NCBI RefSeq assembly: GCF_000455125.1
Contig: NZ_AUWR01000032.1
Coordinates: 1 to 64,000 of the forward strand
DNA from: Mycobacterium sp. UM_WGJ
GTDB taxonomy: Bacteria; Actinomycetota; Actinomycetes; Mycobacteriales; Mycobacteriaceae
Reading direction: 5' to 3'
DNA: 64,000 nt
Below the pieces are notes generated by a model that was not told where the DNA came from, ran no database searches, and saw only the letters and a program-made list of their open reading frames with translations. Made by a program: the position numbers and the translations under genes. How positions within the stretch are numbered: the stretch's first letter is position 1; every line of letters begins with the position of its first letter. Positions 1 to 64,000 of this stretch are shown here, one piece after another.

Positions 1-1
1 T

Positions 2-1009
2 GTGCGGATCACCGACACCTCGCTGCGCGACGGCAGCCACCACAAGCGCCACCAGTTCACCCCCGAGGAGGTCGCGGCGATCGTCGCCGCGATCGACGCC
101 GCCGGGGTGCCGGTGATCGAGGTGACCCACGGGGACGGCCTGGGCGGGTCGAGCTTTAACTATGGGTTTTCCAAGACTCCCGACCAGGAGTTGATCAAGC
201 TGGCGGCGGCCACGGCCAAGGACGCCAAGATCGCCTTCCTGATGCTGCCCGGGGTGGCTACCAAGGAAGACATGAAGGCCGCGCAGGGCAACGGCGGTGT
301 GATCTGCCGGATCGCCACGCACTGCACCGAGGCTGATGTGTCGATTCAGCACTTCGGCTTGGCCCGCGAGTTGGGGTTGGAGACGGTGGGGTTTTTGATG
401 ATGGCCCACACCATCTCTCCGGAGAAGCTGGCTGCGCAGGCCCGGATCATGGCCGATGCGGGTTGTCAGTGTGTGTATGTGGTGGATTCGGCTGGTGCGC
501 TGGTGCTCGAAGGGGTGGCCGACCGGGTGGCCGCGTTGGTCACCGAGCTCGGTGATGACGCGCAGGTGGGTTTTCACGGGCATGAGAACCTCGGGCTGGG
601 GGTGGCCAACTCGTTGGAGGCGGTGCGTGCCGGTGCCAAGCAGATCGACGGGTCGGTGCGCCGGTTCGGTGCGGGTGCGGGTAACGCTCCGGTGGAGGCG
701 TTGATCGGGGTGTTCGACAAGGTGGGGATCAAGACCGGTATCGACTTCTTCGACATCGCTGATGCCGCTGAGGACGTGGTGCGCCCGGCGATGCCCGCCG
801 AGTGCGTGCTGGACCGCAACGCGTTGATCATGGGCTATTCCGGGGTGTACTCGAGTTTCCTCAAGCACGCCGTGCGCCAGGGCGAGCGCTACGGCGTGCC
901 CGCCCATGAACTGCTGCACCGGGCCGGGCAGCGCAAGCTGATCGGCGGCCAGGAAGACCAGCTCATCGACATCGCACTGGAAATCCAGCGAGAGCGAGCC
1001 GCGAAATAA
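2..1009 (+). CDS. hsaF: 4-hydroxy-2-oxovalerate aldolase HsaF (5' end cut by window)
   Basis: This DmpG-family TIM-barrel aldolase cleaves 4-hydroxy-2-oxo acids to pyruvate and an aldehyde that is passed to the partner dehydrogenase HsaG. It is the last part of cholesterol ring catabolism. The sequence shows [19 protein letters not shown] at the N-terminus with the catalytic Arg-Asp, the metal-binding GFHGHENLG motif near residue 195, and [15 protein letters not shown]. The M. tuberculosis protein has about six more N-terminal residues, so the real start lies left of the window and the first GTG here is probably an internal Val. The C-terminus is complete (TAA). The helicase gene follows after 7 bases. 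Confidence 0.93.
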
Positions 1010-1016
1010 CCGCAGC

Positions 1017-3098
1017 ATGACGGTGCGGCCGCAGGCCCAGTCGATTCTGGAGCAGCTGGCCGGACCGCAGGCGCGGCTGCGTGACGACCAGTGGGCGGCG
1101 ATCGAGGCGCTGGTGGTGGCGCGCCGCCGCGCGCTGGTGGTGCAGCGGACCGGCTGGGGCAAGTCGGCGGTGTATTTCATCGCCGCGAAGCTGCTGCGGG
1201 CCAGTGGGCACGGTCCGACGGTGATCGTGTCGCCGCTGCTGGCGCTGATGCGCAACCAGGTCGCCGCGGCCGAACGCGCCGGTGTGCACGCGGCCACCAT
1301 CAACTCGTCGAACGTGACCGAGTGGGCCGACGTACAACGCCGGGTGGCCGCGGGCGAACTCGACGTGCTGCTGGTCAGCCCGGAGCGGCTCAACAATCCC
1401 GACTTCCGCGATCAGGTGTTGCCGGCACTGGCCGCCAAGGCAGGGCTGGTCGTGGTCGACGAGGCGCACTGCGTCTCGGACTGGGGACACGACTTCCGGC
1501 CGGATTACCGGCGTATCCGCACCCTGATCGCCGAGCTGGGCGCCGACATCCCGGTGCTGGCCACTACGGCAACCGCCAACGACCGGGTGGTCTCCGACGT
1601 CGCCGGCCAGCTGGGGGTCGGCGGTGGCGACACCCTGGTGCTGCGTGGCGGCCTGGACCGCGAATCGCTGCGGATGTCGGTGGTGCACGCCGGTGGTCCA
1701 GCGCAGCGGGCCGCCTGGATCGGCACTCACCTGCAGCAGCTGCCCGGATCCGGGATCGTCTACACGCTCACCGTGGCCCAAGCCCACGATGTGGCCGCCG
1801 ACCTGCGCGCGCAGGGGTTCGCGGTGGCCGCCTACACCGGTTCGACCGACTCGGCCGATCGCGAGCAGCTGGAGGCCGACCTGCTGGCCAACCGGGTCAA
1901 GGCGCTGATCGCCACCTCGGCGCTGGGCATGGGATTCGACAAACCCGATCTGGGATTCGTCGTCCACCTGGGCGCACCGTCCTCGCCGATTGCCTACTAC
2001 CAGCAGGTCGGTCGCGCCGGGCGCGCCACCGCCAGCGCCGAGGTGATCCTGTTGCCCGGCACCGAGGACTCCGACATCTGGCGCTACTTCGCGTCACTGG
2101 CCTTCCCGGCGGAGTCCTTGGTACGCAAGGTGATCGGCGAACTGTCCCATGATCAGCCGCTGTCGACGCCGGCGCTGGAAGCGCGGGTCGACCTGAACCG
2201 GTCGCGGTTGGAGATGGTGCTCAAGGTCTTAGATGTGGACGGCGCGGTGCGCCGAGTCAAGGGCGGCTGGCTGGGCACCGGAGCCCCGTGGACCTACGAC
2301 GAGGCGCGCTACCGCAAGCTCGATGAGCTACGCCGGGCCGAGCAGCAGGCCATGCTGGACTACCAACGCACCGACGGTTGCCGGATGACCTTTCTGCGGG
2401 CCCAACTCAATGACCCCCAGCTGCAGGCAGGGGAGCGCTGCGGACGGTGCGACAACTGCGCCGGACCGCGGTTTGACGCCGCCGTGGATCCCAGCGCCGC
2501 CGCCGCCACCCGTGAGCGGCTGATGCGTCCCGGCGTGGAGATCACGCCGCGGCGACAGTGGCCGTCGGGGCTGGCGCAGCTCGGCGTCGACCTGTCCGGC
2601 CGGATCGCCGACGGGCCGGAACCGGGCCGGGTCATCGGCCGTCTCACCGACCTGGGCTGGGGTGCACGGCTGCGGCGGCTGCTCGACGAGCCGGACCGCG
2701 AAGTGCCCGACGAGGTGGTGCGTGCGGCCGTGAGCGTGCTGGCCGGCTGGGAGTGGCGGACCCGGCCGACCGCGGTGCTGGGCCTGGACTCGGCAACGCA
2801 CCCGGTGCTGATCGGCTCGTTGACCGACCGGCTGGCCGAACTCGGCCGCCTGACCCGGTTGGACACCTTGCGGTATGCCCCGAACCGGCGCGCGACGGCG
2901 GCGGCGAACTCGGCCTACCGGGTCGCCGCGCTGCAGGGTTGCTGGCTGCCGCCGGCGGAACTTCCGGCCGATATCGGCCCGGTGTTGCTGGTCGACGACG
3001 TCACCGACACCGGGTGGACGTTGACCATGGCGGCCCGGGTGCTGCGGGCTGCGGGCGCCCCGCAGGTACTGCCGTTCGCCCTGGCCAGCGTGAACTGA
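1017..3098 (+). CDS. RecQ-family ATP-dependent DNA helicase with C-terminal phosphoribosyltransferase-like domain
   Basis: The 693-residue protein has a full superfamily 2 core: Walker A TGWGKS at residues 45-50, DEAH at 148-151 followed by the RecQ signature CVSDWGHDFRPDYRRI, and motif VI QQVGRAGRA near residue 330. A short zinc-binding Cys cluster (CGRCDNC) lies near residue 480. In place of a C-terminal HRDC domain, the last 200 residues end in a ComF/PRTase-like motif, VLLVDDVTDTGWTL. RecQ helicases unwind forks and recombination intermediates; what the PRTase-like tail does is not known to me. The ATG lies 7 bases after the hsaF stop. It breaks the sterol context and may be only a passenger of the transcript. 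Confidence 0.88.
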   Translation: MTVRPQAQSILEQLAGPQARLRDDQWAAIEALVVARRRALVVQRTGWGKSAVYFIAAKLLRASGHGPTVIVSPLLALMRNQVAAAERAGVHAATINSSNVTEWADVQRRVAAGELDVLLVSPERLNNPDFRDQVLPALAAKAGLVVVDEAHCVSDWGHDFRPDYRRIRTLIAELGADIPVLATTATANDRVVSDVAGQLGVGGGDTLVLRGGLDRESLRMSVVHAGGPAQRAAWIGTHLQQLPGSGIVYTLTVAQAHDVAADLRAQGFAVAAYTGSTDSADREQLEADLLANRVKALIATSALGMGFDKPDLGFVVHLGAPSSPIAYYQQVGRAGRATASAEVILLPGTEDSDIWRYFASLAFPAESLVRKVIGELSHDQPLSTPALEARVDLNRSRLEMVLKVLDVDGAVRRVKGGWLGTGAPWTYDEARYRKLDELRRAEQQAMLDYQRTDGCRMTFLRAQLNDPQLQAGERCGRCDNCAGPRFDAAVDPSAAAATRERLMRPGVEITPRRQWPSGLAQLGVDLSGRIADGPEPGRVIGRLTDLGWGARLRRLLDEPDREVPDEVVRAAVSVLAGWEWRTRPTAVLGLDSATHPVLIGSLTDRLAELGRLTRLDTLRYAPNRRATAAANSAYRVAALQGCWLPPAELPADIGPVLLVDDVTDTGWTLTMAARVLRAAGAPQVLPFALASVN

Positions 3099-3119
3099 AA
3101 ACGCGGGTACCGTCGAGTG

Positions 3120-3389
3120 ATGAGCGGTATTACTCGAGCGATCGCGGTCAGCTTGCTCAGCGTGGCCGCGGTACTGACACCGGTGGCCAACGCCGCACCG
3201 CAGCAATGCGACCAGACCTTCGGCAACTCCATCGACGCGTACCTGAACCGACACCCGGACGTCCGGGCCGAGCTAGACGAGAAGGGACGGCAGGAGGATC
3301 CCGGCGCCCCCAACCCGGTGCTGTCCTACCTCGAACGGCACCCGCATGTACGGGAGGCGTTGATCACGCTGTCCCAGCAGTGTGTGTGA
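3120..3389 (+). CDS. Small secreted haemophore-like protein
   Basis: The product is 89 residues: a Sec signal peptide (residues 1 to about 25, ending VANAAP) and a mature part with one Cys near each end (QQCDQT and the terminal QQCV). It holds two copies of a motif of the type YLxRHPxVR (YLNRHPDVRAEL and YLERHPHVREAL). This matches the mycobacterial haemophore-related family (Rv0203/Rv1174c type). Haem binding is inferred from the family only. GTG at 3117 directly precedes ATG at 3120; I chose the ATG. The last 26 bases overlap the end of the convergent EthD-like gene. Confidence 0.7.
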   Translation: MSGITRAIAVSLLSVAAVLTPVANAAPQQCDQTFGNSIDAYLNRHPDVRAELDEKGRQEDPGAPNPVLSYLERHPHVREALITLSQQCV

Positions 3390-4083
3390 CGAACGGCGAC
3401 CGGAACACATAGCGGCTGGTGGGCACGGTGTCGATGTTCAACTGCGCACCGAACGCGCTGACACTGGCGATCATCCGGCCCACCCGATCGCTGAGGTCGG
3501 CCTCGTCGGCCGCGCCGTAGAACGCGTACGGGTCGGACACCGCCTCGTCGGGGAAGTTCTCCTCGACGATGGCGTCGATGCCGGGTGCGTCCTCGGTGAT
3601 CGGGCGGATCACGACATTCTGGGTGTAGCCGAAGGTCGCCTGGGTGTCGATCGCGACCTGGGTGTGGTCGATGTGCCAGCGGTGCAGCCAGGTCGCCTCG
3701 TCCAAATCAGCCGGCCGCCGCAGTAGCGCCACATTGGCCAGCCCCCGGGTACGGCGGCCCTCGCCGAGGTCCGGCGGCGGCATGGGCATCGATTCGGTCA
3801 CCAAATATGCTGCCGCCGAATCAGATTCGGCCTCGATCAGTGCAATGGCTGCCCGGGTCGCTTCGCCGTAGTACTGCTGGGTCCACAGGCTGATGACGGC
3901 CGCCGCCGGCGGATCCAGCGTCGTCAGGGTCATCATGGAGTCGCGCACCGGCTCGTCGCGCACGTTGACCACGACGCCCGGCAGCCCCAGATCCAGTAGT
4001 TTCGCCGCGATCGGACCCCGCAGATTCTGGCACCATTGGTCGCTGAAATCGGCTGTACGCGCGACGATCATGACCTTTTCCAT
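3364..4083 (-). CDS. EthD-domain-like protein
   Basis: The 239-residue protein starts MEKVMIVARTADFSDQW. Its middle contains an EthD/dimeric alpha-beta barrel-like stretch, VALLRRPADLDEATWLHRWHIDHTQVAID, with the conserved Trp-His spacing. It has no signal peptide and no membrane segment. An upstream in-frame ATG at 4188 would reach into the oxidoreductase gene and lacks similarity, so the ATG at 4083 with an AGGAGA-like site just upstream is preferred. It is the last gene of the IclR-led operon, 10 bases after the oxidoreductase stop. The substrate is unknown; EthD proteins often act as accessory factors of catabolic oxygenases. Confidence 0.72.
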   Translation of the reverse strand: MEKVMIVARTADFSDQWCQNLRGPIAAKLLDLGLPGVVVNVRDEPVRDSMMTLTTLDPPAAAVISLWTQQYYGEATRAAIALIEAESDSAAAYLVTESMPMPPPDLGEGRRTRGLANVALLRRPADLDEATWLHRWHIDHTQVAIDTQATFGYTQNVVIRPITEDAPGIDAIVEENFPDEAVSDPYAFYGAADEADLSDRVGRMIASVSAFGAQLNIDTVPTSRYVFRSPFVTHTAGTA

Positions 4084-4093
4084 CGATGTCTCC

Positions 4094-5035
4094 TTAGCCG
4101 GTTGCGGCGCGGAACGCCGAGACGAGTTCGCCCAGCAGCTCGGTGGCCCGGCCGATGTCCTTGGGTAGTGAGCAGGTGACCCGCACATCGGTGACCCCGG
4201 CGGCTACCAGTGCCGGTGCGGAGGCCGCGGTGGCCGCGGTGTCCAGGGAACCGTCCGGGTTCTTGGCGGTGGTGGCGTGGCCCAGTACCTGCAGGCCGGT
4301 CGGATCGCCGCCCAGTGCGGCGATGCGGTCCTTCATCGCCGCGATGGCACCGGCCGGGTCGTGCATCGCCGGACCCCACGGGATCCAGCCGGACCCGAAC
4401 CGGGCCAGCCGGCGCGCCACCGCGTCGTTGACGGTGCCGCTCACCCAGATCGGAACCCCGCCTGCGGCAACGGGCTTGGGCATCTGGTGAATGTTCTGGA
4501 ACGACAACTCCGGGGACGTGTAGCTGCTGCGCTGCTGGGTCCACAGCGTCTGGCACACCTCCAGGGTGTGATCCAGCAGTCGCCCGCGGCGCTCGAATGA
4601 CAGTCCGGCGGCCTCGTACTCCTCGCGTTGCCAGCCGACGCCCACGCCGAGATCCAGCCGCCCTCCCGACAGCACATCCAGGGTGGCCAGCTCTTTGGCC
4701 AGCACCGCCGGACGGCGCAGTGCCGCCAGCAACACCGCAGTGCCCAAACGGATGTGAGTCGTGGTCGCGGCCAGCGCGGTGAGCACGATCAGCGGATCCA
4801 GCCACTGTCCGTCGGGCCCGGTCGGCTGGCGCCCGCCGGCGATCCCGCCGAGCCGAGGGTCGGCGTACGCATCCGGATTCTCGCCGAACACCACGTGGTC
4901 GGAGACCACCACCCGATCGACACCCGCAGCGTCCATCGCCGCGCCCAGCGCCAGGGTGGTGCCCCAGTCGTGACCGGCGTCGTCGGTGAAGGTCTTCAGC
5001 TGCAACGAGATCTGGGGCTTCCGGGCAGCAGTCAT
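4094..5035 (-). CDS. LLM-class F420-dependent oxidoreductase
   Basis: The 313-residue protein has the luciferase-like TIM-barrel pattern: DRVVVSDHVVFGENPDAY near residue 40, RLGTAVLLAALRRPAVLAKELATLDVLSGGRLDLGVGVGW in the middle, and GVPIWVSGTVNDAVARRLARFGSGW later. These are typical of mycobacterial coenzyme F420 (or FMN) enzymes acting on lipids or steroids. The start ATG overlaps the stop of the SnoaL gene in an ATGA arrangement, pointing to translational coupling. The substrate is not known. It is the main catalytic member of the IclR-led operon. Confidence 0.85.
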   Translation of the reverse strand: MTAARKPQISLQLKTFTDDAGHDWGTTLALGAAMDAAGVDRVVVSDHVVFGENPDAYADPRLGGIAGGRQPTGPDGQWLDPLIVLTALAATTTHIRLGTAVLLAALRRPAVLAKELATLDVLSGGRLDLGVGVGWQREEYEAAGLSFERRGRLLDHTLEVCQTLWTQQRSSYTSPELSFQNIHQMPKPVAAGGVPIWVSGTVNDAVARRLARFGSGWIPWGPAMHDPAGAIAAMKDRIAALGGDPTGLQVLGHATTAKNPDGSLDTAATAASAPALVAAGVTDVRVTCSLPKDIGRATELLGELVSAFRAATG

Positions 5036-5505
5036 GAGCGCACCTGACGTACCGGGCGAGATTCGATCGCGTCGATGGTCAACTCCCGCCGCGCGATTCG
5101 CCAGCCCTGTCCCAGGCGGTGATAAGCGTCGCGGTAGCGCAGATACCAGACGTAATCGGTGAGCTTGCCGTCGTGCTCGATCCAATGGTGCGCTACCCCG
5201 GTGATCTCTCCGCTCGCGACGTCGGTCGAGGTTGAGGTAGAGGCGGTGTAGACCTCGCCGACGATGCCGTGCTGGGTGCGGGTTACCGCGGCCAGTGCCG
5301 ACATCGCATCCCGCACGCCGGCGTGGCCGTGGTGGCGCACGCATGGCTCCAGGTGATCCGGCGGATCCGGCAGGACGAGTTCGGCGTCGGCGGTGAACAA
5401 TTCGGCTACCTCGTCGAATCGTCGCGCATCGACGTAGCTGGCGTAGCGGTGCACGAGCTCGGACAGCTCCAGGCGGGACGCAGTCGACAAGACCAGCGCC
5501 GTCAT
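5032..5505 (-). CDS. SnoaL/NTF2-fold protein
   Basis: The product is 157 residues with the cone-shaped SnoaL/NTF2 pattern: ELVHRYASYVDARRFDEVAELF at the N-terminus, a central HHGHAGVRDAM, and a C-terminal YLRYRDAYHRLGQGWRIARREL. Family members are cyclases, dehydratases, isomerases or non-catalytic binding proteins, so a precise activity cannot be given. It overlaps the IclR gene upstream and the oxidoreductase gene downstream by 4 bases each (ATGA). It is one of three SnoaL-type genes in the window. Confidence 0.8.
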   Translation of the reverse strand: MTALVLSTASRLELSELVHRYASYVDARRFDEVAELFTADAELVLPDPPDHLEPCVRHHGHAGVRDAMSALAAVTRTQHGIVGEVYTASTSTSTDVASGEITGVAHHWIEHDGKLTDYVWYLRYRDAYHRLGQGWRIARRELTIDAIESRPVRQVRS

Positions 5506-6437
5506 GTCGCCGAACCTAACAGCCAAACGGGCTTGGTTCCGCCCAGTTGCGCGGTGAGCGCCTCGGCGGTCCGCAGCAGTCCGCGCGCCCACTTGGTGAT
5601 CTCGGAGTCGGTCAGTGCGCGCTGGGCGTGCAGCGACACCACCATTGCCTGGCGTTGATGGTGATCGTAGACCGGCGCGGAGATCACGCTGATGTCGTGG
5701 CGGCCCCGGCTGCCGGCTTCGCCACGCAGATAGACCCGTTCGCCGATATCGGAGACCAGCTCGCCGAGCAGGGCGCGCAGCTCGTCGGGCAGATCGCTGG
5801 GCAGTCCTGCCATCAACCCGTAGAGCCGCTGCCCGCCGGGTGTCAGTCGCTCGACCAGGTAGCCGTCGGCACGGCATTCGTCGACGACGCGTTGTAGGCG
5901 CTCGCTCTCCGATCGCAGCGGGATGGTGGGCTGGCGGGCCAGCCAGTCCTGCAGCGCAGGGTCGTCCCAGAGCACGAACATCAATCCGACGGGAGGCGCG
6001 AACGGATAACTCTGGCCAGCCTGAACTCCCAGCCGCGCATTGGGCGCCGCCACCAGCTCCAGCACGGTGATTCGGTCGTCGACCACCGCGCTCAGCGCCG
6101 CAGACGTGGCGAAATCCGCGGACAGCCGCCGCAGTTGCTCGCGCGCCTCGGGACCGACCCGCAGCGACTGTTGGGCCGCGCGACCGAGCGAGATCAGGCC
6201 CGCCCCGAGCCGGTAGGTCTTGGCGGGATCGTCTCGCCTCAGATAGCCGGCGTCGGCCAGGGCGTTGGCGATGCCCAGGCAGGTCGGCTTGGACAGCTCG
6301 GTGCGCCGGGCCAGTTCGGACAATCCAAAGCTCTGGTCGGGGTGGCGGGCCAGAAAGTCCAGGATCGTCACCACCCGCTCGGTCGGCGGGGACGACCGCA
6401 CGACTCGTGGGGGCGCCGCTTGTTCAGGCACAGCCAT
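5502..6437 (-). CDS. IclR-family transcriptional regulator
   Basis: The 311-residue protein has an N-terminal winged helix (RVVTILDFLARHPDQSFGLSELARRTELSKPTCLGIANAL, about residues 20-60) and a C-terminal IclR effector-binding domain with GQSYPFAPPVGLMFVLWDD and SDIGERVYLRGEAGSRGRHDISVISAPVYD. It heads the four-gene minus-strand operon and is divergent from the DUF1214 gene. It probably controls its own operon and perhaps the divergent gene through the near-palindrome at 6490-6505. The effector is unknown; the neighbours suggest a lipid or steroid-derived acid. Confidence 0.87.
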   Translation of the reverse strand: MAVPEQAAPPRVVRSSPPTERVVTILDFLARHPDQSFGLSELARRTELSKPTCLGIANALADAGYLRRDDPAKTYRLGAGLISLGRAAQQSLRVGPEAREQLRRLSADFATSAALSAVVDDRITVLELVAAPNARLGVQAGQSYPFAPPVGLMFVLWDDPALQDWLARQPTIPLRSESERLQRVVDECRADGYLVERLTPGGQRLYGLMAGLPSDLPDELRALLGELVSDIGERVYLRGEAGSRGRHDISVISAPVYDHHQRQAMVVSLHAQRALTDSEITKWARGLLRTAEALTAQLGGTKPVWLLGSAT

Positions 6438-6489
6438 TGCAGCATGCTACCGCGACCGTCTAAAGTCGGTTCGAGATATCTACCATGTC

Positions 6490-6505
6490 GGTCCAATATT
6501 GAACC
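6490..6505. promoter_or_regulatory. Candidate IclR operator (near-palindrome)
   Basis: GGTCCAATATTGAACC is a 16-base inverted repeat with seven of eight pairs matching and an AT-rich centre. It lies 53 bases upstream of the IclR start and 28 bases upstream of the divergent DUF1214 start. The location fits an autoregulatory operator. There is no KstR-type palindrome in this gap. The link to IclR is inference. Confidence 0.4.
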
Positions 6506-6533
6506 AATCGACGATCTGTGAGGTGTTGCAGCG

Positions 6534-7661
6534 ATGTACTCCGAACCCCTTTCGGCCGCGATCGCCGAGGCGGAGAAGCTGGTCGCCGCGGCTCCGCACA
6601 TCGAGACCGAGGCCGACTTGCTCGAGGGCCTGCAATACCTGGCCGGCGGCGTCGAGGCGTGTGTGCACGCCGCCTTCAACAGCGAGCGTGACCACCCGTT
6701 CTTACTGTCGGGCACCGGGCCGTTCACCAAGATGGGTCTGGACAACCCCGACACGCTGTACTTCGGCACCGTCGTGCGCCCCGGCAATGACTACGTGGTG
6801 CAGGGGACCCGGGGGACCACCACCGACCTCAGTTTCCAGCTGCTCGGAGGCGAATACACCGACGACAACGTCCCGGCCAGTGAGGCCGCCTTCGACGACC
6901 GCGAACTCGATGTTGCCGCCGACGGCACCTTCACCTGGCGCTTCCAGCCGAAGGCGCCGGCGCAACTGGTGATCCGCGAGGTCTACAACGACTGGGCCGC
7001 CCAGCGCGGCACCCTCTCGATCGCCAGGACCGACACCGAAGGCACCGCACCGCCGCCGTTGACCCGCCAGTTGATCGAGAAGCGTTATGCGGCAGCGGGA
7101 AAACAGCTGATCAACCGCATCAAGACCTGGCTCGCGTTCCCACAGTGGTTCTACCTGAACCTCCCGGTCAACACTATGGTGGCGCCGCGACTCACGCCGG
7201 GCGGTCTGGCCACGCAGTACTCGTCGGCCGGGCACTACGAGCTCGCGCCCGGCCAGGCGCTGGTCATCACCCTGCCGGTGTCGGACGCGCCGTACCTCGG
7301 CTTCCAGTTGGGCAGCCTGTGGTACATCTCGCTGGACTACATCAACCACCAGACCTCGCTGAACGGCACTCAGGCGCAAGCCGATCCGGACGGCAAGATC
7401 CGGATCGTGGTCTCCGACACCGATCCCGGGGTCACCAACTGGGTCGAGACCCTGGGCCATCGGCGCGGGTTCCTGCAGTTCCGCTGGCAGCGGGTGTCGC
7501 GGCAACTGACCGAGGCCGACGGTCCGACCGTCGAGCTCATCGACGTCGACGCCGTGCAGTCGGCACTGCCCTTCTATGACCACAACAAGATTTCGCAAGA
7601 GGACTGGCGAGCGCGAATCGCGCAGCGGCAGCAGCAAATCGCTAACAGAATGCTGGGGTGA
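6534..7661 (+). CDS. DUF1214-domain protein, Rv3531c orthologue
   Basis: The product is 375 residues, the same length as M. tuberculosis Rv3531c, and lies before the same two genes. DUF1214-like features are GPFTKMGLDNPDTLYFG near residue 63, a beta-rich middle, and VSDTDPGVTNWVETLGHRRGFLQFRWQR near residue 300. It has no signal peptide. The family is often found with lipid or steroid catabolism genes but has no settled activity. Its stop overlaps a possible GTG start of the SDR gene, so the three plus-strand genes 6534-9591 form one transcript. Confidence 0.8.
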   Translation: MYSEPLSAAIAEAEKLVAAAPHIETEADLLEGLQYLAGGVEACVHAAFNSERDHPFLLSGTGPFTKMGLDNPDTLYFGTVVRPGNDYVVQGTRGTTTDLSFQLLGGEYTDDNVPASEAAFDDRELDVAADGTFTWRFQPKAPAQLVIREVYNDWAAQRGTLSIARTDTEGTAPPPLTRQLIEKRYAAAGKQLINRIKTWLAFPQWFYLNLPVNTMVAPRLTPGGLATQYSSAGHYELAPGQALVITLPVSDAPYLGFQLGSLWYISLDYINHQTSLNGTQAQADPDGKIRIVVSDTDPGVTNWVETLGHRRGFLQFRWQRVSRQLTEADGPTVELIDVDAVQSALPFYDHNKISQEDWRARIAQRQQQIANRMLG

Positions 7662-7663
7662 AG

Positions 7664-8446
7664 ATGACGGGAATGCTGACGAGCAAAGTCGTCGTGATCA
7701 GCGGGGTCGGGCCGGGCCTCGGCAGCACGATGGCCACTCGGTTCGCGGCCGAGGGTGCCGACCTGGTGCTGGCCGCGCGCAGCGCCGATCGCCTGGAAGA
7801 GGTGGCCAAGCAGGTCAGGGCCGCGGGGCGCCGTGCCCTGGTGGTCCCGACCGACATCACCGACGACGACCAGGTAACCCAGCTGGTGGAGGCAGCGTCG
7901 GCCGAGTTCAACCACATCGACGTGTTGATCAACAACGCCTTCCGGGTACCGTCGATGAAGCCATTGGCGCAGACCACATTTCAGCACATCCGCGACGCCA
8001 TCGAACTCAGCGGGCTCGGCGCGCTGCGGCTGACCCAGGGCTTCACGCCGGCTCTGGCCGCGGCGAAGGGCTCGATCGTCAACCTGAACTCGATGGTGAT
8101 CCGGCACTCGCAGCCCAAGTACGGCGCATACAAGATGGCCAAGGCTGCGCTGCTGGCGATGTCGCAGTCGCTGGCGTCCGAACTGGGCGAGCAGGGTATC
8201 CGCGTCAACTCCGTTGCACCCGGATACATCTGGGGCGACACCTTGCAGAGTTACTTCGCCCACCAGGCCGGCAAGTACGGCACCACCGTCGAGCAGATCT
8301 ACGCGGCCACCGCCGCCAACTCCGACCTGAAGCGGCTGCCCACCGAGGACGAAGTGGCCTCGGCGGTGCTGTTTTTGGCCAGCGACCTGGCCAGCGGCAT
8401 CAGCGGCCAGGTTCTCGACGTCAACTGCGGGGAGTACCACAACTGA
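7664..8446 (+). CDS. Short-chain dehydrogenase/reductase, Rv3530c orthologue
   Basis: This classical NAD(P)-dependent SDR of 260 residues has a TGxxxGxG-type nucleotide loop, here ISGVGPGLGSTMA, in which the usual Thr is Ser. It also has LINNAF near residue 90, the catalytic Ser in NSMVIRHSQP, and YGAYKMAK as the YxxxK motif. The ATG at 7664 follows GGGG by 5 bases; the GTG at 7658, overlapping the previous stop, is the alternative. The oxidised substrate is unknown but the position in the sterol block suggests a sterol hydroxyl. It overlaps the sulfotransferase start by one base (TGATG). Confidence 0.85.
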   Translation: MTGMLTSKVVVISGVGPGLGSTMATRFAAEGADLVLAARSADRLEEVAKQVRAAGRRALVVPTDITDDDQVTQLVEAASAEFNHIDVLINNAFRVPSMKPLAQTTFQHIRDAIELSGLGALRLTQGFTPALAAAKGSIVNLNSMVIRHSQPKYGAYKMAKAALLAMSQSLASELGEQGIRVNSVAPGYIWGDTLQSYFAHQAGKYGTTVEQIYAATAANSDLKRLPTEDEVASAVLFLASDLASGISGQVLDVNCGEYHN

Positions 8447-9591
8447 TGACCGCTCGTACCAATGTCGGCACCGTCGAGGATCTGCACGCCTCGGCCACAA
8501 AGATGGTGGGTCTGGACGACTTCGGTCCCGACGACGACAATTACCGCGAAGCACTCGGTGTATTGCTGGACTCCTATCGCAGCGAGGCCGACCTCACCGA
8601 GTTGGGCAGCAAGATGAACCGGTTCTTCCTGCGCGGTGCGCTGGTGGCCCGGCTGCTGTCACAGGCCGGCTGGAATGCCAATCCTGAGTACACCCAGGTC
8701 GGCATCGAGCGGCCGATCTTCGTCACCGGGCTGCCCCGCACCGGAACGACCGCGCTGCACCGGCTACTGGGGGCCGATCCGGCGCACCAGGGCTTAGAGA
8801 TGTGGCTGGCCGAGTTTCCGCAGCCGCGGCCGCCACGCGAAACCTGGGACAGCAACCCGGTTTACCAGCAGATGAAGGCCCAGTTCGAACGGCACCATGA
8901 CGAGAACCCGGACTACACCGGGCTGCACTTCATGACCGCCGACGGCCTGGAGGAATGCTGGCAGCTGCTGCGCCAATCGCTGCACTCGGTGTCCTATGAG
9001 ACGCTGGCGCACCTGCCTACTTATTCACGCTGGCTCTCCGAGCAGGACTGGACCCCGGCGTACCAGCGGCATCGCCGCAACCTGCAGCTGATCGGTCTCA
9101 ACGACACGGACAAGCGGTGGGTGCTTAAAAATCCCAGCCATCTGTTCGCGTTGGACGCGATCATGGCGGTCTATCCCGACGCGCTCATCGTGCAGTGCCA
9201 TCGGCCGGCCGAGACCATCCTGGCGTCGATGTGCTCACTGGCTCGGCACACCACCGAAGGTCAGTCGAACACCTTCGTCGGCGCGCAGATCGGCGCCGAC
9301 GAGATGGAGACCTGGGCGCGGGGGCTGGAGCTGTTCAACAGCCAACGCGCCCAATATGACCAGGCCCAGTTCTGCGACATCGATTACCAGGATTTCGTCG
9401 CCGACCCGCTGGCCACCGCCGCGGGCATCTACGAACGCTTCGGCCTGCCGCTCTCCGACGAGGCGCGCCAGGCCATGGCCGATGACTATGCCGCCAGCAA
9501 GACCGGCCCGCGCGCGCCCAAGCACGAATACTCGCTGGCCGACTACGGGTTGACCGCCGAGCAGGTCCGGGAGCGCTTCGCCGGCCTGTAG
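8446..9591 (+). CDS. Sulfotransferase-family protein, Rv3529c orthologue
   Basis: The 381-residue protein carries the PAPS-binding 5'-phosphosulfate loop in VTGLPRTGTTALHRLLGADP near residue 90 and a 3'-phosphate-type region, YPDALIVQCHRPAETILASMCSL, near residue 245. These mark the mycobacterial sulfotransferase_3-like family. It probably transfers sulfate or a related group to a lipid or sterol hydroxyl, but the acceptor is unknown. It is the last gene of the DUF1214-SDR-sulfotransferase unit and ends 39 bases before a convergent gene. Confidence 0.82.
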   Translation: MTARTNVGTVEDLHASATKMVGLDDFGPDDDNYREALGVLLDSYRSEADLTELGSKMNRFFLRGALVARLLSQAGWNANPEYTQVGIERPIFVTGLPRTGTTALHRLLGADPAHQGLEMWLAEFPQPRPPRETWDSNPVYQQMKAQFERHHDENPDYTGLHFMTADGLEECWQLLRQSLHSVSYETLAHLPTYSRWLSEQDWTPAYQRHRRNLQLIGLNDTDKRWVLKNPSHLFALDAIMAVYPDALIVQCHRPAETILASMCSLARHTTEGQSNTFVGAQIGADEMETWARGLELFNSQRAQYDQAQFCDIDYQDFVADPLATAAGIYERFGLPLSDEARQAMADDYAASKTGPRAPKHEYSLADYGLTAEQVRERFAGL

Positions 9592-9630
9592 CCGCGCCAG
9601 CAGCTTAGTGACTGCTCGCAGGGCGTGGGG

Positions 9631-10098
9631 CTAGTCGATGCCGTCGCCGGGCGGGGGAGCGCTGGAGCCCTCCTCCAGATGGCCCTCGGCGACCGCGTGC
9701 GCAATGCTCTTGGAGAGCTTCGGGCAGCCGCGGCTGCGACTACTGGAGTGGCCGGCCTCGCGTTCGGCGGCGAAGTAGGCACACTGCTGCACCGCCGCTG
9801 AATTCCATTGCACCGAGGTGTATCCGGGCCCCAGCTTCTTGACCTCGACGGTGGCGGTGCAGTGCCGGCATTCCACCGGCATCAGACCCGAATGCAGGTA
9901 GCGGTCGGTATCTCGTTCGGTCGCAGCACGAATCGCCTCGTAGCGTTCCGGGTCGACCGGAAACAGCGGTTGCCGCGAGTAGCGGGTGTCGGGCCCGTCG
10001 TCGGGGGAGTCGCCGTGCTCGCCGTGGTCGTCGTGCGGACCGTAGAACATCAGCATGGACCGGGCCAGCTCACCGGCGTCGGGAACCTCGCGGGCCAT
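9631..10098 (-). CDS. Conserved hypothetical protein, Rv3527 orthologue
   Basis: The 155-residue protein lies 10 bases downstream of kshA on the same strand, as Rv3527 follows kshA in M. tuberculosis. It has a CxxC pair (VECRHC), two later Cys residues, and a hydrophilic His/Asp-rich N-terminal segment (GPHDDHGEHGDSPDDGPD). The Cys pairs suggest a metal site, but no domain is recognised. It is probably co-transcribed with kshA under KstR control. Function unknown. Confidence 0.75.
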   Translation of the reverse strand: MAREVPDAGELARSMLMFYGPHDDHGEHGDSPDDGPDTRYSRQPLFPVDPERYEAIRAATERDTDRYLHSGLMPVECRHCTATVEVKKLGPGYTSVQWNSAAVQQCAYFAAEREAGHSSSRSRGCPKLSKSIAHAVAEGHLEEGSSAPPPGDGID

Positions 10099-10108
10099 GG
10101 CGCCAGGC

Positions 10109-11281
10109 CTACTCTGCGTTAACGGTTTCGGAAGCCTTTGCGGCTTTCGCTTCCTCTTCCTGCACCCGCAGGTTCTCGGCGACTTCGGCGTTCCACTTCT
10201 CGTTGGCCACCGTCGCGTCGATCTCGATCTCGAAGCGATCGGTCATCTCGGGCGTGACGTCGGCAGCGTCGACGTAGAACTGCGAGTACCACCGGCGCAG
10301 CTGGTAGACCGCGCCGTCTTCCTCGACTAGCAGCGGGTTCTCGATCCGACTCTTGTGCGTCCAGATCTCCACGTCCTGCAGGAAGCCCTTGCTGACCCCG
10401 TCGGTCATGGCGTCGGCGATCTTCTCGGTCGTCGCGTCGTCGAGCCCCTTGGGCTTCTGCACGATCACGCCCCACATCAGCCGGAACTGGTCCTGGCTGA
10501 TCGGGTAGTGGCAGTTGATCAGGATCGACTCGGCCTTGAAGCCGCCGTAGCTGTTGTGCAGCCAGTTGATCATGAACGACGGGCCGAAGTAGGAGGCCTC
10601 GGAGTCCAATTCCGAACCGCCGTAACTGGTGCCCAGGCCGGGCACGTCGGAACGGCCGACATTGTGCAGGTACTGCGAGGCGACGTGGCCCTCGAAGACG
10701 TTCTTGAACGAGGTGGGCAGGCCGTAGTGGATGTAGAAGAAGTGTGCGAAGTCGGTGACGTTGTCGATGATGTCGCGGCAGTTGGAGTCGATCACCATGG
10801 AGTTCCAGCGCCAGTCGGTCCACTCACCGCTCGACCACTCCGGGATCTCCGGGATCCGCACCTCGTCCGGCGGCGGGTTGCCTTCGGGGTCGTTGTACAT
10901 GAACAGCAGCCCGCCGCGCACGTCGGTCGGGAAGGACTGGGTGCGCGCCACCCGCGGGGTCCGCTTGGAGTACGGCACCAGTTTGCAGCGCCCGTCGCCG
11001 CCCCAGCGCCAGTCGTGGAACGGGCAGGCGACCTCGTCGCCCTTGATCTCACCGCGGCTCAGGTCGCCGCCCATGTGGCGGCAGTAGGCGTCGAGCACGT
11101 GCAGCTCACCCTGCGAGTCGGCGAAAACCACCAGCTTGGCGCCGAACGCGTGAATCGAGTGCGGCTTGCCGTCCTGGAAGTCCTTCACCGGGCCCAGGCA
11201 GTGCCAGCCACGCGCATAGCGGTCCGGCAGTGTTCCGGTATCGATGTGGCGGACGCCGACCTCGGCGTTGTCAGTGCTCAC
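10109..11281 (-). CDS. kshA: 3-ketosteroid 9-alpha-monooxygenase, oxygenase component KshA
   Basis: This Rieske non-haem iron oxygenase hydroxylates C9 of 3-ketosteroids and so triggers opening of ring B. It receives electrons from the reductase KshB, encoded elsewhere. The 390-residue sequence has the Rieske [2Fe-2S] ligands C67/H69 (YCRHMGG) and C86/H89 (CPFHDW). The mononuclear iron His pair H180 and H185 lies in DNVTDFAHFFYIHYG. A KstR-type site sits 27 bases upstream in the gap shared with the divergent carbonic-anhydrase-like gene. Confidence 0.96.
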   Translation of the reverse strand: MSTDNAEVGVRHIDTGTLPDRYARGWHCLGPVKDFQDGKPHSIHAFGAKLVVFADSQGELHVLDAYCRHMGGDLSRGEIKGDEVACPFHDWRWGGDGRCKLVPYSKRTPRVARTQSFPTDVRGGLLFMYNDPEGNPPPDEVRIPEIPEWSSGEWTDWRWNSMVIDSNCRDIIDNVTDFAHFFYIHYGLPTSFKNVFEGHVASQYLHNVGRSDVPGLGTSYGGSELDSEASYFGPSFMINWLHNSYGGFKAESILINCHYPISQDQFRLMWGVIVQKPKGLDDATTEKIADAMTDGVSKGFLQDVEIWTHKSRIENPLLVEEDGAVYQLRRWYSQFYVDAADVTPEMTDRFEIEIDATVANEKWNAEVAENLRVQEEEAKAAKASETVNAE

Positions 11282-11308
11282 CTGTTGCCTCCAACCTTCG
11301 CTTCTAAC

Positions 11309-11322
11309 TAGAACACGTTACA
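11309..11322. promoter_or_regulatory. KstR-type operator between kshA and the gamma-CA-like gene
   Basis: TAGAACACGTTACA matches the KstR consensus TnnAACnnGTTnnA exactly. KstR is a TetR-family repressor released by 3-oxo-cholestenoyl-CoA-type ligands. The site is 27 bases from the kshA start and 68 bases from the divergent gene, so it may serve both. Confidence 0.85.
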
Positions 11323-11390
11323 GTTTTGACGCCTGTTTACGCAATAAGCCCTGCTGGTTCGGGGTCTTTCGTCCCTGGTATATGTGGATG

Positions 11391-11924
11391 ATGCAGCTGT
11401 TCTCCTTCAATGGCCGGGCGCCCAAGATCGATCCCACCGCCTTCGTGGCTCCCACCGCCACGCTCATCGGGGACGTCACCATCGAAGCCGGGGCCTCGGT
11501 GTGGTTCGGCGCCATCCTGCGCGCCGACGACGCGCCGATCGTGGTGCGCGAGGGTGCCAACGTGCAGGACGGCTCGGTGTTGCACGTGCCGCCGGGCGTT
11601 CCGGTGGACATCGGCCCGGGCGCGACGATCGCGCACATGTGCCTCATCCACGGCGCCAACATCGGCGCCGAGGCATTGATCGGCAACCACGCCACCGTGC
11701 TCGACGGCGCGGTGATCGGCAGCCGCAGCCTGGTTGCGGCCGGCGCGACGGTGCTTGCCGGCACCAAGATCCCGGCCGGGGTGCTGGTGACCGGCTCGCC
11801 CGCCGTCGTCAAAGGCCCGATCGCGGGAACCGGAGCAGAGATGTGGATCAACGCCAACCCGCCGTATTACCGCGACCTGGCGAAGCGGTACCGCGAAGGC
11901 ATGGAGCCGGTCGCCGAACAGTGA
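11391..11924 (+). CDS. Gamma-carbonic-anhydrase-like hexapeptide-repeat protein, Rv3525c orthologue
   Basis: The 177-residue protein is made of left-handed beta-helix hexapeptide repeats, from IDPTAFVAPTATLIGDVTIE to ATVLAGTKIPAGVLVTG. The three zinc-ligand His positions of gamma carbonic anhydrases appear conserved (VLHV, then IAHMCLIHG). It resembles the PaaY/CaiE group, where a thioesterase role has been shown for PaaY. ATG at 11391 is chosen because MQLFSFNGR matches family N-termini; ATG at 11388 is equally possible. It is divergent from kshA. Confidence 0.85.
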   Translation: MQLFSFNGRAPKIDPTAFVAPTATLIGDVTIEAGASVWFGAILRADDAPIVVREGANVQDGSVLHVPPGVPVDIGPGATIAHMCLIHGANIGAEALIGNHATVLDGAVIGSRSLVAAGATVLAGTKIPAGVLVTGSPAVVKGPIAGTGAEMWINANPPYYRDLAKRYREGMEPVAEQ

Positions 11925-11955
11925 CCGGCCGGCGCCGCAAGGCCTACATCTTGGC

Positions 11956-12366
11956 CTAGATCTTGCGGGCCGTCTTCGCGGCGCGGTCCAACTCCCAGTA
12001 GGCGCGCAGCGCGACCAGTTCACCCTTGTTGTTGGCCCGGTAGGTGAACACACCCTCGGTGACGATCTGATGACCGCCCATGGTGATGGTGATGTTTCCG
12101 GTGTTGGCTTCCTCGTCACCGCACTGGAAGGTGTCGGAGAAGTTGAACTCGATCTTGTCGGTGCTCGCGATGGCCTTGTCCCAGAACGCCGAGATCTCGT
12201 CGCGGCCGCGGTGGCCCTTGCCCTCGGGGTCGAAATGCGACGGCCCGATCGGGTCTTGCACGATCGCGTCGTCGGCGAAGTTGGCCAGCCAAGCTTCCTT
12301 GTCGCGGGCAGCTACCGCGTCACGGGAGCGCTTGCCCGCAATGTGGGCGGGGTGATCTGCGTTCAT
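11956..12366 (-). CDS. NTF2/ketosteroid-isomerase-like protein
   Basis: The 136-residue NTF2-fold protein has DAVAARDKEAWLANFADDAIVQDPIGPS at the N-terminus and HRGRDEISAFWDKAIAS in the middle, as in steroid delta-isomerase-like proteins. An AGGAGGAGA ribosome site precedes the ATG. It is the last gene of the DUF35-ltp4-ltp3 operon, 13 bases after the ltp3 stop. That context suggests a hydration or isomerisation step on a steroid side-chain CoA ester rather than ring isomerisation. This is inference. Confidence 0.75.
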   Translation of the reverse strand: MNADHPAHIAGKRSRDAVAARDKEAWLANFADDAIVQDPIGPSHFDPEGKGHRGRDEISAFWDKAIASTDKIEFNFSDTFQCGDEEANTGNITITMGGHQIVTEGVFTYRANNKGELVALRAYWELDRAAKTARKI

Positions 12367-12379
12367 GCGGGTCTCCTCC

Positions 12380-13552
12380 TCAGTTGGCGGGCTTGTCGGC
12401 GCCGACAACCCACATCGAGTAGTACTGTGAGCCGCCGCCGTAGGCGTGACCCAAGGCCTTGCGGGCATTCGGGACCTGGTGGTCACCGGCCTTACCCATC
12501 ACCTGGATCGCCGACTCGGCGAACCGGATCATGCCCGAGGCGCCGATCGGGTTGGACGACAACACGCCGCCGGAGGCATTGAACGGGATCTTGCCGTCGA
12601 TCGCGGTCTCGCCGGCCTCGGTGAGCTTCCAGCCCTCACCTTCGGGAGCGAACCCGAGATTCTCCAGCCACATCGGCTCGAACCAGGAGAACGGCACATA
12701 CACCTCTGCGCAGTCGATCTCGTCGATCGGGCTGGTGATCCCGGCTTCCTTCCACAGCGCCGCCGCAGCGTCTCGGCCGGCCTGCGGATTGACCTGATCG
12801 CGACCGGAATAAGCCAGTGGCTCGGTGCGCAGTGCCGTGGCGTGGATCCAGGCCACCGGATGCCCCTCGGCGATCCGCGCGTCAGCGATCTCCTCGTTGC
12901 CGATCACCATTGCGGCGGCACCGTCGGAGGACGGGCAGGTCTCATCGAATCGGATGGGATCCCACAGCATCTGGGAGGCCATCACCTTCTCGAGCGTGAT
13001 GTCCGGTTGATGCAGATGCGCCAGGGGATTGCGGGCTCCGTTGAGCCGGTCCTTGACCGCGACCATCGCTCCGATATGCGTCGGCGCGCCGGAGCGGCGA
13101 ATGTAGGCCCGCACGTGCGGGGCGAAATAGCCACCGGCGCCGGCCCCCACCGGCTTGGTGAACGGCACCGGAATGCTCAGCGCCCACATGGCGTTGGACT
13201 CCGACTGCTTCTCCCAGGCCATGGTCAGCACCCGCCGGAACTTGCCGGACTTCACCAGGCTCGCGGCCACGACCGCGGTCGAGCCGCCCACCGAGCCGGC
13301 GGTGTGCACCCGGATCAGCGGCTTGCCGGTGGCGCCGACGGCGTCGGCCATGAACAGCTCGGGCATCATGACGCCCTCGAAGAAGTCCGGAGCCTTACCG
13401 ACCACCACTGCGTCGATGTCGTCGAACGTCGAGCCCGAATCGGCCAGCGCGCGATCGATGGCCTCACGCACCAGGCCGTTCATCGACACGTCCTGGCGCT
13501 TGGCGACGTACTTGGTCTGCCCGGTGCCCAGCACCGCAGCGAGCTGGCCCAT
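12380..13552 (-). CDS. ltp3: Steroid side-chain thiolase-fold lyase subunit Ltp3 (Rv3523 orthologue)
   Basis: The 390-residue SCP2-thiolase-fold protein has IRVHTAGSVGGSTAVVAASLV where true thiolases carry the nucleophilic Cys. No Cys is present there, which argues for a lyase (retro-aldol) rather than a thiolase. Other conserved stretches are CPSSDGAAAMVIG and GHAYGGGSQYYSMWVV. In Rhodococcus, ltp3 and ltp4 are needed for degrading C24-branched sterol side chains. It overlaps ltp4 by one base (TGATG) and probably pairs with it. Confidence 0.88.
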   Translation of the reverse strand: MGQLAAVLGTGQTKYVAKRQDVSMNGLVREAIDRALADSGSTFDDIDAVVVGKAPDFFEGVMMPELFMADAVGATGKPLIRVHTAGSVGGSTAVVAASLVKSGKFRRVLTMAWEKQSESNAMWALSIPVPFTKPVGAGAGGYFAPHVRAYIRRSGAPTHIGAMVAVKDRLNGARNPLAHLHQPDITLEKVMASQMLWDPIRFDETCPSSDGAAAMVIGNEEIADARIAEGHPVAWIHATALRTEPLAYSGRDQVNPQAGRDAAAALWKEAGITSPIDEIDCAEVYVPFSWFEPMWLENLGFAPEGEGWKLTEAGETAIDGKIPFNASGGVLSSNPIGASGMIRFAESAIQVMGKAGDHQVPNARKALGHAYGGGSQYYSMWVVGADKPAN

Positions 13553-14616
13553 CAGTTGCGTCCTTCCATCACCGCGACCAGGTTCTGCTGCAGCGCAGGT
13601 CCGCTGGTGGCGTGGGCCAGTACTCGGCCCGCCGAACCATTGAAGATGTGTTGTGCGGCAAAGCCGATGCGCTCCAGTCCCGCGACGAACATCGGATTGG
13701 CCGCCAGGGCGCCGCCGGAGGGGTTCACCTTCGTTTTCGACGGCAACTGCATGGCTTCGGTCAAAATCAGGTGCTGATGGGTGAACGGCGCGTGGATCTC
13801 AGCGACGTCCACCGCCGGCATGTCGTCGCCGGTCGCCACGCGAGTGGAGGCGGTGGTCGACGGGGAGCGGGTCAGATCCCGGCTGCCCAGCACCGGAGAC
13901 TCGATGCGGTGCTCGAATCCGGTGATCCAGGCCGGGTTTTCGCACAGTTCGCGAGCCCGGTCGCCGGCGGCCAGAACGATCGCGGCCGCGCCGTCGGTGA
14001 TGGGTGCGATGTCGTGCCTGCGCAGCGGGTCGGCGAAGAACGGGCGTGCCAGCAGCTCGTCGAGGTCGGTCGACGACTCCACCGAGTCCACCCGGTCTGA
14101 CGCGGCGAACGAATCCATTGCCACCCGGGCCATCTGCTCGCGGGTCCACTGACCACTGTCCAGCCCGAGCCGGGCCTGCAACGCTGCGATCGAGACCGCG
14201 TCGGGCCACAGGGGCGCAACGGTGTAGGGGTCGGTCTGCAGCGCCAGGATCCGGCGCAGCTGGCCGGCCGAGGACTTGCCGAAACCGTAGGCCAGCGCGG
14301 TGTCGACCTCGCCGGTCAGCACCTTGATGTAGGCCTCATAGAGCGCCCATGCGCCGTCCATCTCCACGTGCGACTCGTTGATGGGCGGAACCGCGCCGAT
14401 CGAGTCGATCGCTGAGATGAACGAGAATGCGCGTCCGGCAAGGTAATCCGAGGAACCCGAGCACCAGAAGCCGATGTCGGTCTGGGCGATGCCCAGGTCG
14501 GAGTACAACTGGGCGAAACACGGCATCAACATCTCGACGCCGTTGGTGGTGCCGTCGGTGCGGCGAACGTGCGGGGCGTGGGCGAAACCCACCACCGCGA
14601 CATCGCGTTGCGTCAT
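13552..14616 (-). CDS. ltp4: Steroid side-chain thiolase-fold lyase subunit Ltp4 (Rv3522 orthologue)
   Basis: The product is 354 residues, the same length as Rv3522. It has a thiolase-like fold (MTQRDVAVVGFAHAPHV at the start, ITDGAAAIVLAAGDRA in the middle, KVNPSGGALAANPMFVAGL near the end). As in Ltp3, the position of the thiolase Cys (HVEMDGAWALYEAY) has none. Ltp3/Ltp4 are associated with aldol cleavage of C24-branched sterol side chains. The ATG at 14616 lies 8 bases after the DUF35 stop; a longer in-frame reading upstream has no similarity. Confidence 0.87.
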   Translation of the reverse strand: MTQRDVAVVGFAHAPHVRRTDGTTNGVEMLMPCFAQLYSDLGIAQTDIGFWCSGSSDYLAGRAFSFISAIDSIGAVPPINESHVEMDGAWALYEAYIKVLTGEVDTALAYGFGKSSAGQLRRILALQTDPYTVAPLWPDAVSIAALQARLGLDSGQWTREQMARVAMDSFAASDRVDSVESSTDLDELLARPFFADPLRRHDIAPITDGAAAIVLAAGDRARELCENPAWITGFEHRIESPVLGSRDLTRSPSTTASTRVATGDDMPAVDVAEIHAPFTHQHLILTEAMQLPSKTKVNPSGGALAANPMFVAGLERIGFAAQHIFNGSAGRVLAHATSGPALQQNLVAVMEGRN

Positions 14617-14624
14617 GCTGCCCC

Positions 14625-15617
14625 TCACAGGTGGTGCTTGTAGGTGTCGTAGTCGGCGTCCGGTTCGCCGGTGGGCCGGAAGTATTCGATGTTGTCGATG
14701 CCCAGGCCCCACTCCTCGCGGGGCTTCCACACCGCCGCGACACGCATGCCCATGCGCACCTCGTGTGCGTCGATGTCGGACACCAAGTGCAGGAACGGAA
14801 TATCGGCACCGTCGAGCAGCACGTAGGCGGCCACGTACGGCGGCTTGATGCGCTGCCCGGCGAACGGGATGTTGATGATGGCGAACGTCGTCACCGTTCC
14901 GGTGTCGGGCAACTCGACGAAGTTGTCCAGCGGCAGGCCGGTGGCCGGGTCGGCTTCCTTGGGCGGGAAGTACAGCTTGCCCTCGGTGCCGGTGCGGGCC
15001 CCCAGCAGTTTGCCCTCCTGCAAGGCGCGCAGATACGCGCTTTCGGGTAGCGATGCGGTGTGCTGGATCTCCAGGCTGGACGGGACGACCACCATGGTCA
15101 CCGGATCACGCTCATCGGGGACATCGGCTACCGGTTCTGCCTCTTCGCCGATCGCGAAGTAGGCGATGTCGGTGATCGCGCCGACGGTCTCCTCGGCCCA
15201 GTGCGCGTGCACCCGGGTACCCGCGCTGATGGCCTTGGGGTTCTCGGCAGCCACCGCGTGCAGCAGTGGCACGTCGGCGCCGTCGAGCTTGATCAGCGCC
15301 CAGGCGAACGGAGTGTCCAGCGGCTGGCCCTCCAGGGGCTCCGGCTGCCATGACCACGAGACCACGGTGCCCACACTGCTCACCGGTACGATCTCGGTGA
15401 GCGGTTCGTAGCTGACCGGGTCATACTCGGCCGGTGGCACGTACACCCGACCGTCGGAGCCACGTACGCCGACGATGCGGCGCTCACGCAGAGCGGTGAA
15501 GAACGCGCCCAGAACAGGGCCGACTGAACGTGTGTAGTCGAAGGACAACTTCAGCGGCGCAGACAGCGGTGGCTCATGCTCATCGATCTGCGCGCGGGTG
15601 CTTTGGCTGGCAGTCAC
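14625..15617 (-). CDS. Tandem DUF35 OB-fold protein, Rv3521 orthologue
   Basis: The 330-residue protein consists of two similar DUF35-like units. In the first, RIVGVRGSDGRVYVPP is followed by an OB-fold part ending VRVH-type; in the second, KLLGARTGTEGKLYFPP is followed by a part ending MRVAAVWKPR. In DUF35 partners such as ChsH2 the motif carries zinc-ribbon Cys residues; this protein has no cysteine at all. DUF35 proteins are partners of thiolase-fold lyases, so it is the likely partner of Ltp3/Ltp4. It begins with GTG at 15617, 9 bases after a KstR site, which fits a short or absent leader. Confidence 0.85.
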   Translation of the reverse strand: MTASQSTRAQIDEHEPPLSAPLKLSFDYTRSVGPVLGAFFTALRERRIVGVRGSDGRVYVPPAEYDPVSYEPLTEIVPVSSVGTVVSWSWQPEPLEGQPLDTPFAWALIKLDGADVPLLHAVAAENPKAISAGTRVHAHWAEETVGAITDIAYFAIGEEAEPVADVPDERDPVTMVVVPSSLEIQHTASLPESAYLRALQEGKLLGARTGTEGKLYFPPKEADPATGLPLDNFVELPDTGTVTTFAIINIPFAGQRIKPPYVAAYVLLDGADIPFLHLVSDIDAHEVRMGMRVAAVWKPREEWGLGIDNIEYFRPTGEPDADYDTYKHHL

Positions 15618-15626
15618 GGCATCGAG

Positions 15627-15640
15627 TAGAACAGGTTCTA
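15627..15640. promoter_or_regulatory. KstR-type operator, DUF35-ltp operon / LLM gene
   Basis: TAGAACAGGTTCTA matches TnnAACnnGTTnnA exactly and is palindromic except at the central AG. It sits 9 bases from the DUF35 GTG and 35 bases from the ATG of the divergent LLM gene, so it can control both directions. Confidence 0.87.
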
Positions 15641-15675
15641 ACAATGGTGGCAAGCAGGCGAGCGAGGAGCCAAGG

Positions 15676-16707
15676 ATGAAGCTGGGACTGCAACTCGGAT
15701 ATTGGGGCGCGCAGCCGCCGACCAACCACGCCGAACTGGTGACCGCGGCCGAGGATGCCGGCTTCGACGCGGTCTTCACCGCCGAGGCCTGGGGCTCCGA
15801 TGCCTACACGCCGTTGGCCTGGTGGGGCTCGTCGACGTCACGGGTTCGGTTGGGCACCTCGGTGGTTCAGCTGTCGGCACGTACCCCGACCGCCTGCGCG
15901 ATGGCCGCTTTGACGTTGGACCACCTCTCCGGTGGCCGTCACATCCTGGGCTTGGGCGTGTCCGGTCCGCAGGTGGTGGAGGGCTGGTACGGCCAGCGCT
16001 TCGGCAAGCCGCTGGCTCGCACCCGCGAGTACATCGACATCCTGCGCCAGGTGTGGTCCCGCGAGGCCCCAGTGACAAGCGCCGGCCCGCACTACCCGCT
16101 GCCGATCAGCGGCGAGGGCAGCACCGGGCTGGGCAAGACACTCAAGCCGATCACCCACCCACGCCGGGCCGACATCCCGGTGATGCTCGGCGCCGAAGGC
16201 CCGAAGAACGTTGCGCTTTCGGCTGAGATCGCCGACGGTTGGCTGCCGATCTTCTACTCCCCGCGGCTGGCCGACATGTACAACGAATGGCTCGACGAAG
16301 GCTTCGCCCGTCCGGGCGCTCGCCGTACCCGGGAGACCTTCGAGATCTGCGCGACGGCCAACATCGTCATCACCGAGGACCGCGCCGCCGCGTTCGCGGC
16401 GATGAAGCCCTACCTGGCGCTCTACATGGGCGGCATGGGTTCGGAGGACACCAACTTCCACGCCGAGGTCTACCGCCGGATGGGCTACAGCGAGGTCGTT
16501 GACGACGTGACCAAGCTGTTCCGCTCCGGACAAAAGGACAAAGCCGGCGAGATCATCCCCGACGAGCTGGTTGACGACGCCGCGATCGTGGGAGACATCG
16601 ACTACGTCCGTAAGCAGATCACGGTGTGGGAGGCCGCCGGCGTCACCATGATGGTGGTCACCGGACGCAGCCCGGAGCAGATTCAGCAGCTGGCCTCGCT
16701 GGTTTAG
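15676..16707 (+). CDS. LLM-class F420-dependent oxidoreductase, Rv3520c orthologue
   Basis: The 343-residue luciferase-like TIM-barrel protein begins MKLGLQLGYWGAQPP and has RLGTSVVQLSARTPTACAMAALTLDHLSGGRHILGLGVSGPQVVEGWYG. The family uses F420 or FMN. In M. tuberculosis Rv3520c sits in the KstR regulon; its substrate is unknown, but a steroid or side-chain intermediate is likely. The ATG at 15676 has AAGG directly upstream and AGGAG 9 bases away. It is followed by the KstR-controlled acyl-CoA synthetase. Confidence 0.86.
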   Translation: MKLGLQLGYWGAQPPTNHAELVTAAEDAGFDAVFTAEAWGSDAYTPLAWWGSSTSRVRLGTSVVQLSARTPTACAMAALTLDHLSGGRHILGLGVSGPQVVEGWYGQRFGKPLARTREYIDILRQVWSREAPVTSAGPHYPLPISGEGSTGLGKTLKPITHPRRADIPVMLGAEGPKNVALSAEIADGWLPIFYSPRLADMYNEWLDEGFARPGARRTRETFEICATANIVITEDRAAAFAAMKPYLALYMGGMGSEDTNFHAEVYRRMGYSEVVDDVTKLFRSGQKDKAGEIIPDELVDDAAIVGDIDYVRKQITVWEAAGVTMMVVTGRSPEQIQQLASLV

Positions 16708-16737
16708 TTCGCTTGGACGCCCGGCGCCGTTCCTGCC

Positions 16738-16767
16738 TTGCGAGCAGACTAGAACGCGTTCTAGATT
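16738..16767 (+). promoter_or_regulatory. Promoter with embedded KstR operator, acyl-CoA synthetase gene
   Basis: The perfect palindrome TAGAACGCGTTCTA spans 16750-16763. It lies between a possible -35 (TTGCGA, 16738-16743) and a possible -10 (TAGATT, 16762-16767) with an 18-base spacer. The ATG at 16774 is 7 bases after the -10, so the transcript is probably leaderless. KstR bound here would block RNA polymerase directly. Confidence 0.75.
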
Positions 16768-16773
16768 GGCCGA

Positions 16774-18324
16774 ATGAGCGAAGCCGGCCTGTGGAACATC
16801 GCCCGTGACACCCCCGACGCCGTCGCTGTCGTCGACGTCCACGGTGGCCAGCTGACCTACGGGGAGCTGGCCGCGCGCGCCGATCGCTACGGCCGCGGGC
16901 TGCAGGCGATGGGCCTGGCGCCCGGCGACGTGCTGGTGATGGTGCTGCCGAATATCGTCGATACGCTCGCGGTGTACTTCGCCGCCATGCAGACCGGGCT
17001 CTACATCGTGGCCGTCAACTGGCACCTCACCGGTCCGGAGATCGGCTACATCCTCTCCGACAGCGGCGCGAAAGTCGTTGTCGCCCATGAGCGGTTCGCT
17101 GAGGCAGCTACGATCGCCGCGGACGAGGCCGGCCTGCCCGCGCAGCGCCGCTTTGCCGTCGGTGACATCGAGGGGTTCGCCCCGCTGTCCACGTTGGGCG
17201 CCGACGAGCCGGCGGACCGGCCCGACGTGCGCACCATGGGCGCCGCGATGCTCTACACCTCCGGTACCACCGGCAAGCCCAAGGGCGTCCAGCGGCCGCT
17301 GACCGGCGCCGACCCCGACGCGGTTCCGGTTGCCTCGGCCGGCTTCTTCGCGCTGTATGACCTGTTGCCGTTCGACAACCACGTACACATCTGTGGCTCG
17401 CCGCTGTATCACACTGCGGTGCTGAATTTCTCGTCGATCTCCATCCAGCTGGGCCACAAGGTGGTGCTGATGGACAAGTGGGATCCCGAAGAGATGCTGG
17501 CGCTGATCGCCGAGCACAGGGTCACCCATAGCCACATGGTGCCCACCCAGTTCCGTCGGCTGTTGGCGCTGCCCGCCGAGGTGCGTGAGCGCTACGACAT
17601 GTCCTCGCTGCGCAACATGATTCACGGCGCGGCGCCGTGCCCGCCCGAGGTCAAGCGCCAGATGTTGGACTGGTGGGGTCCGGTGATCACCGAGTACTAC
17701 GCCGCCACCGAGGGCGGCGGCACCAAGATCAGCGGCGCCGAGTGGCTGACCCACCCCGGTTCGGTGGGCAAGGCCTGGCCGTATTCGGTGGTCAAGGTGC
17801 TCGACGACGAAGGCAACGAGCTGCCGGCCGGCGAGGTCGGCACCGTCTACATGCAGATGGGCGGCTCCACCTTCGCCTACCACAACGACCAGAAGAAGAC
17901 CGAGGAGAACCGCGCTGGTGACCTGTTCACCGTCGGCGACGTCGGCTACCTGGATGAGGACGGCTACCTGTATCTGCAGGACCGCAAGACCAACATGATC
18001 ATCTCCGGCGGAGTCAACGTCTACCCGGCCGAGATCGAGAACGAGCTGATCATTCACCCAAAGGTGCTCGACGTCGCGGTGTTCGGGGTGCCCGACGAGG
18101 AATGGGGCGAGGCGATCAAGGCTGTCGTCCAGCCCGCCGAGGGCGTGGCCGGAGACGACACGCTGACCGCCGAACTTATGGAGTACGCGGCGGCGCGGCT
18201 GGCGAAGTTCAAGCTGCCCCGCTCGATTGACTACATCGCCGAGATGCCGCGCGACCCCAACGGCAAGCTGTACAAGCGCAAGCTGCGCGACCCGTACTGG
18301 GAGGGGCGGGACGCCAAGATTTAG
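16774..18324 (+). CDS. Acyl-CoA synthetase (FadD-type, probably steroid side chain)
   Basis: The 516-residue AMP-binding enzyme has the adenylate signature LYTSGTTGKPKGVQRP near residue 165, EYYAATEGGG near residue 310, and the C-terminal hinge and catalytic region YLQDRKTNMIISGGVNVYPAEIENELI and DPNGKLYKRKLRD. It would activate a carboxylic acid to its CoA ester. It is distinct from FadD19 and FadD17, also in this window. I recall no M. tuberculosis gene at this exact position. KstR control and its place next to the ltp genes suggest a sterol-derived acid. The stop overlaps the stop of the convergent decarboxylase-like gene. Confidence 0.85.
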   Translation: MSEAGLWNIARDTPDAVAVVDVHGGQLTYGELAARADRYGRGLQAMGLAPGDVLVMVLPNIVDTLAVYFAAMQTGLYIVAVNWHLTGPEIGYILSDSGAKVVVAHERFAEAATIAADEAGLPAQRRFAVGDIEGFAPLSTLGADEPADRPDVRTMGAAMLYTSGTTGKPKGVQRPLTGADPDAVPVASAGFFALYDLLPFDNHVHICGSPLYHTAVLNFSSISIQLGHKVVLMDKWDPEEMLALIAEHRVTHSHMVPTQFRRLLALPAEVRERYDMSSLRNMIHGAAPCPPEVKRQMLDWWGPVITEYYAATEGGGTKISGAEWLTHPGSVGKAWPYSVVKVLDDEGNELPAGEVGTVYMQMGGSTFAYHNDQKKTEENRAGDLFTVGDVGYLDEDGYLYLQDRKTNMIISGGVNVYPAEIENELIIHPKVLDVAVFGVPDEEWGEAIKAVVQPAEGVAGDDTLTAELMEYAAARLAKFKLPRSIDYIAEMPRDPNGKLYKRKLRDPYWEGRDAKI

Positions 18325-19103
18325 GCGCCCACCACCTGCGCGTCGCCGAAGGTCATCTCGACGCGGCCCACGGTCGACGACATCATCGGCCGCTTGGGCA
18401 GGCCCAGCGCAGCCAGCTCGCGGGCGTACGGATGGGTGCCCAGCCGCAGCGTGGTACCGCCCAGCGACCCACGCACTTTCGAAATTCGCATCTCCCAAGG
18501 CACTTGGCGGGTAACGCCGTCGAGGTGGCTGAATGCCTGCAGCACCCGGGGCCGCGAAGTGAGCGGTCCTGGAATCGGCAGGCCGCGCCCGAATTCCATG
18601 GTGGCGATGTGCTGGCCATCGGCGGCGACATCGAAACCCAACTGCCGGCCGTCGCGAACGGTGAAGTCCGCCATGATCTTCGGGAATCCCCAGATGGTGC
18701 GCCCGGCCTCCAGGGTGAACGCCTGGTCGACCGGCAGGTGGTGGATGAACGCACCGGCCGAGCCCAATGCGCGCCAGCCGCTGGCCTCGGTGCCCGGCGG
18801 TTTAGCGAGGCTCGACGGAGGAGAGGCGAAGCTGGAACCGCCGCATGAACTCGGCGGGTTGACCATCACCGCGGTCCCGAACTCCAGGTACTTACCCAGG
18901 TCGCCGTCGATATAGCGAGCCAGCATCAGATTGACCACCGCACGTCCCGGCTGCTGCTGGAAGACCTGCAGGCCGCTGTAGTCGATCATTGCCTGCGCGG
19001 CGTCCGCGGGCACTGAAAACATCGCGGAATGCACATCCGCGTGACGGATACGGACCGGCATGGTAAGCACAGTGCCAGCGATGGTGTGCTGTGAAAGAGC
19101 CAT
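18321..19103 (-). CDS. Acetoacetate-decarboxylase-like protein, Rv3519 orthologue
   Basis: The 260-residue protein shows the ADC-fold pattern: VVNLMLARYIDGDLGKYLEFGTAVMVNP, HLPVDQAFTLEAGRTIWGFPKIMADF, and a C-terminal VEMTFGDAQVV. True decarboxylase activity is uncertain because many relatives are not decarboxylases. The start is the ATG at 19103; longer in-frame readings run into the cyp142 gene. It is divergent from cyp142 with a 28-base gap that shows no KstR site. Its stop codon lies inside the stop of the acyl-CoA synthetase. Confidence 0.8.
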   Translation of the reverse strand: MALSQHTIAGTVLTMPVRIRHADVHSAMFSVPADAAQAMIDYSGLQVFQQQPGRAVVNLMLARYIDGDLGKYLEFGTAVMVNPPSSCGGSSFASPPSSLAKPPGTEASGWRALGSAGAFIHHLPVDQAFTLEAGRTIWGFPKIMADFTVRDGRQLGFDVAADGQHIATMEFGRGLPIPGPLTSRPRVLQAFSHLDGVTRQVPWEMRISKVRGSLGGTTLRLGTHPYARELAALGLPKRPMMSSTVGRVEMTFGDAQVVGA

Positions 19104-19131
19104 GGCTCCCACTGTAATCCGGAGGACGCCA

Positions 19132-20361
19132 ATGACCGAGGTAATGGCCGACGCGAAGCCGGCCACCAAGCCGGACGTCGATCTGACCGACGGCACGTTC
19201 TACGCCGACGGAGGTGCCCGTGACGCCTACGGCTGGATGCGGGCCAACGAGCCGGTGTTCCGGGACCGCAACGGGCTGGCCGCGGCGTCGACCTACCAAG
19301 CGGTGATCGACGCCGAACGCACACCCGAGGTGTTCTCCAACGCCGGCGGCATCCGTCCCGACCAACCGGGCTTCCCGTACATGATCGACATGGACGACCC
19401 GGAGCACCTGGTGCGCCGCAAGCTGGTCAACGCCGGATTCACCCGCAAACGCGTGCACGCCCAGCTGCCGTCCATCGAGACGTTGTGCGACACGCTCATC
19501 GACGCGGTGTGCGAGCGCGGCGAATGCGACTTCGTCCGCGACATCGCCGCCCCGCTGCCGATGGCGGTGATCGGTGACATGCTCGGGGTACTGCCTGAAG
19601 AACGATCGATGCTGCTGCGGTGGTCAGACGACCTGGTGGCTGGGCTGAGCTCACACCTGGATCCGGAATCGGCGACGGCTCAGGCGGTCATGGCGGCGTT
19701 CGCCGGCTGGACCGAATTCACCAGGAACACCATCACGAAACGTCGGGCCGAGCCCACCGACGACCTGTTCTCCGTGCTGGTCAACGCCGAGGTGGACGGC
19801 GCGCAGATGACCGACGACGAGATCATCTTCGAGACGCTGCTGATCCTGATCGGCGGTGACGAGACCACTCGGCACACCCTGTCCGGTGGCACGGCGCAGC
19901 TGTTGCGCTACCTCGATCAGTGGGAGTTGCTGCAGCGCGAACCCGATCGGTTGCCGGTGGCGATCGAGGAGATGCTGCGGTGGACCTCGCCGGTGAAGAA
20001 CATGTGCCGCACCCTGACCCGCGACACCGAGTTCCACGGCACGCAGCTGCGCGAGGGCGAGAAGATGCTGCTGCTGTTCGAGTCGGCCAACTTCGACGAG
20101 TCGATATTCGACGAGCCGGAACGCTTCGACGTCACCCGCGACCCCAACAGTCACGTGGCATTCGGCTTCGGCACGCACTTCTGCCTGGGCAACCAGCTGG
20201 CCCGGCTGGAGTTACGGCTGATGACGCAGAAAATCTTGCAACGCCTGCCGGATCTGCGGCTGGCCTCCGATGACGCGCTGCCACTGCGGCCGGCGAACTT
20301 CGTCAGCGGCCTGGAGTCGATGCCGGTGGTGTTCACCCCGACTAAGCCGGTGCTGGCTTAG
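19132..20361 (+). CDS. cyp142: Cytochrome P450 CYP142, cholestenone C26-hydroxylase
   Basis: The 409-residue P450 carries the I-helix oxygen motif IGGDETTRHTLSGG, the ExxR pair in EEMLRWTSP, and the haem-ligand loop FGFGTHFCLGNQLARLELR near residue 345. CYP142A1 of M. tuberculosis oxidises the terminal methyl of cholesterol or cholest-4-en-3-one to the alcohol and acid, the entry step to side-chain beta-oxidation. ATG at 19132 is set by GGAGG at 19121; longer readings lack similarity. No CYP125 gene is in this window. Confidence 0.93.
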   Translation: MTEVMADAKPATKPDVDLTDGTFYADGGARDAYGWMRANEPVFRDRNGLAAASTYQAVIDAERTPEVFSNAGGIRPDQPGFPYMIDMDDPEHLVRRKLVNAGFTRKRVHAQLPSIETLCDTLIDAVCERGECDFVRDIAAPLPMAVIGDMLGVLPEERSMLLRWSDDLVAGLSSHLDPESATAQAVMAAFAGWTEFTRNTITKRRAEPTDDLFSVLVNAEVDGAQMTDDEIIFETLLILIGGDETTRHTLSGGTAQLLRYLDQWELLQREPDRLPVAIEEMLRWTSPVKNMCRTLTRDTEFHGTQLREGEKMLLLFESANFDESIFDEPERFDVTRDPNSHVAFGFGTHFCLGNQLARLELRLMTQKILQRLPDLRLASDDALPLRPANFVSGLESMPVVFTPTKPVLA

Positions 20362-20399
20362 CCGCGTCGCCCTCGCCGTTCGGCGGAAAAGCGGGCGGG

Positions 20400-21395
20400 T
20401 TACCCGCTCGGCGGGGAAGGGAGGGGCGCCCGCAGCGACTCGATGATCGCCTCCGTCGGGGACCGCCACTCCAGACCCAGATCGGCCAAGGTGGCCGAGT
20501 CGTCGGTGGGGGTGGCCGAGGTCAGCAGCCAGGCCGCTTCGTAGCTCAGCGACTCTGGCAGCGGCAGCAGCTTGCTGGCAAGGTCGCTGACTCGGCCGAT
20601 TCCCTTGAAAACGCTGGGCGAAATAGGGATTCGCCGCACCGGCTTGCTCAGGCCCTGCTCCACCGCGGCAATCATCTCGGCGAAGCTGACCATGATCCCG
20701 CCGCACAGGTAGCGGTGCGGGCCGCGGCCGGGCCGCATCAGCGCCTCGTGCACCCGGCCGATGTCGCGGACGTCGACCATCGCCATGCCGCCGCGCACCA
20801 CCGGCGCCACCCGGTACTTCACGATCGGCGTCCAGCCCCGCTCGGTGACACCGGGCGCGGTATGAAACGCCGGGCCGACCACGCTGGAGGGATAGGTGAC
20901 CACGACCGGGGCGCCTTCGTCCTGCAGCCGGCGGGCCACCCGCTCGCCGTAGGCCTTGGTGCGCGCGTACGCGCTGCGCCCGGGCACGGTGGGCGAGTCC
21001 GGCCCGATGATCCCGTTCGGCGGCGGAAAGAGCGCGCTGTAGGAACTGACCGACACCACCGGGTCCAGACCGGCGGCCACGGCGCGGGTCAAGATCGCTT
21101 CGGTGGCGTAGGCGTTGATGTCCCACATCAACTTTTCCTGGCGGTCGTTGGTGCCGACCACCCCCGCGGCATGCAACACCGAGTCGCAGCCGTCCAACAG
21201 CGCAGCCACCACCGCGGTGTCGCGGATGTCGCCGTCGAGAACCTCCAATGCGCCCAGTTCACGCAGTCGCGGAATGACGGGCTCAGCACCGCAGCCCGGG
21301 GCGACCATGAGCCGAACCGAATGCCCGGCTTCGAGCAGGGCCTTGACCGTGTGGGCGCCGAGGTAACCGGTGCCGCCGGTGACTGCGACCCGCAT
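20400..21395 (-). CDS. NAD-dependent epimerase/3-beta-HSD-type dehydrogenase
   Basis: This 331-residue extended SDR has the nucleotide loop TGGTGYLGAHTVKALLEAGH at the N-terminus, VLHAAGVVG near residue 95, and a YxxxK motif in SAYARTKAYGERVARRL. Its shape is that of 3-beta-hydroxysteroid dehydrogenase/isomerase or nucleoside-sugar epimerases. It overlaps echA19 by one base and is probably in the same KstR-controlled transcript. That favours a steroid or hydroxyacyl substrate, but this is inference. Confidence 0.83.
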   Translation of the reverse strand: MRVAVTGGTGYLGAHTVKALLEAGHSVRLMVAPGCGAEPVIPRLRELGALEVLDGDIRDTAVVAALLDGCDSVLHAAGVVGTNDRQEKLMWDINAYATEAILTRAVAAGLDPVVSVSSYSALFPPPNGIIGPDSPTVPGRSAYARTKAYGERVARRLQDEGAPVVVTYPSSVVGPAFHTAPGVTERGWTPIVKYRVAPVVRGGMAMVDVRDIGRVHEALMRPGRGPHRYLCGGIMVSFAEMIAAVEQGLSKPVRRIPISPSVFKGIGRVSDLASKLLPLPESLSYEAAWLLTSATPTDDSATLADLGLEWRSPTEAIIESLRAPLPSPPSG

Positions 21396-22195
21396 CAGCG
21401 GTTCTTGAATTCCGGCTTGCGCTTCTCGGCGAACGCCCGCGGGCCTTCCTTGGCGTCCTCGCTCAAGAAGACCTTGATGCCGATTTTGGTGTCGATCTTG
21501 AAGGCATCGTTCTCGTGCAGGCCCTCGGTCTCGTGGATGGTGCGCAGCATCGCCTGCACCGCCAGTGGTCCGTTGTTGTTGATCTGCTCGGCGATCTCCA
21601 GCGCCTTGGTCAGAGCCTGGCCGTCGGCCACCACATGGCCGATCAGGCCCATCTCCAGCGCCTCGGCGGCGGTGATGTGTCGACCGGTGAACAGCAGGTC
21701 ACAGGCCATGGTGTAGGGAATCTGGCGCACCAGTCGCACCGCGGAGCCGCCCATCGGGTACAGGCTCCACTTGGCTTCGGAGATGCCGAACTTGGCGCTT
21801 TCACCGGCGATGCGGATATCGGTGCCCTGCAGGATCTCGGTGCCCCCGGCGATGGCCGGGCCTTCCACCGCGGCGATCAGCGGCTTGGTCAGCCGGCGCC
21901 CCTTGAGCAGGCCGTCGATACGCGACGGGTCGTAGCTGCCGTCTTTGAAGGAGTCGCCGGGTGCCTTCTTGTTGGCCGCTTTGAGGTCCATGCCCGCGCA
22001 GAAATAACCACCGGCGCCGGTCAGGATGCACGAGCGGATGTCGTCGTCGTTGTCGACGCGGTCCCAGGCCTCGACCATGATCGCCAGCATTTCGCCGGAA
22101 AGAGCGTTGCGGGACTCTGGCCGGTTCAGGGTGACGATCAGGGTGTGTCCGCGCTGCTCAACGAGGGCGTGGGGCTGTTCTGACGACTCGCTCAC
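21395..22195 (-). CDS. echA19: Enoyl-CoA hydratase EchA19
   Basis: The 266-residue crotonase-fold enzyme has the oxyanion-hole stretch [14 protein letters not shown] and [22 protein letters not shown]. EchA19 of M. tuberculosis (Rv3516) hydrates the enoyl-CoA esters of the cholesterol side chain. The start is GTG at 22195 ([12 protein letters not shown]). Its promoter region holds the KstR site at 22240-22253, shared with fadD19 in the same divergent order as in M. tuberculosis. Confidence 0.93.
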
Positions 22196-22239
22196 CGGCG
22201 TCCGCCTTTCCGGGTTGGAACCTCGACTTGAAATCGAAA

Positions 22240-22253
22240 TGTAACACGTTCTA
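22240..22253. promoter_or_regulatory. KstR-type operator, echA19/fadD19
   Basis: TGTAACACGTTCTA matches TnnAACnnGTTnnA exactly. It is 44 bases from the echA19 GTG and 11 bases from the fadD19 GTG at 22265. Confidence 0.9.
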
Positions 22254-22264
22254 GTTTGTGTGTT

Positions 22265-23917
22265 GTGGCTCTCAACATCGCCGACTTAGCCGAACACGCC
22301 ATCGACGCCGTACCGGATCGGGTTGCCCTGATCTGTGGGCCTGATCAGCTGACCTACGGGCAGCTGGAGGAGAAGGCCAACCGGCTGGCCCATTACCTGA
22401 TCGACCAAGGCGTCAAGAAGGACGACAAGGTCGGCCTGTACTGCCGCAATCGCAACGAGATCGTCGTCGCGATGCTCGGCATCGTCAAGGCCGGCGCCAT
22501 CCTGGTCAACGTCAACTTCCGTTACGTCGAGGGCGAACTGCGCTACCTGTTCGACAACTCCGACATGGTGGCCCTGGTGCACGAGCGCCAGTACGCCGAC
22601 CGGGTGGCCAACGTGCTGCCCGACACCCCGAATATCAAGACCATTCTGGTGGTCGAGGACGGCAGCGACCTGGACTACCAGCGCTACGGCGGAGTGGAGT
22701 TCGAGGCGGCCCTACAGCAGGGCTCGCCCGAGCGTGACTTCGGACCGCGCAGCGAAGACGACATCTACCTGCTCTACACCGGTGGCACCACCGGGTTCCC
22801 CAAGGGCGTGATGTGGCGCCACGAGGACATCTACCGGGTGCTGTTCGGCGGCACCGACTTCGCCACCGGCGAGCCGATCGCCGACGAGTACGGACTGGCC
22901 AAGCAGGCAGTGGCCAACCCGCCGATGGTCCGCCACCCGATCCCGCCGATGATCCACGGGGCCACTCAGTCGGCGACCTGGATGTCGTTGTTCAGCGGCC
23001 AAACCGTGGTGCTGGCACCGGAATTCGATGCCGACGCGGTGTGGCGCACCATCCACGACCACAAGGTCAACCTGCTGTTCTTCACCGGTGACGCGATGGC
23101 GCGCCCGCTGCTGGACGCGCTATTGGCCCATCAGGACGCCGGCAACGAGTACGACTTGACGTCGCTGTTCCTGCTGGCGTCCACCGCGGCACTGTTCAGC
23201 CCCAGCATCAAAGAACGGCTGCTGGAGCTGCTGCCCAACCGGATCATCACCGACTCCATCGGTTCCTCGGAGACCGGTTTTGGCGGCACCAGCATCGTCG
23301 CCAAGGGTGAGGCGCACACCGGCGGGCCGCGGGTCACCATCGACAAGAACACCGTGGTGCTCGACGAGGACGGCAACGAGGTCAAGCCGGGCTCGGGTGT
23401 GCGCGGCATCATCGCCAAGCGCGGTCACATCCCGGTCGGCTACTACAAGGACGAGAAGAAGACCGCCGAGACCTTCCGCACCATCAACGGCGTGCGGTAC
23501 GCGATCCCCGGCGACTTCGCTCAGGTCGAGGCCGACGGTTCGGTGACCATGCTGGGGCGCGGCTCGGTGTCGATCAACTCCGGAGGCGAGAAGATCTACC
23601 CCGAAGAGGTTGAGGCCGCCCTCAAGACCCACCCCGACGTCTTCGACGCACTGGTGGTCGGGGTGCCCGACGCCCGGTACGGCCAGCATGTGGCCGCGGT
23701 GGTGCAGCCGCGCGGGGATGCCCGGCCCTCGCTGGACGAGATCAACGCCTGCGCGCGTACCGAGATCGCCGGATACAAGGTGCCCCGCAGCCTGTGGTTC
23801 GTCGACGAGGTGAAGCGTTCGCCTGCCGGCAAACCCGACTACCGCTGGGCCAAGGAGCAGACCGAAGCCCGCCCCGCCGATGAGGTGCACGCCAAGCATG
23901 TGGCGGCTGAGAGCTAG
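22265..23917 (+). CDS. fadD19: Steroid-26-oyl-CoA synthetase FadD19
   Basis: FadD19 activates the C26 carboxylate of the cholesterol side chain (3-oxo-cholest-4-en-26-oate) to its CoA ester. The 550-residue protein is very close to M. tuberculosis FadD19: [20 protein letters not shown] at the N-terminus, the AMP-binding signature [20 protein letters not shown] near residue 175, and [27 protein letters not shown] at 22265 is preferred because MALNIADL matches the orthologue; TTG at 22256 would add three residues. The start lies 11 bases from the KstR site, so a leaderless mRNA is likely. Confidence 0.95.
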
Positions 23918-23981
23918 ATTGGCCGGATTTTTTGGCGGTGAGCCGCTCACAGCGAACCGGTGTCCGGGCTAGTCTCTGTCG

Positions 23982-25397
23982 ATGCAGCGACTTTCGGGCG
24001 TCGACGCCGCGTTCTGGTCCGCGGAAACGGCGGGTTGGCACATGCACATCGGTGGGCTGGCGATCTGTGACACCACCAATGCGCCGAACTACAGCTTCGA
24101 GCGGGTTCGCCAGCTGCTGATCGAGCGGCTGCCGCAACTTCCGCAGTTGCGCTGGCGGGTCAGCCCGTCGCCGTTGGGGCTGGACCGCCCGTGGTTCGTC
24201 GAAGACGAGCATCTCGACATCGACTTCCACCTGCGGCGCATCGGCGTTCCAGCCCCCGGCGGGCGGCGCGAGGTGGAAGAACTCGTGGGCCGGCTGATGT
24301 CCTACAAGCTGGATCGGTCACGCCCGCTGTGGGAGATGTGGGTGATCGAAGGTGTCAGCGGCGGCCGGGTGGCGACCCTGACCAAGATGCATCATGCGAT
24401 CGTCGACGGTGTCTCTGGCGCCGGGCTGTTCGAGATCATGCTGGACGTGACGCCTGAGCCGCGACCGCCAGAGCCTGCGGCGATGGAGTCGTCGAACGGG
24501 GTCAGCATGCCCAGCTACGAGCGCCGGGTCCTAGACGAGCTGGTCAACGTCGCGGTCAAGACGCCCTACCGGATCGGGCGCCTGTTGCAGCAGACGGTGC
24601 GCCAGCAGATCGCCACGGTCGGACTGGGACTGCCCCGCAAACCTCCGCGCTACTTCGACGCCCCGGTGACCCGCTTCAACGACAGCGTTTCGCCGCACCG
24701 GCGGATCAGCGCCGCGCGCGTCGAGCTTGCCCGGATCAAGGCCGTCAAGGATGCCTATGGGGTCAAGCTCAACGACGTCGTGCTGGCCATGGTCGCCGGT
24801 GCGGTCCGCGACTACCTGCGCGAGCGCGGCGAGCTGCCGGACAAGCCGCTGGTGGCACAGATCCCGGTGTCGACCCGCACCGAGGAGACGCAGGGTGAGG
24901 TGGGCAACCAGGTCAGCTCGATGACCGTGTCGATGGCGACCGACATCGAGGGAGCAGCCCAGCGGCTCAAGACGATTCACGCCAGCACCCAGAGTGCCAA
25001 GCAGATGGCCAAAGCGCTCTCGGCCCACCAGATCATGGGACTCACCGACACCACCCCGCCCGGCCTGCTGCAACTGGCCGCCCGTGCCTACACCGCGACC
25101 GGCCTCTCGCACCGTCTGGCGCCGATCAACCTCGTCGTCTCCAATGTTCCGGGGCCGCCGATCCCGATCTATATGGCTGGTGCGGAATTGGAATCACTGG
25201 TGCCGCTCGGCCCGCCGGTCATGGACGTGGCGCTGAACATCACCTGCTTCTCCTACCGCGACCACCTCGACTTCGGATTCGTGACCACGCCGGAGATCGC
25301 CGAGGACATCCACAAGATGGCCGACGCGATCGAACCGGCACTGGCCGAATTGGAGCGCGACATCGATCGAGGCAAGAACCGAACCGGCCGGCGCTGA
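23982..25397 (+). CDS. Wax ester synthase / diacylglycerol acyltransferase (WS/DGAT)
   Basis: The 471-residue WS/DGAT enzyme has the catalytic HHxxxDG motif in [13 protein letters not shown] near residue 140 and family stretches [15 protein letters not shown] at the start, [11 protein letters not shown], and [20 protein letters not shown] near the end. Such enzymes esterify fatty acyl-CoA with alcohols or diacylglycerol to form storage lipid. Which of the many mycobacterial tgs paralogues it matches cannot be told. It starts the accessory stretch between fadD19 and fadD17 and ends 3 bases before the convergent gabD2 stop. Confidence 0.9.
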
Positions 25398-25400
25398 GCG

Positions 25401-26954
25401 CTACCGGCCCGGTAGCGCCTGCACCACCCGGATCATCGGGGTCAGCAGCTTCTGCCACACCGGAGCCGAGATCCCCAGCGGCGGATCCAGATTCAGGACC
25501 CGCGCCGTGGAGACTGTCTGCGACTCGGTGTACTTGAGGATTCCGTCCGCGCCATGCCGACGGCCCACCCCGGACGCCTTCATGCCGCCCATCGGCGCCG
25601 CGGTGCTGCCGAAGGCCAGCGCGTAGCCCTCATCGACGTTGACCGTCCCGGACTTGATCCGCGCGGCGATCGCCTCACCCTGCGACTTGGTGGCGGCCCA
25701 CACGCTGGCGTTCAGCCCATACTCGGTGTCGTTGGCCCGTGCGATCGCCTCCTCGACGTTGTCGACGGGATAGATGGAGACCACCGGCCCGAACGTCTCG
25801 TTGCGTGCGCACTCCATCTCGTCGGTCACGTCGGCCAGCACCGTCGGCTCGTAGAACAGCGGCCCGATGTCGGGGCGGGCCTTACCACCGGCAATCACCT
25901 TGGCGCCCTTGGCCTTGGCGTCGTCGACGTGATTGGAGATGGTCTTGACCTGGTCTTCGGAGATCAAACTGCCCATATCCGCGGTGAAGTCGTAGGCCGC
26001 CGAGAGCTTCATCGCGCGCACCTGCTCGGCGAACTTCGCCGCGAACTCCTCGGCGACGTCGCGCTCGACGTAGATGCGCTCGATCGAAATGCACAACTGT
26101 CCGGCGTTGGAGAAGCAGGCCCGGGTGGCAGCCTTGGCGACCTCGGACAGGTTGGCGCCCTTGGTGACGATCATCGGGTTCTTGCCGCCCAGCTCGGCGG
26201 AGAAGCCGATCAGCCGGGAACCGCACTGCTCGGCCAGGGTGCGACCGGTGGCGCTGGAGCCGGTGAACATCAGGTAGTCGCACTGCTGCACGATCGCGGT
26301 GCCGACCACCGACCCCGGCCCCGGCACCACCGCGAACAACTCACGCGGCAGGCCCGCCTGATACAGCAGCTCGGCGTTGGCCAGCGTGCAGTAGGGGGTC
26401 TGACTGTCCGGCTTGACCACCACCGCGTTGCCCGCCAGCAGCGCGGGGATGGCGTCGGAGATCGACAGGGTCATCGGGTAGTTCCACGGCGCGATCACAC
26501 CCACCACGCCCTTGGGGTGGTGGTTGATCACGGTCTTGACGATGCCGGGCAGCAGCCCGGGGACTCGCTTGGAGGCCAGCAACTTGGTGGCCTGGCGCGC
26601 GTAGTACCGCGCGTTGAGCATGATGTCGAGAATCTCTTCCTGGGCCGCCGAACGCGCCTTGCCGGTCTCGGCCTGGCAGACGTCCATCAGGAAGTCCCGG
26701 TTGGCGATCACCAGATCGCGGTAGCGCTCGATGATCGCGCTGCGCTCCTTGACGCTGCGCGCCGCCCAGGTTCGCTGCGCCTCGCGGGCCTTGGCGAACG
26801 CCGCCGTCACGTCCTCGGCGTTGCCGACCGGGATGGTGGTCAGCGGCTTACCGGTGAAGACCTCGTCGATGGTCTTCGACTGCCGCGCCTCGATGTCGTC
26901 GATCGCGGACAGTTGACGCAGTCGGTCGAAGTCTATGGCGGATGGGGCGGGCAT
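25401..26954 (-). CDS. gabD2: Succinate-semialdehyde dehydrogenase GabD2-type
   Basis: The 517-residue aldehyde dehydrogenase is close to M. tuberculosis GabD2 (Rv1731) throughout: TIDEVFTGKPLTTIPVG, GVIAPWNYPMTLSISDAIP, the catalytic Glu in FSAELGGKNPMIV, and the catalytic Cys in FSNAGQLCISIERIYVE. It oxidises succinic semialdehyde to succinate with NAD(P)+. ATG at 26954 (MPAPSAIDFDRL) matches the orthologue's N-terminus. In M. tuberculosis gabD2 lies far from the cholesterol block, so this is a relocated gene or an extra copy. Confidence 0.92.
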   Translation of the reverse strand: MPAPSAIDFDRLRQLSAIDDIEARQSKTIDEVFTGKPLTTIPVGNAEDVTAAFAKAREAQRTWAARSVKERSAIIERYRDLVIANRDFLMDVCQAETGKARSAAQEEILDIMLNARYYARQATKLLASKRVPGLLPGIVKTVINHHPKGVVGVIAPWNYPMTLSISDAIPALLAGNAVVVKPDSQTPYCTLANAELLYQAGLPRELFAVVPGPGSVVGTAIVQQCDYLMFTGSSATGRTLAEQCGSRLIGFSAELGGKNPMIVTKGANLSEVAKAATRACFSNAGQLCISIERIYVERDVAEEFAAKFAEQVRAMKLSAAYDFTADMGSLISEDQVKTISNHVDDAKAKGAKVIAGGKARPDIGPLFYEPTVLADVTDEMECARNETFGPVVSIYPVDNVEEAIARANDTEYGLNASVWAATKSQGEAIAARIKSGTVNVDEGYALAFGSTAAPMGGMKASGVGRRHGADGILKYTESQTVSTARVLNLDPPLGISAPVWQKLLTPMIRVVQALPGR

Positions 26955-26997
26955 GGGCGATCTCCTACTCGCGGGTAACACGGCGTTAGCCGCCAAA

Positions 26998-27792
26998 CTA
27001 CCCCGCGCAGCGGCCACCCGGTAGCTCGGCGGCATGGGCGCTGAGCCACTGGGTGAGCTGGTTGAGTGCCGCAGTCCCGGATCCGAAACTGCCGTCCTTG
27101 GGTTCGGCGGCCAAGGCCACGGCCAGATCGCCCGCCGGTGCGTGCACGATGCCGAACTGCCGCACCAGGTACCCGCCACCGGCGCCAGGTCCCCAGCCGC
27201 CCTTGCTGGGGACGTTGAGCCCGGCCAGCCCCCAGCGCTGGTCGGGCACGGTGTTGCGCATCAAGCTGTAGACGGGCGCAGCGACGGCCATGCAGGGCAG
27301 GTGGGCGGCGAACACCGCTTGGCGGGCCAGCGGCCACTGGGTCTGACCGAAGGCGCTGAACTCGGGACGCAGCCGCCGGGATTCGACCGCGGTGCCGGTG
27401 TCCCCGCCGGCCCGCAGGACGGCCTGCACCTGCTGGGCGGCCTGAGGCGCCGGCCCCAGCGATGCCCACAACTGCTCGGCGGCGTCGTTGTCGGATGCTG
27501 TCACGGCCTTAGCCGCCAGCTCCTGGGCGTTCGGGCGGTTGGCGTGCAGCGCCGCGATCGCCAGCGGGACCTTGATGGTCGACCAGGCCACGCCGTTCTG
27601 CAGCGATCCGAGGGTGGCCACCTGGTTCTGGCCGACCGGGGCATAGGCGATGCCGACGTTGGCTCCGATGGTGTTGGCCAGCTGCGCGAAGCTGGCCTGG
27701 AGCGGTTCCGCGGAGGCGGGCGAGGCCAGGGCCAGGGGTAAGGCCAGGGCGGCGGCCAGGATTGCGACGAGCATGCGGCGGGCGGCAGGCAT
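26998..27792 (-). CDS. Secreted serine hydrolase, class A beta-lactamase-like
   Basis: The 264-residue protein begins with a signal peptide (residues 1 to about 28, ending SPASA). The mature part has all three motifs of the class A fold: SxxK as STIK in WSTIKVPLAIAAL, SDN in TASDNDAAEQLW, and KTG as KGG in VPSKGGWGPGAG. A true beta-lactamase would also need the omega-loop Glu, which I could not place with certainty. It could be a penicillin-interacting hydrolase of the cell wall. The ATG at 27792 is chosen because it gives a normal signal peptide. Confidence 0.78.
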   Translation of the reverse strand: MPAARRMLVAILAAALALPLALASPASAEPLQASFAQLANTIGANVGIAYAPVGQNQVATLGSLQNGVAWSTIKVPLAIAALHANRPNAQELAAKAVTASDNDAAEQLWASLGPAPQAAQQVQAVLRAGGDTGTAVESRRLRPEFSAFGQTQWPLARQAVFAAHLPCMAVAAPVYSLMRNTVPDQRWGLAGLNVPSKGGWGPGAGGGYLVRQFGIVHAPAGDLAVALAAEPKDGSFGSGTAALNQLTQWLSAHAAELPGGRCAG

Positions 27793-27990
27793 TGACTCAT
27801 ATTGCCCGCGGTGGGCGACGAAAGGGGATGACCATTGGCCGTGTCGAACCGGCCAATCCCCGGGATTGTTCGACCAGAGCGGTCCGTGGCAGCCGCTGAA
27901 TGCCGGGCTCAGCACGGGCGAGTGGGGCACCGGAGGTGTAACAATTCTCGTTAAACCGTACAATCGTCTGTTTTCGGCTATCTTTTCATC

Positions 27991-28413
27991 ATGAAAGCAG
28001 CGCTCGGTGCAGCAGCGGCCCTGATCTTCTCGGCTATCGGCATGGCGCCGACCGTCCTGGCGCAGCCGGATCTGCACTTCTTCGTATCCCCGAGCGGAAA
28101 CATCGCGTGCCTGGTAGGCCCCGACTGGGTCCGGTGCGACATCCAAGAACGTGATTGGTCGCCGCCGCCGCGGCCGTCGGATTGTTACAGTCAGACCGGG
28201 TACGGGCAGGGCATCCAAATCGAGGCTCACGGTAAGGCCGAGTTCGTCTGTGCCGGAGACACCACGTTCGGCGGGGACGCGCGAACCCTCAACTACGGCG
28301 AACGTGACAGTTCAACGACACATCTGTGCACCAGTGAGAAGTCCGGGATCAGGTGCGAGAACCGGGACGACCACGGGTTCGTGATTTCCCGCGAGTCTTA
28401 CGAACTGTTCTGA
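27991..28413 (+). CDS. Secreted DUF6636-type protein
   Basis: The 140-residue product has a signal peptide (MKAALGAAAALIFSAIGMAPTVLAQ) and a mature domain with six Cys residues: FFVSPSGNIACLVG, VRCDI, PSDCYSQTG, AEFVCAGDT, HLCTSEKSGIRCENRDDHGFVISRESYELF. This is the usual pattern of mycobacterial DUF6636 exported proteins, probably with three disulfides. Function unknown. The upstream gap contains a spaced repeat, TAAC (27939) and GTTA (27950), which might be a regulator site. Confidence 0.75.
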   Translation: MKAALGAAAALIFSAIGMAPTVLAQPDLHFFVSPSGNIACLVGPDWVRCDIQERDWSPPPRPSDCYSQTGYGQGIQIEAHGKAEFVCAGDTTFGGDARTLNYGERDSSTTHLCTSEKSGIRCENRDDHGFVISRESYELF

Positions 28414-28422
28414 CAGGCATTT

Positions 28423-29259
28423 TCAGCGCTGCGCCAGTGCCTTCATGTCGGGTGCCAGCACGTCGGTCAGCGATGACCATGGCACGGTGATGACCGGCGA
28501 GCCGTGTCCGAACTGATAGTCGGCAAAGTGGATCTGGATGCCCTCGGCGGTAGGAATCCAGTTCGCGAAGTTTTCCGCGATCGGGCGGTTGCCCGGTTCG
28601 TCGGACATCGGCTCGCCGCCGCCGTAGGTGGTCGGCCAGATCCGTTTGGTCTGCTCGGAGAGTCGATTGAGGCCGTCTTGTTCGGTGATGAACAGGTCGC
28701 TCAAAGTGATCGGTTTGGCATTCCGACTGTCGATGACGACAGTGCTCACATAGTTGGTCGGATGGGCCGCGTCTTTGGCGTAGTAGACGCCGGTGAGAAC
28801 CTGGGCGATCGCGATGGGGCGAAAGGTCAATGCCGACTGAATCTCAAGCCGCCAAGGCGAACTGGTGTCCGCGTCCGCACGCACTTGATCGATCTGATAG
28901 CGCGCCGATGCGTTGCCGGCTTTGTTGAACGACTCGGCCACCCGGGGATCGCCGCCCGATATCCGGCCGACTTCCGCGCGCCAGTGGCCCCGGCCGTCGG
29001 CGGTCGCTCCCTCGATTGGGGCGACCGTGACGGTGTAACTCTTCCCGTTGGAGATCTGCGAATCCGTGTGGGTCACCGGCGATGGGCTTGCGGAAGTCAG
29101 GGTTGTCGATGTGACAACGAGCTGATGTCCCACGGAGACAGACGACTCGGTGTTCCCGCAGGAAGCCGTCGGCATCGACAGTGCGGCCACGAAAGTCGCG
29201 GCCAAGAGTGTCCTGCGGGTCTGAGGTATGCGGTGTCCGGTGAGCTGGTGAAGGGGCAC
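28423..29259 (-). CDS. Exported protein with DUF3298/RsiV-like domain, possible lipoprotein
   Basis: The 278-residue protein has an N-terminal export signal followed by a single Cys in SMPTASCGN, a weak lipobox. The C-terminal half, GVYYAKDAAHPTNYVSTVVIDSRNAKPITLSDLF to WIPTAEGIQIHFADYQFGHGSPVITVPWSSL, matches the DUF3298 pattern found in RsiV-type envelope proteins. The start is GTG at 29259. Function unknown; it is convergent with the DUF6636 gene. Confidence 0.72.
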   Translation of the reverse strand: MPLHQLTGHRIPQTRRTLLAATFVAALSMPTASCGNTESSVSVGHQLVVTSTTLTSASPSPVTHTDSQISNGKSYTVTVAPIEGATADGRGHWRAEVGRISGGDPRVAESFNKAGNASARYQIDQVRADADTSSPWRLEIQSALTFRPIAIAQVLTGVYYAKDAAHPTNYVSTVVIDSRNAKPITLSDLFITEQDGLNRLSEQTKRIWPTTYGGGEPMSDEPGNRPIAENFANWIPTAEGIQIHFADYQFGHGSPVITVPWSSLTDVLAPDMKALAQR

Positions 29260-29410
29260 CCGTAGATCATCGCACCGGCGCCGGAAGGTGGTACGCGGTT
29301 TTTGCTGATCGCGGCTGCATGCGGGCGCGAACGGATATCGCGCAGAATCTCCACGTCGCCGGGTGTGGTTCTGTCATCGTGGACGCCAAACCGTGATCGA
29401 GGAGCGGGCC

Positions 29411-31258
29411 ATGTACATACGTCGCAGTTTGACCATGCTGCGCGCGGTCCGCGGGGCGGTGTTGATTTGCGTCCTGCTGGGGTTGTTCGTCACGGCGCTG
29501 CCTTTTGTGTCCAGTGCGGCCTTGGGGCCGCTGATGCAAGCCGTCGCCGCCGCCGGGATGAATGGGGACCTCTCCGATGTATGGGGGCAACAGGGTTCGT
29601 TGCTCAGCCGTGACGGCGGTTTGGCCTCCGGTCTTGTCGGATGGCTGACGAAGCCGCTGAATTTCATGGTGCTGCTGAGCATTTGGTCGGGCGCATTGGT
29701 GCTGGCGCAAGCGCTGGGCTTCGTCAACGCGTGGATCGGTGCGCATGTCGAGCGCAAGCTGCTGGCTGCGATCCTGCAGCGTGTTCACGACCACGTTCAA
29801 TCGCTGTCCCTGGACTTCTTCGTCGGTGCGCGCAGCGGTGTCCTGATTCAGCGTGTGCAACTGGAGGCGCCGTGTGTCCAGCGGCTGTTGACCGATTGCG
29901 TTGTCCCACCGCTTGTCGACGCAGTGGTCTTGGTGGTCGCGCTCGGATACCTTCTCGCGTTGTCCTGGCCGATGACGGTGGTGTCGCTGGTTCTGGCCCC
30001 GCTCGCGCTCATGGCCCTTCGTTACGCGGGCAGCAGGCTCCAGGTGGTGACGCAACGAGCGATGATGGCAAATCGCGAGATGAGTGGCGAACTCGCCGAG
30101 ACGGCCAGTGGTATCTCGGAGATTCAGGTGTTCAACGCCCAGCGTCGCCGCAGTGAGACGTTCGGCGAATCGGCGATGGCCGCGACGAAGAACATGGCCG
30201 CGATGCGGGTCTGGATGCAGGCATCGACCAACGGTGTCCAGGTCTTCATCGCGCTGAGCACGGTGCTGGTGCTGGTGAGCGGGATCGCGTGGGGCGACCG
30301 GTTCGGTCTGAGCTTCGCGGGCCTGGTGGTGTTCATCGCGTATGTGCCGACGATGTTTGCAGCTGTGCAGCGAATGGTATTGGCGTATACGACCTATCAG
30401 TCGATCCTGCCCCACGTCGCATCGACCTACGAACTGCTCGACACCGAGCCCACGGTGCGGGAACTCCCTAATGCTGCCGCGTTGCCCAGCATCAGGGGCG
30501 ACGTCGTATTCGAAGATGTTTCCTTCAGCTATTCGCCGCAACAGAAGGTTCTGAATGGGTTGTCCTTCTCGATCGCGGCAGGAGAGACGGTGGCGCTGGT
30601 CGGACCGATCGGATCAGGAAAATCGACCGTCTTCAATCTACTGCTGCGTTTCCTTGAACCGCAGAGCGGCCGGATTCTGCTGGACGGCAACGATATCCGT
30701 CAGGTGACATTGCACTCGCTGCGAGAACAGGTGTCCAAACTCGCGCAGTTCCCGTTCTATCTAAAGGACACGATTCGACAGAACGTGCGGTTGGGCAGGC
30801 GCGATGCCAGCGACAGTGAGGTCGAAGATGCCTGTCGATCGGCCCATATCCATGCGGTGATCGTCGATCCGGCCAAGGTTCGCGACGGCTATGACACCGT
30901 CATGGACCTCGAGGTGCCGTCGGGAGGGCAGAAGCGGCTGATCGCCTTCGCGCGGTGTCTGCTTCGCCGGCCGCAGGTCCTGCTCCTCGACGAGCCGACG
31001 GAGAACCTGGATGCCGATCAGCGATCCCGCGTAACCGCCGTGATCCGGGAATACGCGGATACCCGCACCTGTCTGGTGATCAGCCACGACATGGACTTCA
31101 TCGCGGCCGTGGCCGACCGGATCATCGTGTTGAACCACGGCAGAGCCGCCGAACAGGGCACTCACGCGGAGTTGATGAATCGTGGCGGCCTGTACACGCG
31201 GCTCTGCGCTGCCGACAACGCGGACTCGGCACTACTCGATCGCAGCGCTCCGGGCTGA
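29411..31258 (+). CDS. ABC exporter half-transporter, probable lasso peptide exporter (D protein)
   Basis: The 615-residue protein has an N-terminal six-helix membrane domain (first helix at AVLICVLLGLFVTALPFVS, last near GLVVFIAYVPTMFAAVQRM) and a C-terminal ATPase with Walker A GPIGSGKST, Walker B LLLDEPTENLD and the H-loop VISHDMDF. The signature motif reads VPSGGQKRL instead of LSGGQ, but the Ser-Gly-Gly-Gln core is kept. It ends 68 bases from the lasso precursor gene and faces it. Lasso clusters normally carry such an exporter for release and self-protection. AGGAG lies before the ATG at 29411. The gene looks less GC-rich at third positions than its sterol-gene neighbours. Confidence 0.85.
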   Translation: MYIRRSLTMLRAVRGAVLICVLLGLFVTALPFVSSAALGPLMQAVAAAGMNGDLSDVWGQQGSLLSRDGGLASGLVGWLTKPLNFMVLLSIWSGALVLAQALGFVNAWIGAHVERKLLAAILQRVHDHVQSLSLDFFVGARSGVLIQRVQLEAPCVQRLLTDCVVPPLVDAVVLVVALGYLLALSWPMTVVSLVLAPLALMALRYAGSRLQVVTQRAMMANREMSGELAETASGISEIQVFNAQRRRSETFGESAMAATKNMAAMRVWMQASTNGVQVFIALSTVLVLVSGIAWGDRFGLSFAGLVVFIAYVPTMFAAVQRMVLAYTTYQSILPHVASTYELLDTEPTVRELPNAAALPSIRGDVVFEDVSFSYSPQQKVLNGLSFSIAAGETVALVGPIGSGKSTVFNLLLRFLEPQSGRILLDGNDIRQVTLHSLREQVSKLAQFPFYLKDTIRQNVRLGRRDASDSEVEDACRSAHIHAVIVDPAKVRDGYDTVMDLEVPSGGQKRLIAFARCLLRRPQVLLLDEPTENLDADQRSRVTAVIREYADTRTCLVISHDMDFIAAVADRIIVLNHGRAAEQGTHAELMNRGGLYTRLCAADNADSALLDRSAPG

Positions 31259-31325
31259 GAAGACGACCCGCTCGCGAGGAGCCCTGCCCGATTGATCGGT
31301 GCGACGAGGCTTCCGGAGCGACCGC

Positions 31326-31496
31326 TCAGCCGCGCGGTGGCAGCGGTGCCGCGGTGTCGGGGGTGTCGAGATGCCGCTGGTACCAGCCCATGTAGCCGTA
31401 GCCCGTGCTGCTGTCCGACAGGTAATTCCCGCTGCCCTGAGTGGTGGCGCGGACATCCCCTACGTGCACGACCTGCGGGGGTGAGTAGTTGCGCAT
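31326..31496 (-). CDS. Lasso peptide precursor (A peptide)
   Basis: The 56-residue peptide starts MRNYSPPQVVHVGDVRATTQ, read codon by codon. The leader has the actinobacterial pattern Y-x2-P (Y4, P7), hydrophobic V9, G13, V15 and Thr19 at position -2 before the predicted cut. The core would start at G21 as GSGNYLSD, with Asp28 at core position 8, so an eight-residue Gly1-Asp8 macrolactam ring is predicted. The tail is long (28 residues), rich in Tyr/Gly/Trp at first (GYGYMGWY) and Pro/Asp/Thr-rich at the end (ending PLPPRG). GGAGG lies 7 bases before the ATG. It is downstream of the cyclase and protease genes on the same strand. The core matches no lasso peptide I know. Confidence 0.85.
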   Translation of the reverse strand: MRNYSPPQVVHVGDVRATTQGSGNYLSDSSTGYGYMGWYQRHLDTPDTAAPLPPRG

Positions 31497-31503
31497 CCGG
31501 GAA

Positions 31504-31508
31504 CCTCC
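31504..31508 (-). promoter_or_regulatory. Ribosome binding site of the lasso precursor gene
   Basis: On the minus strand the sequence reads GGAGG, 7 bases upstream of the ATG at 31496. This strong site fixes the start of a gene that would otherwise be overlooked because of its size. Confidence 0.8.
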
Positions 31509-31583
31509 AAAGAGTCGTCACACGCCAGCTGGCCTCCGAAAGTGTACTTGATGCCAGCGAGCGAGACATGGCGTTTCGGCGAA

Positions 31584-33338
31584 TCAGGGCGCAGCGCCGG
31601 TCAGCAGGGCAGGAGCGCCCACGTGGTGTAGGTGGCGCAGCCAGACCTCGATCTGGATTGCCGTGTAGAACTGCGTGACGGCGCCCACACGCCCGGGTGC
31701 GGGCAGCGCCGCGGTCCAGGCGTCGGCATCGGCATAGCCGCGCTCCACGATCTGGGGCCGTTCGGCCAGGAATTCCCGCCATTGGGGATGGCGTTCGAAG
31801 CCGTGCAGCATCGCCTCGTCCGCGATCGGCTTCGACCGCCGCCGAAGTACCTGTTCGCTGACCAGCCCCGCGAAGGCGTACCGCTGCACCGCTCGATCGA
31901 TACGGGGATCCACCGCGATGTTCCACGGGGTGGCCAGTGCCAAGTCGACCAAGGGTGGCGCCAGCAGCGGATGCCGCAATTCGAATGTGGCCGAAGGGAA
32001 CTGGTGGCGGCTTCGGGCGAACTCCAGGCCGCGTAGCACGTTCTCCACGACGGCCTGACCGTGGACCGTCTGCGCTCGGATCGGCGTGGTGAACTCGGCG
32101 CGGCGTTGCAGCCCGTGACCCTCGACGTACTCTCGGCGCAGCCACGGTGCCGCTTCGGTAATGCGCGCAGACGGTTGCAGCGTCAGGGTCCGACCGCGTC
32201 GCCACCGGCGCCGTCCTTCGAGGGCCGCGCGACGCAGCCAGAACGTGGCGGGTCGGCCCAGCCCGGACTCGGCACTCCACCGCAGCGCCTCGCGCCACAG
32301 GTGTACCGGCTGTCCGTTACGCAGTAAGTCGGCCAGGTACCAGGGCAGCAGGCCCGCGAAGAACACCGCGTCGCCGCCCTCGCCGGTGAGCAGAGTCGAC
32401 ACGCCCAACTCCCGCGCGACGGCCTCCTCGGCCGCGCTCGGGGCCCAGTTGATGATCCGGCGCGTGGGTGCAGGTAGGAAGATGCCCAATTCCGGCCCGG
32501 CGGTGAAGGTGCCGTGTTCGGTGGCGTCGATGGGATGCCACGGTGCCGGACTCGTTTCCAGCGCCGCCCTCATCCACGACGACTCGTCGCTGCCGGGGAA
32601 TCCGGGATGAGTGAAGCTGAGCGCGGCCACCGGCGCCAGACCGGTGGCCGCGGCTAAGACCGTCGAGGTGTCCAGGCCGCCCGACAACTCGACCGCTTGG
32701 GTGCCGTCGGGCGACAATGCTCCTGCGACGGCACGTTTAACGGTGTCGCGCAACAGTTCCTGATGGCCGTCGAATGTCTCGTGGACAGGATCGGTCGACG
32801 GTCGCCATCCGCCGCGCAGCCGGGGGCGGCCGGTGTGACAGGTAGCGAACTGGCCCACCTGCAGCCGTCGAATGCCGCGGTACGGGGTGCGCGGGCCCAG
32901 ATGCATTCCGGTGCTGAACATGTCGGCCAGATACTCTTCGTCCAACTCTCGCCAGGCCCCGGTTTCGCGGACCAGTGCTGCCAAGTCGGTGGACACCACG
33001 GTTGCGTTCGGCCTAACGGCGTAGTAGAGGGGCCGCAGGCCCATGCGATCGCCGACCAGCACGGCATCGGGGCCGTTCACGATGACAACCGCGTATTCGC
33101 CGATGATGCGCTCGGCGGTGTTGGCCTGCCAGCGCCGGAGTCCGGCTTCCACGATCCGGCCGAAGGACGCCGAGGGGGCAAGATTCAACTCGGCGCGCAA
33201 CCGCGCCGGGTTCGCCAGGTAGCCGTGAAACCAGACCGCGGTTTCGCCGACCGGCTCGTGCTGCGGCCAGCCCTGTATCGGTGCCCCCACCGTGGTGGGC
33301 AGCGACACCAGGAATCCCTGCAGGGCTGGTTGCGTCAT
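31584..33338 (-). CDS. Lasso peptide cyclase (asparagine-synthetase-like C protein)
   Basis: The 584-residue protein is of the asparagine synthetase B type. The N-terminal glutaminase-like domain (IIGEYAVVIVNG, VGDRMGLRPLYYAV) lacks the catalytic Cys2, since the protein starts MTQPALQ. The C-terminal synthetase domain has the ATP pyrophosphatase loop VELSGGLDTSTVLAAATG near residue 215 and LLTGEGGDAVFF near residue 315. This combination is typical of lasso cyclases, which adenylate the ring Asp/Glu and join it to the N-terminal amine of the core. It overlaps the protease gene by 4 bases (ATGA). Confidence 0.9.
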   Translation of the reverse strand: MTQPALQGFLVSLPTTVGAPIQGWPQHEPVGETAVWFHGYLANPARLRAELNLAPSASFGRIVEAGLRRWQANTAERIIGEYAVVIVNGPDAVLVGDRMGLRPLYYAVRPNATVVSTDLAALVRETGAWRELDEEYLADMFSTGMHLGPRTPYRGIRRLQVGQFATCHTGRPRLRGGWRPSTDPVHETFDGHQELLRDTVKRAVAGALSPDGTQAVELSGGLDTSTVLAAATGLAPVAALSFTHPGFPGSDESSWMRAALETSPAPWHPIDATEHGTFTAGPELGIFLPAPTRRIINWAPSAAEEAVARELGVSTLLTGEGGDAVFFAGLLPWYLADLLRNGQPVHLWREALRWSAESGLGRPATFWLRRAALEGRRRWRRGRTLTLQPSARITEAAPWLRREYVEGHGLQRRAEFTTPIRAQTVHGQAVVENVLRGLEFARSRHQFPSATFELRHPLLAPPLVDLALATPWNIAVDPRIDRAVQRYAFAGLVSEQVLRRRSKPIADEAMLHGFERHPQWREFLAERPQIVERGYADADAWTAALPAPGRVGAVTQFYTAIQIEVWLRHLHHVGAPALLTGAAP

Positions 33339-34036
33339 GCCCGCTGGATAACGGTGAAGCGGTGCAGGACGGAGGCACTCTCCTTGAGCGCTACGCCGTC
33401 CAACTCCACCCAGGCATGGGCTTCGAAGGGGTACAGCGCCACGCCGATCACATGCTGGGCCGGCCAGCCGGCCGCGCGAAGAAAGCTGGTCAGGGCGAGC
33501 GAGCGCGGTAGACAGTCCAGCGGCGCCTGGCGGGCGGGATAGAGGCCCTCGGCGGTGAAAAAGCGCGCTGTTGCCAGCTGCACGTCAGTCCGCGGCTCGG
33601 TGGGGTCGGCGACGGGTTGGGTGCGCTTGTGGTAGGCGGAAGCGAAACCCTTTCGCAGGTCGCGGTCCGCGGCGGCTCGTTCGGTCAAGGCGCGCATGAT
33701 CGTTGGCCTGCGTCGCCGTGCCCGGACGCCGGCATGCGGCGTGGCGGGCTGCGGCGCGCGGACCAGTCGGCCGGCGGCCAACTGTGATGCGGCGAAGTCG
33801 GCGGTGTCGGCCGCCACGGTGGCCGCAGGCACTCCATAGTTGTCGGCGAGGGCGGCGAAGTCGCGCTGTTTCGGTGGCCGGGTGAGTTGGGCCCACATGG
33901 CGGTGCCGATCTCATCCACCACGTCGTAGACACCGGTGGAGAGGTCCAGCAGTACCAATCGGTCGGCTACCTGCGCGCAGCGCAGGGTCGGAGCGGGGGC
34001 CAGTTGTGGCGGTGCGGAGGGTCCAGGATTCGGCAC
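33335..34036 (-). CDS. Lasso leader peptidase with fused RRE domain (B1-B2 fusion)
   Basis: The protein contains an N-terminal PqqD-like RiPP recognition element (LRCAQVADRLVLLDLSTGVYDVVDEIGTAMWAQL), which binds the leader. A transglutaminase-like cysteine protease domain follows, with the catalytic Cys in APLDCLPRSLALTSFLRAAGW and His/Asp in FEAHAWVELDG. In most actinobacterial clusters these are two genes, B1 and B2; here they are one. The start is uncertain: GTG at 34036 gives 233 residues and a normal RRE, while the ATG at 34270 would add a low-complexity basic stretch. It is the first gene of the B-C-A unit. Confidence 0.85.
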   Translation of the reverse strand: MPNPGPSAPPQLAPAPTLRCAQVADRLVLLDLSTGVYDVVDEIGTAMWAQLTRPPKQRDFAALADNYGVPAATVAADTADFAASQLAAGRLVRAPQPATPHAGVRARRRRPTIMRALTERAAADRDLRKGFASAYHKRTQPVADPTEPRTDVQLATARFFTAEGLYPARQAPLDCLPRSLALTSFLRAAGWPAQHVIGVALYPFEAHAWVELDGVALKESASVLHRFTVIQRA

Positions 34037-34359
34037 TGTGTTGGGCGACTGTCGGATGATGGGCCAAAGAGGCGGCGGTAGCCGCCCAATGGTGTATTTG
34101 TACGCCCAAATTTCCGAAAAGGTGGGGGAATGCCGAATCCAGATCTCGGGAGTACGGCGTTGTCGGCGGCGTCTTGACGCTGATCGGCCGAGCGGGCGCG
34201 ACTTCGCCACGTGGCGAGCAACACCTCGACGCGACGGCACCGGAAGGGGAATCTGCCGCTTGCGGCCCATGAACTGCGGTCATGGTGATAGGAGTGGCTG
34301 CATCACTTGGTGCCGCCGCGGCCGACGGGGCCGACGACGCTGCGAAGAGGGAGCGAACC
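34037..34359. other. Non-coding gap between lasso operon and ricin-like gene
   Basis: This divergent gap of about 320 bases holds no convincing gene. The stretch around 34080-34130 is richer in A/T than its surroundings and is a likely place for the promoter of the lasso B-C-A unit, but I could not settle on -35/-10 boxes. If the B gene starts at 34270, part of this region would be coding. Confidence 0.4.
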
Positions 34360-34836
34360 ATGCATCCGATGAGGTCGATGGGCGCTGCCGGCCGGGCCCT
34401 TGTGGTTGCTGGGACGGTGCTGGCCGCCACGGTGCCAACCGCCGGCGTGGCAGCCGCCGACGGGCCGGTCGGGTTGGCCAGTCGGCTGGGCGATTTCTGT
34501 CTGGATGCCCCCAGCGCGAACTATTTCGCCGCGGTGGTGGTCAACCCCTGCGATGGTTCGGACACCCAGCGCTGGTTTCTCAATGGCAGGCAGCTGCAGA
34601 ACGTGGCCTTCCCCCGGGGATGCCTGATCAATCCGGCGGGTGACGGTGTCTTCGCGCACCTCGGACCCTGTGTCGGACTGTGGAACCAGAACTGGAATTT
34701 CGATCCCAATGGCCACGTCAAAAATGACCCGGGCTGGTACTGCCTCACTGTCCTCGGCGGACCGGGGCCGGGGACGTGGGTCTCCACCCGCTACTGCGGC
34801 GACGACCCGAGCCAAGGCTGGGACGTCATCTCCTGA
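34360..34836 (+). CDS. Secreted ricin-type beta-trefoil protein
   Basis: The 158-residue product has a signal peptide (MHPMRSMGAAGRALVVAGTVLAATVPTAGVAAA) and a single beta-trefoil-like domain of about 125 residues. QxW-type motifs recur in DTQRWFLNG, NQNWNFDPNG and SQGWDV, each preceded by a Cys-containing stretch (FCLDAP, GCLINP, YCLTVL). Ricin-type domains bind sugars. No catalytic domain is attached. ATG at 34360 has GAGGGAG 5-11 bases upstream. Its place next to the lasso operon may be chance. Confidence 0.75.
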   Translation: MHPMRSMGAAGRALVVAGTVLAATVPTAGVAAADGPVGLASRLGDFCLDAPSANYFAAVVVNPCDGSDTQRWFLNGRQLQNVAFPRGCLINPAGDGVFAHLGPCVGLWNQNWNFDPNGHVKNDPGWYCLTVLGGPGPGTWVSTRYCGDDPSQGWDVIS

Positions 34837-34865
34837 TTGGGCCGGCAGGAGCCTAGGACGAGCGG

Positions 34866-36383
34866 CTATCGGGAGATCCGATACACCGGATCGGTGCACT
34901 CGGTGCCCTCGGCGGACAGCACCCGCTTGAGCACTTTGAACGTCTCGGTGCGCGGCAACTCCTCGGCCACCCGCACATAAGACGGCCACTGCTTGGGTCC
35001 CAGATCGGGCTGCTCAGCCAGGAACGCGCGGAAGTCGTCGGCGTCGAACGACGTTCCCCGGGCCAGCACTAGTGCGGCCATCACCTGATCCCCCACCGCG
35101 GGGTCCGGGACGGGGTAGACCGCGACCTGAGCGACGGCGTTGTGGCGCAGCAGGATCCGCTCGATCGGTGCGGTACCGAGGTTCTCCCCGTCCACCCGCA
35201 TCCAGTCGCCGAGCCGGCCGGCGAAGTAGGCGTAGCCGGCCTCGTCGCGGTAGGCCAGGTCGCCGGAGTGATACATCCCCCCGGCCATCCGCTGCGCCTC
35301 GGCCTCGGGATCGCGGTAGTAACCCCGAAACTGGCCGCGGCCACTGGCGTTCACCAGCTCGCCGACCACGCCCGGCGGGCACTCTTCACCCGTCTCGACA
35401 TCGATGATGGTGTTGCCGTCGGTCAGCGGCCCCAGCGCCCCGGGCGGAGTGTCCGGGGTGCGCCCGATCGCGACCCCGCCCTCGGTCGAGCCGAAGGCGT
35501 CGATCACGGTGCACCCGAAACGGGTCGCGAAGCGCTCCAGGTCTCGTGGCGCGCCCTCGTTGCCGTAGAGCAGCCGTAACGGGTTGTCGGCATCGTCGGG
35601 CTGCGCCGGCGTGGCCAGCACATACGACAGCGGTTTGCCCACGTAGTTGGCGTAGGTCGCCCCGAATCGGCGCACATCGGGAATGAATCCAGAGGCGGAA
35701 AATTTGCGGCGCAACGCGATTGACGCACCGGCGGCCACCGCCACCGACCAGCCCGCCATCACCGCGTTGGAGTGAAACAGCGGCATCGACAGATAGCAGA
35801 CATCGGCGGCCCCCAGGCCGAATCGTTGCGAGAGCATCACCCCGGGGAATGCCGCCTTCCACTGGGTGCAGCGCACCGCCTTCGGGTCACCGCTGGTGCC
35901 CGAGGTGAAGATCAGCATGAACAGCTCGTCGGGGTCGGCCTCCCGGAAGCTCACCGGGGTGTCGGCAACACCGGCCAATTCCGATTGCCACGAGGGTGAT
36001 TCGACATCGATCATGCCCGGAACCGAGACGTCGGCAGTGTTGTCGGCCAGCACCAGTTGGCAATCCGCGTGCGCCACGTCGCGCTCCAGGGCCGCGCCCC
36101 GGCGGGTGGGGTTCAAGCCGACCGGCACGATCCCGGTCAGCGCCGCCGCCACCAGCATCGTGGAGAAGAACGGCGTATTGCCCAGCAGCACACCGACATG
36201 CGGGGGCTTCTCCGGATCGAGGCGGGCCCGCAGTGCGGCGCCGAGCCGGGCACCCGCGGCGATGTGGTCTCGCCAGCTGACGAAGGTGTCCTCGTAGAAG
36301 ACACCGCGGTCGTCCACCTCGGCCACCTGCGCCAGCAGGGCTGTGACGGTGGACTGTTGGTCGATATCGGCGGGTGCTGACAT
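34866..36383 (-). CDS. fadD17: Steroid-24-oyl-CoA synthetase FadD17
   Basis: The 505-residue AMP-binding ligase has the signature LIFTSGTSGDPKAVRCTQWK near residue 160, DAFGSTEGGVAIGR near residue 300, and YAYFAGRLGDWMRVDGENLG. FadD17 of M. tuberculosis (Rv3506) activates steroid acids with a five-carbon (C24) side chain. It resumes the cholesterol block after the accessory stretch. It is divergent from an NTF2 gene with only 29 bases between the two starts and no KstR-type site there. Confidence 0.92.
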   Translation of the reverse strand: MSAPADIDQQSTVTALLAQVAEVDDRGVFYEDTFVSWRDHIAAGARLGAALRARLDPEKPPHVGVLLGNTPFFSTMLVAAALTGIVPVGLNPTRRGAALERDVAHADCQLVLADNTADVSVPGMIDVESPSWQSELAGVADTPVSFREADPDELFMLIFTSGTSGDPKAVRCTQWKAAFPGVMLSQRFGLGAADVCYLSMPLFHSNAVMAGWSVAVAAGASIALRRKFSASGFIPDVRRFGATYANYVGKPLSYVLATPAQPDDADNPLRLLYGNEGAPRDLERFATRFGCTVIDAFGSTEGGVAIGRTPDTPPGALGPLTDGNTIIDVETGEECPPGVVGELVNASGRGQFRGYYRDPEAEAQRMAGGMYHSGDLAYRDEAGYAYFAGRLGDWMRVDGENLGTAPIERILLRHNAVAQVAVYPVPDPAVGDQVMAALVLARGTSFDADDFRAFLAEQPDLGPKQWPSYVRVAEELPRTETFKVLKRVLSAEGTECTDPVYRISR

Positions 36384-36412
36384 GGTGATCAGATTAGTGT
36401 TGCAATAGAGCG

Positions 36413-36931
36413 GTGACTGATTCGCAGGCCTTGAACGCCATAGACGCCATAGCAGCCCTGAAGAAGATCGCCGACATCGAAGAGATCAAGCAGGTCAAGT
36501 ACCGCTACCTGCGGGCATTGGACACCAAGCACTGGGATGACTTCGCGGCCACGCTGGCCGAGGACGTCACCGCCGCCTACGGCCAGTCGATGGGCAGCAA
36601 GCACACCTTCGCCGACCGTGACTCGCTGGTGGAGTTCATGCGGAACTCGCTTCCCGGCAACGTCATCACTGAGCACCGGGTCAACCACCCCGAGATCACC
36701 CTCACCGGCCCGGACACCGCCACCGGCATCTGGTACCTGCAGGATCGAGTGATCGTGCCCGACGTCAACCTCATGCTGATAGGGGCAGGTTTCTATCACG
36801 ACACCTACCGCCGTACCGACGGCGGCTGGAAGCTGAGCCACACCGGATACGACCGGACCTATGACGCCACCGTGGCCCTGACTGACCTGCCGGGGTTCAA
36901 GGTGACGTTCGGGGATGCGCTGAACCGTTGA
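36413..36931 (+). CDS. SnoaL/NTF2-fold protein (bile-acid-dehydratase-like)
   Basis: The 172-residue protein has LKKIADIEEIKQVKYRYLRALDTKHWDDFAATLAEDV at the N-terminus, HRVNHPEITLTGPDTATGIWYLQDRV in the middle, and FYHDTYRRTDGGWKLSHTGYDRTYD. The order of motifs recalls the SnoaL-like group that includes bile acid 7-alpha-dehydratase. It starts with GTG at 36413. Hydration or dehydration of a steroid intermediate is plausible from the neighbours, not shown. It ends 18 bases before the convergent fadE27 stop. Confidence 0.75.
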   Translation: MTDSQALNAIDAIAALKKIADIEEIKQVKYRYLRALDTKHWDDFAATLAEDVTAAYGQSMGSKHTFADRDSLVEFMRNSLPGNVITEHRVNHPEITLTGPDTATGIWYLQDRVIVPDVNLMLIGAGFYHDTYRRTDGGWKLSHTGYDRTYDATVALTDLPGFKVTFGDALNR

Positions 36932-36949
36932 GCCGTCCGGCTCAGCCGA

Positions 36950-38047
36950 CTACGCCGGCGTTTCGGCCAGTTCGCGGCCGATCGCCAGCAGCTGTCCCGT
37001 GGCGCCGCCGAGCGCGAACTCGGTCTGCTTGGCGGCCAGGAAGTAGCGGTGGATCGGGTGGTCGATATCGATGCCGACCCCGCCGTGAATGTGGACGATG
37101 CTGTGCGCCACCCGGTGGCCGGCCTCGGCCGCCCAGAATGCGGCGGTGGCCACCTGGGTGGTCGCCGGCAGACCCTCGCTGACCCGCCACGCCGCCTGGG
37201 TCAGCGTCAGGCGCAGGCCCTTGACGTCGATGTAGCCGTCGGCCAGCCGCTGCGACACCGCCTGGAAGCTGCCGATCGGCTTGTCGAACTGCTCACGCTC
37301 GCGGGCGTATTCGGCAGTCATGGCCAGGCCACGCTCGAGCACTCCCAGCTGGTAGGCGCTGTGACCCAGGGCCGCCACGGCGACCAGGTGGTCGAGCACG
37401 TCGGCGCCTCCGACCAGGCGGCCGGCCGCCACCTCGACCCCGGAGAGCTCCAGGTGGCCCACGCTGCCCCGTCCGGTGGTGGCCAGCGAAGTCACCGTCA
37501 CGCCGAGATCGGACGCGGCGACCAGGAACACCGCTGTGCCCGAATCGGTTTCGGCCGCCACCAGAAAGGCATCGGCAACCGAGGCGAAACCGACCTGAGT
37601 GCGGGTTCCGGTCAGGCGGTAGCCGTCACCGGCGGCGGCCGCGCGGACCGGGCCCTCACCCATCTCACCGTCGAGGGCGATGGTGAGGATCTTCTGCCCG
37701 GCCACGGCCGGGGCGCCCCAGGCCTGCTGCAGCTCCGCGGAGCCGAACTTGGCCAGTGTCTCGGCGGCCAGCACCACCGACTCCAGGTACGGCACCGCGG
37801 CCAGCTGGCGGCCGAGTGCGGTCAGGATCGCGGTCTGCTCCAGCACGCCGAACCCGCCGCCACCCAGCGACTCGCTGGCGGCGCTGGAGACGACGTCGGC
37901 GTCGACCAGCTTGCGCCACAGCTCGGCGTCGAAGCGCTGCTCCAATGCGTCGAGCTCACGCTGGCGCTCCGGCGTGCACACCGCGTCCACGATGGTGCCG
38001 ACCAGGCCCGAGAGGTCGTCAGATGCTTCGGTAGTGGTGAAGTCCAT
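36950..38047 (-). CDS. fadE27: Acyl-CoA dehydrogenase FadE27 (ChsE5)
   Basis: The 365-residue acyl-CoA dehydrogenase subunit has ASESLGGGGFGVLEQTAILTALGRQLAAVPYLESVVLA, REREQFDKPIGSFQAVSQRLADGYIDVKGLRLTLTQAAW and HIHGGVGIDIDHPIHRYF. FadE27 forms an alpha2beta2 enzyme with FadE26 in M. tuberculosis (ChsE4-ChsE5) that dehydrogenates steroid side-chain CoA esters. It lies 34 bases downstream of fadE26 in the same operon. Confidence 0.93.
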   Translation of the reverse strand: MDFTTTEASDDLSGLVGTIVDAVCTPERQRELDALEQRFDAELWRKLVDADVVSSAASESLGGGGFGVLEQTAILTALGRQLAAVPYLESVVLAAETLAKFGSAELQQAWGAPAVAGQKILTIALDGEMGEGPVRAAAAGDGYRLTGTRTQVGFASVADAFLVAAETDSGTAVFLVAASDLGVTVTSLATTGRGSVGHLELSGVEVAAGRLVGGADVLDHLVAVAALGHSAYQLGVLERGLAMTAEYAREREQFDKPIGSFQAVSQRLADGYIDVKGLRLTLTQAAWRVSEGLPATTQVATAAFWAAEAGHRVAHSIVHIHGGVGIDIDHPIHRYFLAAKQTEFALGGATGQLLAIGRELAETPA

Positions 38048-38081
38048 GAGTACTTGCCTCCAAAGTCCTTGGGTATATAGG

Positions 38082-39260
38082 TCAGCGGTTACGGGGCAGG
38101 CCCAAAGCGACCATGCCGATGATGTCGCGCTGCACCTCGTTGGTGCCGCCGCCGAAGGTCAGGATCAGGCAGGCACGGTGCATCCGTTCCACCCGACCGC
38201 GCAGCAGGGCGCCGGGGGAGTCCTGGCGGACGGTGGCGGCGGTGCCGAGCACCTCCATGAGCAGGCGGTAGGCCTCGGTGGCCAGCTCGGTGCCGAACAC
38301 CTTCGCCGCCGAGGCGTCCGCCGGGGACGGCGCGGCCTTGTCTGTGGAAGCCAGCTCCCAGTTGATCAGCTTGAGCACTTCGGCCTTGGCCAGCACCCGG
38401 GCCAGGTTGAGCTGCACCCACTGCGAGTCGATGACCCGATTGCCGTGGGCGTCCTTGGTGTTCTGTGCCCACTCACGGACCTCTTCGAGAGCCAGCAGGA
38501 TCGGCTGCGCCGAGACCAGGGCAACGCGCTCGTGGTTGAGCTGGTTGGTCACCAGCTTCCAGCCCGCGTGCTCTTCGCCGACCAGGCTGGTCACCGGCAC
38601 TCGCACGTCCTGGTAGTAGGTAGCGCTGGTGTCCGGGCCGGCCATGGTGTGCACCGGGGTCCAGGAGAAGCCCTCGGCGCTGGTGGGCACGATCAGCATC
38701 GAGATACCACGGTGCTTTTTGGCTTCCGGGTTCGTCCGGGCCGCCAGCCAGACGTAGTCGGCGTAGGCGATCAGCGAGGTCCACATCTTCTGGCCGTTGA
38801 TCACGTACTCGTCGCCGTCACGCACCGCGGTGGTGCGCAGCGAGGCCAGGTCGGTACCGGCGCCCGGCTCGGAGTAGCCGATCGCGAAGTGCAGCTCGCC
38901 GGCGGCGATCTTGGGCAGGAAGAATTTCTTCTGCTCTTCGGTGCCGAACGCCATGATCGTCGGGGCGACGCTGTTGATGGTCAGGAACGGCACCGGGGCG
39001 CCGGCGATCGCGGCCTCGTCGGTGAAGATCAGCTGTTCCATCGGCGAGCGTGCCTGGCCGCCGTACTCCTTGGGCCAGCTCAGCGTCAGCCAGCCGTCGT
39101 GCCCCATCTGGGCCACGGTCTCGCGGTAGACGTTGCCGGTGCCGTACTCGCCCTGGGTCGAGCTGAGGGCCTCGCGACGCTCCGGTGTCATCAGCGTGGT
39201 GAAGTAGGACCTCAGTTCGCTGCGCAGCTCTTCTTGTGCCGGCGTGTAGCTGATCTGCAT
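38082..39260 (-). CDS. fadE26: Acyl-CoA dehydrogenase FadE26 (ChsE4)
   Basis: The 392-residue protein has the acyl-CoA dehydrogenase order YTPAQEELRSELRSYFTTLM, FAIGYSEPGAGTDLASLRTTAV, INGQKMWTSLIAYADYVWLAAR and LTFGGGTNEVQRDIIGMVALGLPR. It pairs with FadE27. ATG at 39260 (MQISYTPAQEE) is chosen with GGAG just upstream; the longer reading to 39326 would cross the KstR site. The KstR-type site at 39319-39332 lies 58 bases upstream. Confidence 0.94.
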   Translation of the reverse strand: MQISYTPAQEELRSELRSYFTTLMTPERREALSSTQGEYGTGNVYRETVAQMGHDGWLTLSWPKEYGGQARSPMEQLIFTDEAAIAGAPVPFLTINSVAPTIMAFGTEEQKKFFLPKIAAGELHFAIGYSEPGAGTDLASLRTTAVRDGDEYVINGQKMWTSLIAYADYVWLAARTNPEAKKHRGISMLIVPTSAEGFSWTPVHTMAGPDTSATYYQDVRVPVTSLVGEEHAGWKLVTNQLNHERVALVSAQPILLALEEVREWAQNTKDAHGNRVIDSQWVQLNLARVLAKAEVLKLINWELASTDKAAPSPADASAAKVFGTELATEAYRLLMEVLGTAATVRQDSPGALLRGRVERMHRACLILTFGGGTNEVQRDIIGMVALGLPRNR

Positions 39261-39318
39261 CGGGGGAGTCCTTCGCTGGTGATCGGTGTCACGATAAGAT
39301 TCTGGTTCGACAGCCCGT

Positions 39319-39332
39319 TGTAACACGTTCTA
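39319..39332. promoter_or_regulatory. KstR-type operator, fadE26/fdxD
   Basis: TGTAACACGTTCTA, identical to the echA19/fadD19 site and an exact match to TnnAACnnGTTnnA. It lies in the divergent gap between fadE26 and fdxD. Confidence 0.9.
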
Positions 39333-39453
39333 GTCCCGGGGTCCAACGGCCCTAGCGGCTCGTGTGGGAGAGCTGTCGGATCGTATGGTGACACTAGTGG
39401 ACGACGACGGCCGGAAACGCTCGGTCGGCGCAGGGCTTGTACAGGAGAATGTC

Positions 39454-39648
39454 ATGCGAGTTGAGGTAGATCTGGATCGTTGCGAGGGCAACGCGATTTG
39501 CGTCGGAATCGACCCCGACCTGTTCGATCTGAACGATGACGAGCAGGCAGAGGTCAAACTCGCCCCCGTCCCGGCAGACCGGGAAGCCCACGCCGAGCAG
39601 GCCATCGCCGAGTGCCCGCGGGCCGCGCTGCGCCGCGTCGACGACTAG
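39454..39648 (+). CDS. fdxD: Ferredoxin FdxD
   Basis: The 64-residue ferredoxin has MRVEVDLDRCEGNAICVGIDPDLFDL and a C-terminal AIAECPRAALRRVDD. The cluster pattern is C-x2-N-x2-C ... CP, so the second ligand position of a [4Fe-4S] site is Asn; a [3Fe-4S] cluster or a variant ligand is expected. It may supply electrons to P450s or Rieske oxygenases of the sterol pathway. AGGAGA at 39443 sets the ATG at 39454. It precedes hsd4A, as in M. tuberculosis (Rv3503c-Rv3502c). Confidence 0.9.
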   Translation: MRVEVDLDRCEGNAICVGIDPDLFDLNDDEQAEVKLAPVPADREAHAEQAIAECPRAALRRVDD

Positions 39649-39728
39649 CCTCCCCCGGGCGACGACTAGAGGTATTCATAACCGCCGGCGACGATGCGGA
39701 GCGCCAGCGATGAAGAGGAGTGGCGTAC

Positions 39729-40637
39729 ATGACTGACAACACGATCGACCTGACCGGCAAGGTCGCGGTGGTGACCGGCGCGGCCGCCGGCCTGGGCCGA
39801 GCCGAGGCGATCGGGTTGGCCCGCTCCGGGGCCACGGTGGTCGTCAACGACATCGCGCCGGCGCTGGAGTCCTCCGACGTCATCGACGAGATCGCCGCGG
39901 CCGGCGGCAAGGGTGTGCCGGTGGCCGGTGACATCAGTCAGCGGTCCACCGCCGACGAACTCGTCAGCACCGCCGACGGCCTGGGCGGGCTGAACATCGT
40001 CGTCAACAACGCCGGGATCACTCGCGACCGGATGCTGTTCAACATGTCCGACGACGACTTCGACGCCGTGATCGCCGTGCATCTGCGGGGACATTTCCTG
40101 CTGACCCGCAACGCGGCGGCCTACTGGCGGCAGAAATCCAAGGAGTCCGACGCGGGCATCTACGGCCGCATCGTCAACACCTCCTCGGAGGCCGGCCTGA
40201 TGGGCCCGGTCGGCCAGGCCAACTATGGCGCGGCCAAGGCGGGCATCACCGCGCTGACGCTCTCGGCGAGCCGGGCACTGGGTCGCTACGGCGTCACCGC
40301 CAACGCGATCTGCCCGCGGGCCCGTACCGCGATGACGGCCGATGTGTTCGGCGAGGCCAAGGTGGGGGAAGGCGAGATCGACCCGCTGTCGCCCGAGCAT
40401 GTGGTGACCCTGGTCCGGTTTCTGGCATCGCCGGCCTCGGCCGCGGTCAGCGGTCAGGTCTTTGTGGTCTACGGACCTGAGGTAACCCTGATGGCCGCGC
40501 CGGCGGTGGAACGCAAGTTCAGCGCCGACGGGCAGGCGTGGGATCCGGCCGGCCTATCGGACACGCTGGCCAATTACTTCGCCGGCCGGGATCCGGCCCG
40601 GACTTTCTCCGCGTCCGAACTGATGTCCGGCGATTAG
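39729..40637 (+). CDS. hsd4A: Steroid dehydrogenase Hsd4A (SDR)
   Basis: The 302-residue SDR has TGAAAGLGRAEAIGLARSG at the nucleotide-binding end, VVNNAGITRDRMLF, and catalytic Ser/Tyr/Lys in NTSSEAGLMGPVGQANYGAAKAGI. Orthologues oxidise 17-beta-hydroxysteroids and the 22-hydroxy side-chain CoA ester, the beta-oxidation step after EchA19. GAGGAG at 39715 sets the ATG at 39729 over the in-frame GTG at 39720. It ends just before the two KstR-type sites of the mce4 promoter region. Confidence 0.92.
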   Translation: MTDNTIDLTGKVAVVTGAAAGLGRAEAIGLARSGATVVVNDIAPALESSDVIDEIAAAGGKGVPVAGDISQRSTADELVSTADGLGGLNIVVNNAGITRDRMLFNMSDDDFDAVIAVHLRGHFLLTRNAAAYWRQKSKESDAGIYGRIVNTSSEAGLMGPVGQANYGAAKAGITALTLSASRALGRYGVTANAICPRARTAMTADVFGEAKVGEGEIDPLSPEHVVTLVRFLASPASAAVSGQVFVVYGPEVTLMAAPAVERKFSADGQAWDPAGLSDTLANYFAGRDPARTFSASELMSGD

Positions 40638-40645
40638 AACAAAAT

Positions 40646-40659
40646 TAGAACGCGTTACA
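40646..40659. promoter_or_regulatory. KstR-type operator 1 upstream of mce4
   Basis: TAGAACGCGTTACA matches TnnAACnnGTTnnA exactly and begins 9 bases after the hsd4A stop. It lies 77 bases upstream of the second site, so the two could bind cooperatively or serve two promoters. Confidence 0.85.
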
Positions 40660-40727
40660 GCGAGGCGTGGGTCACAATACGCCGTGACCAGCGAAAATAA
40701 CTCATGTTATCTGCCAAAACATGTCCT

Positions 40728-40757
40728 TTGACACTGAGAACGTGTTCTAGTTAATAT
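40728..40757 (+). promoter_or_regulatory. mce4 promoter with KstR-like operator 2 in the spacer
   Basis: A -35 TTGACA (40728-40733) and a -10 TAATAT (40752-40757) are separated by 18 bases. The palindrome GAGAACGTGTTCTA (40736-40749) lies inside the spacer; it matches the KstR consensus except for G in place of the first T. The yrbE4A start is 119 bases downstream of the -10, so the operon would have a long leader. Confidence 0.8.
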
Positions 40758-40875
40758 GATCCGGCTCACGGGGGCGGCGCCTGAATTGCACGAATGACGC
40801 CACCGCACGATGTTGCCGGATACAGTTTTGCAACCGCCGATGCCCAGGAAGCCCGACCTGAGGGAAGGACCTGCC

Positions 40876-41640
40876 TTGATCGATCAGCTCGCGGTCCCGG
40901 CTCGGGCCGTGGGCGGTTTCGTCGAGATGTCGATAGAGACGTTTCGGGGCATGTTTCGCCGGCCGTTCCAGTACCGCGAGTTCCTCGACCAGACCTGGAT
41001 GATCGCCCGCGTTTCGCTGGTGCCAACCCTGCTGGTCGCTATCCCGTTCACCGTGTTGGTGGCTTTCACCCTCAACATCCTGCTGCGCGAGATCGGCGCC
41101 GCTGACCTGTCCGGCGCCGGGACCGCGTTCGGCACCATCACGCAGCTGGGGCCCGTGGTCACCGTGCTCGTGGTGGCCGGTGCGGGGGCCACCGCCATCT
41201 GTGCCGACCTGGGCGCACGAACTATCCGCGAAGAGATCGACGCGATGCGGGTGCTCGGTATCGACCCGATTCAGCGGCTGGTGGTGCCCCGGGCTCTGGC
41301 GTCGACCTTCGTGGCACTGATGCTCAACGGCCTGGTGTGCGCGATCGGCCTGGTCGGGGGTTACGTGTTCTCCGTCTTCCTGCAGGGCGTCAACCCCGGC
41401 GCCTTCATCAACGGCCTCACCGTGCTGACCGGGCTCGGTGAACTGGTGATGGCCGAGATCAAGGCGCTGCTCTTCGGCACCGCAGCAGGTCTGATCGGGT
41501 GTTATCGCGGGCTGACCGCCAAGGGCGGACCCCAGGGCGTAGGCAACGCGGTCAATGAGACGGTGGTCTACGCCTTTATCTGTCTGTTTGTCATCAATGT
41601 CGTCATGACCGCCATCAGCGTGCGGGTGCTGGTCAAATGA
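40876..41640 (+). CDS. yrbE4A: Mce4 permease subunit YrbE4A
   Basis: This 254-residue MlaE-type inner membrane permease subunit is the same length as Rv3501c. It has several hydrophobic helices and the conserved loop TIREEIDAMRVLGIDPIQRLVVPR, which contacts the ATPase. With YrbE4B and the ATPase MceG (encoded elsewhere) it powers sterol import by Mce4. The start is TTG at 40876 (MIDQLAVPARAVGGF), after GAGGGAAGG; the ATG at 40810 would add a tail not seen in orthologues. Confidence 0.94.
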   Translation: MIDQLAVPARAVGGFVEMSIETFRGMFRRPFQYREFLDQTWMIARVSLVPTLLVAIPFTVLVAFTLNILLREIGAADLSGAGTAFGTITQLGPVVTVLVVAGAGATAICADLGARTIREEIDAMRVLGIDPIQRLVVPRALASTFVALMLNGLVCAIGLVGGYVFSVFLQGVNPGAFINGLTVLTGLGELVMAEIKALLFGTAAGLIGCYRGLTAKGGPQGVGNAVNETVVYAFICLFVINVVMTAISVRVLVK

Positions 41641-42479
41641 GTTACGACGCCACATTGCGGTTTCGGCGGTTGTTCCGCGGGGTGCCCAAGGCCGTCGACA
41701 CCTTCGGCGAGCAGGCGCTGTTCTACGCCGAATCGGTCCGTTACGTCCCCAACGCGCTGACCAAGTACCGCAAGGAGACGGTCCGGCTGATCGCCGAGAT
41801 CACCATGGGAACCGGCGCGCTGGCCATCATCGGCGGCACGGTCGGGGTGGCCACCTTCCTCACCCTGGCCTCCGGTGGCGTGATCGCGGTCCAGGGCTTC
41901 TCCTCGCTGGGCAATATCGGTATCGAGGCGTTGACCGGCTTCTTGTCCGCGTTCCTGAACGTGCGGATCGTCGCCCCCGTGGTGGCCGGTATCGCACTGG
42001 CTGCCACCATCGGGGCCGGCACCACTGCCCAGCTGGGCGCCATGCGGGTTGCCGAAGAGATCGACGCTGTCGAATCGATGGCGGTCCATGCGGTGTCGTA
42101 TCTGGTGTCCACTCGCTTGGTGGCCGGCCTGATCGCGATCATCCCGCTGTATTCGCTATCGGTGCTGGCCGCGTTCTTCGCCGCGCGGTCCACCACGGTG
42201 TTCATCAACGCGCAGTCGCCAGGCCTCTATGACCACTACTTCGACACCTTCCTGATCCCCACCGATCTGCTGTGGTCATTCCTGCAGGCCATCATCATGT
42301 CGGTCGCGGTGATGTTGGTGCACACCAACTACGGCTTCAACGCGGCCGGTGGCCCGGTCGGGGTGGGTATCGCGGTCGGTCAGGCCGTCCGCACGTCACT
42401 GGTTGTGGTCGTCGTCATTACGCTGTTCGTTTCACTTGCCGTGTACGGCGGGTCCGGCAACTTCAACCTCTCGGGCTAG
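41637..42479 (+). CDS. yrbE4B: Mce4 permease subunit YrbE4B
   Basis: The 280-residue MlaE-type permease is equal in length to Rv3500c. It has RLIAEITMGTGALAIIGGTVGVATFLTL, the loop MRVAEEIDAVESMAVHAVSYLVSTR and a C-terminal SLAVYGGSGNFNLSG. It overlaps yrbE4A by 4 bases (ATGA). Partner of YrbE4A in the cholesterol importer. Confidence 0.95.
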   Translation: MSYDATLRFRRLFRGVPKAVDTFGEQALFYAESVRYVPNALTKYRKETVRLIAEITMGTGALAIIGGTVGVATFLTLASGGVIAVQGFSSLGNIGIEALTGFLSAFLNVRIVAPVVAGIALAATIGAGTTAQLGAMRVAEEIDAVESMAVHAVSYLVSTRLVAGLIAIIPLYSLSVLAAFFAARSTTVFINAQSPGLYDHYFDTFLIPTDLLWSFLQAIIMSVAVMLVHTNYGFNAAGGPVGVGIAVGQAVRTSLVVVVVITLFVSLAVYGGSGNFNLSG

Positions 42480-42486
42480 CAAGGGA

Positions 42487-43692
42487 ATGCAGGTGCAAAC
42501 GGGATCGAGGCGTACCCAGGTGAGGATTGCTGCGGCAATCCTCGGCGGGATTCTGCTTGCCGCCACCGTGTTCACCTACCTGTCCTACGTGTCGGTGTTC
42601 AGCTCTACCGACAAGGTCACCGTTACCTCGCCGCGCGCCGGCCTGGTGATGGAGCAGGACGCCAAGGTCAAATACCGCGGTATCCAGGTCGGCAAGGTCA
42701 AGTCGATCAAGTACCAGGGCGACCAGGCCAAGCTGTTCCTGGCCATCGACAGCTCCGCCATGCATCAGATCCCGTCCAACGCCGCAGTGCACATTGCCGG
42801 CAACACCATCTTCGGGGCCAAGTCGGTGGAGTTCATTCCGCCGCCGGTGCCGTCCGGCGCGACGCTGCGTAACGGCGCGAACGTGCCGGCATCCGAGGTG
42901 CAGCTCGAGGTCAACACGCTGTTCCAGAAGTTGACCGATGTGCTGGACAAGATCGACCCGGTGCAGCTCAACGGCTCCGTCAGCGCGCTGGCCGAGGGTC
43001 TGCGTGGCAACGGCGACAATCTGGGCGGGCTGCTGTCCGGGCTGAACAGCTACCTCGGAAAGCTCAATCCGAAGCTGCCCCAGCTGCAGTCGGGCTTCGC
43101 CAAGACCGCCGTCGTCGGTGACATCTATGGTGACGCCGCCCCGGACCTGGCCACCACCTTCGACAACCTCCCGGCGATCAGCAAAACCCTGGTCGACCAG
43201 CGGGAGAACCTGAACAAGGCGCTGCTGGCGACGACCGGACTGGCCAACAACGGTTATGACACCTTTTCCCCGGCCGCCGACGATTTCATCGCCGGTGTGC
43301 AGCGGTTCCGTGCCATGAGCAGCCTGCTGGCCGAATACTCCCCGGAGTTCGGGTGCCTCCTCAAGGGCATCCAAAAAGCATTGGAGCGTTTCGGCCCGTC
43401 GCTGGGTGGTACCAAGCCGGCCCTGTATGTGCAGTCCAGCTTCATCCCGGGCGCACCGGCCTACACCTACCCGGAGAGCCTGCCGGTGGCCAACGCGACC
43501 GGCGGACCCAACTGCCGCGGATTGCCTGATCTGCCTAGCAAGCAGTACGGGGGTTCCTGGTTCCGGTCGCCGTTCCTGGTGACCGACAGCGCCTATATCC
43601 CGTTCCAGCCCAACACCGAGGTCCAGTTCGACGCCCCCTCCACAGCGCAGTTCCTCTTCAACGGGGCATTCGCGGAACGGGATGAATACTGA
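42487..43692 (+). CDS. mce4A: Mce4A substrate-binding/tunnel protein
   Basis: The 401-residue protein has one N-terminal membrane anchor (RIAAAILGGILLAATVFTYLSYV), an MCE/MlaD domain (VTSPRAGLVMEQDAKVKYRGIQVGKVKSIKY) and a helical Cholesterol_uptake_porin-type region that forms the periplasmic tunnel with Mce4B-F. The C-terminus FLFNGAFAERDEY resembles the orthologue. ATG at 42487 is very close to its AAGG; GTG at 42493 is an alternative. It overlaps mce4B by one base. Confidence 0.93.
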   Translation: MQVQTGSRRTQVRIAAAILGGILLAATVFTYLSYVSVFSSTDKVTVTSPRAGLVMEQDAKVKYRGIQVGKVKSIKYQGDQAKLFLAIDSSAMHQIPSNAAVHIAGNTIFGAKSVEFIPPPVPSGATLRNGANVPASEVQLEVNTLFQKLTDVLDKIDPVQLNGSVSALAEGLRGNGDNLGGLLSGLNSYLGKLNPKLPQLQSGFAKTAVVGDIYGDAAPDLATTFDNLPAISKTLVDQRENLNKALLATTGLANNGYDTFSPAADDFIAGVQRFRAMSSLLAEYSPEFGCLLKGIQKALERFGPSLGGTKPALYVQSSFIPGAPAYTYPESLPVANATGGPNCRGLPDLPSKQYGGSWFRSPFLVTDSAYIPFQPNTEVQFDAPSTAQFLFNGAFAERDEY

Positions 43693-44729
43693 TGTCGCCG
43701 CGCAGCACTCTGATCAAAGTCGCGATCTTCTCCCTGGCCATGCTGCTGGTCTCCGTCGGCCTGGTGCTGGTGTTCGGCGAGTTCCGATTCACCTCGAACA
43801 ACACCTACCATGCTGACTTCGCCACCGCGTCCCGGCTCAAGGGCGGCCAGGACGTGCGGATCGCCGGCATACCGGTGGGCACGGTCAAGCGGGTTGAGTT
43901 GACTCCGGACAACCACGTCCGGGTCACCTTCGATCTGGACAAGCGCTACCAGCTCTACGATTCGACCCGCGCCCTGATCCGCTACGAGAACCTGGTCGGT
44001 GACCGGTATCTCGAGATCGCCTCGGGCGCCGGCGATATGGGCAAGCTGCCACCGGGGGGCACCATCGCCCGGGACCACACCCAGCCGGCACTGGACCTGG
44101 ACGCCCTGCTGGGCGGGATGCGCCCGCTGCTCAAGGGCCTGGACGGCGGAAAGATCAACGAGATCAGCAATGCGCTCATCGAGCTGCTGCAGGGTCAGGG
44201 TGGCGCCCTGACCCAGATGCTGGCAAACACCAGTTCGTTTACCACCACGCTGGCCTCCCGTGACCAGCTGATCGGCGACGTGATCAACAATCTGAACACC
44301 GTGCTGGCCACCGTCGACGACAAGAGCGAACAGTTCGATGCCACCGTCGACCGCCTTCAGCAGCTGATCAGCGGGCTGGCCCAGGGCAAGGACGCGATCG
44401 CGGGCGCCATCGGACCGCTGGCCTCGGTCGAGAACGACCTGACCGATACCCTGCGCCGCACTCGACGGCCGCTGCAGGGCGTGCTCGAGAACGCGCGGCC
44501 ACTGGCCACCGTGCTGGACAAGCGCAAGCAAGAGCTTAACGACGTCATCGACCCGTTGGAGGAGAACTACCTGCGCCTGAACGCGTTGGGCGCCTACGGC
44601 TCGTTCTTCAACATCAACTACTGCACCGTCGCGATGAAGTTCAACGGCCCCGCGGGCAGTGACATCATCCTGCCCATGGGCGGCCAGAACGACACCAGCA
44701 AGGGGAGGTGCTCTCCTGTCAAAGAGTGA
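43692..44729 (+). CDS. mce4B: Mce4B
   Basis: The 345-residue protein has an N-terminal anchor (VAIFSLAMLLVSVGLVLVFGEF) and an MCE domain with ASRLKGGQDVRIAGIPVGTVKRVEL and YENLVGDRYLEI. A long helical part follows with LLQGQGGALTQMLANTSSFTTTL, ending in NYCTVAMKFNGPAG. It is one of six Mce subunits expected in the complex. Its 3' end overlaps mce4C by 14 bases if mce4C starts at CTG 44716. Confidence 0.93.
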   Translation: MSPRSTLIKVAIFSLAMLLVSVGLVLVFGEFRFTSNNTYHADFATASRLKGGQDVRIAGIPVGTVKRVELTPDNHVRVTFDLDKRYQLYDSTRALIRYENLVGDRYLEIASGAGDMGKLPPGGTIARDHTQPALDLDALLGGMRPLLKGLDGGKINEISNALIELLQGQGGALTQMLANTSSFTTTLASRDQLIGDVINNLNTVLATVDDKSEQFDATVDRLQQLISGLAQGKDAIAGAIGPLASVENDLTDTLRRTRRPLQGVLENARPLATVLDKRKQELNDVIDPLEENYLRLNALGAYGSFFNINYCTVAMKFNGPAGSDIILPMGGQNDTSKGRCSPVKE

Positions 44730-45774
44730 CGGCGTAAACCCGGTTCGCACGGGTCTTCTGGGCATCGCACTGGTGACGTTCCTGGTGATGGTGTCCTTCG
44801 GCTACACCAGCCTGCCGTTCTGGCCGCAGGGCAAGAACTATCACGCCTACTTCGCCGATGCCGGCGGCATCATCGCCGGCAATGACGTGACGGTGTCTGG
44901 CATCCGAGTGGGCAAGGTCAAGTCGGTGTCGCTGGCCGGGGCCAGCGCCAAGGTGGACTTCACTGTGGACCGCAAGGTCCGGGTGGGGGATCAGTCATTG
45001 GCCGCCATCCGTACTGACACCGTGCTGGGCGAGAAGGCGCTGTCGGTCACCCCCGCCGGTGCCGGCTCCGTTACCGCGATTCCGCTCGAACGCACCCGTG
45101 CTCCCTACACGCTCAACAACGCCCTGCAGGACCTCGGCGGCAATGTGCGCGATCTGGACAAGCCGCGCTTCGAAGAGGCACTCCAGGTACTCACCGACTC
45201 CATGCGCGAGGCAACGCCGCAGCTGCGTGGGGCGCTGGATGGGGTGGCCGCGCTGTCGCGCAGCATCAACCGCCGTGACGAGGCCTTGGGGCAATTGTTG
45301 TCGCACGCCAAGGTGGTGACCGGCGTGCTCAATCAGCGTGCCGGCCAGGTCAACCAGCTGGTGCTCGACGGCAACCAGCTGTTCGCGGCGCTGGACGAGC
45401 GCCGCCAGGCCCTCGGCGCCCTAATTGGTGGTATCGATGATGTATCGCAACAGCTTTCCGGTTTCGTGACCGATAACGAAAAGGAGATCGGTCCGACCCT
45501 CAAGAAGCTCAATCTGGTGCTGGACAACTTGATCGAGCGCGAGGACCGGATAGTCGGAGCGTTGGACCGCTTGCCCGGATACGCCACCACCCTCGGCGAG
45601 GTGGTGTCCTCGGGCCCGGGCTTCCAGATCAACCTGTACGGCCTGCCGCCGCCCACCATGTCGGAGGTGTTGCTCGACATGTTCTTCCAGCCCGGCAAGC
45701 TGCCCGACAGCCTGGCCGATTACCTGCGCGGCATGATCTCCGACCGCACTGTCATAAGGCCGAAGTCACCATGA
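44716..45774 (+). CDS. mce4C: Mce4C, apparent non-canonical CTG start
   Basis: The protein reads SKSDGVNPVRTGLLGIALVT from its N-terminus, with the anchor helix next, the MCE domain (ADAGGIIAGNDVTVSGIRVGKVKSV) and the helical tunnel part ending LPDSLADYLRGMISDRTVIRPKSP. The C-terminus matches M. tuberculosis Mce4C. No ATG, GTG or TTG in this frame gives a normal N-terminus. CTG at 44716 lies 7 bases after GGGGAGG and gives 352 residues, close to the usual length. The ATG at 44659 would overlap mce4B by 71 bases and add 19 unrelated residues. Confidence 0.85.
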   Translation: MSKSDGVNPVRTGLLGIALVTFLVMVSFGYTSLPFWPQGKNYHAYFADAGGIIAGNDVTVSGIRVGKVKSVSLAGASAKVDFTVDRKVRVGDQSLAAIRTDTVLGEKALSVTPAGAGSVTAIPLERTRAPYTLNNALQDLGGNVRDLDKPRFEEALQVLTDSMREATPQLRGALDGVAALSRSINRRDEALGQLLSHAKVVTGVLNQRAGQVNQLVLDGNQLFAALDERRQALGALIGGIDDVSQQLSGFVTDNEKEIGPTLKKLNLVLDNLIEREDRIVGALDRLPGYATTLGEVVSSGPGFQINLYGLPPPTMSEVLLDMFFQPGKLPDSLADYLRGMISDRTVIRPKSP

Positions 45775-47105
45775 CACGCCGAACTTCACGGATCGTCCTC
45801 GCCGGGGTACTGGCCGTACTTCTGGCCGCCGCGGCCTACGTGGTGCTGCCCGCGCAGCGCAGCTACCGCATCACCGGCTACTTCGCCTCCGCGGTGGGCC
45901 TCTACCCGGGCGATGACGTCCGGGTGGTCGGAGTCCCGGTCGGCCGTATTGAGTCCATCGAGCCGCGTGCCGAGAACGTCAAGATCACCATGTCGGTGAA
46001 CAAGGATGTGCCGTTGCCGGCCGATGTTCATGCGTTGCTGATGGCGCCGAATATCGTCTCGGCACGAGTCGTTCAACTGGCCCCGGCCTACACCGAGGGT
46101 GAAAAGCTCGCCGACGGGGCCGTACTGGGTGAAGATCGCACCGCGGTCCCGGTCGAGTGGGACGAGGTCAAGCAGGAGCTGACTCAGCTCAGCGCTCAGT
46201 TGGGCCCCGAGCAGGGCAAGCTCAACGGCGCGCTGAGTACGTTCGTCAACCAGGCCGCGGACACCTTCGACGGCAACGGCGACTCGTTCCGCAACGCACT
46301 GCGGGAACTGTCCACCACCACCGGACGTCTCGGTGACTCGCGCACCGACCTCTTCGGCACCGTCAAGAACCTGCAGGTCCTGATCGAGGCACTATCGGGC
46401 AGCAACGAGCAGATCGTGCAGTTCACCGACCACGTCGCAGCGGTGTCCGGGGTGCTGGCCGAGAGTTCGGTCGACCTGGACGTCACACTGGGCACCCTCA
46501 GCCAGGCGTTGCGCGACGTTCGCGGCTTCCTGCACAACAACAACGACGCGTTGATCGCGCAGGTCGACAAGCTGTCGCAGTTCGCCAAGACACTCTCGGA
46601 TCAGAGTGACAACTTCGAGCAGGTTTTGCACATCACGCCCCACGGCCTAGTCAACTTCTACAACATCTACAACCCGGCCCAGGGCTCGCTGGCCGGCCTG
46701 CTGTCGCTGCCGGACTTTGCCAACCCGGTCCAGTTCATCTGTGGCGGTGTTTTCGATGTCGGCTCGGTCCCGGACAACTTCAAGCGGGCCGAGATCTGTA
46801 AAGAGCGGATGGGGCCGGTCATGCGCCGCTGGGCGATGAACTTCGTCCCGTTCCTGTTCCACCCGATCAACTCGATCACCGCATACAAGGGTCAGATCAT
46901 CTACGACACTCCGGCCACCGAGGCGAAAGCGCAGACGCCGCTTCCGTACCTAAAATGGTTGCCCGCACCGGGTGTCACGCCGCCGAGCACCGATGACGTC
47001 GCCGCGCTGTTCATGCCGCCGCCGCTGCCGGGGCAACTGGGTACCCCGCCAGGCCCGACCGGGCCGGCTCAGCCCGGGGCCGGTGCACCACGGGAGGGCG
47101 GATGA
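45771..47105 (+). CDS. mce4D: Mce4D
   Basis: The 444-residue protein has an anchor helix (RIVLAGVLAVLLAAAAYVVL), an MCE domain (FASAVGLYPGDDVRVVGVPVGRIESIEP), LMAPNIVSARVVQLAPAY, DRTAVPVEWDEVKQEL and a helical part ending NFYNIYNPAQGSLAGLLSLPDFANPVQFICGG. The C-terminal 40 residues are Pro-rich. It overlaps mce4C and mce4E by 4 bases each. The same motifs reappear in the partial mceD of the second operon. Confidence 0.93.
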   Translation: MTRRTSRIVLAGVLAVLLAAAAYVVLPAQRSYRITGYFASAVGLYPGDDVRVVGVPVGRIESIEPRAENVKITMSVNKDVPLPADVHALLMAPNIVSARVVQLAPAYTEGEKLADGAVLGEDRTAVPVEWDEVKQELTQLSAQLGPEQGKLNGALSTFVNQAADTFDGNGDSFRNALRELSTTTGRLGDSRTDLFGTVKNLQVLIEALSGSNEQIVQFTDHVAAVSGVLAESSVDLDVTLGTLSQALRDVRGFLHNNNDALIAQVDKLSQFAKTLSDQSDNFEQVLHITPHGLVNFYNIYNPAQGSLAGLLSLPDFANPVQFICGGVFDVGSVPDNFKRAEICKERMGPVMRRWAMNFVPFLFHPINSITAYKGQIIYDTPATEAKAQTPLPYLKWLPAPGVTPPSTDDVAALFMPPPLPGQLGTPPGPTGPAQPGAGAPREGG

Positions 47106-48289
47106 GCGTGAAGTCTCTTGCCGGTGCGTTGCGGCGCGGCGGGCGGCGAAGTGCCTTGCTCGGTGCCGGAATGTTGGTGCTGTCGGGTTGTCAGTTCGGT
47201 GGGCTGAACTCACTGAACATGCCGGGAACCGCGGGCCACGGAAAGGGCTCATACACCGTCACAGTGCAACTGCCGGACGTGACCACGCTGCCGCAGAACT
47301 CGCCGGTGATGGTCGACGACGTCACGGTCGGAAGCGTCTCGGGTATCCGGGCCGTGCAGCAGCCCGACGGCAGTTTCTACGCCGCCGTGAAGCTGTCCTT
47401 GGACGGCGACGTTCAGCTGCCGTCCAACGCCATCGCCAAGGTCGCGCAGACGTCACTGTTGGGTTCCCAGCACATCGAGCTGGCCGAGCCGACAGACCAG
47501 CCGCCGGTGGGCCACCTCGCCCCCGGGGACGAGATACCGCTGAGCCGGACCGGGCGCTACCCCAGCACCGAAGAGGTGCTGTCGTCGCTGGGCGTGGTGG
47601 TCAACCAGGGCAATCTCGGTGCGGTGCAGGACATCACCGAAGAGGCCTACGCCGCGGTGGCCGGTCGAGCCGGCACCTTCGCCGAGCTGGTGCCGCGACT
47701 GGCCGAACTCACCGCGTCGCTGGACCACCAGGCACGCGACATCATCGCGGCCGCCGAGGGCCTGAATCGGGTCGGGGCGACGGTGGCTCGCAGCGCCCCC
47801 AGCCTGGCTCGTGCGCTCGACACCATGCCCGCGGCGTTGCAGGTGCTCAATGACAACCGCAGCAACATCGTCGATGCGTTCGGTGCGCTGCAGCGGCTGG
47901 CCGTGGTCGGATCGCGAATCATGAGCGAGGCCAAGGAAGACTTCGCGGCCGACGTCAAGGACCTGTACCCGATCGTGAAGGCGTTCGCCGACAATGCCAA
48001 CGAATTGGTGACGGCATTCCCATTCATCCCGACGTTCCCATTCCCGTCGATGTATCTGCGTAACGCGGTGCGCGGCGACTTCCTCAACGTCTACGTCATC
48101 TTCGACATGACCCTGCGGCGGTTCGGCGAGACGGTGTTCACCACCGGCGGTTTCGACCCGAACATGCCGCACATGCACGACATCCTCAACCCACCCGATT
48201 TCTTGATCGGCGAGATGGCCAACCTGTCCGGGCAGGCGGCCGACCCGTTCAAGATCCCGCCCGGCACGGCTGCCCACTATGAGGAATGA
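47102..48289 (+). CDS. mce4E: Mce4E lipoprotein (LprN)
   Basis: The 395-residue Mce subunit has a lipoprotein signal instead of an anchor helix: RRSALLGAGMLVLSGCQFGG, lipobox VLSGC with Cys30. The MCE domain is YTVTVQLPDVTTLPQNSPVMVDDVTVGSVSGIRAV. In M. tuberculosis this subunit is LprN (Rv3495c). Lipidation would anchor this subunit to the membrane; the other five use a transmembrane helix. Confidence 0.93.
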   Translation: MSVKSLAGALRRGGRRSALLGAGMLVLSGCQFGGLNSLNMPGTAGHGKGSYTVTVQLPDVTTLPQNSPVMVDDVTVGSVSGIRAVQQPDGSFYAAVKLSLDGDVQLPSNAIAKVAQTSLLGSQHIELAEPTDQPPVGHLAPGDEIPLSRTGRYPSTEEVLSSLGVVVNQGNLGAVQDITEEAYAAVAGRAGTFAELVPRLAELTASLDHQARDIIAAAEGLNRVGATVARSAPSLARALDTMPAALQVLNDNRSNIVDAFGALQRLAVVGSRIMSEAKEDFAADVKDLYPIVKAFADNANELVTAFPFIPTFPFPSMYLRNAVRGDFLNVYVIFDMTLRRFGETVFTTGGFDPNMPHMHDILNPPDFLIGEMANLSGQAADPFKIPPGTAAHYEE

Positions 48290-48295
48290 CCTGCG

Positions 48296-49993
48296 ATGCT
48301 GACCCGCCTCGTTCGAATCCAACTCGGGATCTTCGCCGTGGTCACAGTGCTGGCCGTCGGTGCGATCTCGATCTTCTATCTGCACGCGCCGAGCCGGCTG
48401 GGCATCGGCACCTACACGGTGACGGCCGACTTCATCGGTGGCGGCGGCATCTATAAGAGCGCCAATGTCACCTACCGCGGCGTGACCGTGGGCCGGGTGG
48501 AGTCGGTCCGGCTCGGTGACAACGGTGTCGACGCCGCGATGCGCCTCAACAGCTCCACCAAGATCCCCGGCAATGTGACCGCCACGGTCAAGAGCATGTC
48601 CGCGATCGGCGAACAGTTCATCGATCTGGTGCCACCGTCGGGAGATCCGGCCGCGGGCGTGCTGCGCAACGGCGCGCGCATCGGTCAGGACCGTACCGCG
48701 ATCGGCCAGGACATCGCCGGAATGCTTGACGAGGCACAGTCGCTGGTAAACAGCATCGGCAACAGCCGCCTGCGTGATCTGCTGCGCAGCGCCTTCGAAG
48801 GATTCAACGGGTCTGGCCAGGAGTTGGCCCGGATGATCTCGTCATCGCGGCAGCTGATCGATGAGGCCAATGCCAACTACGACGCGACGTCGACACTGAT
48901 CGACCAGGTAGAGCCCTTCTTGGATGCTCAGATCCGCAGCGGGGACGACATCAAGAAGCTGTCCCGGTCATTGGCGGCGGTCACCACCGAGGTGCGCAAA
49001 GCCGACCCGCAGCTGCGTGAGGTGCTGCAGACCCTGCCCAGCGTCACCGACGAGGTCAACACCACCTTCGAGGGGATCCGGGCATCCTTTCCGACGCTGG
49101 CTGCCAGCATCGCGAACTTCGGCCGCGTCGGGGTCATCTACCGCAACTCCATCGAGCAGGCGCTGGTGGTGTTTCCCGCGCTGATGGCCGCGCTGATCAC
49201 CGTCGCCGGCGGCACGCCGATGGACGAGGGCGCCAAGCTGGACTTCAAGATCGACATGCATGACCCGCCTCCGTGCACGGTCGGCTTCCTGCCGTTCACC
49301 GAGATGCGCACGCCGGCCGACGAGACGGTCCGTGATCTGCCCAAGGGGCTGTACTGCAAGGCCGCGCAGAATGATCCGACCGCGGTGCGCGGCGCACGCA
49401 ACTACCCGTGCATGGAATACCCGGGCAAGCGGGCGCCCACCATCCAGCTCTGCCGCGATCCGCAGGGCTTTGTCCCGATCGGCAGCAACGCCTGGCGCGG
49501 CCCGCCAGTCCCGTATGACACCCCGATCACCGACCCGCGGATGCTGAATCCGATGAATAAATTCCCGTACATCCCGCCGTCTGCGGACTACGACCCGGGC
49601 CCTCCGGTCGTGGCGCTGCCGCCGGGGGTGCCTGCGGGACCGGGACCGGCACCCAACCCGCCGTTCCCGCTGCCGTACCCGCCGAACGAGCTCGGCCCCA
49701 ACCCGCCGGCGCCGTGGCCGTACTACGCGCCGCCGGACCAGAACATGCCGACCAGCCCTGGCGGCAACGGGGGCCTGCCCGCCTACGGACGTGACCCCGC
49801 GCCGGGACCGGCTGCCGGTCCGGCTCCGGGGCCGCTGCCTGCCGAGGCCAACGGTGTCGCCTACAGCACCTACGACCGGTCCGGCAAGTTCGTGGATCCG
49901 GTCGGCAACAGTGGCGTGTTCGTCTCCGGCTCAGACAAGTGGCTGCCCGCGGAGAACTGGGCTGATCTGATGCTCGCGCCGAGGCAGACGTGA
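48296..49993 (+). CDS. mce4F: Mce4F with proline-rich C-terminus
   Basis: The 565-residue protein has an anchor helix (IQLGIFAVVTVLAVGAISIFY), an MCE domain (GGIYKSANVTYRGVTVGRVESV), a helical tunnel region, and a C-terminal Pro/Gly/Ala-rich tail from about residue 425 to 530, after which a conserved end (GVFVSGSDKWLPAENWADLML) returns. The length equals the orthologue (about 564). It is the last of the six Mce subunits and overlaps the Mce-associated gene by 4 bases (GTGA). Confidence 0.93.
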   Translation: MLTRLVRIQLGIFAVVTVLAVGAISIFYLHAPSRLGIGTYTVTADFIGGGGIYKSANVTYRGVTVGRVESVRLGDNGVDAAMRLNSSTKIPGNVTATVKSMSAIGEQFIDLVPPSGDPAAGVLRNGARIGQDRTAIGQDIAGMLDEAQSLVNSIGNSRLRDLLRSAFEGFNGSGQELARMISSSRQLIDEANANYDATSTLIDQVEPFLDAQIRSGDDIKKLSRSLAAVTTEVRKADPQLREVLQTLPSVTDEVNTTFEGIRASFPTLAASIANFGRVGVIYRNSIEQALVVFPALMAALITVAGGTPMDEGAKLDFKIDMHDPPPCTVGFLPFTEMRTPADETVRDLPKGLYCKAAQNDPTAVRGARNYPCMEYPGKRAPTIQLCRDPQGFVPIGSNAWRGPPVPYDTPITDPRMLNPMNKFPYIPPSADYDPGPPVVALPPGVPAGPGPAPNPPFPLPYPPNELGPNPPAPWPYYAPPDQNMPTSPGGNGGLPAYGRDPAPGPAAGPAPGPLPAEANGVAYSTYDRSGKFVDPVGNSGVFVSGSDKWLPAENWADLMLAPRQT

Positions 49994-50661
49994 GCGGACC
50001 CGACGACGCGAAGGTCCGGCGCCGGGCCTCGCGGGCTGCGGGACCAGCGGGGGAGGCCGGTGAGACGACGCCGACCGCGGTACGGATTCCGCCACCCAGC
50101 CGCGCTGCGGTACGGGCGGTCCGGCCGGCCGGACCACCGCCGCGGCGGCAGCCCAACGCCGGCAAGACAGCGCAACTGGCGGGTGTGGTTGGACTGGCGG
50201 CGTGGGTCTTGTTGGGCGGGATGGTCGCCGTACTCGGCGTGCAACACCGGCATGCCGATGCAGCACACCAGCGCGATCAGCGATTCGTCGACACGGCGGT
50301 GCAGACGGTGCTGAATATGTACACCTATACGCCCGACACCATCAACGAGCAGGTGGATCGCTTCGTGGCCGGCACCAGCGGTCCACTGCGCGACACGATG
50401 GCGGCCAACTCCGAAAATCTCAAGGCCTTGCTGCGAGAGACCAAGCACAGCTCTGAGGCCGTCATCAATGGCAAGGCATTGGAGGGCATCGACAACGTCG
50501 CCGGCAACGCGTCGGTGCTGGTGGCGATACGCGCTACCGCCACTGATGCGGACGGAGTCAATAAGCCCTCGCAGCCCTACGCGTTGCGGGTCATCGTGCA
50601 TGAAGACGGCAACGGCGATATGACCGCATACGACCTGAAGTGGCCGGGGGGCAGCGGATGA
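49990..50661 (+). CDS. Mce-associated membrane protein (Rv3493c orthologue)
   Basis: The 223-residue protein has a basic, Pro/Ala-rich N-terminal tail (residues 1-55), one membrane helix (LAGVVGLAAWVLLGGMVAVLGV) and a periplasmic domain of the Mce-associated type with VQTVLNMYTYTPDTINEQVDRFVAGTSG. Such Mam proteins stabilise Mce complexes; OmamA is the best-studied case. Start GTG at 49990 overlaps the mce4F stop; the stop overlaps the next gene. Confidence 0.87.
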   Translation: MSGPDDAKVRRRASRAAGPAGEAGETTPTAVRIPPPSRAAVRAVRPAGPPPRRQPNAGKTAQLAGVVGLAAWVLLGGMVAVLGVQHRHADAAHQRDQRFVDTAVQTVLNMYTYTPDTINEQVDRFVAGTSGPLRDTMAANSENLKALLRETKHSSEAVINGKALEGIDNVAGNASVLVAIRATATDADGVNKPSQPYALRVIVHEDGNGDMTAYDLKWPGGSG

Positions 50662-51146
50662 CACGGCGGTGGATGTGGCTGGCCGTCCTCGTGGGAGTTC
50701 TCGGTGGGTTCGTGGGTCTGGGAGCTGCGGCGGGATCGCTGTATTGGAGCCGAGTCGAGGCGCGTGGTGAGCAGACGACACGCTCGGAGTTGGTCAGGCT
50801 GACCGCCGATGAGATCCCCAAGGTCTTGGGCTATGAGTACAAGACGGTGGAGCGCAGCCTGACCGAGACCTACCCGCTGTTCACCGGGGACTATCGCCGC
50901 GAGTTCGAGGCCCGCGCCATGAACGAGATCATTCCGCAGGCCCGCGAGAAGCAGTTGGTGAACCAGGTCGACGTCGTCGGCGTCGGCGCCATGGCTGCCC
51001 GCCGGACGTCGGGCTCGGTGCTGGTGTTCGTCAACCGCACCGTGACGGGCAAGTCCAAGGAGAAGTACTACGAGGGCAGCCGCCTGCGGGTTGATTTCCG
51101 CAAGATCGACCGCAAGTGGCTGATCAGCAATATCGCGCCGATCTAG
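50658..51146 (+). CDS. Mce-associated membrane protein (Rv3492c orthologue)
   Basis: The 162-residue protein has one N-terminal membrane helix (MWLAVLVGVLGGFVGLGAAAGSLYW) and a small periplasmic domain with LGYEYKTVERSLTETYPLFTGDYRREF and LRVDFRKIDRKWLISNI. It has the same fold type as the preceding gene and overlaps it by 4 bases. It completes the ten-gene yrbE4A to mam unit. Confidence 0.87.
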   Translation: MTRRWMWLAVLVGVLGGFVGLGAAAGSLYWSRVEARGEQTTRSELVRLTADEIPKVLGYEYKTVERSLTETYPLFTGDYRREFEARAMNEIIPQAREKQLVNQVDVVGVGAMAARRTSGSVLVFVNRTVTGKSKEKYYEGSRLRVDFRKIDRKWLISNIAPI

Positions 51147-51163
51147 CTGAAAGGATGAGCGCC

Positions 51164-51703
51164 ATGGGGAAACTCGTTCGTGGGCTGGCCATCTTGGCTG
51201 CGGCGATGACGGCGGCCACCGGCCTGGCGGTCCAGGCCGGCGCCGATGACGACGCGATACCGGAAGGAACGATCGAGGGCGTCTACACCTACAACGACGG
51301 TGTCAAGACGGCGACCTGGAAGATCTACCCGCTGTGCGTGCCGACGGTGGGTGACGGCCGGGTTCCGCTGCACACGGCGGTGGGCTGCAAACTGCAGGTC
51401 GAAAGTAACGGGCCTCCGGGACAGGCTGGGGCATACCGGTTGGCCAACGGTCGGTGGACCTACAAGACCCCGTTGCTGGCGGGCACCAGGTGCTCGAACG
51501 GCGGCACTGCCGGCAGCGAGGAGATGTATCAGTTCGATCTGTCCCTCAACGGCACTTACACCACCTCCCACAACGCGGTGTGCGGGCTGCAGCCCGGGTT
51601 GGAGAAGCGGCCGTTCACGCTGACCTTCGTATCGCCGCTGCCGGTCCCGGTCATCCACTATCCGCTGAATTGCCAGGACAACCCAATCCACCTGTGCAGC
51701 TGA
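51164..51703 (+). CDS. Secreted protein, Rv3491 orthologue
   Basis: The 179-residue protein has a signal peptide (GKLVRGLAILAAAMTAATGLAVQAGA) and a mature Cys-containing beta-rich domain: IEGVYTYNDGVKTATWKIYPLC, GTRCSNGG, SHNAVCGLQPG and two Cys at the C-terminus (NCQDNPIHLCS). ATG at 51164 has AAGGA 8 bases upstream; ATG at 51155 is too close to it. It lies 17 bases after the mam genes and may be co-transcribed. Function unknown. Confidence 0.78.
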   Translation: MGKLVRGLAILAAAMTAATGLAVQAGADDDAIPEGTIEGVYTYNDGVKTATWKIYPLCVPTVGDGRVPLHTAVGCKLQVESNGPPGQAGAYRLANGRWTYKTPLLAGTRCSNGGTAGSEEMYQFDLSLNGTYTTSHNAVCGLQPGLEKRPFTLTFVSPLPVPVIHYPLNCQDNPIHLCS

Positions 51704-51723
51704 GTGTCACCGGCCGTTGGGCA

Positions 51724-53160
51724 TTACTCCGCGGAGTCGGCGAGTGCACCAAGGAAGGAGCGGGCCCAACGGTCTACGTCGTGGGCCAGCACCTGACGGC
51801 GCAGCGCCCGCATCCGCCGGCGCCCTTCTTCAGGAGTCTGGTTGACCGCGGCCTCGATAACATCCTTGACGCACTCGAGGTCGTGCGGGTTGACCAGGTA
51901 GGCCTGGCGTAATTCTGCTGCAGCGCCGGTGAATTCGCTGAGGACCAAGGCGCCGCCCAGGTCGCTGCGGCAGGCCACGTATTCCTTGGCGACCAAATTC
52001 ATCCCGTCGCGCAGCGGGGTCACCAGCATGACGTCGCTGGCCACGAAGAATGCGATCAGTTCGTCGCGGGGGACCGGGCGGTGCAGGTAGTGCACCACCG
52101 GGTGGCCGACCTCGCTGTACTCGCCGTTGATATGCCCGACTTGGCGTTCGATGTCGTCGCGCAGGATCTGGTAGCTCTCCACCCGCTCGCGGCTCGGCGT
52201 CGCCAGCTGCACCAGCACGGTGTCGTCGCGCTTGGCCCGTCCCTCAGCCAGCAGCTCGTTGAACGCCTTGAGCCGGACGTCGATGCCCTTGGTGTAATCC
52301 AGGCGGTCCACGCCGAGCAGAACCTTGCGCGGATGACCCAGCTCGGCCCGAATCTCCTTGGCGCGCCGCCGGATCCCGCGTTCCCTGGCCTTGCGGTCGA
52401 GTTCGCCGGAGTCGATCGAGATGGGGAAGGCGCCCACCCGGACCGTGCGGTCGGTCAGCCGCACCTCACCGAACCGGCTGCGCACCCCGACCGACCCTCG
52501 CGAGGTGACGGCGCCGGCCAGATTGCGGGCCAGGAACAAGAAGTTCTGGGCTCCGCCGGCCAGGTGAAAACCGACCAGGTCGGCGCCGAGCAGGCCGTCG
52601 ACGATCTCGGCGCGCCACGGCAGCTGCATGAACAGCTCCACCGGCGGGAACGGGATGTGCAGGAAGAAGCCGATAGTCAGATCTGGCCGCAGATCGCGCA
52701 GCATCTTGGGCACCAACTGCAATTGATAGTCCTGGACCCACACCGTGGCGCCAGGCGCGGCGGCGCGCGATGTGGCCTCGGCGAAGCGACGGTTGACGTC
52801 GACGTAACGGTCCCACCACTGCCGGTGGTAGATCGGTTTGACGATCACGTCGTGATACAGCGGCCACAGGGTGGCGTTGGAGAAGCCCTCGTAGTACTCG
52901 GCGATATCGGTGGTGTCCAGCGGAACCGGATGCAGCCGCAGGTCCTCGATGTCGATCGGCCCGTCGGGCGCCTCCAGGCTGCCGGGCCAGCCGACCCAGG
53001 CGCCGCGGCGCTTACGCAGCAGGGGCTCCAGCGCGGTCACCAATCCGCCGGGGCTGCGCTTCCACGCCGTCGTACCGTCGGCGAGCACCTCGATGTCGAT
53101 CGGCAGCCGGTTGGCCACGACGACGAAATCGGACTCCCCCCGCGGCGCCGACTCCGGCAT
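51724..53160 (-). CDS. otsA: Trehalose-6-phosphate synthase OtsA
   Basis: This GT20 glycosyltransferase joins UDP- or ADP-glucose to glucose 6-phosphate to give trehalose 6-phosphate. The 478-residue sequence has [14 protein letters not shown] with the N-terminal NRLP loop, [49 protein letters not shown] and [19 protein letters not shown]. It matches Rv3490 in position next to mce4. A 57-residue gene ends directly before its ATG. Confidence 0.95.
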
Positions 53161-53334
53161 CTACGCTCCGTTCTTGTCGGGTGTTGCGGGCCCGATCCCC
53201 AGCATGGACAGGAACACCCGACACTCGTCGGCGTCCTCGGCGTAGGCGGCAACCACTCGCCGGGCCTGGCGCGCGGTGCTGTCGGCCAGCGGTTCCACGT
53301 CCTCGATGTCGGCGGGTTCGGATTTAGCAGGCAT
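53161..53334 (-). CDS. Small conserved protein upstream of otsA (Rv3489 orthologue)
   Basis: The 57-residue acidic protein starts MPAKSEPADIEDVEPL and has a helical middle (ARQARRVVAAYAEDADECRVFLSMLGIGP). Its TAG is immediately followed by the otsA ATG without a gap, so the two are probably translationally coupled. M. tuberculosis Rv3489, also a tiny gene before otsA, is the likely counterpart. No domain is recognised. Confidence 0.75.
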   Translation of the reverse strand: MPAKSEPADIEDVEPLADSTARQARRVVAAYAEDADECRVFLSMLGIGPATPDKNGA

Positions 53335-53433
53335 GACTCGACTCTAGCGAAGTGCGCGCTGTGTCACACCTGCCTCGGGCAGCTCAGGCCGGCCGCCGTA
53401 GCCTGTGAAGCGAAGACGACGAGGGCGGAGGCA

Positions 53434-54366
53434 ATGGTCACATCGGACACCGCATCGCAGCAGGCCGGCGACAATACGGATCGCCTGGTCGACTACGAAA
53501 CGCTCGACGACGGGCGTATCGCCCGGATCTGGCTGAACCGCCCCGACGTGCACAACGCGCAGAATCGCACCCTGCTGGTGCAGCTCGACGAGGCATTCGG
53601 CCGCGCCGAGGCCGATGACGCCGTCCGGGTGGTGATTCTGGCCGCGCGCGGCAAGAACTTCTCCGCCGGTCACGACCTGGGGTCCGAAGCCACGCTGCTT
53701 GAGCGGCGTCCCGGGCCGGCGCAGCACCCGACGTTCCAATCCCACGGCGCCACCCGGGAGCCGGTCGTGGAGAAGACCTATCTGCAGGAGTGGCACTTCT
53801 TCTTCCAGAACACCTGCCGGTGGCGCGACCTGCGCAAGATCACCATCGCTCAGGTGCAGGGCAACGCCATCTCTGCCGGACTGATGTTGATCTGGGCCTG
53901 CGACCTGATCGTGGCCGCCGACAACGCCCGGTTCTCCGACGTGGTCGGGGTGCGGCTGGGCATGCCCGGCGTCGAGTACTACGCCCACCCCTGGGAATTC
54001 GGCCCCCGCAAGGCCAAGGAGCTGCTGCTGACCGGGGACTCGCTGGACGCCGACGAGGCGCACCGGCTGGGCATGGTCTCCAAGGTGTTTCCGACCGACG
54101 AGCTGGCGGACAAGACGCTGGAGTTCGCCCGGCGCATCGCCAAACTGCCCACCATGGCCGCGCTGCTGATCAAGGATTCGGTGAACGGCGCCGCCGATGC
54201 GATGGGCTTCACCGAGGCGCTGCGGCACGGCTTCCACATCCATCAGCTGGGTCACGCGCACTGGTCGGCCCACAACGAGAACCGCGCCCCGCTGGGGTTG
54301 CCCCCTGACGTCGAGGACTGGCGTACCGCCGGGCCCACCGCCGTGGCCCGCCGCGACCAACCCTGA
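53434..54366 (+). CDS. Enoyl-CoA hydratase/isomerase family protein
   Basis: The 310-residue crotonase-fold enzyme has IARIWLNRPDVHNAQNRTLLVQL, the first oxyanion stretch GKNFSAGHDLGSE, and KITIAQVQGNAISAGLMLIWACDLIVAADNARFSD. It is longer than EchA19 because of an insert after HDLGSEATLLERRPGPAQ. The usual catalytic Glu region (GVRLGMPGVEYYAHP) is altered, so hydratase activity is uncertain. GCGGAGG precedes the ATG at 53434; the longer open frame upstream is antisense to otsA. An SDR gene with a KstR-type site follows. Confidence 0.84.
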   Translation: MVTSDTASQQAGDNTDRLVDYETLDDGRIARIWLNRPDVHNAQNRTLLVQLDEAFGRAEADDAVRVVILAARGKNFSAGHDLGSEATLLERRPGPAQHPTFQSHGATREPVVEKTYLQEWHFFFQNTCRWRDLRKITIAQVQGNAISAGLMLIWACDLIVAADNARFSDVVGVRLGMPGVEYYAHPWEFGPRKAKELLLTGDSLDADEAHRLGMVSKVFPTDELADKTLEFARRIAKLPTMAALLIKDSVNGAADAMGFTEALRHGFHIHQLGHAHWSAHNENRAPLGLPPDVEDWRTAGPTAVARRDQP

Positions 54367-54395
54367 GCTGGGGGCCGGAGGCATGGTTCGATAGG

Positions 54396-54409
54396 TAGAA
54401 CCTGTTTCA
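54396..54409 (+). promoter_or_regulatory. KstR-type operator upstream of the 54431 SDR gene
   Basis: TAGAACCTGTTTCA matches TnnAACnnGTTnnA exactly, though the half-sites are less symmetric than at other sites. It lies 30 bases after the hydratase stop and 21 bases before the SDR start. Confidence 0.7.
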
Positions 54410-54430
54410 GTTTCGACGTGAGGGGTCGGT

Positions 54431-55252
54431 GTGCAGCTTTCCTTTGAAGACCGCAGCTACCTGGTCACCGGCGGCGGCAGCGGGATCGGCAAGGCCGTGG
54501 CCGCCGCGCTGGCCGCCGCCGGCGCCGATGTCCTGATCGTCGGACGAGACGCCGATCGATTGGCGAATGTGGCCGCCGAGCTCGGCGAGAGGGTTCGCCA
54601 CCTGCCGACCGACGTCACCGACGAGGACAGCGTGATCGCCGCCGTCGATGCCGCCGTGACCAAACACGGCCGACTGCACGGCGTGGTGCACTGCGCGGGT
54701 GGCTCGCTGACCATCGGGCCGATCACCCAGATCGACTCGGAGTTGTGGCGGCGCACCGTCGACCTCAACGTCAACGGCACCTTGTATTTGCTCAAGCACG
54801 CCGGCCGGGCGTTGGTGCGCGGCGGCGGCGGCTCATTCGTCGGGATCTCCTCGATCGCGGCCAGCAACACCCACCGCTGGTTCGGCGCCTACGGCCCCAC
54901 CAAGTCGGCGCTGGACCACATGATGCAGCTGGCCGCCGACGAGCTGGGTGCCTCCTGGGTGCGGGTCAACAGCATCCGTCCCGGCCTCACCCGCACCGAG
55001 CTGGTCGCCCCGATCCTGGACTCGCCCGAGCTCAGCGAGGACTACCGCATCTGTACGCCGCTGCCGCGGCCCGGCGAGGTCGAGGACGTCGCCAACCTGG
55101 CGCTGTTCCTGCTCAGTGACGCGGCCGGCTACATCACCGGTCAGGTCATCAACGTCGACGGCGGGCAGATGCTGCGCCGCGGCCCGGACTTCTCGTCGAT
55201 GTTGGAACCGGCGTTCGGGGCCGATGGGCTACGGGGAGTCGTCGAAGGTTAG
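54431..55252 (+). CDS. Short-chain dehydrogenase/reductase
   Basis: The 273-residue classical SDR has TGGGSGIGKAVAAALAAAGADVLIVGRD, VVHCAGG near residue 95, the catalytic Ser in GISSIAASNTHRWFG and YGPTKSAL (YxxxK), and ends with GQVINVDGGQMLRRG. It starts with GTG at 54431 after GAGGGG. The KstR-type site 21 bases upstream suggests a role in steroid catabolism and independent transcription from the preceding hydratase gene. Confidence 0.85.
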   Translation: MQLSFEDRSYLVTGGGSGIGKAVAAALAAAGADVLIVGRDADRLANVAAELGERVRHLPTDVTDEDSVIAAVDAAVTKHGRLHGVVHCAGGSLTIGPITQIDSELWRRTVDLNVNGTLYLLKHAGRALVRGGGGSFVGISSIAASNTHRWFGAYGPTKSALDHMMQLAADELGASWVRVNSIRPGLTRTELVAPILDSPELSEDYRICTPLPRPGEVEDVANLALFLLSDAAGYITGQVINVDGGQMLRRGPDFSSMLEPAFGADGLRGVVEG

Positions 55253-55516
55253 CGGCCCGCCGGGCGGTAACGACGCCACGATCCCGCCCGGGCCGAGCGC
55301 GACACTCTCAACGGCGTCGTCGTCGGCAAGCATGGTCTGCACCACGTCGCCGCGGCAGACGTCGGCCACTGTGCGTGCCGCGGTGGCGCCGCGCTGAACC
55401 AGGGCGTCCACCTTGACCGCTGACCGGTTATAGGCGGTCACGGTGTGACCCGCCGCGAGTAGGTTGGCGGCCATGCCGCTTCCCATGTTCCCGAGTCCGA
55501 TGAATCCGATGTGCAT
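55229..55516 (-). pseudogene. Truncated NAD-binding dehydrogenase (3-hydroxyisobutyrate dehydrogenase-like)
   Basis: Only 95 residues remain: a complete Rossmann start (MHIGFIGLGNMGSGMAANLLAAGHTVTAYNRS) and ADVCRGDVVQTMLADDDAVESVALGPGGI, ending soon after LPPGG. Full family members have about 290 residues with a C-terminal helical domain carrying the catalytic Lys, which is missing. The remnant overlaps the 3' end of the SDR gene by 24 bases on the other strand. It is probably a decayed gene left by a rearrangement. Confidence 0.65.
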
Positions 55517-55576
55517 GCTGTCCACCTTGCCCGGTATGCCTATACGACGGAACGCAACGGTTGAGGAGGGCGTCTC

Positions 55577-56485
55577 ATGGGCGTTTACGCGGTAACCGGG
55601 TCGGCATCCGGCATGGGCCGCCAGGCTGCGGACAAGCTGCGGGCGGCCGGTCACACCGTGATCGGGGTCGACCTGCGCGACGCCGACGTCGTCGCGGACC
55701 TCTCGGGTCCCGGCGGGCGCGCGGCGGCCGCCGAGCAGGTGCTGGCGTTGTGTGGAGGTCACCTGGACGGCGCGGTGCTGGCCGCCGGTGTCGGCCCCAC
55801 TCCACGGGCGACGGCGCTGATCCTGCAGGTCAACTACTTCGGGGTGGTCGACCTGCTGCAGGCGTGGCGACCGGCGCTGGCCGCCGCGCCCGGTATCGCC
55901 AAAGTCGTCGTGGTTGCCAGCAATTCGACCACCACGGTGCCGGCCGTACCGCGGTCCGCGGTACATGCGCTGCTGGCCGGCAAAGCGAACAAGACGGTGC
56001 GCCGGTTGCGTCTGTTCGGCCCGGTCGCGCCGTCGTTCGCGTACGCCGCGTCGAAGATCGCGGTATCGCACTGGGTACGCCGTAACGCCGTCCAGCCGTC
56101 GTGGGCAGGGGCAGGTATCCGGCTCAACGCGCTGGCACCCGGAGCGATCCTGACGCCGTTGCTGGAAAAGCAGCTCGCCACACCGGCCCAGGAGAAGGCC
56201 GTCCGCAGCTTCCCGGTCCCGGTCGGCGGCTACGGGGATCCCGCCCAGTTGGCAGACTGGATGCTGTTCATGCTTTCCGAAGCCGCCGACTTCCTCTGTG
56301 GCAGTGTGGTATTCGTTGACGGTGGCTCGGACGCCTACTTCCGCGCCGACGACTGGCCGCGCAGTCTGGGCATCTCGCGGGTACCGCGCTACCTGCTGCG
56401 GATGAGGTCGTTCGCGAGGACGTCGAAACTCAAGCCGGTCGAGACGCAACGGCCGTCAGTCCCGGGTCCATCAGAGGCGAGTTAA
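55577..56485 (+). CDS. SDR, 3-alpha-hydroxysteroid-dehydrogenase-like
   Basis: The 302-residue SDR begins MGVYAVTGSASGMGRQAAD and shows HLDGAVLAAGVGPT, VVVASNSTTTVPAVP with the catalytic Ser, FAYAASKIAVSHWVRR as YxxxK, and an N-terminal layout like 3-alpha-HSD enzymes. A long insert between Ser and Tyr (ALLAGKANKTVRRLRLFGPVAP) recalls the HsdA substrate loop. GAGGAGG at 55563 gives a strong start. The steroid assignment is inference. Its 3' end overlaps the convergent secreted protein gene by 15 bases. Confidence 0.8.
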   Translation: MGVYAVTGSASGMGRQAADKLRAAGHTVIGVDLRDADVVADLSGPGGRAAAAEQVLALCGGHLDGAVLAAGVGPTPRATALILQVNYFGVVDLLQAWRPALAAAPGIAKVVVVASNSTTTVPAVPRSAVHALLAGKANKTVRRLRLFGPVAPSFAYAASKIAVSHWVRRNAVQPSWAGAGIRLNALAPGAILTPLLEKQLATPAQEKAVRSFPVPVGGYGDPAQLADWMLFMLSEAADFLCGSVVFVDGGSDAYFRADDWPRSLGISRVPRYLLRMRSFARTSKLKPVETQRPSVPGPSEAS

Positions 56486-56923
56486 CGTAAACGGGTAGCT
56501 CAGCACTCCGCCGGGCGCTCCATTGCAGCCGACCTCAAACGAGGATGTCAAGGTGCCTTGCAGTGTCGCGGCGTCCCACGAGTACACGTCATGTGTGGGG
56601 ATTACGGGACCGTAATAGACGTTACCGCAACGCAATCCATCAGGAATGTCGACAGCCAGCGTGTATCGGCCATCGGCGAGGCGGGCGTCGCCGGAGTATT
56701 CGAAAGCTTTGGCCACGGGCATCGGGACCGCTTGGATGTGGGCGCAGTCATCCGCTGCCGGCAAGCAGTGCGATACCGCCCAAGCCCAGGTGTGGAAGTC
56801 GTAGCGGTCGGGCAGGATGAGTTGGTAGTTCGCGAAGAACGGTTCGGCATTGCCTGGGGGGCAAGCGAGTGCCCCGGCTGTTGCCACCGCTGCGAGCGCG
56901 CACAGCAGACCTGTGGCCTTCAT
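56471..56923 (-). CDS. Small secreted protein
   Basis: The 150-residue product has a signal peptide (MKATGLLCALAAVATAGALA, cut near GNAEP) and a mature domain with HCLPAADDCAHIQ, LRCGNVYYGPVIPTHDVYSWD and a C-terminal GTLTSSFEVGCNGAPGGVLSYPFTLTRL. The ending resembles that of the Rv3491-like protein at 51164 (Cys, Pro-Gly, then PFTLT), so the two may be distant relatives. Longer in-frame readings upstream run into the SDR gene and are rejected. Function unknown. Confidence 0.72.
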   Translation of the reverse strand: MKATGLLCALAAVATAGALACPPGNAEPFFANYQLILPDRYDFHTWAWAVSHCLPAADDCAHIQAVPMPVAKAFEYSGDARLADGRYTLAVDIPDGLRCGNVYYGPVIPTHDVYSWDAATLQGTLTSSFEVGCNGAPGGVLSYPFTLTRL

Positions 56924-56969
56924 TCTGGTCCTCCGTCGGTTGTCACTGGCTGGCGCTGCGCGGCGTCCC

Positions 56970-57797
56970 TTACATATGGGCGCCGCCGTCGATCCGGACC
57001 TCGGTACCGGTGACGAAGTAGGCGTCGTCGCTGCCCAACATGGCCACCACGCTGGCGACCGCGTCGGGGTGGGCGAAGATCGCGCCCCCATCGAGCGGGA
57101 GCATCGGTGCGACCTTCCCGAACAGCGTGAAATCGGCGTCCTCAGGCAGGCCGGGCCCGACGCTTTGACGCGACGCACCCGATCCATCGGTCATTCCCGA
57201 CGCAATCGAGCCGGGTTGCACGCAATTGAATCTGATGCCGGCTTTGGCGAACTCCATGGCCCAGGCGTGTGTCATCGACAGCACCCCGCCCTTGGACGCG
57301 GCGTAGGCGGCCATGTACGGGTGAGCGAACTGCGCGGACGTCGAGCTGAAGTTGACCACCGCCGGCCGGTTGCCTTCGTGCAGCGCGGCGATGGCTTCGC
57401 GGGTGACCAGGAAAGTGCCGACGAGGTTGATCCGAATCACTTCTTCGAAGTCGGCCAGGGTGGTCTGGGCCAAGTGGGACGAACGAAGGATTCCGGCGGC
57501 GTTGACCAGCGTGTCGAGGCCGCCCAGCGACTCGACGGCTTGGGCCACGCCGGTGCGGACCGACTGTTCGTCACCGATGTCCATCACCACTGTCGACAGG
57601 CGGTCTGCGAACTGGCCGGCTTTGGCGACGGTGTCGGTCAATCCGTCGGCACTGATGTCGGCGGCGGCCACCTGGCCGCCTTCGGCGAGAATCCGCAGCA
57701 CGCAGGCCTGACCGATGCCGGACCCAGCCCCGGTGATCAGTACTCGACGGTGCCGGTAGCGCGAGAGGCCGGGTGGTGGCTCGGTGGGCAGTGACAC
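56970..57797 (-). CDS. Short-chain dehydrogenase/reductase
   Basis: The 275-residue classical SDR has VLITGAGSGIGQACVLRILAEGG, LVNAAGILRSSHL, the catalytic Ser in NFSSTSAQFAHPYM and YAASKGGVL, and ends with the typical VTGTEVRIDGG. It starts with GTG at 57797. It is divergent from the second mce operon across a gap with two inverted repeats and could share regulation with it. Substrate unknown. Confidence 0.85.
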   Translation of the reverse strand: MSLPTEPPPGLSRYRHRRVLITGAGSGIGQACVLRILAEGGQVAAADISADGLTDTVAKAGQFADRLSTVVMDIGDEQSVRTGVAQAVESLGGLDTLVNAAGILRSSHLAQTTLADFEEVIRINLVGTFLVTREAIAALHEGNRPAVVNFSSTSAQFAHPYMAAYAASKGGVLSMTHAWAMEFAKAGIRFNCVQPGSIASGMTDGSGASRQSVGPGLPEDADFTLFGKVAPMLPLDGGAIFAHPDAVASVVAMLGSDDAYFVTGTEVRIDGGAHM

Positions 57798-57913
57798 AGG
57801 GAACTCCCGTCGCCGTGGTGGACCGTGATGCGTCTGAACAGCAGATTACGTTCCCGTCCGATCCGCTCCGCCGCCGCGCGGCTTCCCGGTAGATGGGACG
57901 CCGAGTGTCGGCG

Positions 57914-57937
57914 GACACGTTCGGCTGTCAACGTGTC
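57914..57937. promoter_or_regulatory. Inverted repeat, candidate operator of the second mce operon
   Basis: GACACGTT (57914-57921) and its exact complement AACGTGTC (57930-57937) are separated by 8 bases. The repeat lies midway in the divergent gap between the SDR and yrbE genes, 67 bases before the chosen yrbE start. It does not match the KstR consensus. Binding by a regulator is inference. Confidence 0.45.
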
Positions 57938-57968
57938 TGTGGCCGCCGAGCGGGCGGACCGGTGACAG

Positions 57969-57982
57969 GGTTCGGTCGAACC
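57969..57982. promoter_or_regulatory. Short inverted repeat upstream of the second yrbE gene
   Basis: GGTTCGGTCGAACC has perfect six-base arms around GT and ends 22 bases before the chosen yrbE ATG. It could be an operator or a small RNA hairpin near the ribosome site. Confidence 0.35.
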
Positions 57983-58004
57983 ACCAGTGAAGGGTTTGCG
58001 GTAC

Positions 58005-58817
58005 ATGGTCAACAGTGCCCAGGACCACTGGTCGTCCGGCTTGCGGGTGCTCGGTACAGGCGGGGCCGGAACCATGCAGGCAGTCGGCGGACTGCTGGCC
58101 ATGTCTGCCGACGCGGTGAAGTTCCTGTTCCGGCGCCCCTTTCAAGGCCGAGAACTACTGGAGCAGTCCTGGTTTGTGGCCCGGGTGTCACTGATGCCCA
58201 CCGTCCTGGTCGCCATCCCTTTCACCGTTTTGGTCAGCTTCACGCTGAACATCCTGTTGCGCGAGCTCGGCGCCGCGGACCTGTCCGGAGCGGGGGCGGC
58301 CTTCGGCGCGGTCACTCAAGTCGGACCGATGGTCACCGTGTTGATAGTGGCCGGAGCCGGGGCAACGGCGATGTGCGCGGACCTGGGCTCACGCACCATC
58401 CGTGAAGAGATCGATGCCATGGAGGTGCTCGGTATCAACCCGGTTCAGCGGCTGGTGGCGCCGCGGATGCTGGCCTCGGGCATCGTCGCCCTACTACTCA
58501 ACAGCCTGGTGGTCATCATCGGGATCCTCGGCGGCTACACGTTCTCGATCTTCATTCAAGGTGTCAACCCCGGGGCATTCGCTGCCGGGATCACGCTGCT
58601 CACCGGGGTCCCGGAGGTGATCATCTCGTGCGTGAAGGCGGCACTGTTCGGCCTGATCGCCGGAGTGGTCGCCTGCTATCGCGGGCTGACCATCAGCGGA
58701 GGAGGGGCCAAAGCGGTGGGGAACGCCGTCAACGAGACGGTGGTGTACGCCTTTATGGCGCTGTTCGTGGTGAACGTGGTGGTGACCGCCATCGGCATCC
58801 AGATGACCTCGGACTAG
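58005..58817 (+). CDS. YrbE-A permease of a second mce operon
   Basis: The 270-residue MlaE-type permease is clearly related to YrbE4A. It shares IPFTVLVSFTLNILLRELGAADLSGAGAAFG and the loop TIREEIDAMEVLGINPVQRLVAPR. It has a longer N-terminal tail than YrbE4A. ATG at 58005 has GAAGGG upstream; GTG at 57987 and TTG at 57996 are alternatives. Which mce class (1, 2, 3 or another) it belongs to cannot be told from this alone. It is followed by yrbEB and four mce genes in order. Confidence 0.92.
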   Translation: MVNSAQDHWSSGLRVLGTGGAGTMQAVGGLLAMSADAVKFLFRRPFQGRELLEQSWFVARVSLMPTVLVAIPFTVLVSFTLNILLRELGAADLSGAGAAFGAVTQVGPMVTVLIVAGAGATAMCADLGSRTIREEIDAMEVLGINPVQRLVAPRMLASGIVALLLNSLVVIIGILGGYTFSIFIQGVNPGAFAAGITLLTGVPEVIISCVKAALFGLIAGVVACYRGLTISGGGAKAVGNAVNETVVYAFMALFVVNVVVTAIGIQMTSD

Positions 58818-58823
58818 CCGGAC

Positions 58824-59678
58824 ATGGCGATGGCTGGTTTACGAGTGCTGCACCCGCAGCTGACGCGTGAGCTGAACAGACCGGTCGAGGTCATCGGCCG
58901 GATCGGCGATCACACCGCGTTCTACGGGCGTGCTCTGGGCGGAGTTCCACACGCGGCGTCGGCCTACCGTCGTGAAGTGATCCGCCTGATCGCCGAGATC
59001 AGCATGGGGGCAGGAACATTGGCGATGATCGGCGGGACCGTCGTCATCGTCGGATTTCTCACGCTGGCCGCCGGCGGAACGTTGGCGGTTCAGGGTTACA
59101 GCTCGCTCGGTGACATCGGCATTGAAGCCCTGACCGGCTTTCTGGCCGCGTTCATCAACGTCCGGATATCGGCGCCGGTGGTGGCCGGAATCGGCCTGGC
59201 GGCCACGTTCGGTGCCGGCGTGACGGCTCAGTTGGGCGCCATGCGGATCAACGAAGAGGTCGACGCACTGGAGACCATGGGCATCCGTGCGGTCGAATAC
59301 CTTGTCAGCACCCGCATTGCGGCCGGGATGGTGGCGATCGCGCCGCTGTATTCGATTGCCGTGATCTTGTCTTTCGTCGCCAGCAAGCTGACCACCGTGG
59401 TGATGTTCGGCCAATCGGCAGGCCTGTACAACCACTACTTCGCCACGTTCCTCAATCCGACGGATCTGTTGTGGTCGTTTCTGCAGGCGATCCTGATGGC
59501 TATCGCGGTCCTGCTGGTGCACACCTATTTCGGTTACTTCGCCTCCGGGGGGCCCTCGGGAGTAGGGGTGGCCGTGGGCACGGCCGTGCGCACCTCACTG
59601 GTCGTCGTGATCTCGGTGACCCTGTTGGTGTCGCTGGCGGTCTACGGCTCCGACGGCAACTTCAACCTGTCGGGCTAG
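58824..59678 (+). CDS. YrbE-B permease of the second mce operon
   Basis: The 284-residue MlaE-type permease has RLIAEISMGAGTLAMIGGTVVIVGFLTL, the loop MRINEEVDALETMGIRAVEYLVSTR and the same C-terminal ending (SLAVYGSDGNFNLSG) as YrbE4B. It starts 6 bases after the stop of the YrbE-A gene. It forms the permease pair of the second transporter. Confidence 0.93.
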   Translation: MAMAGLRVLHPQLTRELNRPVEVIGRIGDHTAFYGRALGGVPHAASAYRREVIRLIAEISMGAGTLAMIGGTVVIVGFLTLAAGGTLAVQGYSSLGDIGIEALTGFLAAFINVRISAPVVAGIGLAATFGAGVTAQLGAMRINEEVDALETMGIRAVEYLVSTRIAAGMVAIAPLYSIAVILSFVASKLTTVVMFGQSAGLYNHYFATFLNPTDLLWSFLQAILMAIAVLLVHTYFGYFASGGPSGVGVAVGTAVRTSLVVVISVTLLVSLAVYGSDGNFNLSG

Positions 59679-59693
59679 GGCGGCGTAGCACTG

Positions 59694-60887
59694 ATGGCGA
59701 TGACTTCGAAGGCACGACGAATTCTGCTGGGGCTGGCTTCCGTTTCGGTGGTCGTGGCCACCGTCGCGGTAGCGCTGGGATTCTTCCGGGGCAGCTTCAC
59801 CAGGACGGTGCCCGTCACCGTGCTGTCGCAGCGCGCCGGCCTGGTCATGGACACCGGCGCGAAGGTGAAACTCCATGGGGCCCAGGTTGGCTCGGTGAAG
59901 TCAATCGAATTGCTACCCGACGGCCGGGCCGCGCTGCATCTTGCTATGAACCCGTCCTACCTGGACGTCATTCCGGCAAACGTGCGCGTCGGCATCTCCT
60001 CTTCGACGGTGTTCGGGTCGAAGTTCGTCGATCTGGTTCCGCCGGACCAGCCCTCGGGACGCTCCTTGCAGACCGGCCAGGTGCTCGACGCCGACCATGT
60101 CACGGTCGAGGTCAATTCGGTCTTCGAGCGGCTGTCCTCGGTGTTGCAGAAGATCGAACCCACCAAACTCAACGAGACGCTGGGCGCGCTCGCCACCGCC
60201 CTGGACGGCCGGGGGGAGCGGATCGGTCAGATGATGAGCGACCTCGAGGGGTTCCTGGCGCGAACCGATCCGAGCCTGCCGGCAATGCGACGCGAACTCA
60301 CCGTCGCGCCCGACGTGTTCAACGCCTATGCCGATGCGGCACCTGACCTGACCGCCACCGCCGGCGCAGCGACCCGGATGAGCCAGACGCTCGTCGGCGA
60401 ACAGCACAACCTGGACACACTGCTGCTCAGCGCGATCGGCCTGGCCGACACGGGCAATGACGTTGTGGGTGGCAACCAGCAGGCGATCGCCGATGTCATG
60501 CACCTGCTCGGCCCGACCACCGACCTCACCAACCAGTACCATGAGGCGCTGACCTGTGGGCTGGGCGGTGCCGTGGAGCTCGCCAAGGCGCCGGGCACAC
60601 CGGTGCCCGGCGGTCTGCTCCTGCAGACCGTGGTTTTCGGGCAAGAGCGCTACCGCTATCCGCAGAACCTGCCCAAGGTCGCCGCCACCGGCGGACCCCA
60701 GTGCACCGACCTTCCCAAGGTCGGCTTCCAGAAGCAGCCACCGTTCGTCATCACCGACGTCAACGCCAACCCCGCGCAATACGGCAACGAGGGGATTCTG
60801 CTGAACTCCGACGGACTCAAACAGTTGCTGTACGGGCCGATCGACGGACCACCACGAAACGGCGGACAGATCGGACAGCCCGGATGA
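59694..60887 (+). CDS. MceA-type protein of the second operon
   Basis: The 397-residue Mce protein has an anchor helix (LLGLASVSVVVATVAVALGFF), an MCE domain with LSQRAGLVMDTGAKVKLHGAQVGSVKSIEL and FGSKFVDLVPP, and a helical tunnel region with AYADAAPDLTATAGAATRMSQTLVGEQHNLDTLLLSAIGL. The pattern follows Mce4A, but the C-terminus is different (LLYGPIDGPPRNGGQIGQPG). ATG at 59700 is an alternative start. It overlaps the next gene by 4 bases. Confidence 0.91.
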   Translation: MAMTSKARRILLGLASVSVVVATVAVALGFFRGSFTRTVPVTVLSQRAGLVMDTGAKVKLHGAQVGSVKSIELLPDGRAALHLAMNPSYLDVIPANVRVGISSSTVFGSKFVDLVPPDQPSGRSLQTGQVLDADHVTVEVNSVFERLSSVLQKIEPTKLNETLGALATALDGRGERIGQMMSDLEGFLARTDPSLPAMRRELTVAPDVFNAYADAAPDLTATAGAATRMSQTLVGEQHNLDTLLLSAIGLADTGNDVVGGNQQAIADVMHLLGPTTDLTNQYHEALTCGLGGAVELAKAPGTPVPGGLLLQTVVFGQERYRYPQNLPKVAATGGPQCTDLPKVGFQKQPPFVITDVNANPAQYGNEGILLNSDGLKQLLYGPIDGPPRNGGQIGQPG

Positions 60888-61918
60888 GCGGCCTCGGAAA
60901 GACGTCCGTCAAGTTCGGTGCGTTCGGTGTGACCATGGTCATGCTCACCGCTGTTCTTCTCGCGATCTTCAGCCAGTACCGGTCGGGTTCCACCAACGCC
61001 TACTCGGCGGTCTTCCAGGACGCTTCCAGCCTCAAAGTGGGAAACTCGGTGCGCGTCGCCGGAATTCGCGTCGGCACCGTACGCAAGATCGCGTTGCAAC
61101 CCGACAACACCGTTCTCGTGGCCTTCGACGCCGACGACACCGTGCGGCTGACCGAGAGCACCAAGGTCGCCGTGCGCTACCTGAACCTGGTCGGCGACCG
61201 CTACCTGGAACTCATCGACGATCCCGGATCAACCAAGATCCGGCCGGCGGGATCGCGCTTCGGCCTCGACCGGACCGAGCCGGCCCTGAACCTCGACCTG
61301 CTGCTCGGAGGTCTCAAGCCCGTCATTCAGGGCCTCAACTCTGACGACGTCAACTCCCTGACCAGTTCGTTGATCCAGATCCTCCAGGGCCAGGGTGGCG
61401 GTGACCTGGAGTCGTTGTTCAGCAGAACTTCTTCTTTCACAAATGCGTTGGCCGACAACGGACACATCGTGGAACAGCTCATCGCGAATCTCGACGACAC
61501 GCTGGCGGTGCTGTCCAAGGACGGAAGGCAGTTCTCCGGTGCGGTCGATGGCCTCGAGCGCCTGGTGAGCGGTCTGGCCGCCGACCGCGACCCGATCGGC
61601 AGCGCAATCACCGCACTGGACAACGGGACCGCGTCGTTGGCCGGACTGTTGACCCAGGCCCGCCGGCCGCTGTCGGGAACGGTTGATCAGCTGACCCGAC
61701 TGGCCCCGTTGGTGGCGAACGAAACCGACCTGGCCCGGCTCGACTTGCTGATGCAGAAGACTCCCCAGAACTACCGCAAGCTGGTTCGCCTCGGCTCGTA
61801 CGGCAGTTGGCTCAACCTCTACATCTGCGGTGTCTCGCTTCGGGTGACCGATCTGCAGGGCCGTACCGCTCACTTCCCGTGGGTAATCCAGAACACCGGA
61901 AGGTGCGGAGAACCCTAA
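60884..61918 (+). CDS. MceB-type protein of the second operon
   Basis: The 344-residue protein has an anchor helix (GAFGVTMVMLTAVLLAIFSQY), an MCE domain with ASSLKVGNSVRVAGIRVGTVRKIAL and YLNLVGDRYLELI, and a helical part with LLGGLKPVIQGLNSDDVNSLTSSLIQILQGQGGG. It ends with a Cys-containing WVIQNTGRCGEP. ATG at 60884 overlaps the previous stop (ATGA) and the stop overlaps the mceC-type start by one base. Confidence 0.91.
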   Translation: MSGLGKTSVKFGAFGVTMVMLTAVLLAIFSQYRSGSTNAYSAVFQDASSLKVGNSVRVAGIRVGTVRKIALQPDNTVLVAFDADDTVRLTESTKVAVRYLNLVGDRYLELIDDPGSTKIRPAGSRFGLDRTEPALNLDLLLGGLKPVIQGLNSDDVNSLTSSLIQILQGQGGGDLESLFSRTSSFTNALADNGHIVEQLIANLDDTLAVLSKDGRQFSGAVDGLERLVSGLAADRDPIGSAITALDNGTASLAGLLTQARRPLSGTVDQLTRLAPLVANETDLARLDLLMQKTPQNYRKLVRLGSYGSWLNLYICGVSLRVTDLQGRTAHFPWVIQNTGRCGEP

Positions 61919-63000
61919 TGCTCAAGTACCGTGAATCATCGCTTTTCCGTTTGGGATTCGTCGGCGTCGTACTGGTCGTGCTGATCATCATGGTCGGGCT
62001 GCAACCCAAGCAGCTCTTGGCGATGGCGACCTCGATCAGATATCAGGCACTGTTCGCCGAGGCCGGCGGGCTGTCTGCGGGCAACACTGTGAAGGTGTCG
62101 GGCGTCAATGTCGGCACGGTCTCCGGGGTCGCCCTGGATCACGGCAAGGCGCGGGTCAGCTTCGCCGTCGACAGCCGGGTCCGGCTCGGCGTGGACACCA
62201 CAGCGCACATCGGCATTGCAACACTCCTTGGTGAGCGGGTCTTGGTCATCGAGCCGCGCGGTCCCGGCAGTATCGGTGCGCGCGGCGTCATCCCCTTGGC
62301 CCGCACCGCGTCGCCGTACTCGCTGACCGACGCGCTCGGGGAGTTCACCGCGAACACGGCGGCGACCGACACCGCGACCATCAACCAATCTCTGGACACG
62401 TTGTCGGCGACCATCGAGCGACTGGCACCTCAACTGGCCCCCACCTTCGACGGGGTGAGCCGATTGTCGAAGTCGCTGAACAACCGCAACGAATCGTTGA
62501 GCGGCTTGCTCGCGTCCGCCGCCAGTGTCACCGGAATCCTGTCCGAACGCAGCGAGCAGGTGAACCGGCTGATCCTCAATGCCGACGACCTGCTCGCTGT
62601 GTTGCAGGACCGCCGCCACGCGATCGTCGATCTGCTTGCCAATACGTCCGCGGTGGCACAACAGCTTTCCGGTCTCGTCGATGACAACGAGCAGGAACTG
62701 ACGCCCACGCTCACGCAGCTCAACAAGGTCGCGCAGATGCTGGAACGCAACCGCGACAATCTGGAGAAGTCCCTCAAAGGCCTGGCCAAATACCAGCTGA
62801 CGCAAGGCGAGGCCGTCAACAACGGGTTCTACTACAACGGATTTGCGTCCAATCTGCTCCCGGGGCCGGCGATCCAGCCGTTCCTGGACTACGCACTCGG
62901 ATTCCGCCGCGGAGTCAATGCCGGACAGCCACCTGACAACGCCGGGCCGCGCGCCGAATTCCCGTTCCCCTACAACGGGATTCCCGGAGGATCACGATGA
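61918..63000 (+). CDS. MceC-type protein of the second operon
   Basis: The 360-residue protein has an anchor helix (LGFVGVVLVVLIIMVGL), an MCE domain with AEAGGLSAGNTVKVSGVNVGTVSGVAL and TLLGERVLVIEPRGPG, and a long helical region with SRLSKSLNNRNESLSGLLASAASVTGILSERSEQVNRLIL. In contrast to mce4C it has a normal ATG, in a TAATG overlap. It ends in a short Pro/Gly-rich tail. Confidence 0.91.
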   Translation: MLKYRESSLFRLGFVGVVLVVLIIMVGLQPKQLLAMATSIRYQALFAEAGGLSAGNTVKVSGVNVGTVSGVALDHGKARVSFAVDSRVRLGVDTTAHIGIATLLGERVLVIEPRGPGSIGARGVIPLARTASPYSLTDALGEFTANTAATDTATINQSLDTLSATIERLAPQLAPTFDGVSRLSKSLNNRNESLSGLLASAASVTGILSERSEQVNRLILNADDLLAVLQDRRHAIVDLLANTSAVAQQLSGLVDDNEQELTPTLTQLNKVAQMLERNRDNLEKSLKGLAKYQLTQGEAVNNGFYYNGFASNLLPGPAIQPFLDYALGFRRGVNAGQPPDNAGPRAEFPFPYNGIPGGSR

Positions 63001-64000
63001 GTGTCAGGACACTGCTCGACAGTCGTGGAAAGAAGCTCATCGCCGGCGGTATCGCGCTACTGCTGGCCGTTGCTGTGGTGTTCGTCGGCTATCAGAGGCT
63101 GCTGGGTCCGAGGACGATCGTCGTCTACTTCAAATCGGCAACGGCTATCTATCCCGGTGACGACGTCCGCGTGGTGGGCGTGCGGGTGGGCACCATCAAA
63201 TCCATCGAGCCGTTGGGAACTCGCGCCCGGGTAGTCCTCGCGGTGGACCGCAACGTGCTCGTTCCCGCCGAAGCGAAGGCGATCATTGTGGCGCCCAACC
63301 TGGTGTCGGCTCGCTATGTGCAGCTGACGCCTGCCTATGAGTCCAGTCCGGCCGCCAGTGGGGCCACCCTGCCCGACGGCGCCGAGATCGGCGAAGACCG
63401 GACCGCCGTCCCGGTCGAATGGGACGAGATCAAAGAGCAGCTCACCCGGCTCGCCTCTGACCTGGGTCCGTCCAGCGGCGTGTCGGGTACCTCGCTGGGA
63501 CGTTTCATCGACACCGCCGCTGACGCCATGGCAGGCAACGGTGACAATTTGCGTCAGACCATCACGCAACTGGCGGACGTCGGCCGGGTGCTGGGTAAGG
63601 GCAGTGGCGACATCGTCGGGGTGATCACCAATCTCCAGACCTTTGTCGCCGCACTGCGTGACAGCAATACCCAGATCGTCGAGTTCCAGGATCGCCTCGC
63701 CGATGTGACGAGCGTGATCGACGGCAGCCGGTCGGATTTGGACTCGGCTATCACCGAGTTGTCGGCCGTCGTCGCAAAGATCCAGCGATTCATCGCGGGC
63801 TCGCGCGAGCAGACCGTCGAACAGATCGAGCGGCTGGCCAATGTGACGCAGGTGCTCTCCGACAACAGCATGGTGGTCAAAAACGTGCTGCACGCGGCGC
63901 CGAATGCTTTGGTCAATGGCTATAACATCTACAACCCGGACACCGGTGGTCCCCGGGGATCCTTTGCGATGAACAATTTCGCGAATCCCGTCGCGACGAT
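62997..64000 (+). CDS. MceD-type protein of the second operon (3' end cut by window)
   Basis: The first 334 codons are present. The protein starts MSVRTLLDSRGKKLIAGGIA with an anchor helix (ALLLAVAVVFVGY), an MCE domain (SATAIYPGDDVRVVGVRVGTIKSIEP), IVAPNLVSARYVQLTPAYE, DRTAVPVEWDEIKEQL and NGYNIYNPDTGGPRGSF, all matching the order in Mce4D. GGAGG lies 6 bases before the ATG, which overlaps the mceC-type stop by 4 bases. The reading frame is open to the window end; mceE and mceF genes are expected beyond it. Confidence 0.9.
   Translation, partial: MSVRTLLDSRGKKLIAGGIALLLAVAVVFVGYQRLLGPRTIVVYFKSATAIYPGDDVRVVGVRVGTIKSIEPLGTRARVVLAVDRNVLVPAEAKAIIVAPNLVSARYVQLTPAYESSPAASGATLPDGAEIGEDRTAVPVEWDEIKEQLTRLASDLGPSSGVSGTSLGRFIDTAADAMAGNGDNLRQTITQLADVGRVLGKGSGDIVGVITNLQTFVAALRDSNTQIVEFQDRLADVTSVIDGSRSDLDSAITELSAVVAKIQRFIAGSREQTVEQIERLANVTQVLSDNSMVVKNVLHAAPNALVNGYNIYNPDTGGPRGSFAMNNFANPVAT

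Follow-up and report, generated by a model that had tools for sequence, protein, structure and literature searches.

The window, the whole 64,000-nucleotide stretch of Mycobacterium sp. UM_WGJ DNA analyzed here, carries the genes of a putative lasso peptide cluster. The gene order is B-C-A, with B and C directly upstream of A on the same (minus) strand, and an exporter gene, D, is convergent with A. Gene A (31326..31496, minus strand) encodes 56 residues, and its sequence and same-genus precursor matches make it almost certainly a lasso peptide precursor. The translation of this ORF (31496-31326) is MRNYSPPQVVHVGDVRATTQ-GSGNYLSDSSTGYGYMGWYQRHLDTPDTAAPLPPRG. A ribosome-binding site, GGAGG, lies at 31504..31508 on the minus strand, 7 bases 5' of the ATG. 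Motif alignment places a possible, weak -10 promoter element of A, TACACT, at 31541..31546 (minus strand), and the pattern GTA[CT]A[CT]TTT occurs in this region in six of eight aligned sequences; a generic scan for sigma-70 promoters and terminators gave no match.

The leader of A comprises residues 1-20 (31437..31496, minus strand) and displays Y4, P7, G13, and T19. T19 precedes Q20-G21, which places the Thr at position -2 relative to the core start. The core opens with GSGNYLSD and has the two features of a lasso core, a Gly or small residue in first place and an Asp or Glu at positions 7-9. The ring predicted from these residues (31413..31436, minus strand) would very probably be closed between Gly1 and Asp8. 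An earlier sequence-only reading had picked out the 56-residue minus-strand ORF, the GGAGG 7 bases before its ATG, the four leader residues, and the core start with Asp at position 8, and all of these are correct as it gave them; translation confirms its count of 36 residues from core start to stop. Its central proposal, that A encodes a lasso precursor whose ring is predicted to join Gly1 and Asp8, has good support from the sequence. With the NCBIfam lasso_leader_L3 model (NF033521), A reaches 22.7 bits, the curated cut-off being 19. The same cut-off is passed by five of five further orthologues of the window type (type I) that were scored and by none of three precursors of a second type (type II, described below). 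No Pfam family matches A, and a comparison of the A core with solved structures returned 40 sequences, mostly antibody light chains, at a best E-value of 0.14.

C (31584..33338, minus strand) is an asparagine-synthase-like lasso cyclase of 584 residues with the ATP motif SGGLD and no N-terminal Cys, and 87 nt separate it from the start of A. It scores 89.4 bits with PF00733 (cut-off 21), as expected of an asparagine-synthase-like cyclase, and its SGGLD and LTGEGGD motifs are invariant in nine sequences. C falls far below both NCBIfam lasso cyclase cut-offs, with 92.5 bits versus 300 (NF033561) and 74.8 versus 525. In PHROGs, the sole match is that of C to a family whose function is unassigned. 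B (33335..34036, the end being approximate; minus strand) overlaps C by 4 bases and encodes about 233 residues from a presumed GTG start. It fuses a PqqD-like leader-binding domain to a transglutaminase-like protease. The leader-binding (B1) half is identified by PF05402 (25.2 bits, cut-off 23.4), and the protease (B2) half by the lasso B2 model NF033537 (60.6 bits, cut-off 33), with PF13471 also above its cut-off. C175 and H207 of B, which we take to be the catalytic residues, are invariant in nine proteins, as expected of a transglutaminase-like B2, and two motifs are conserved, EAHAWVE and DCLPRS (one position of the latter varies in the nine, and L/M comes next). A profile of the nine B proteins matches the solved structures of TbiB1 (5v1u, E 5e-8) and TfuB1 (6jx3, E 0.004), presumably both lasso leader-binding proteins.

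Beyond the cluster on the B side lie fadD17-like and acyl-CoA dehydrogenase genes, a flank that looks like ordinary chromosome. The window C is 100% identical to the cyclase of Mycolicibacter arupensis DSM 44942, and the fadD17 of one genome, G078, is 97.4% identical to that of the window, whose genome is accordingly read as a close relative classed as a separate species. In M. engbaekii (L035:3171-5297), about 2.1 kb separate fadD17 from B, versus about 0.2 kb in M. algericus, and an insertion may sit there. A mobile or viral origin of the cluster found no support in viral contigs or plasmid records. Of 20 stretches in viral contigs that fitted a pattern, none could be confirmed; plasmids gave no precursor match, and C matches 159 plasmid records, all at less than 60% identity.

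D (29411..31258, plus strand; start placed at Met17 of the listed ORF) is an ABC exporter and, by its sequence, the probable lasso exporter. At E <= 1e-80, D adjoins the cluster in eight of the 11 sampled genomes that bear a lasso B2 domain. The three in which it is missing have the clusters outside the Mycolicibacter group, and the type II genomes are without D, both at this threshold. Outside the B2-bearing genomes, D occurs in 3 of 61 others, the 61 having been chosen from earlier match lists, and these three yielded no A gene. D is best described as a probable, not an obligatory, partner of the cluster. D-like ABC exporters with 60-66% identity lie in G020, G021, and G275, and none of these genomes gave a lasso precursor. 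Farther out, an ORF at 28423-29259 (minus strand) has a weak DUF3298 match, below cut-off, and adjoins D in several Mycolicibacter. The ORF listed at 26998-28230 (minus strand), for which 'bla' is an unproven label, matches no Pfam family at E <= 1e-5.

A lasso B2 domain is present in 11 genomes among the 396 sampled from the GTDB genus. A precursor profile locates an A gene beside B and C in all 11, and the gene is intact in ten. The sequence-only reading had held that loss of the ORF from homologues that keep B and C would count against a precursor, and no such loss was seen among these genomes. Eight B2-bearing genomes carry an intact type I A, and in a ninth, G229, a type I A is out of frame. 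The remaining two, G123 and G304, carry a type II A with a different core. Gly1 and Asp8 are present in the intact type I precursors; the three type II precursors, by reading, have Asp8 or Asp9. The order B-C-A is found in the window and the ten other clusters mapped. A separate precursor search of 297 same-genus genomes gave 33 matches at E <= 0.1, eight at E < 1e-15 and 25 weak; one of the weak matches, that of G123, proved real, and the other 24 stand as weak matches. G123 holds two tandem type II A genes (L039:7210-7374 and 7406-7567, plus strand) behind one B and one C. The two tandem precursors differ in their cores and share the same tail.

Wider sampling recovers strong matches in the same genus only. 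The cyclase was found at E <= 1e-40 in 4 of 397 sampled genomes of the order (three candidates per genome scored among the matches shown), and three of the 246 genomes sampled from the class gave the fused B at E <= 1e-15 (11 candidates per genome scored), all from the same genus. The precursor profile matches 21 of the 397 genomes of the order at E <= 0.05. Four of these, again of the same genus, have E < 1e-20; E-values of the others range from 0.0019 to 0.05. Samples drawn around G229 and G123 contained no near relatives and brought no further cases.

Comparison of type I orthologues divides the part of A behind the leader into three pieces. The set comprised seven genes, leaving out that of G078, whose protein is identical to the window's, and the broken gene of G229. 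Residues 21-39, GSGNYLSDSSTGYGYMGWY (31380..31436, minus strand), form an invariant core, whose 19 codons (Gly21 to Tyr39) show no nonsynonymous difference at a pS of 0.446. Residues 40-43 (xRxx; 31368..31379, minus strand) form a variable hinge with a pN/pS of 0.65 over its four codons. The conserved C-terminal tail, residues 44-56 (31329..31367, minus strand), consists of DTPDTAAPLPPR and a final G and has a pN/pS of 0.26 over its first twelve codons (residues 44-55); the leader value is 0.20. The values are Nei-Gojobori proportions calculated on seven short, related sequences, so that only their pattern is trustworthy. The enzymes are less constant, B being 62-88% and C 72-84% identical to the window proteins in the aligned intact type I rows, a range taken from five of the six other intact type I clusters (L037 was left out). 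The sequence-only reading had described a single 36-residue core with a very long tail. Given this pattern, that reading is not the preferred one, and the 36 residues are, from their sequence, better read as a core of 19, a hinge of 4, and a conserved tail.

The invariant core also bears on whether A is a gene at all. A chance or decayed frame beside an unrelated cyclase would find its one parallel in G229 (L040:6900-7070, minus strand), 1 of the 11 genomes, where the leader and core of A stand in different frames as assembled. This frame break may reflect either genuine loss of the gene or a mistake in sequencing. Most of the core is kept there, the stretch NYLSDSSTGYGYMGWY of A is unchanged, and the cyclase is 61% identical to the window C; the tail reads AALPPR against APLPP in the others, so one otherwise invariant Pro is changed. 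Against a chance or decayed frame stand the intact A of the other ten genomes and the 19 core codons that carry no amino-acid change despite synonymous change. A is not a chance ORF because its NF033521 score exceeds the curated cut-off, and same-genus conservation and the invariant core codons rule out a chance ORF as well. A frame of this kind is therefore exceedingly improbable.

The tail is shared between the two precursor types. In type I it reads DTP[DE]T[AV]APLPP[RK], with one more residue after it in some, and the three type II precursors, from two other mycobacteria, end in DSVSTVAPLPAR, DSVSCTAPLPQR, and DTVSNVAPLPER. Nine aligned precursors agree without exception at five tail columns: D44, A50, P51, L52, and P53. 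In shuffle comparisons of types I and II over 12 pairs (three type II precursors, each with four from the set of seven type I), the last 13 residues gave p values of 0.0002-0.005, and the part before them 0.004-0.025. By these values, the tail is better kept than the rest, and the cores retain some similarity. Both cores have Gly1, the ring Asp, and a later Gly in common, and the difference between them, as judged from sequence, is relative only. B is 44% and C 43% identical between the types, and the tail could have been retained in both through common descent.

Precursors that end with the core occur elsewhere in the order. Eight loci were read from weak order-wide profile matches, and the lasso-like ones among them, L068, L070, and L071, come from other families. 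Their precursors end after 16, 17, and 19 core residues, respectively, and are without such a tail. By tblastn, an asparagine-synthase-like ORF is found near L068 and L071; near L070, tblastn gave no match, and SGGLDST is present in an ORF. The L070 core (minus strand), GSAYLLYDADTGNGYTS, resembles the start of the window core and likewise is without the tail. The tail of A appears to be an appended segment that is probably trimmed after threading.

The domain families suggest how maturation may proceed. The PqqD-like half of B would bind the leader, and the transglutaminase-like half would cut after residue 20, with the Thr at -2. C would then activate Asp28 with ATP and join it to the amine of Gly21. 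The resulting 8-residue ring would be threaded by the 11-residue SSTGYGYMGWY, which ends in Trp-Tyr and whose aromatic side chains may act as plugs, and D would export the product. The last 17 residues, that is, the 4-residue hinge and the appended tail, would lie outside the threaded core. Removal of the tail at the hinge, either while the peptide matures or afterwards, would leave a lasso some 19-23 residues long. Computed neutral monoisotopic masses of the window core minus water are 2045.810 for 19 residues, 2329.970 for 21, 2580.113 for 23, and 3868.754 for all 36. A cut at the hinge explains most simply why an invariant core is followed by a loose hinge and by a tail found across cores. 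We consider it reasonably likely that the locus is a chromosomal mycobacterial lasso cluster, B-C-A with a convergent D, whose tail is most likely cut at the hinge. That the tail is absent from the final lasso is, on the same comparison of sequences, somewhat favored. The sequence-only reading had offered trimming as one option, and this option fits better, given the invariant core, the loose hinge, and the tail behind different cores. The neighboring ORFs scanned include no evident trimming protease. The available part of PMC13352647 describes truncated lasso tails that arise from cleavage by an endogenous carboxypeptidase.

A second possibility is that all 35-36 residues constitute the mature lasso, with the long Pro-rich tail serving in binding or uptake outside the ring. 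Purifying selection on the tail (pN/pS 0.26) and its retention across types I and II are compatible with this, and long tails do occur. Pandonodin, named in the review PMC13352647 as the longest-tailed lasso, has an 18-residue tail behind its ring and loop and 33 residues in all. It is a proteobacterial, class IV lasso with a disulfide in the tail, whereas the window core, at 35-36 residues if untrimmed, has no Cys. If the tail were kept, a 36-residue lasso would therefore exceed pandonodin's 33 (PMC13352647, in part). This length, the variable hinge between tail and invariant core, and the presence of the same tail behind different cores make a full-length lasso rather unlikely.

Trimming at the hinge has a sub-case in which the tail is a working follower, bound by B or C for cutting or threading and then removed. 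This role is favored by the observation that the tail travels with the B and C lineage and not with D, the type II genomes being without D at E <= 1e-80. Triculamin-like lassos may offer a precedent, as leaderless or follower-bearing precursors. Among other RiPPs, bottromycin has a follower peptide (PMC10885120). Weighing against a follower, common descent alone could keep the tail, and no lasso system with both leader and follower was found among the literature matches listed; we regard this role as doubtful. The same caution applies to its extension, put forward only tentatively, to a separate mycobacterial lasso lineage with a two-ended precursor, in which a leader at the N-terminus is matched by a conserved C-terminal follower, D[ST]xxxxAPLPx[RK], that B or C would read in the course of threading and that would then be removed.

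The lasso class itself is known, and the cluster shares some features with several described systems. Albusnodin clusters carry an N-acetyltransferase, and none was found among ten neighboring ORFs scanned. NF033561, the cyclase model of the albusnodin family, is the best-scoring lasso cyclase model for C, and there is a weak leader resemblance; membership in that family was rejected, as NF033525 scores the precursor at 16.8 of 30 and NF033561 the cyclase at 92.5 of 300. According to PMC5067487 (2016), actinobacterial clusters such as that of lariatin have a split B and the layout A C B1 B2 D, and B is intact in the proteobacterial systems characterized by then. The window cluster shares its gene families, the leader Thr at -2, and a predicted Gly1-Asp ring with lariatin/sviceucin/streptomonomicin-type clusters, as far as the sources at hand describe them. 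Unlike these, it has a fused B, the order B-C-A, and an appended conserved precursor tail, and D is convergent or absent in the mycobacterial clusters. The split B1/B2 and leading A of the actinobacterial A-C-B1-B2-D clade are found neither in the window nor in the ten relatives mapped. A fused B and an ABC exporter recall microcin J25-type proteobacterial clusters, from which the window differs in gene order and phylum (again on partial sources). The fused B and B-C-A order fit neither layout described in PMC5067487. No report of a lasso peptide made by mycobacteria was found among the literature matches listed, including PMC13192320 (in part); the genome-mining survey of Tietz 2017 may list the cluster.

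The 19-residue core stays the same across species that diverge by as much as 28% in the cyclase and 38% in B, which suggests that its target or signal is fixed. PMC13352647 describes several lasso peptides of other bacteria that are active against mycobacteria. The shared tail behind different cores raises a testable question, namely, whether lasso enzymes use C-terminal precursor information. If a two-ended precursor were true, new cores would be exchangeable between two fixed ends, and the system would be a follower-dependent lasso system.
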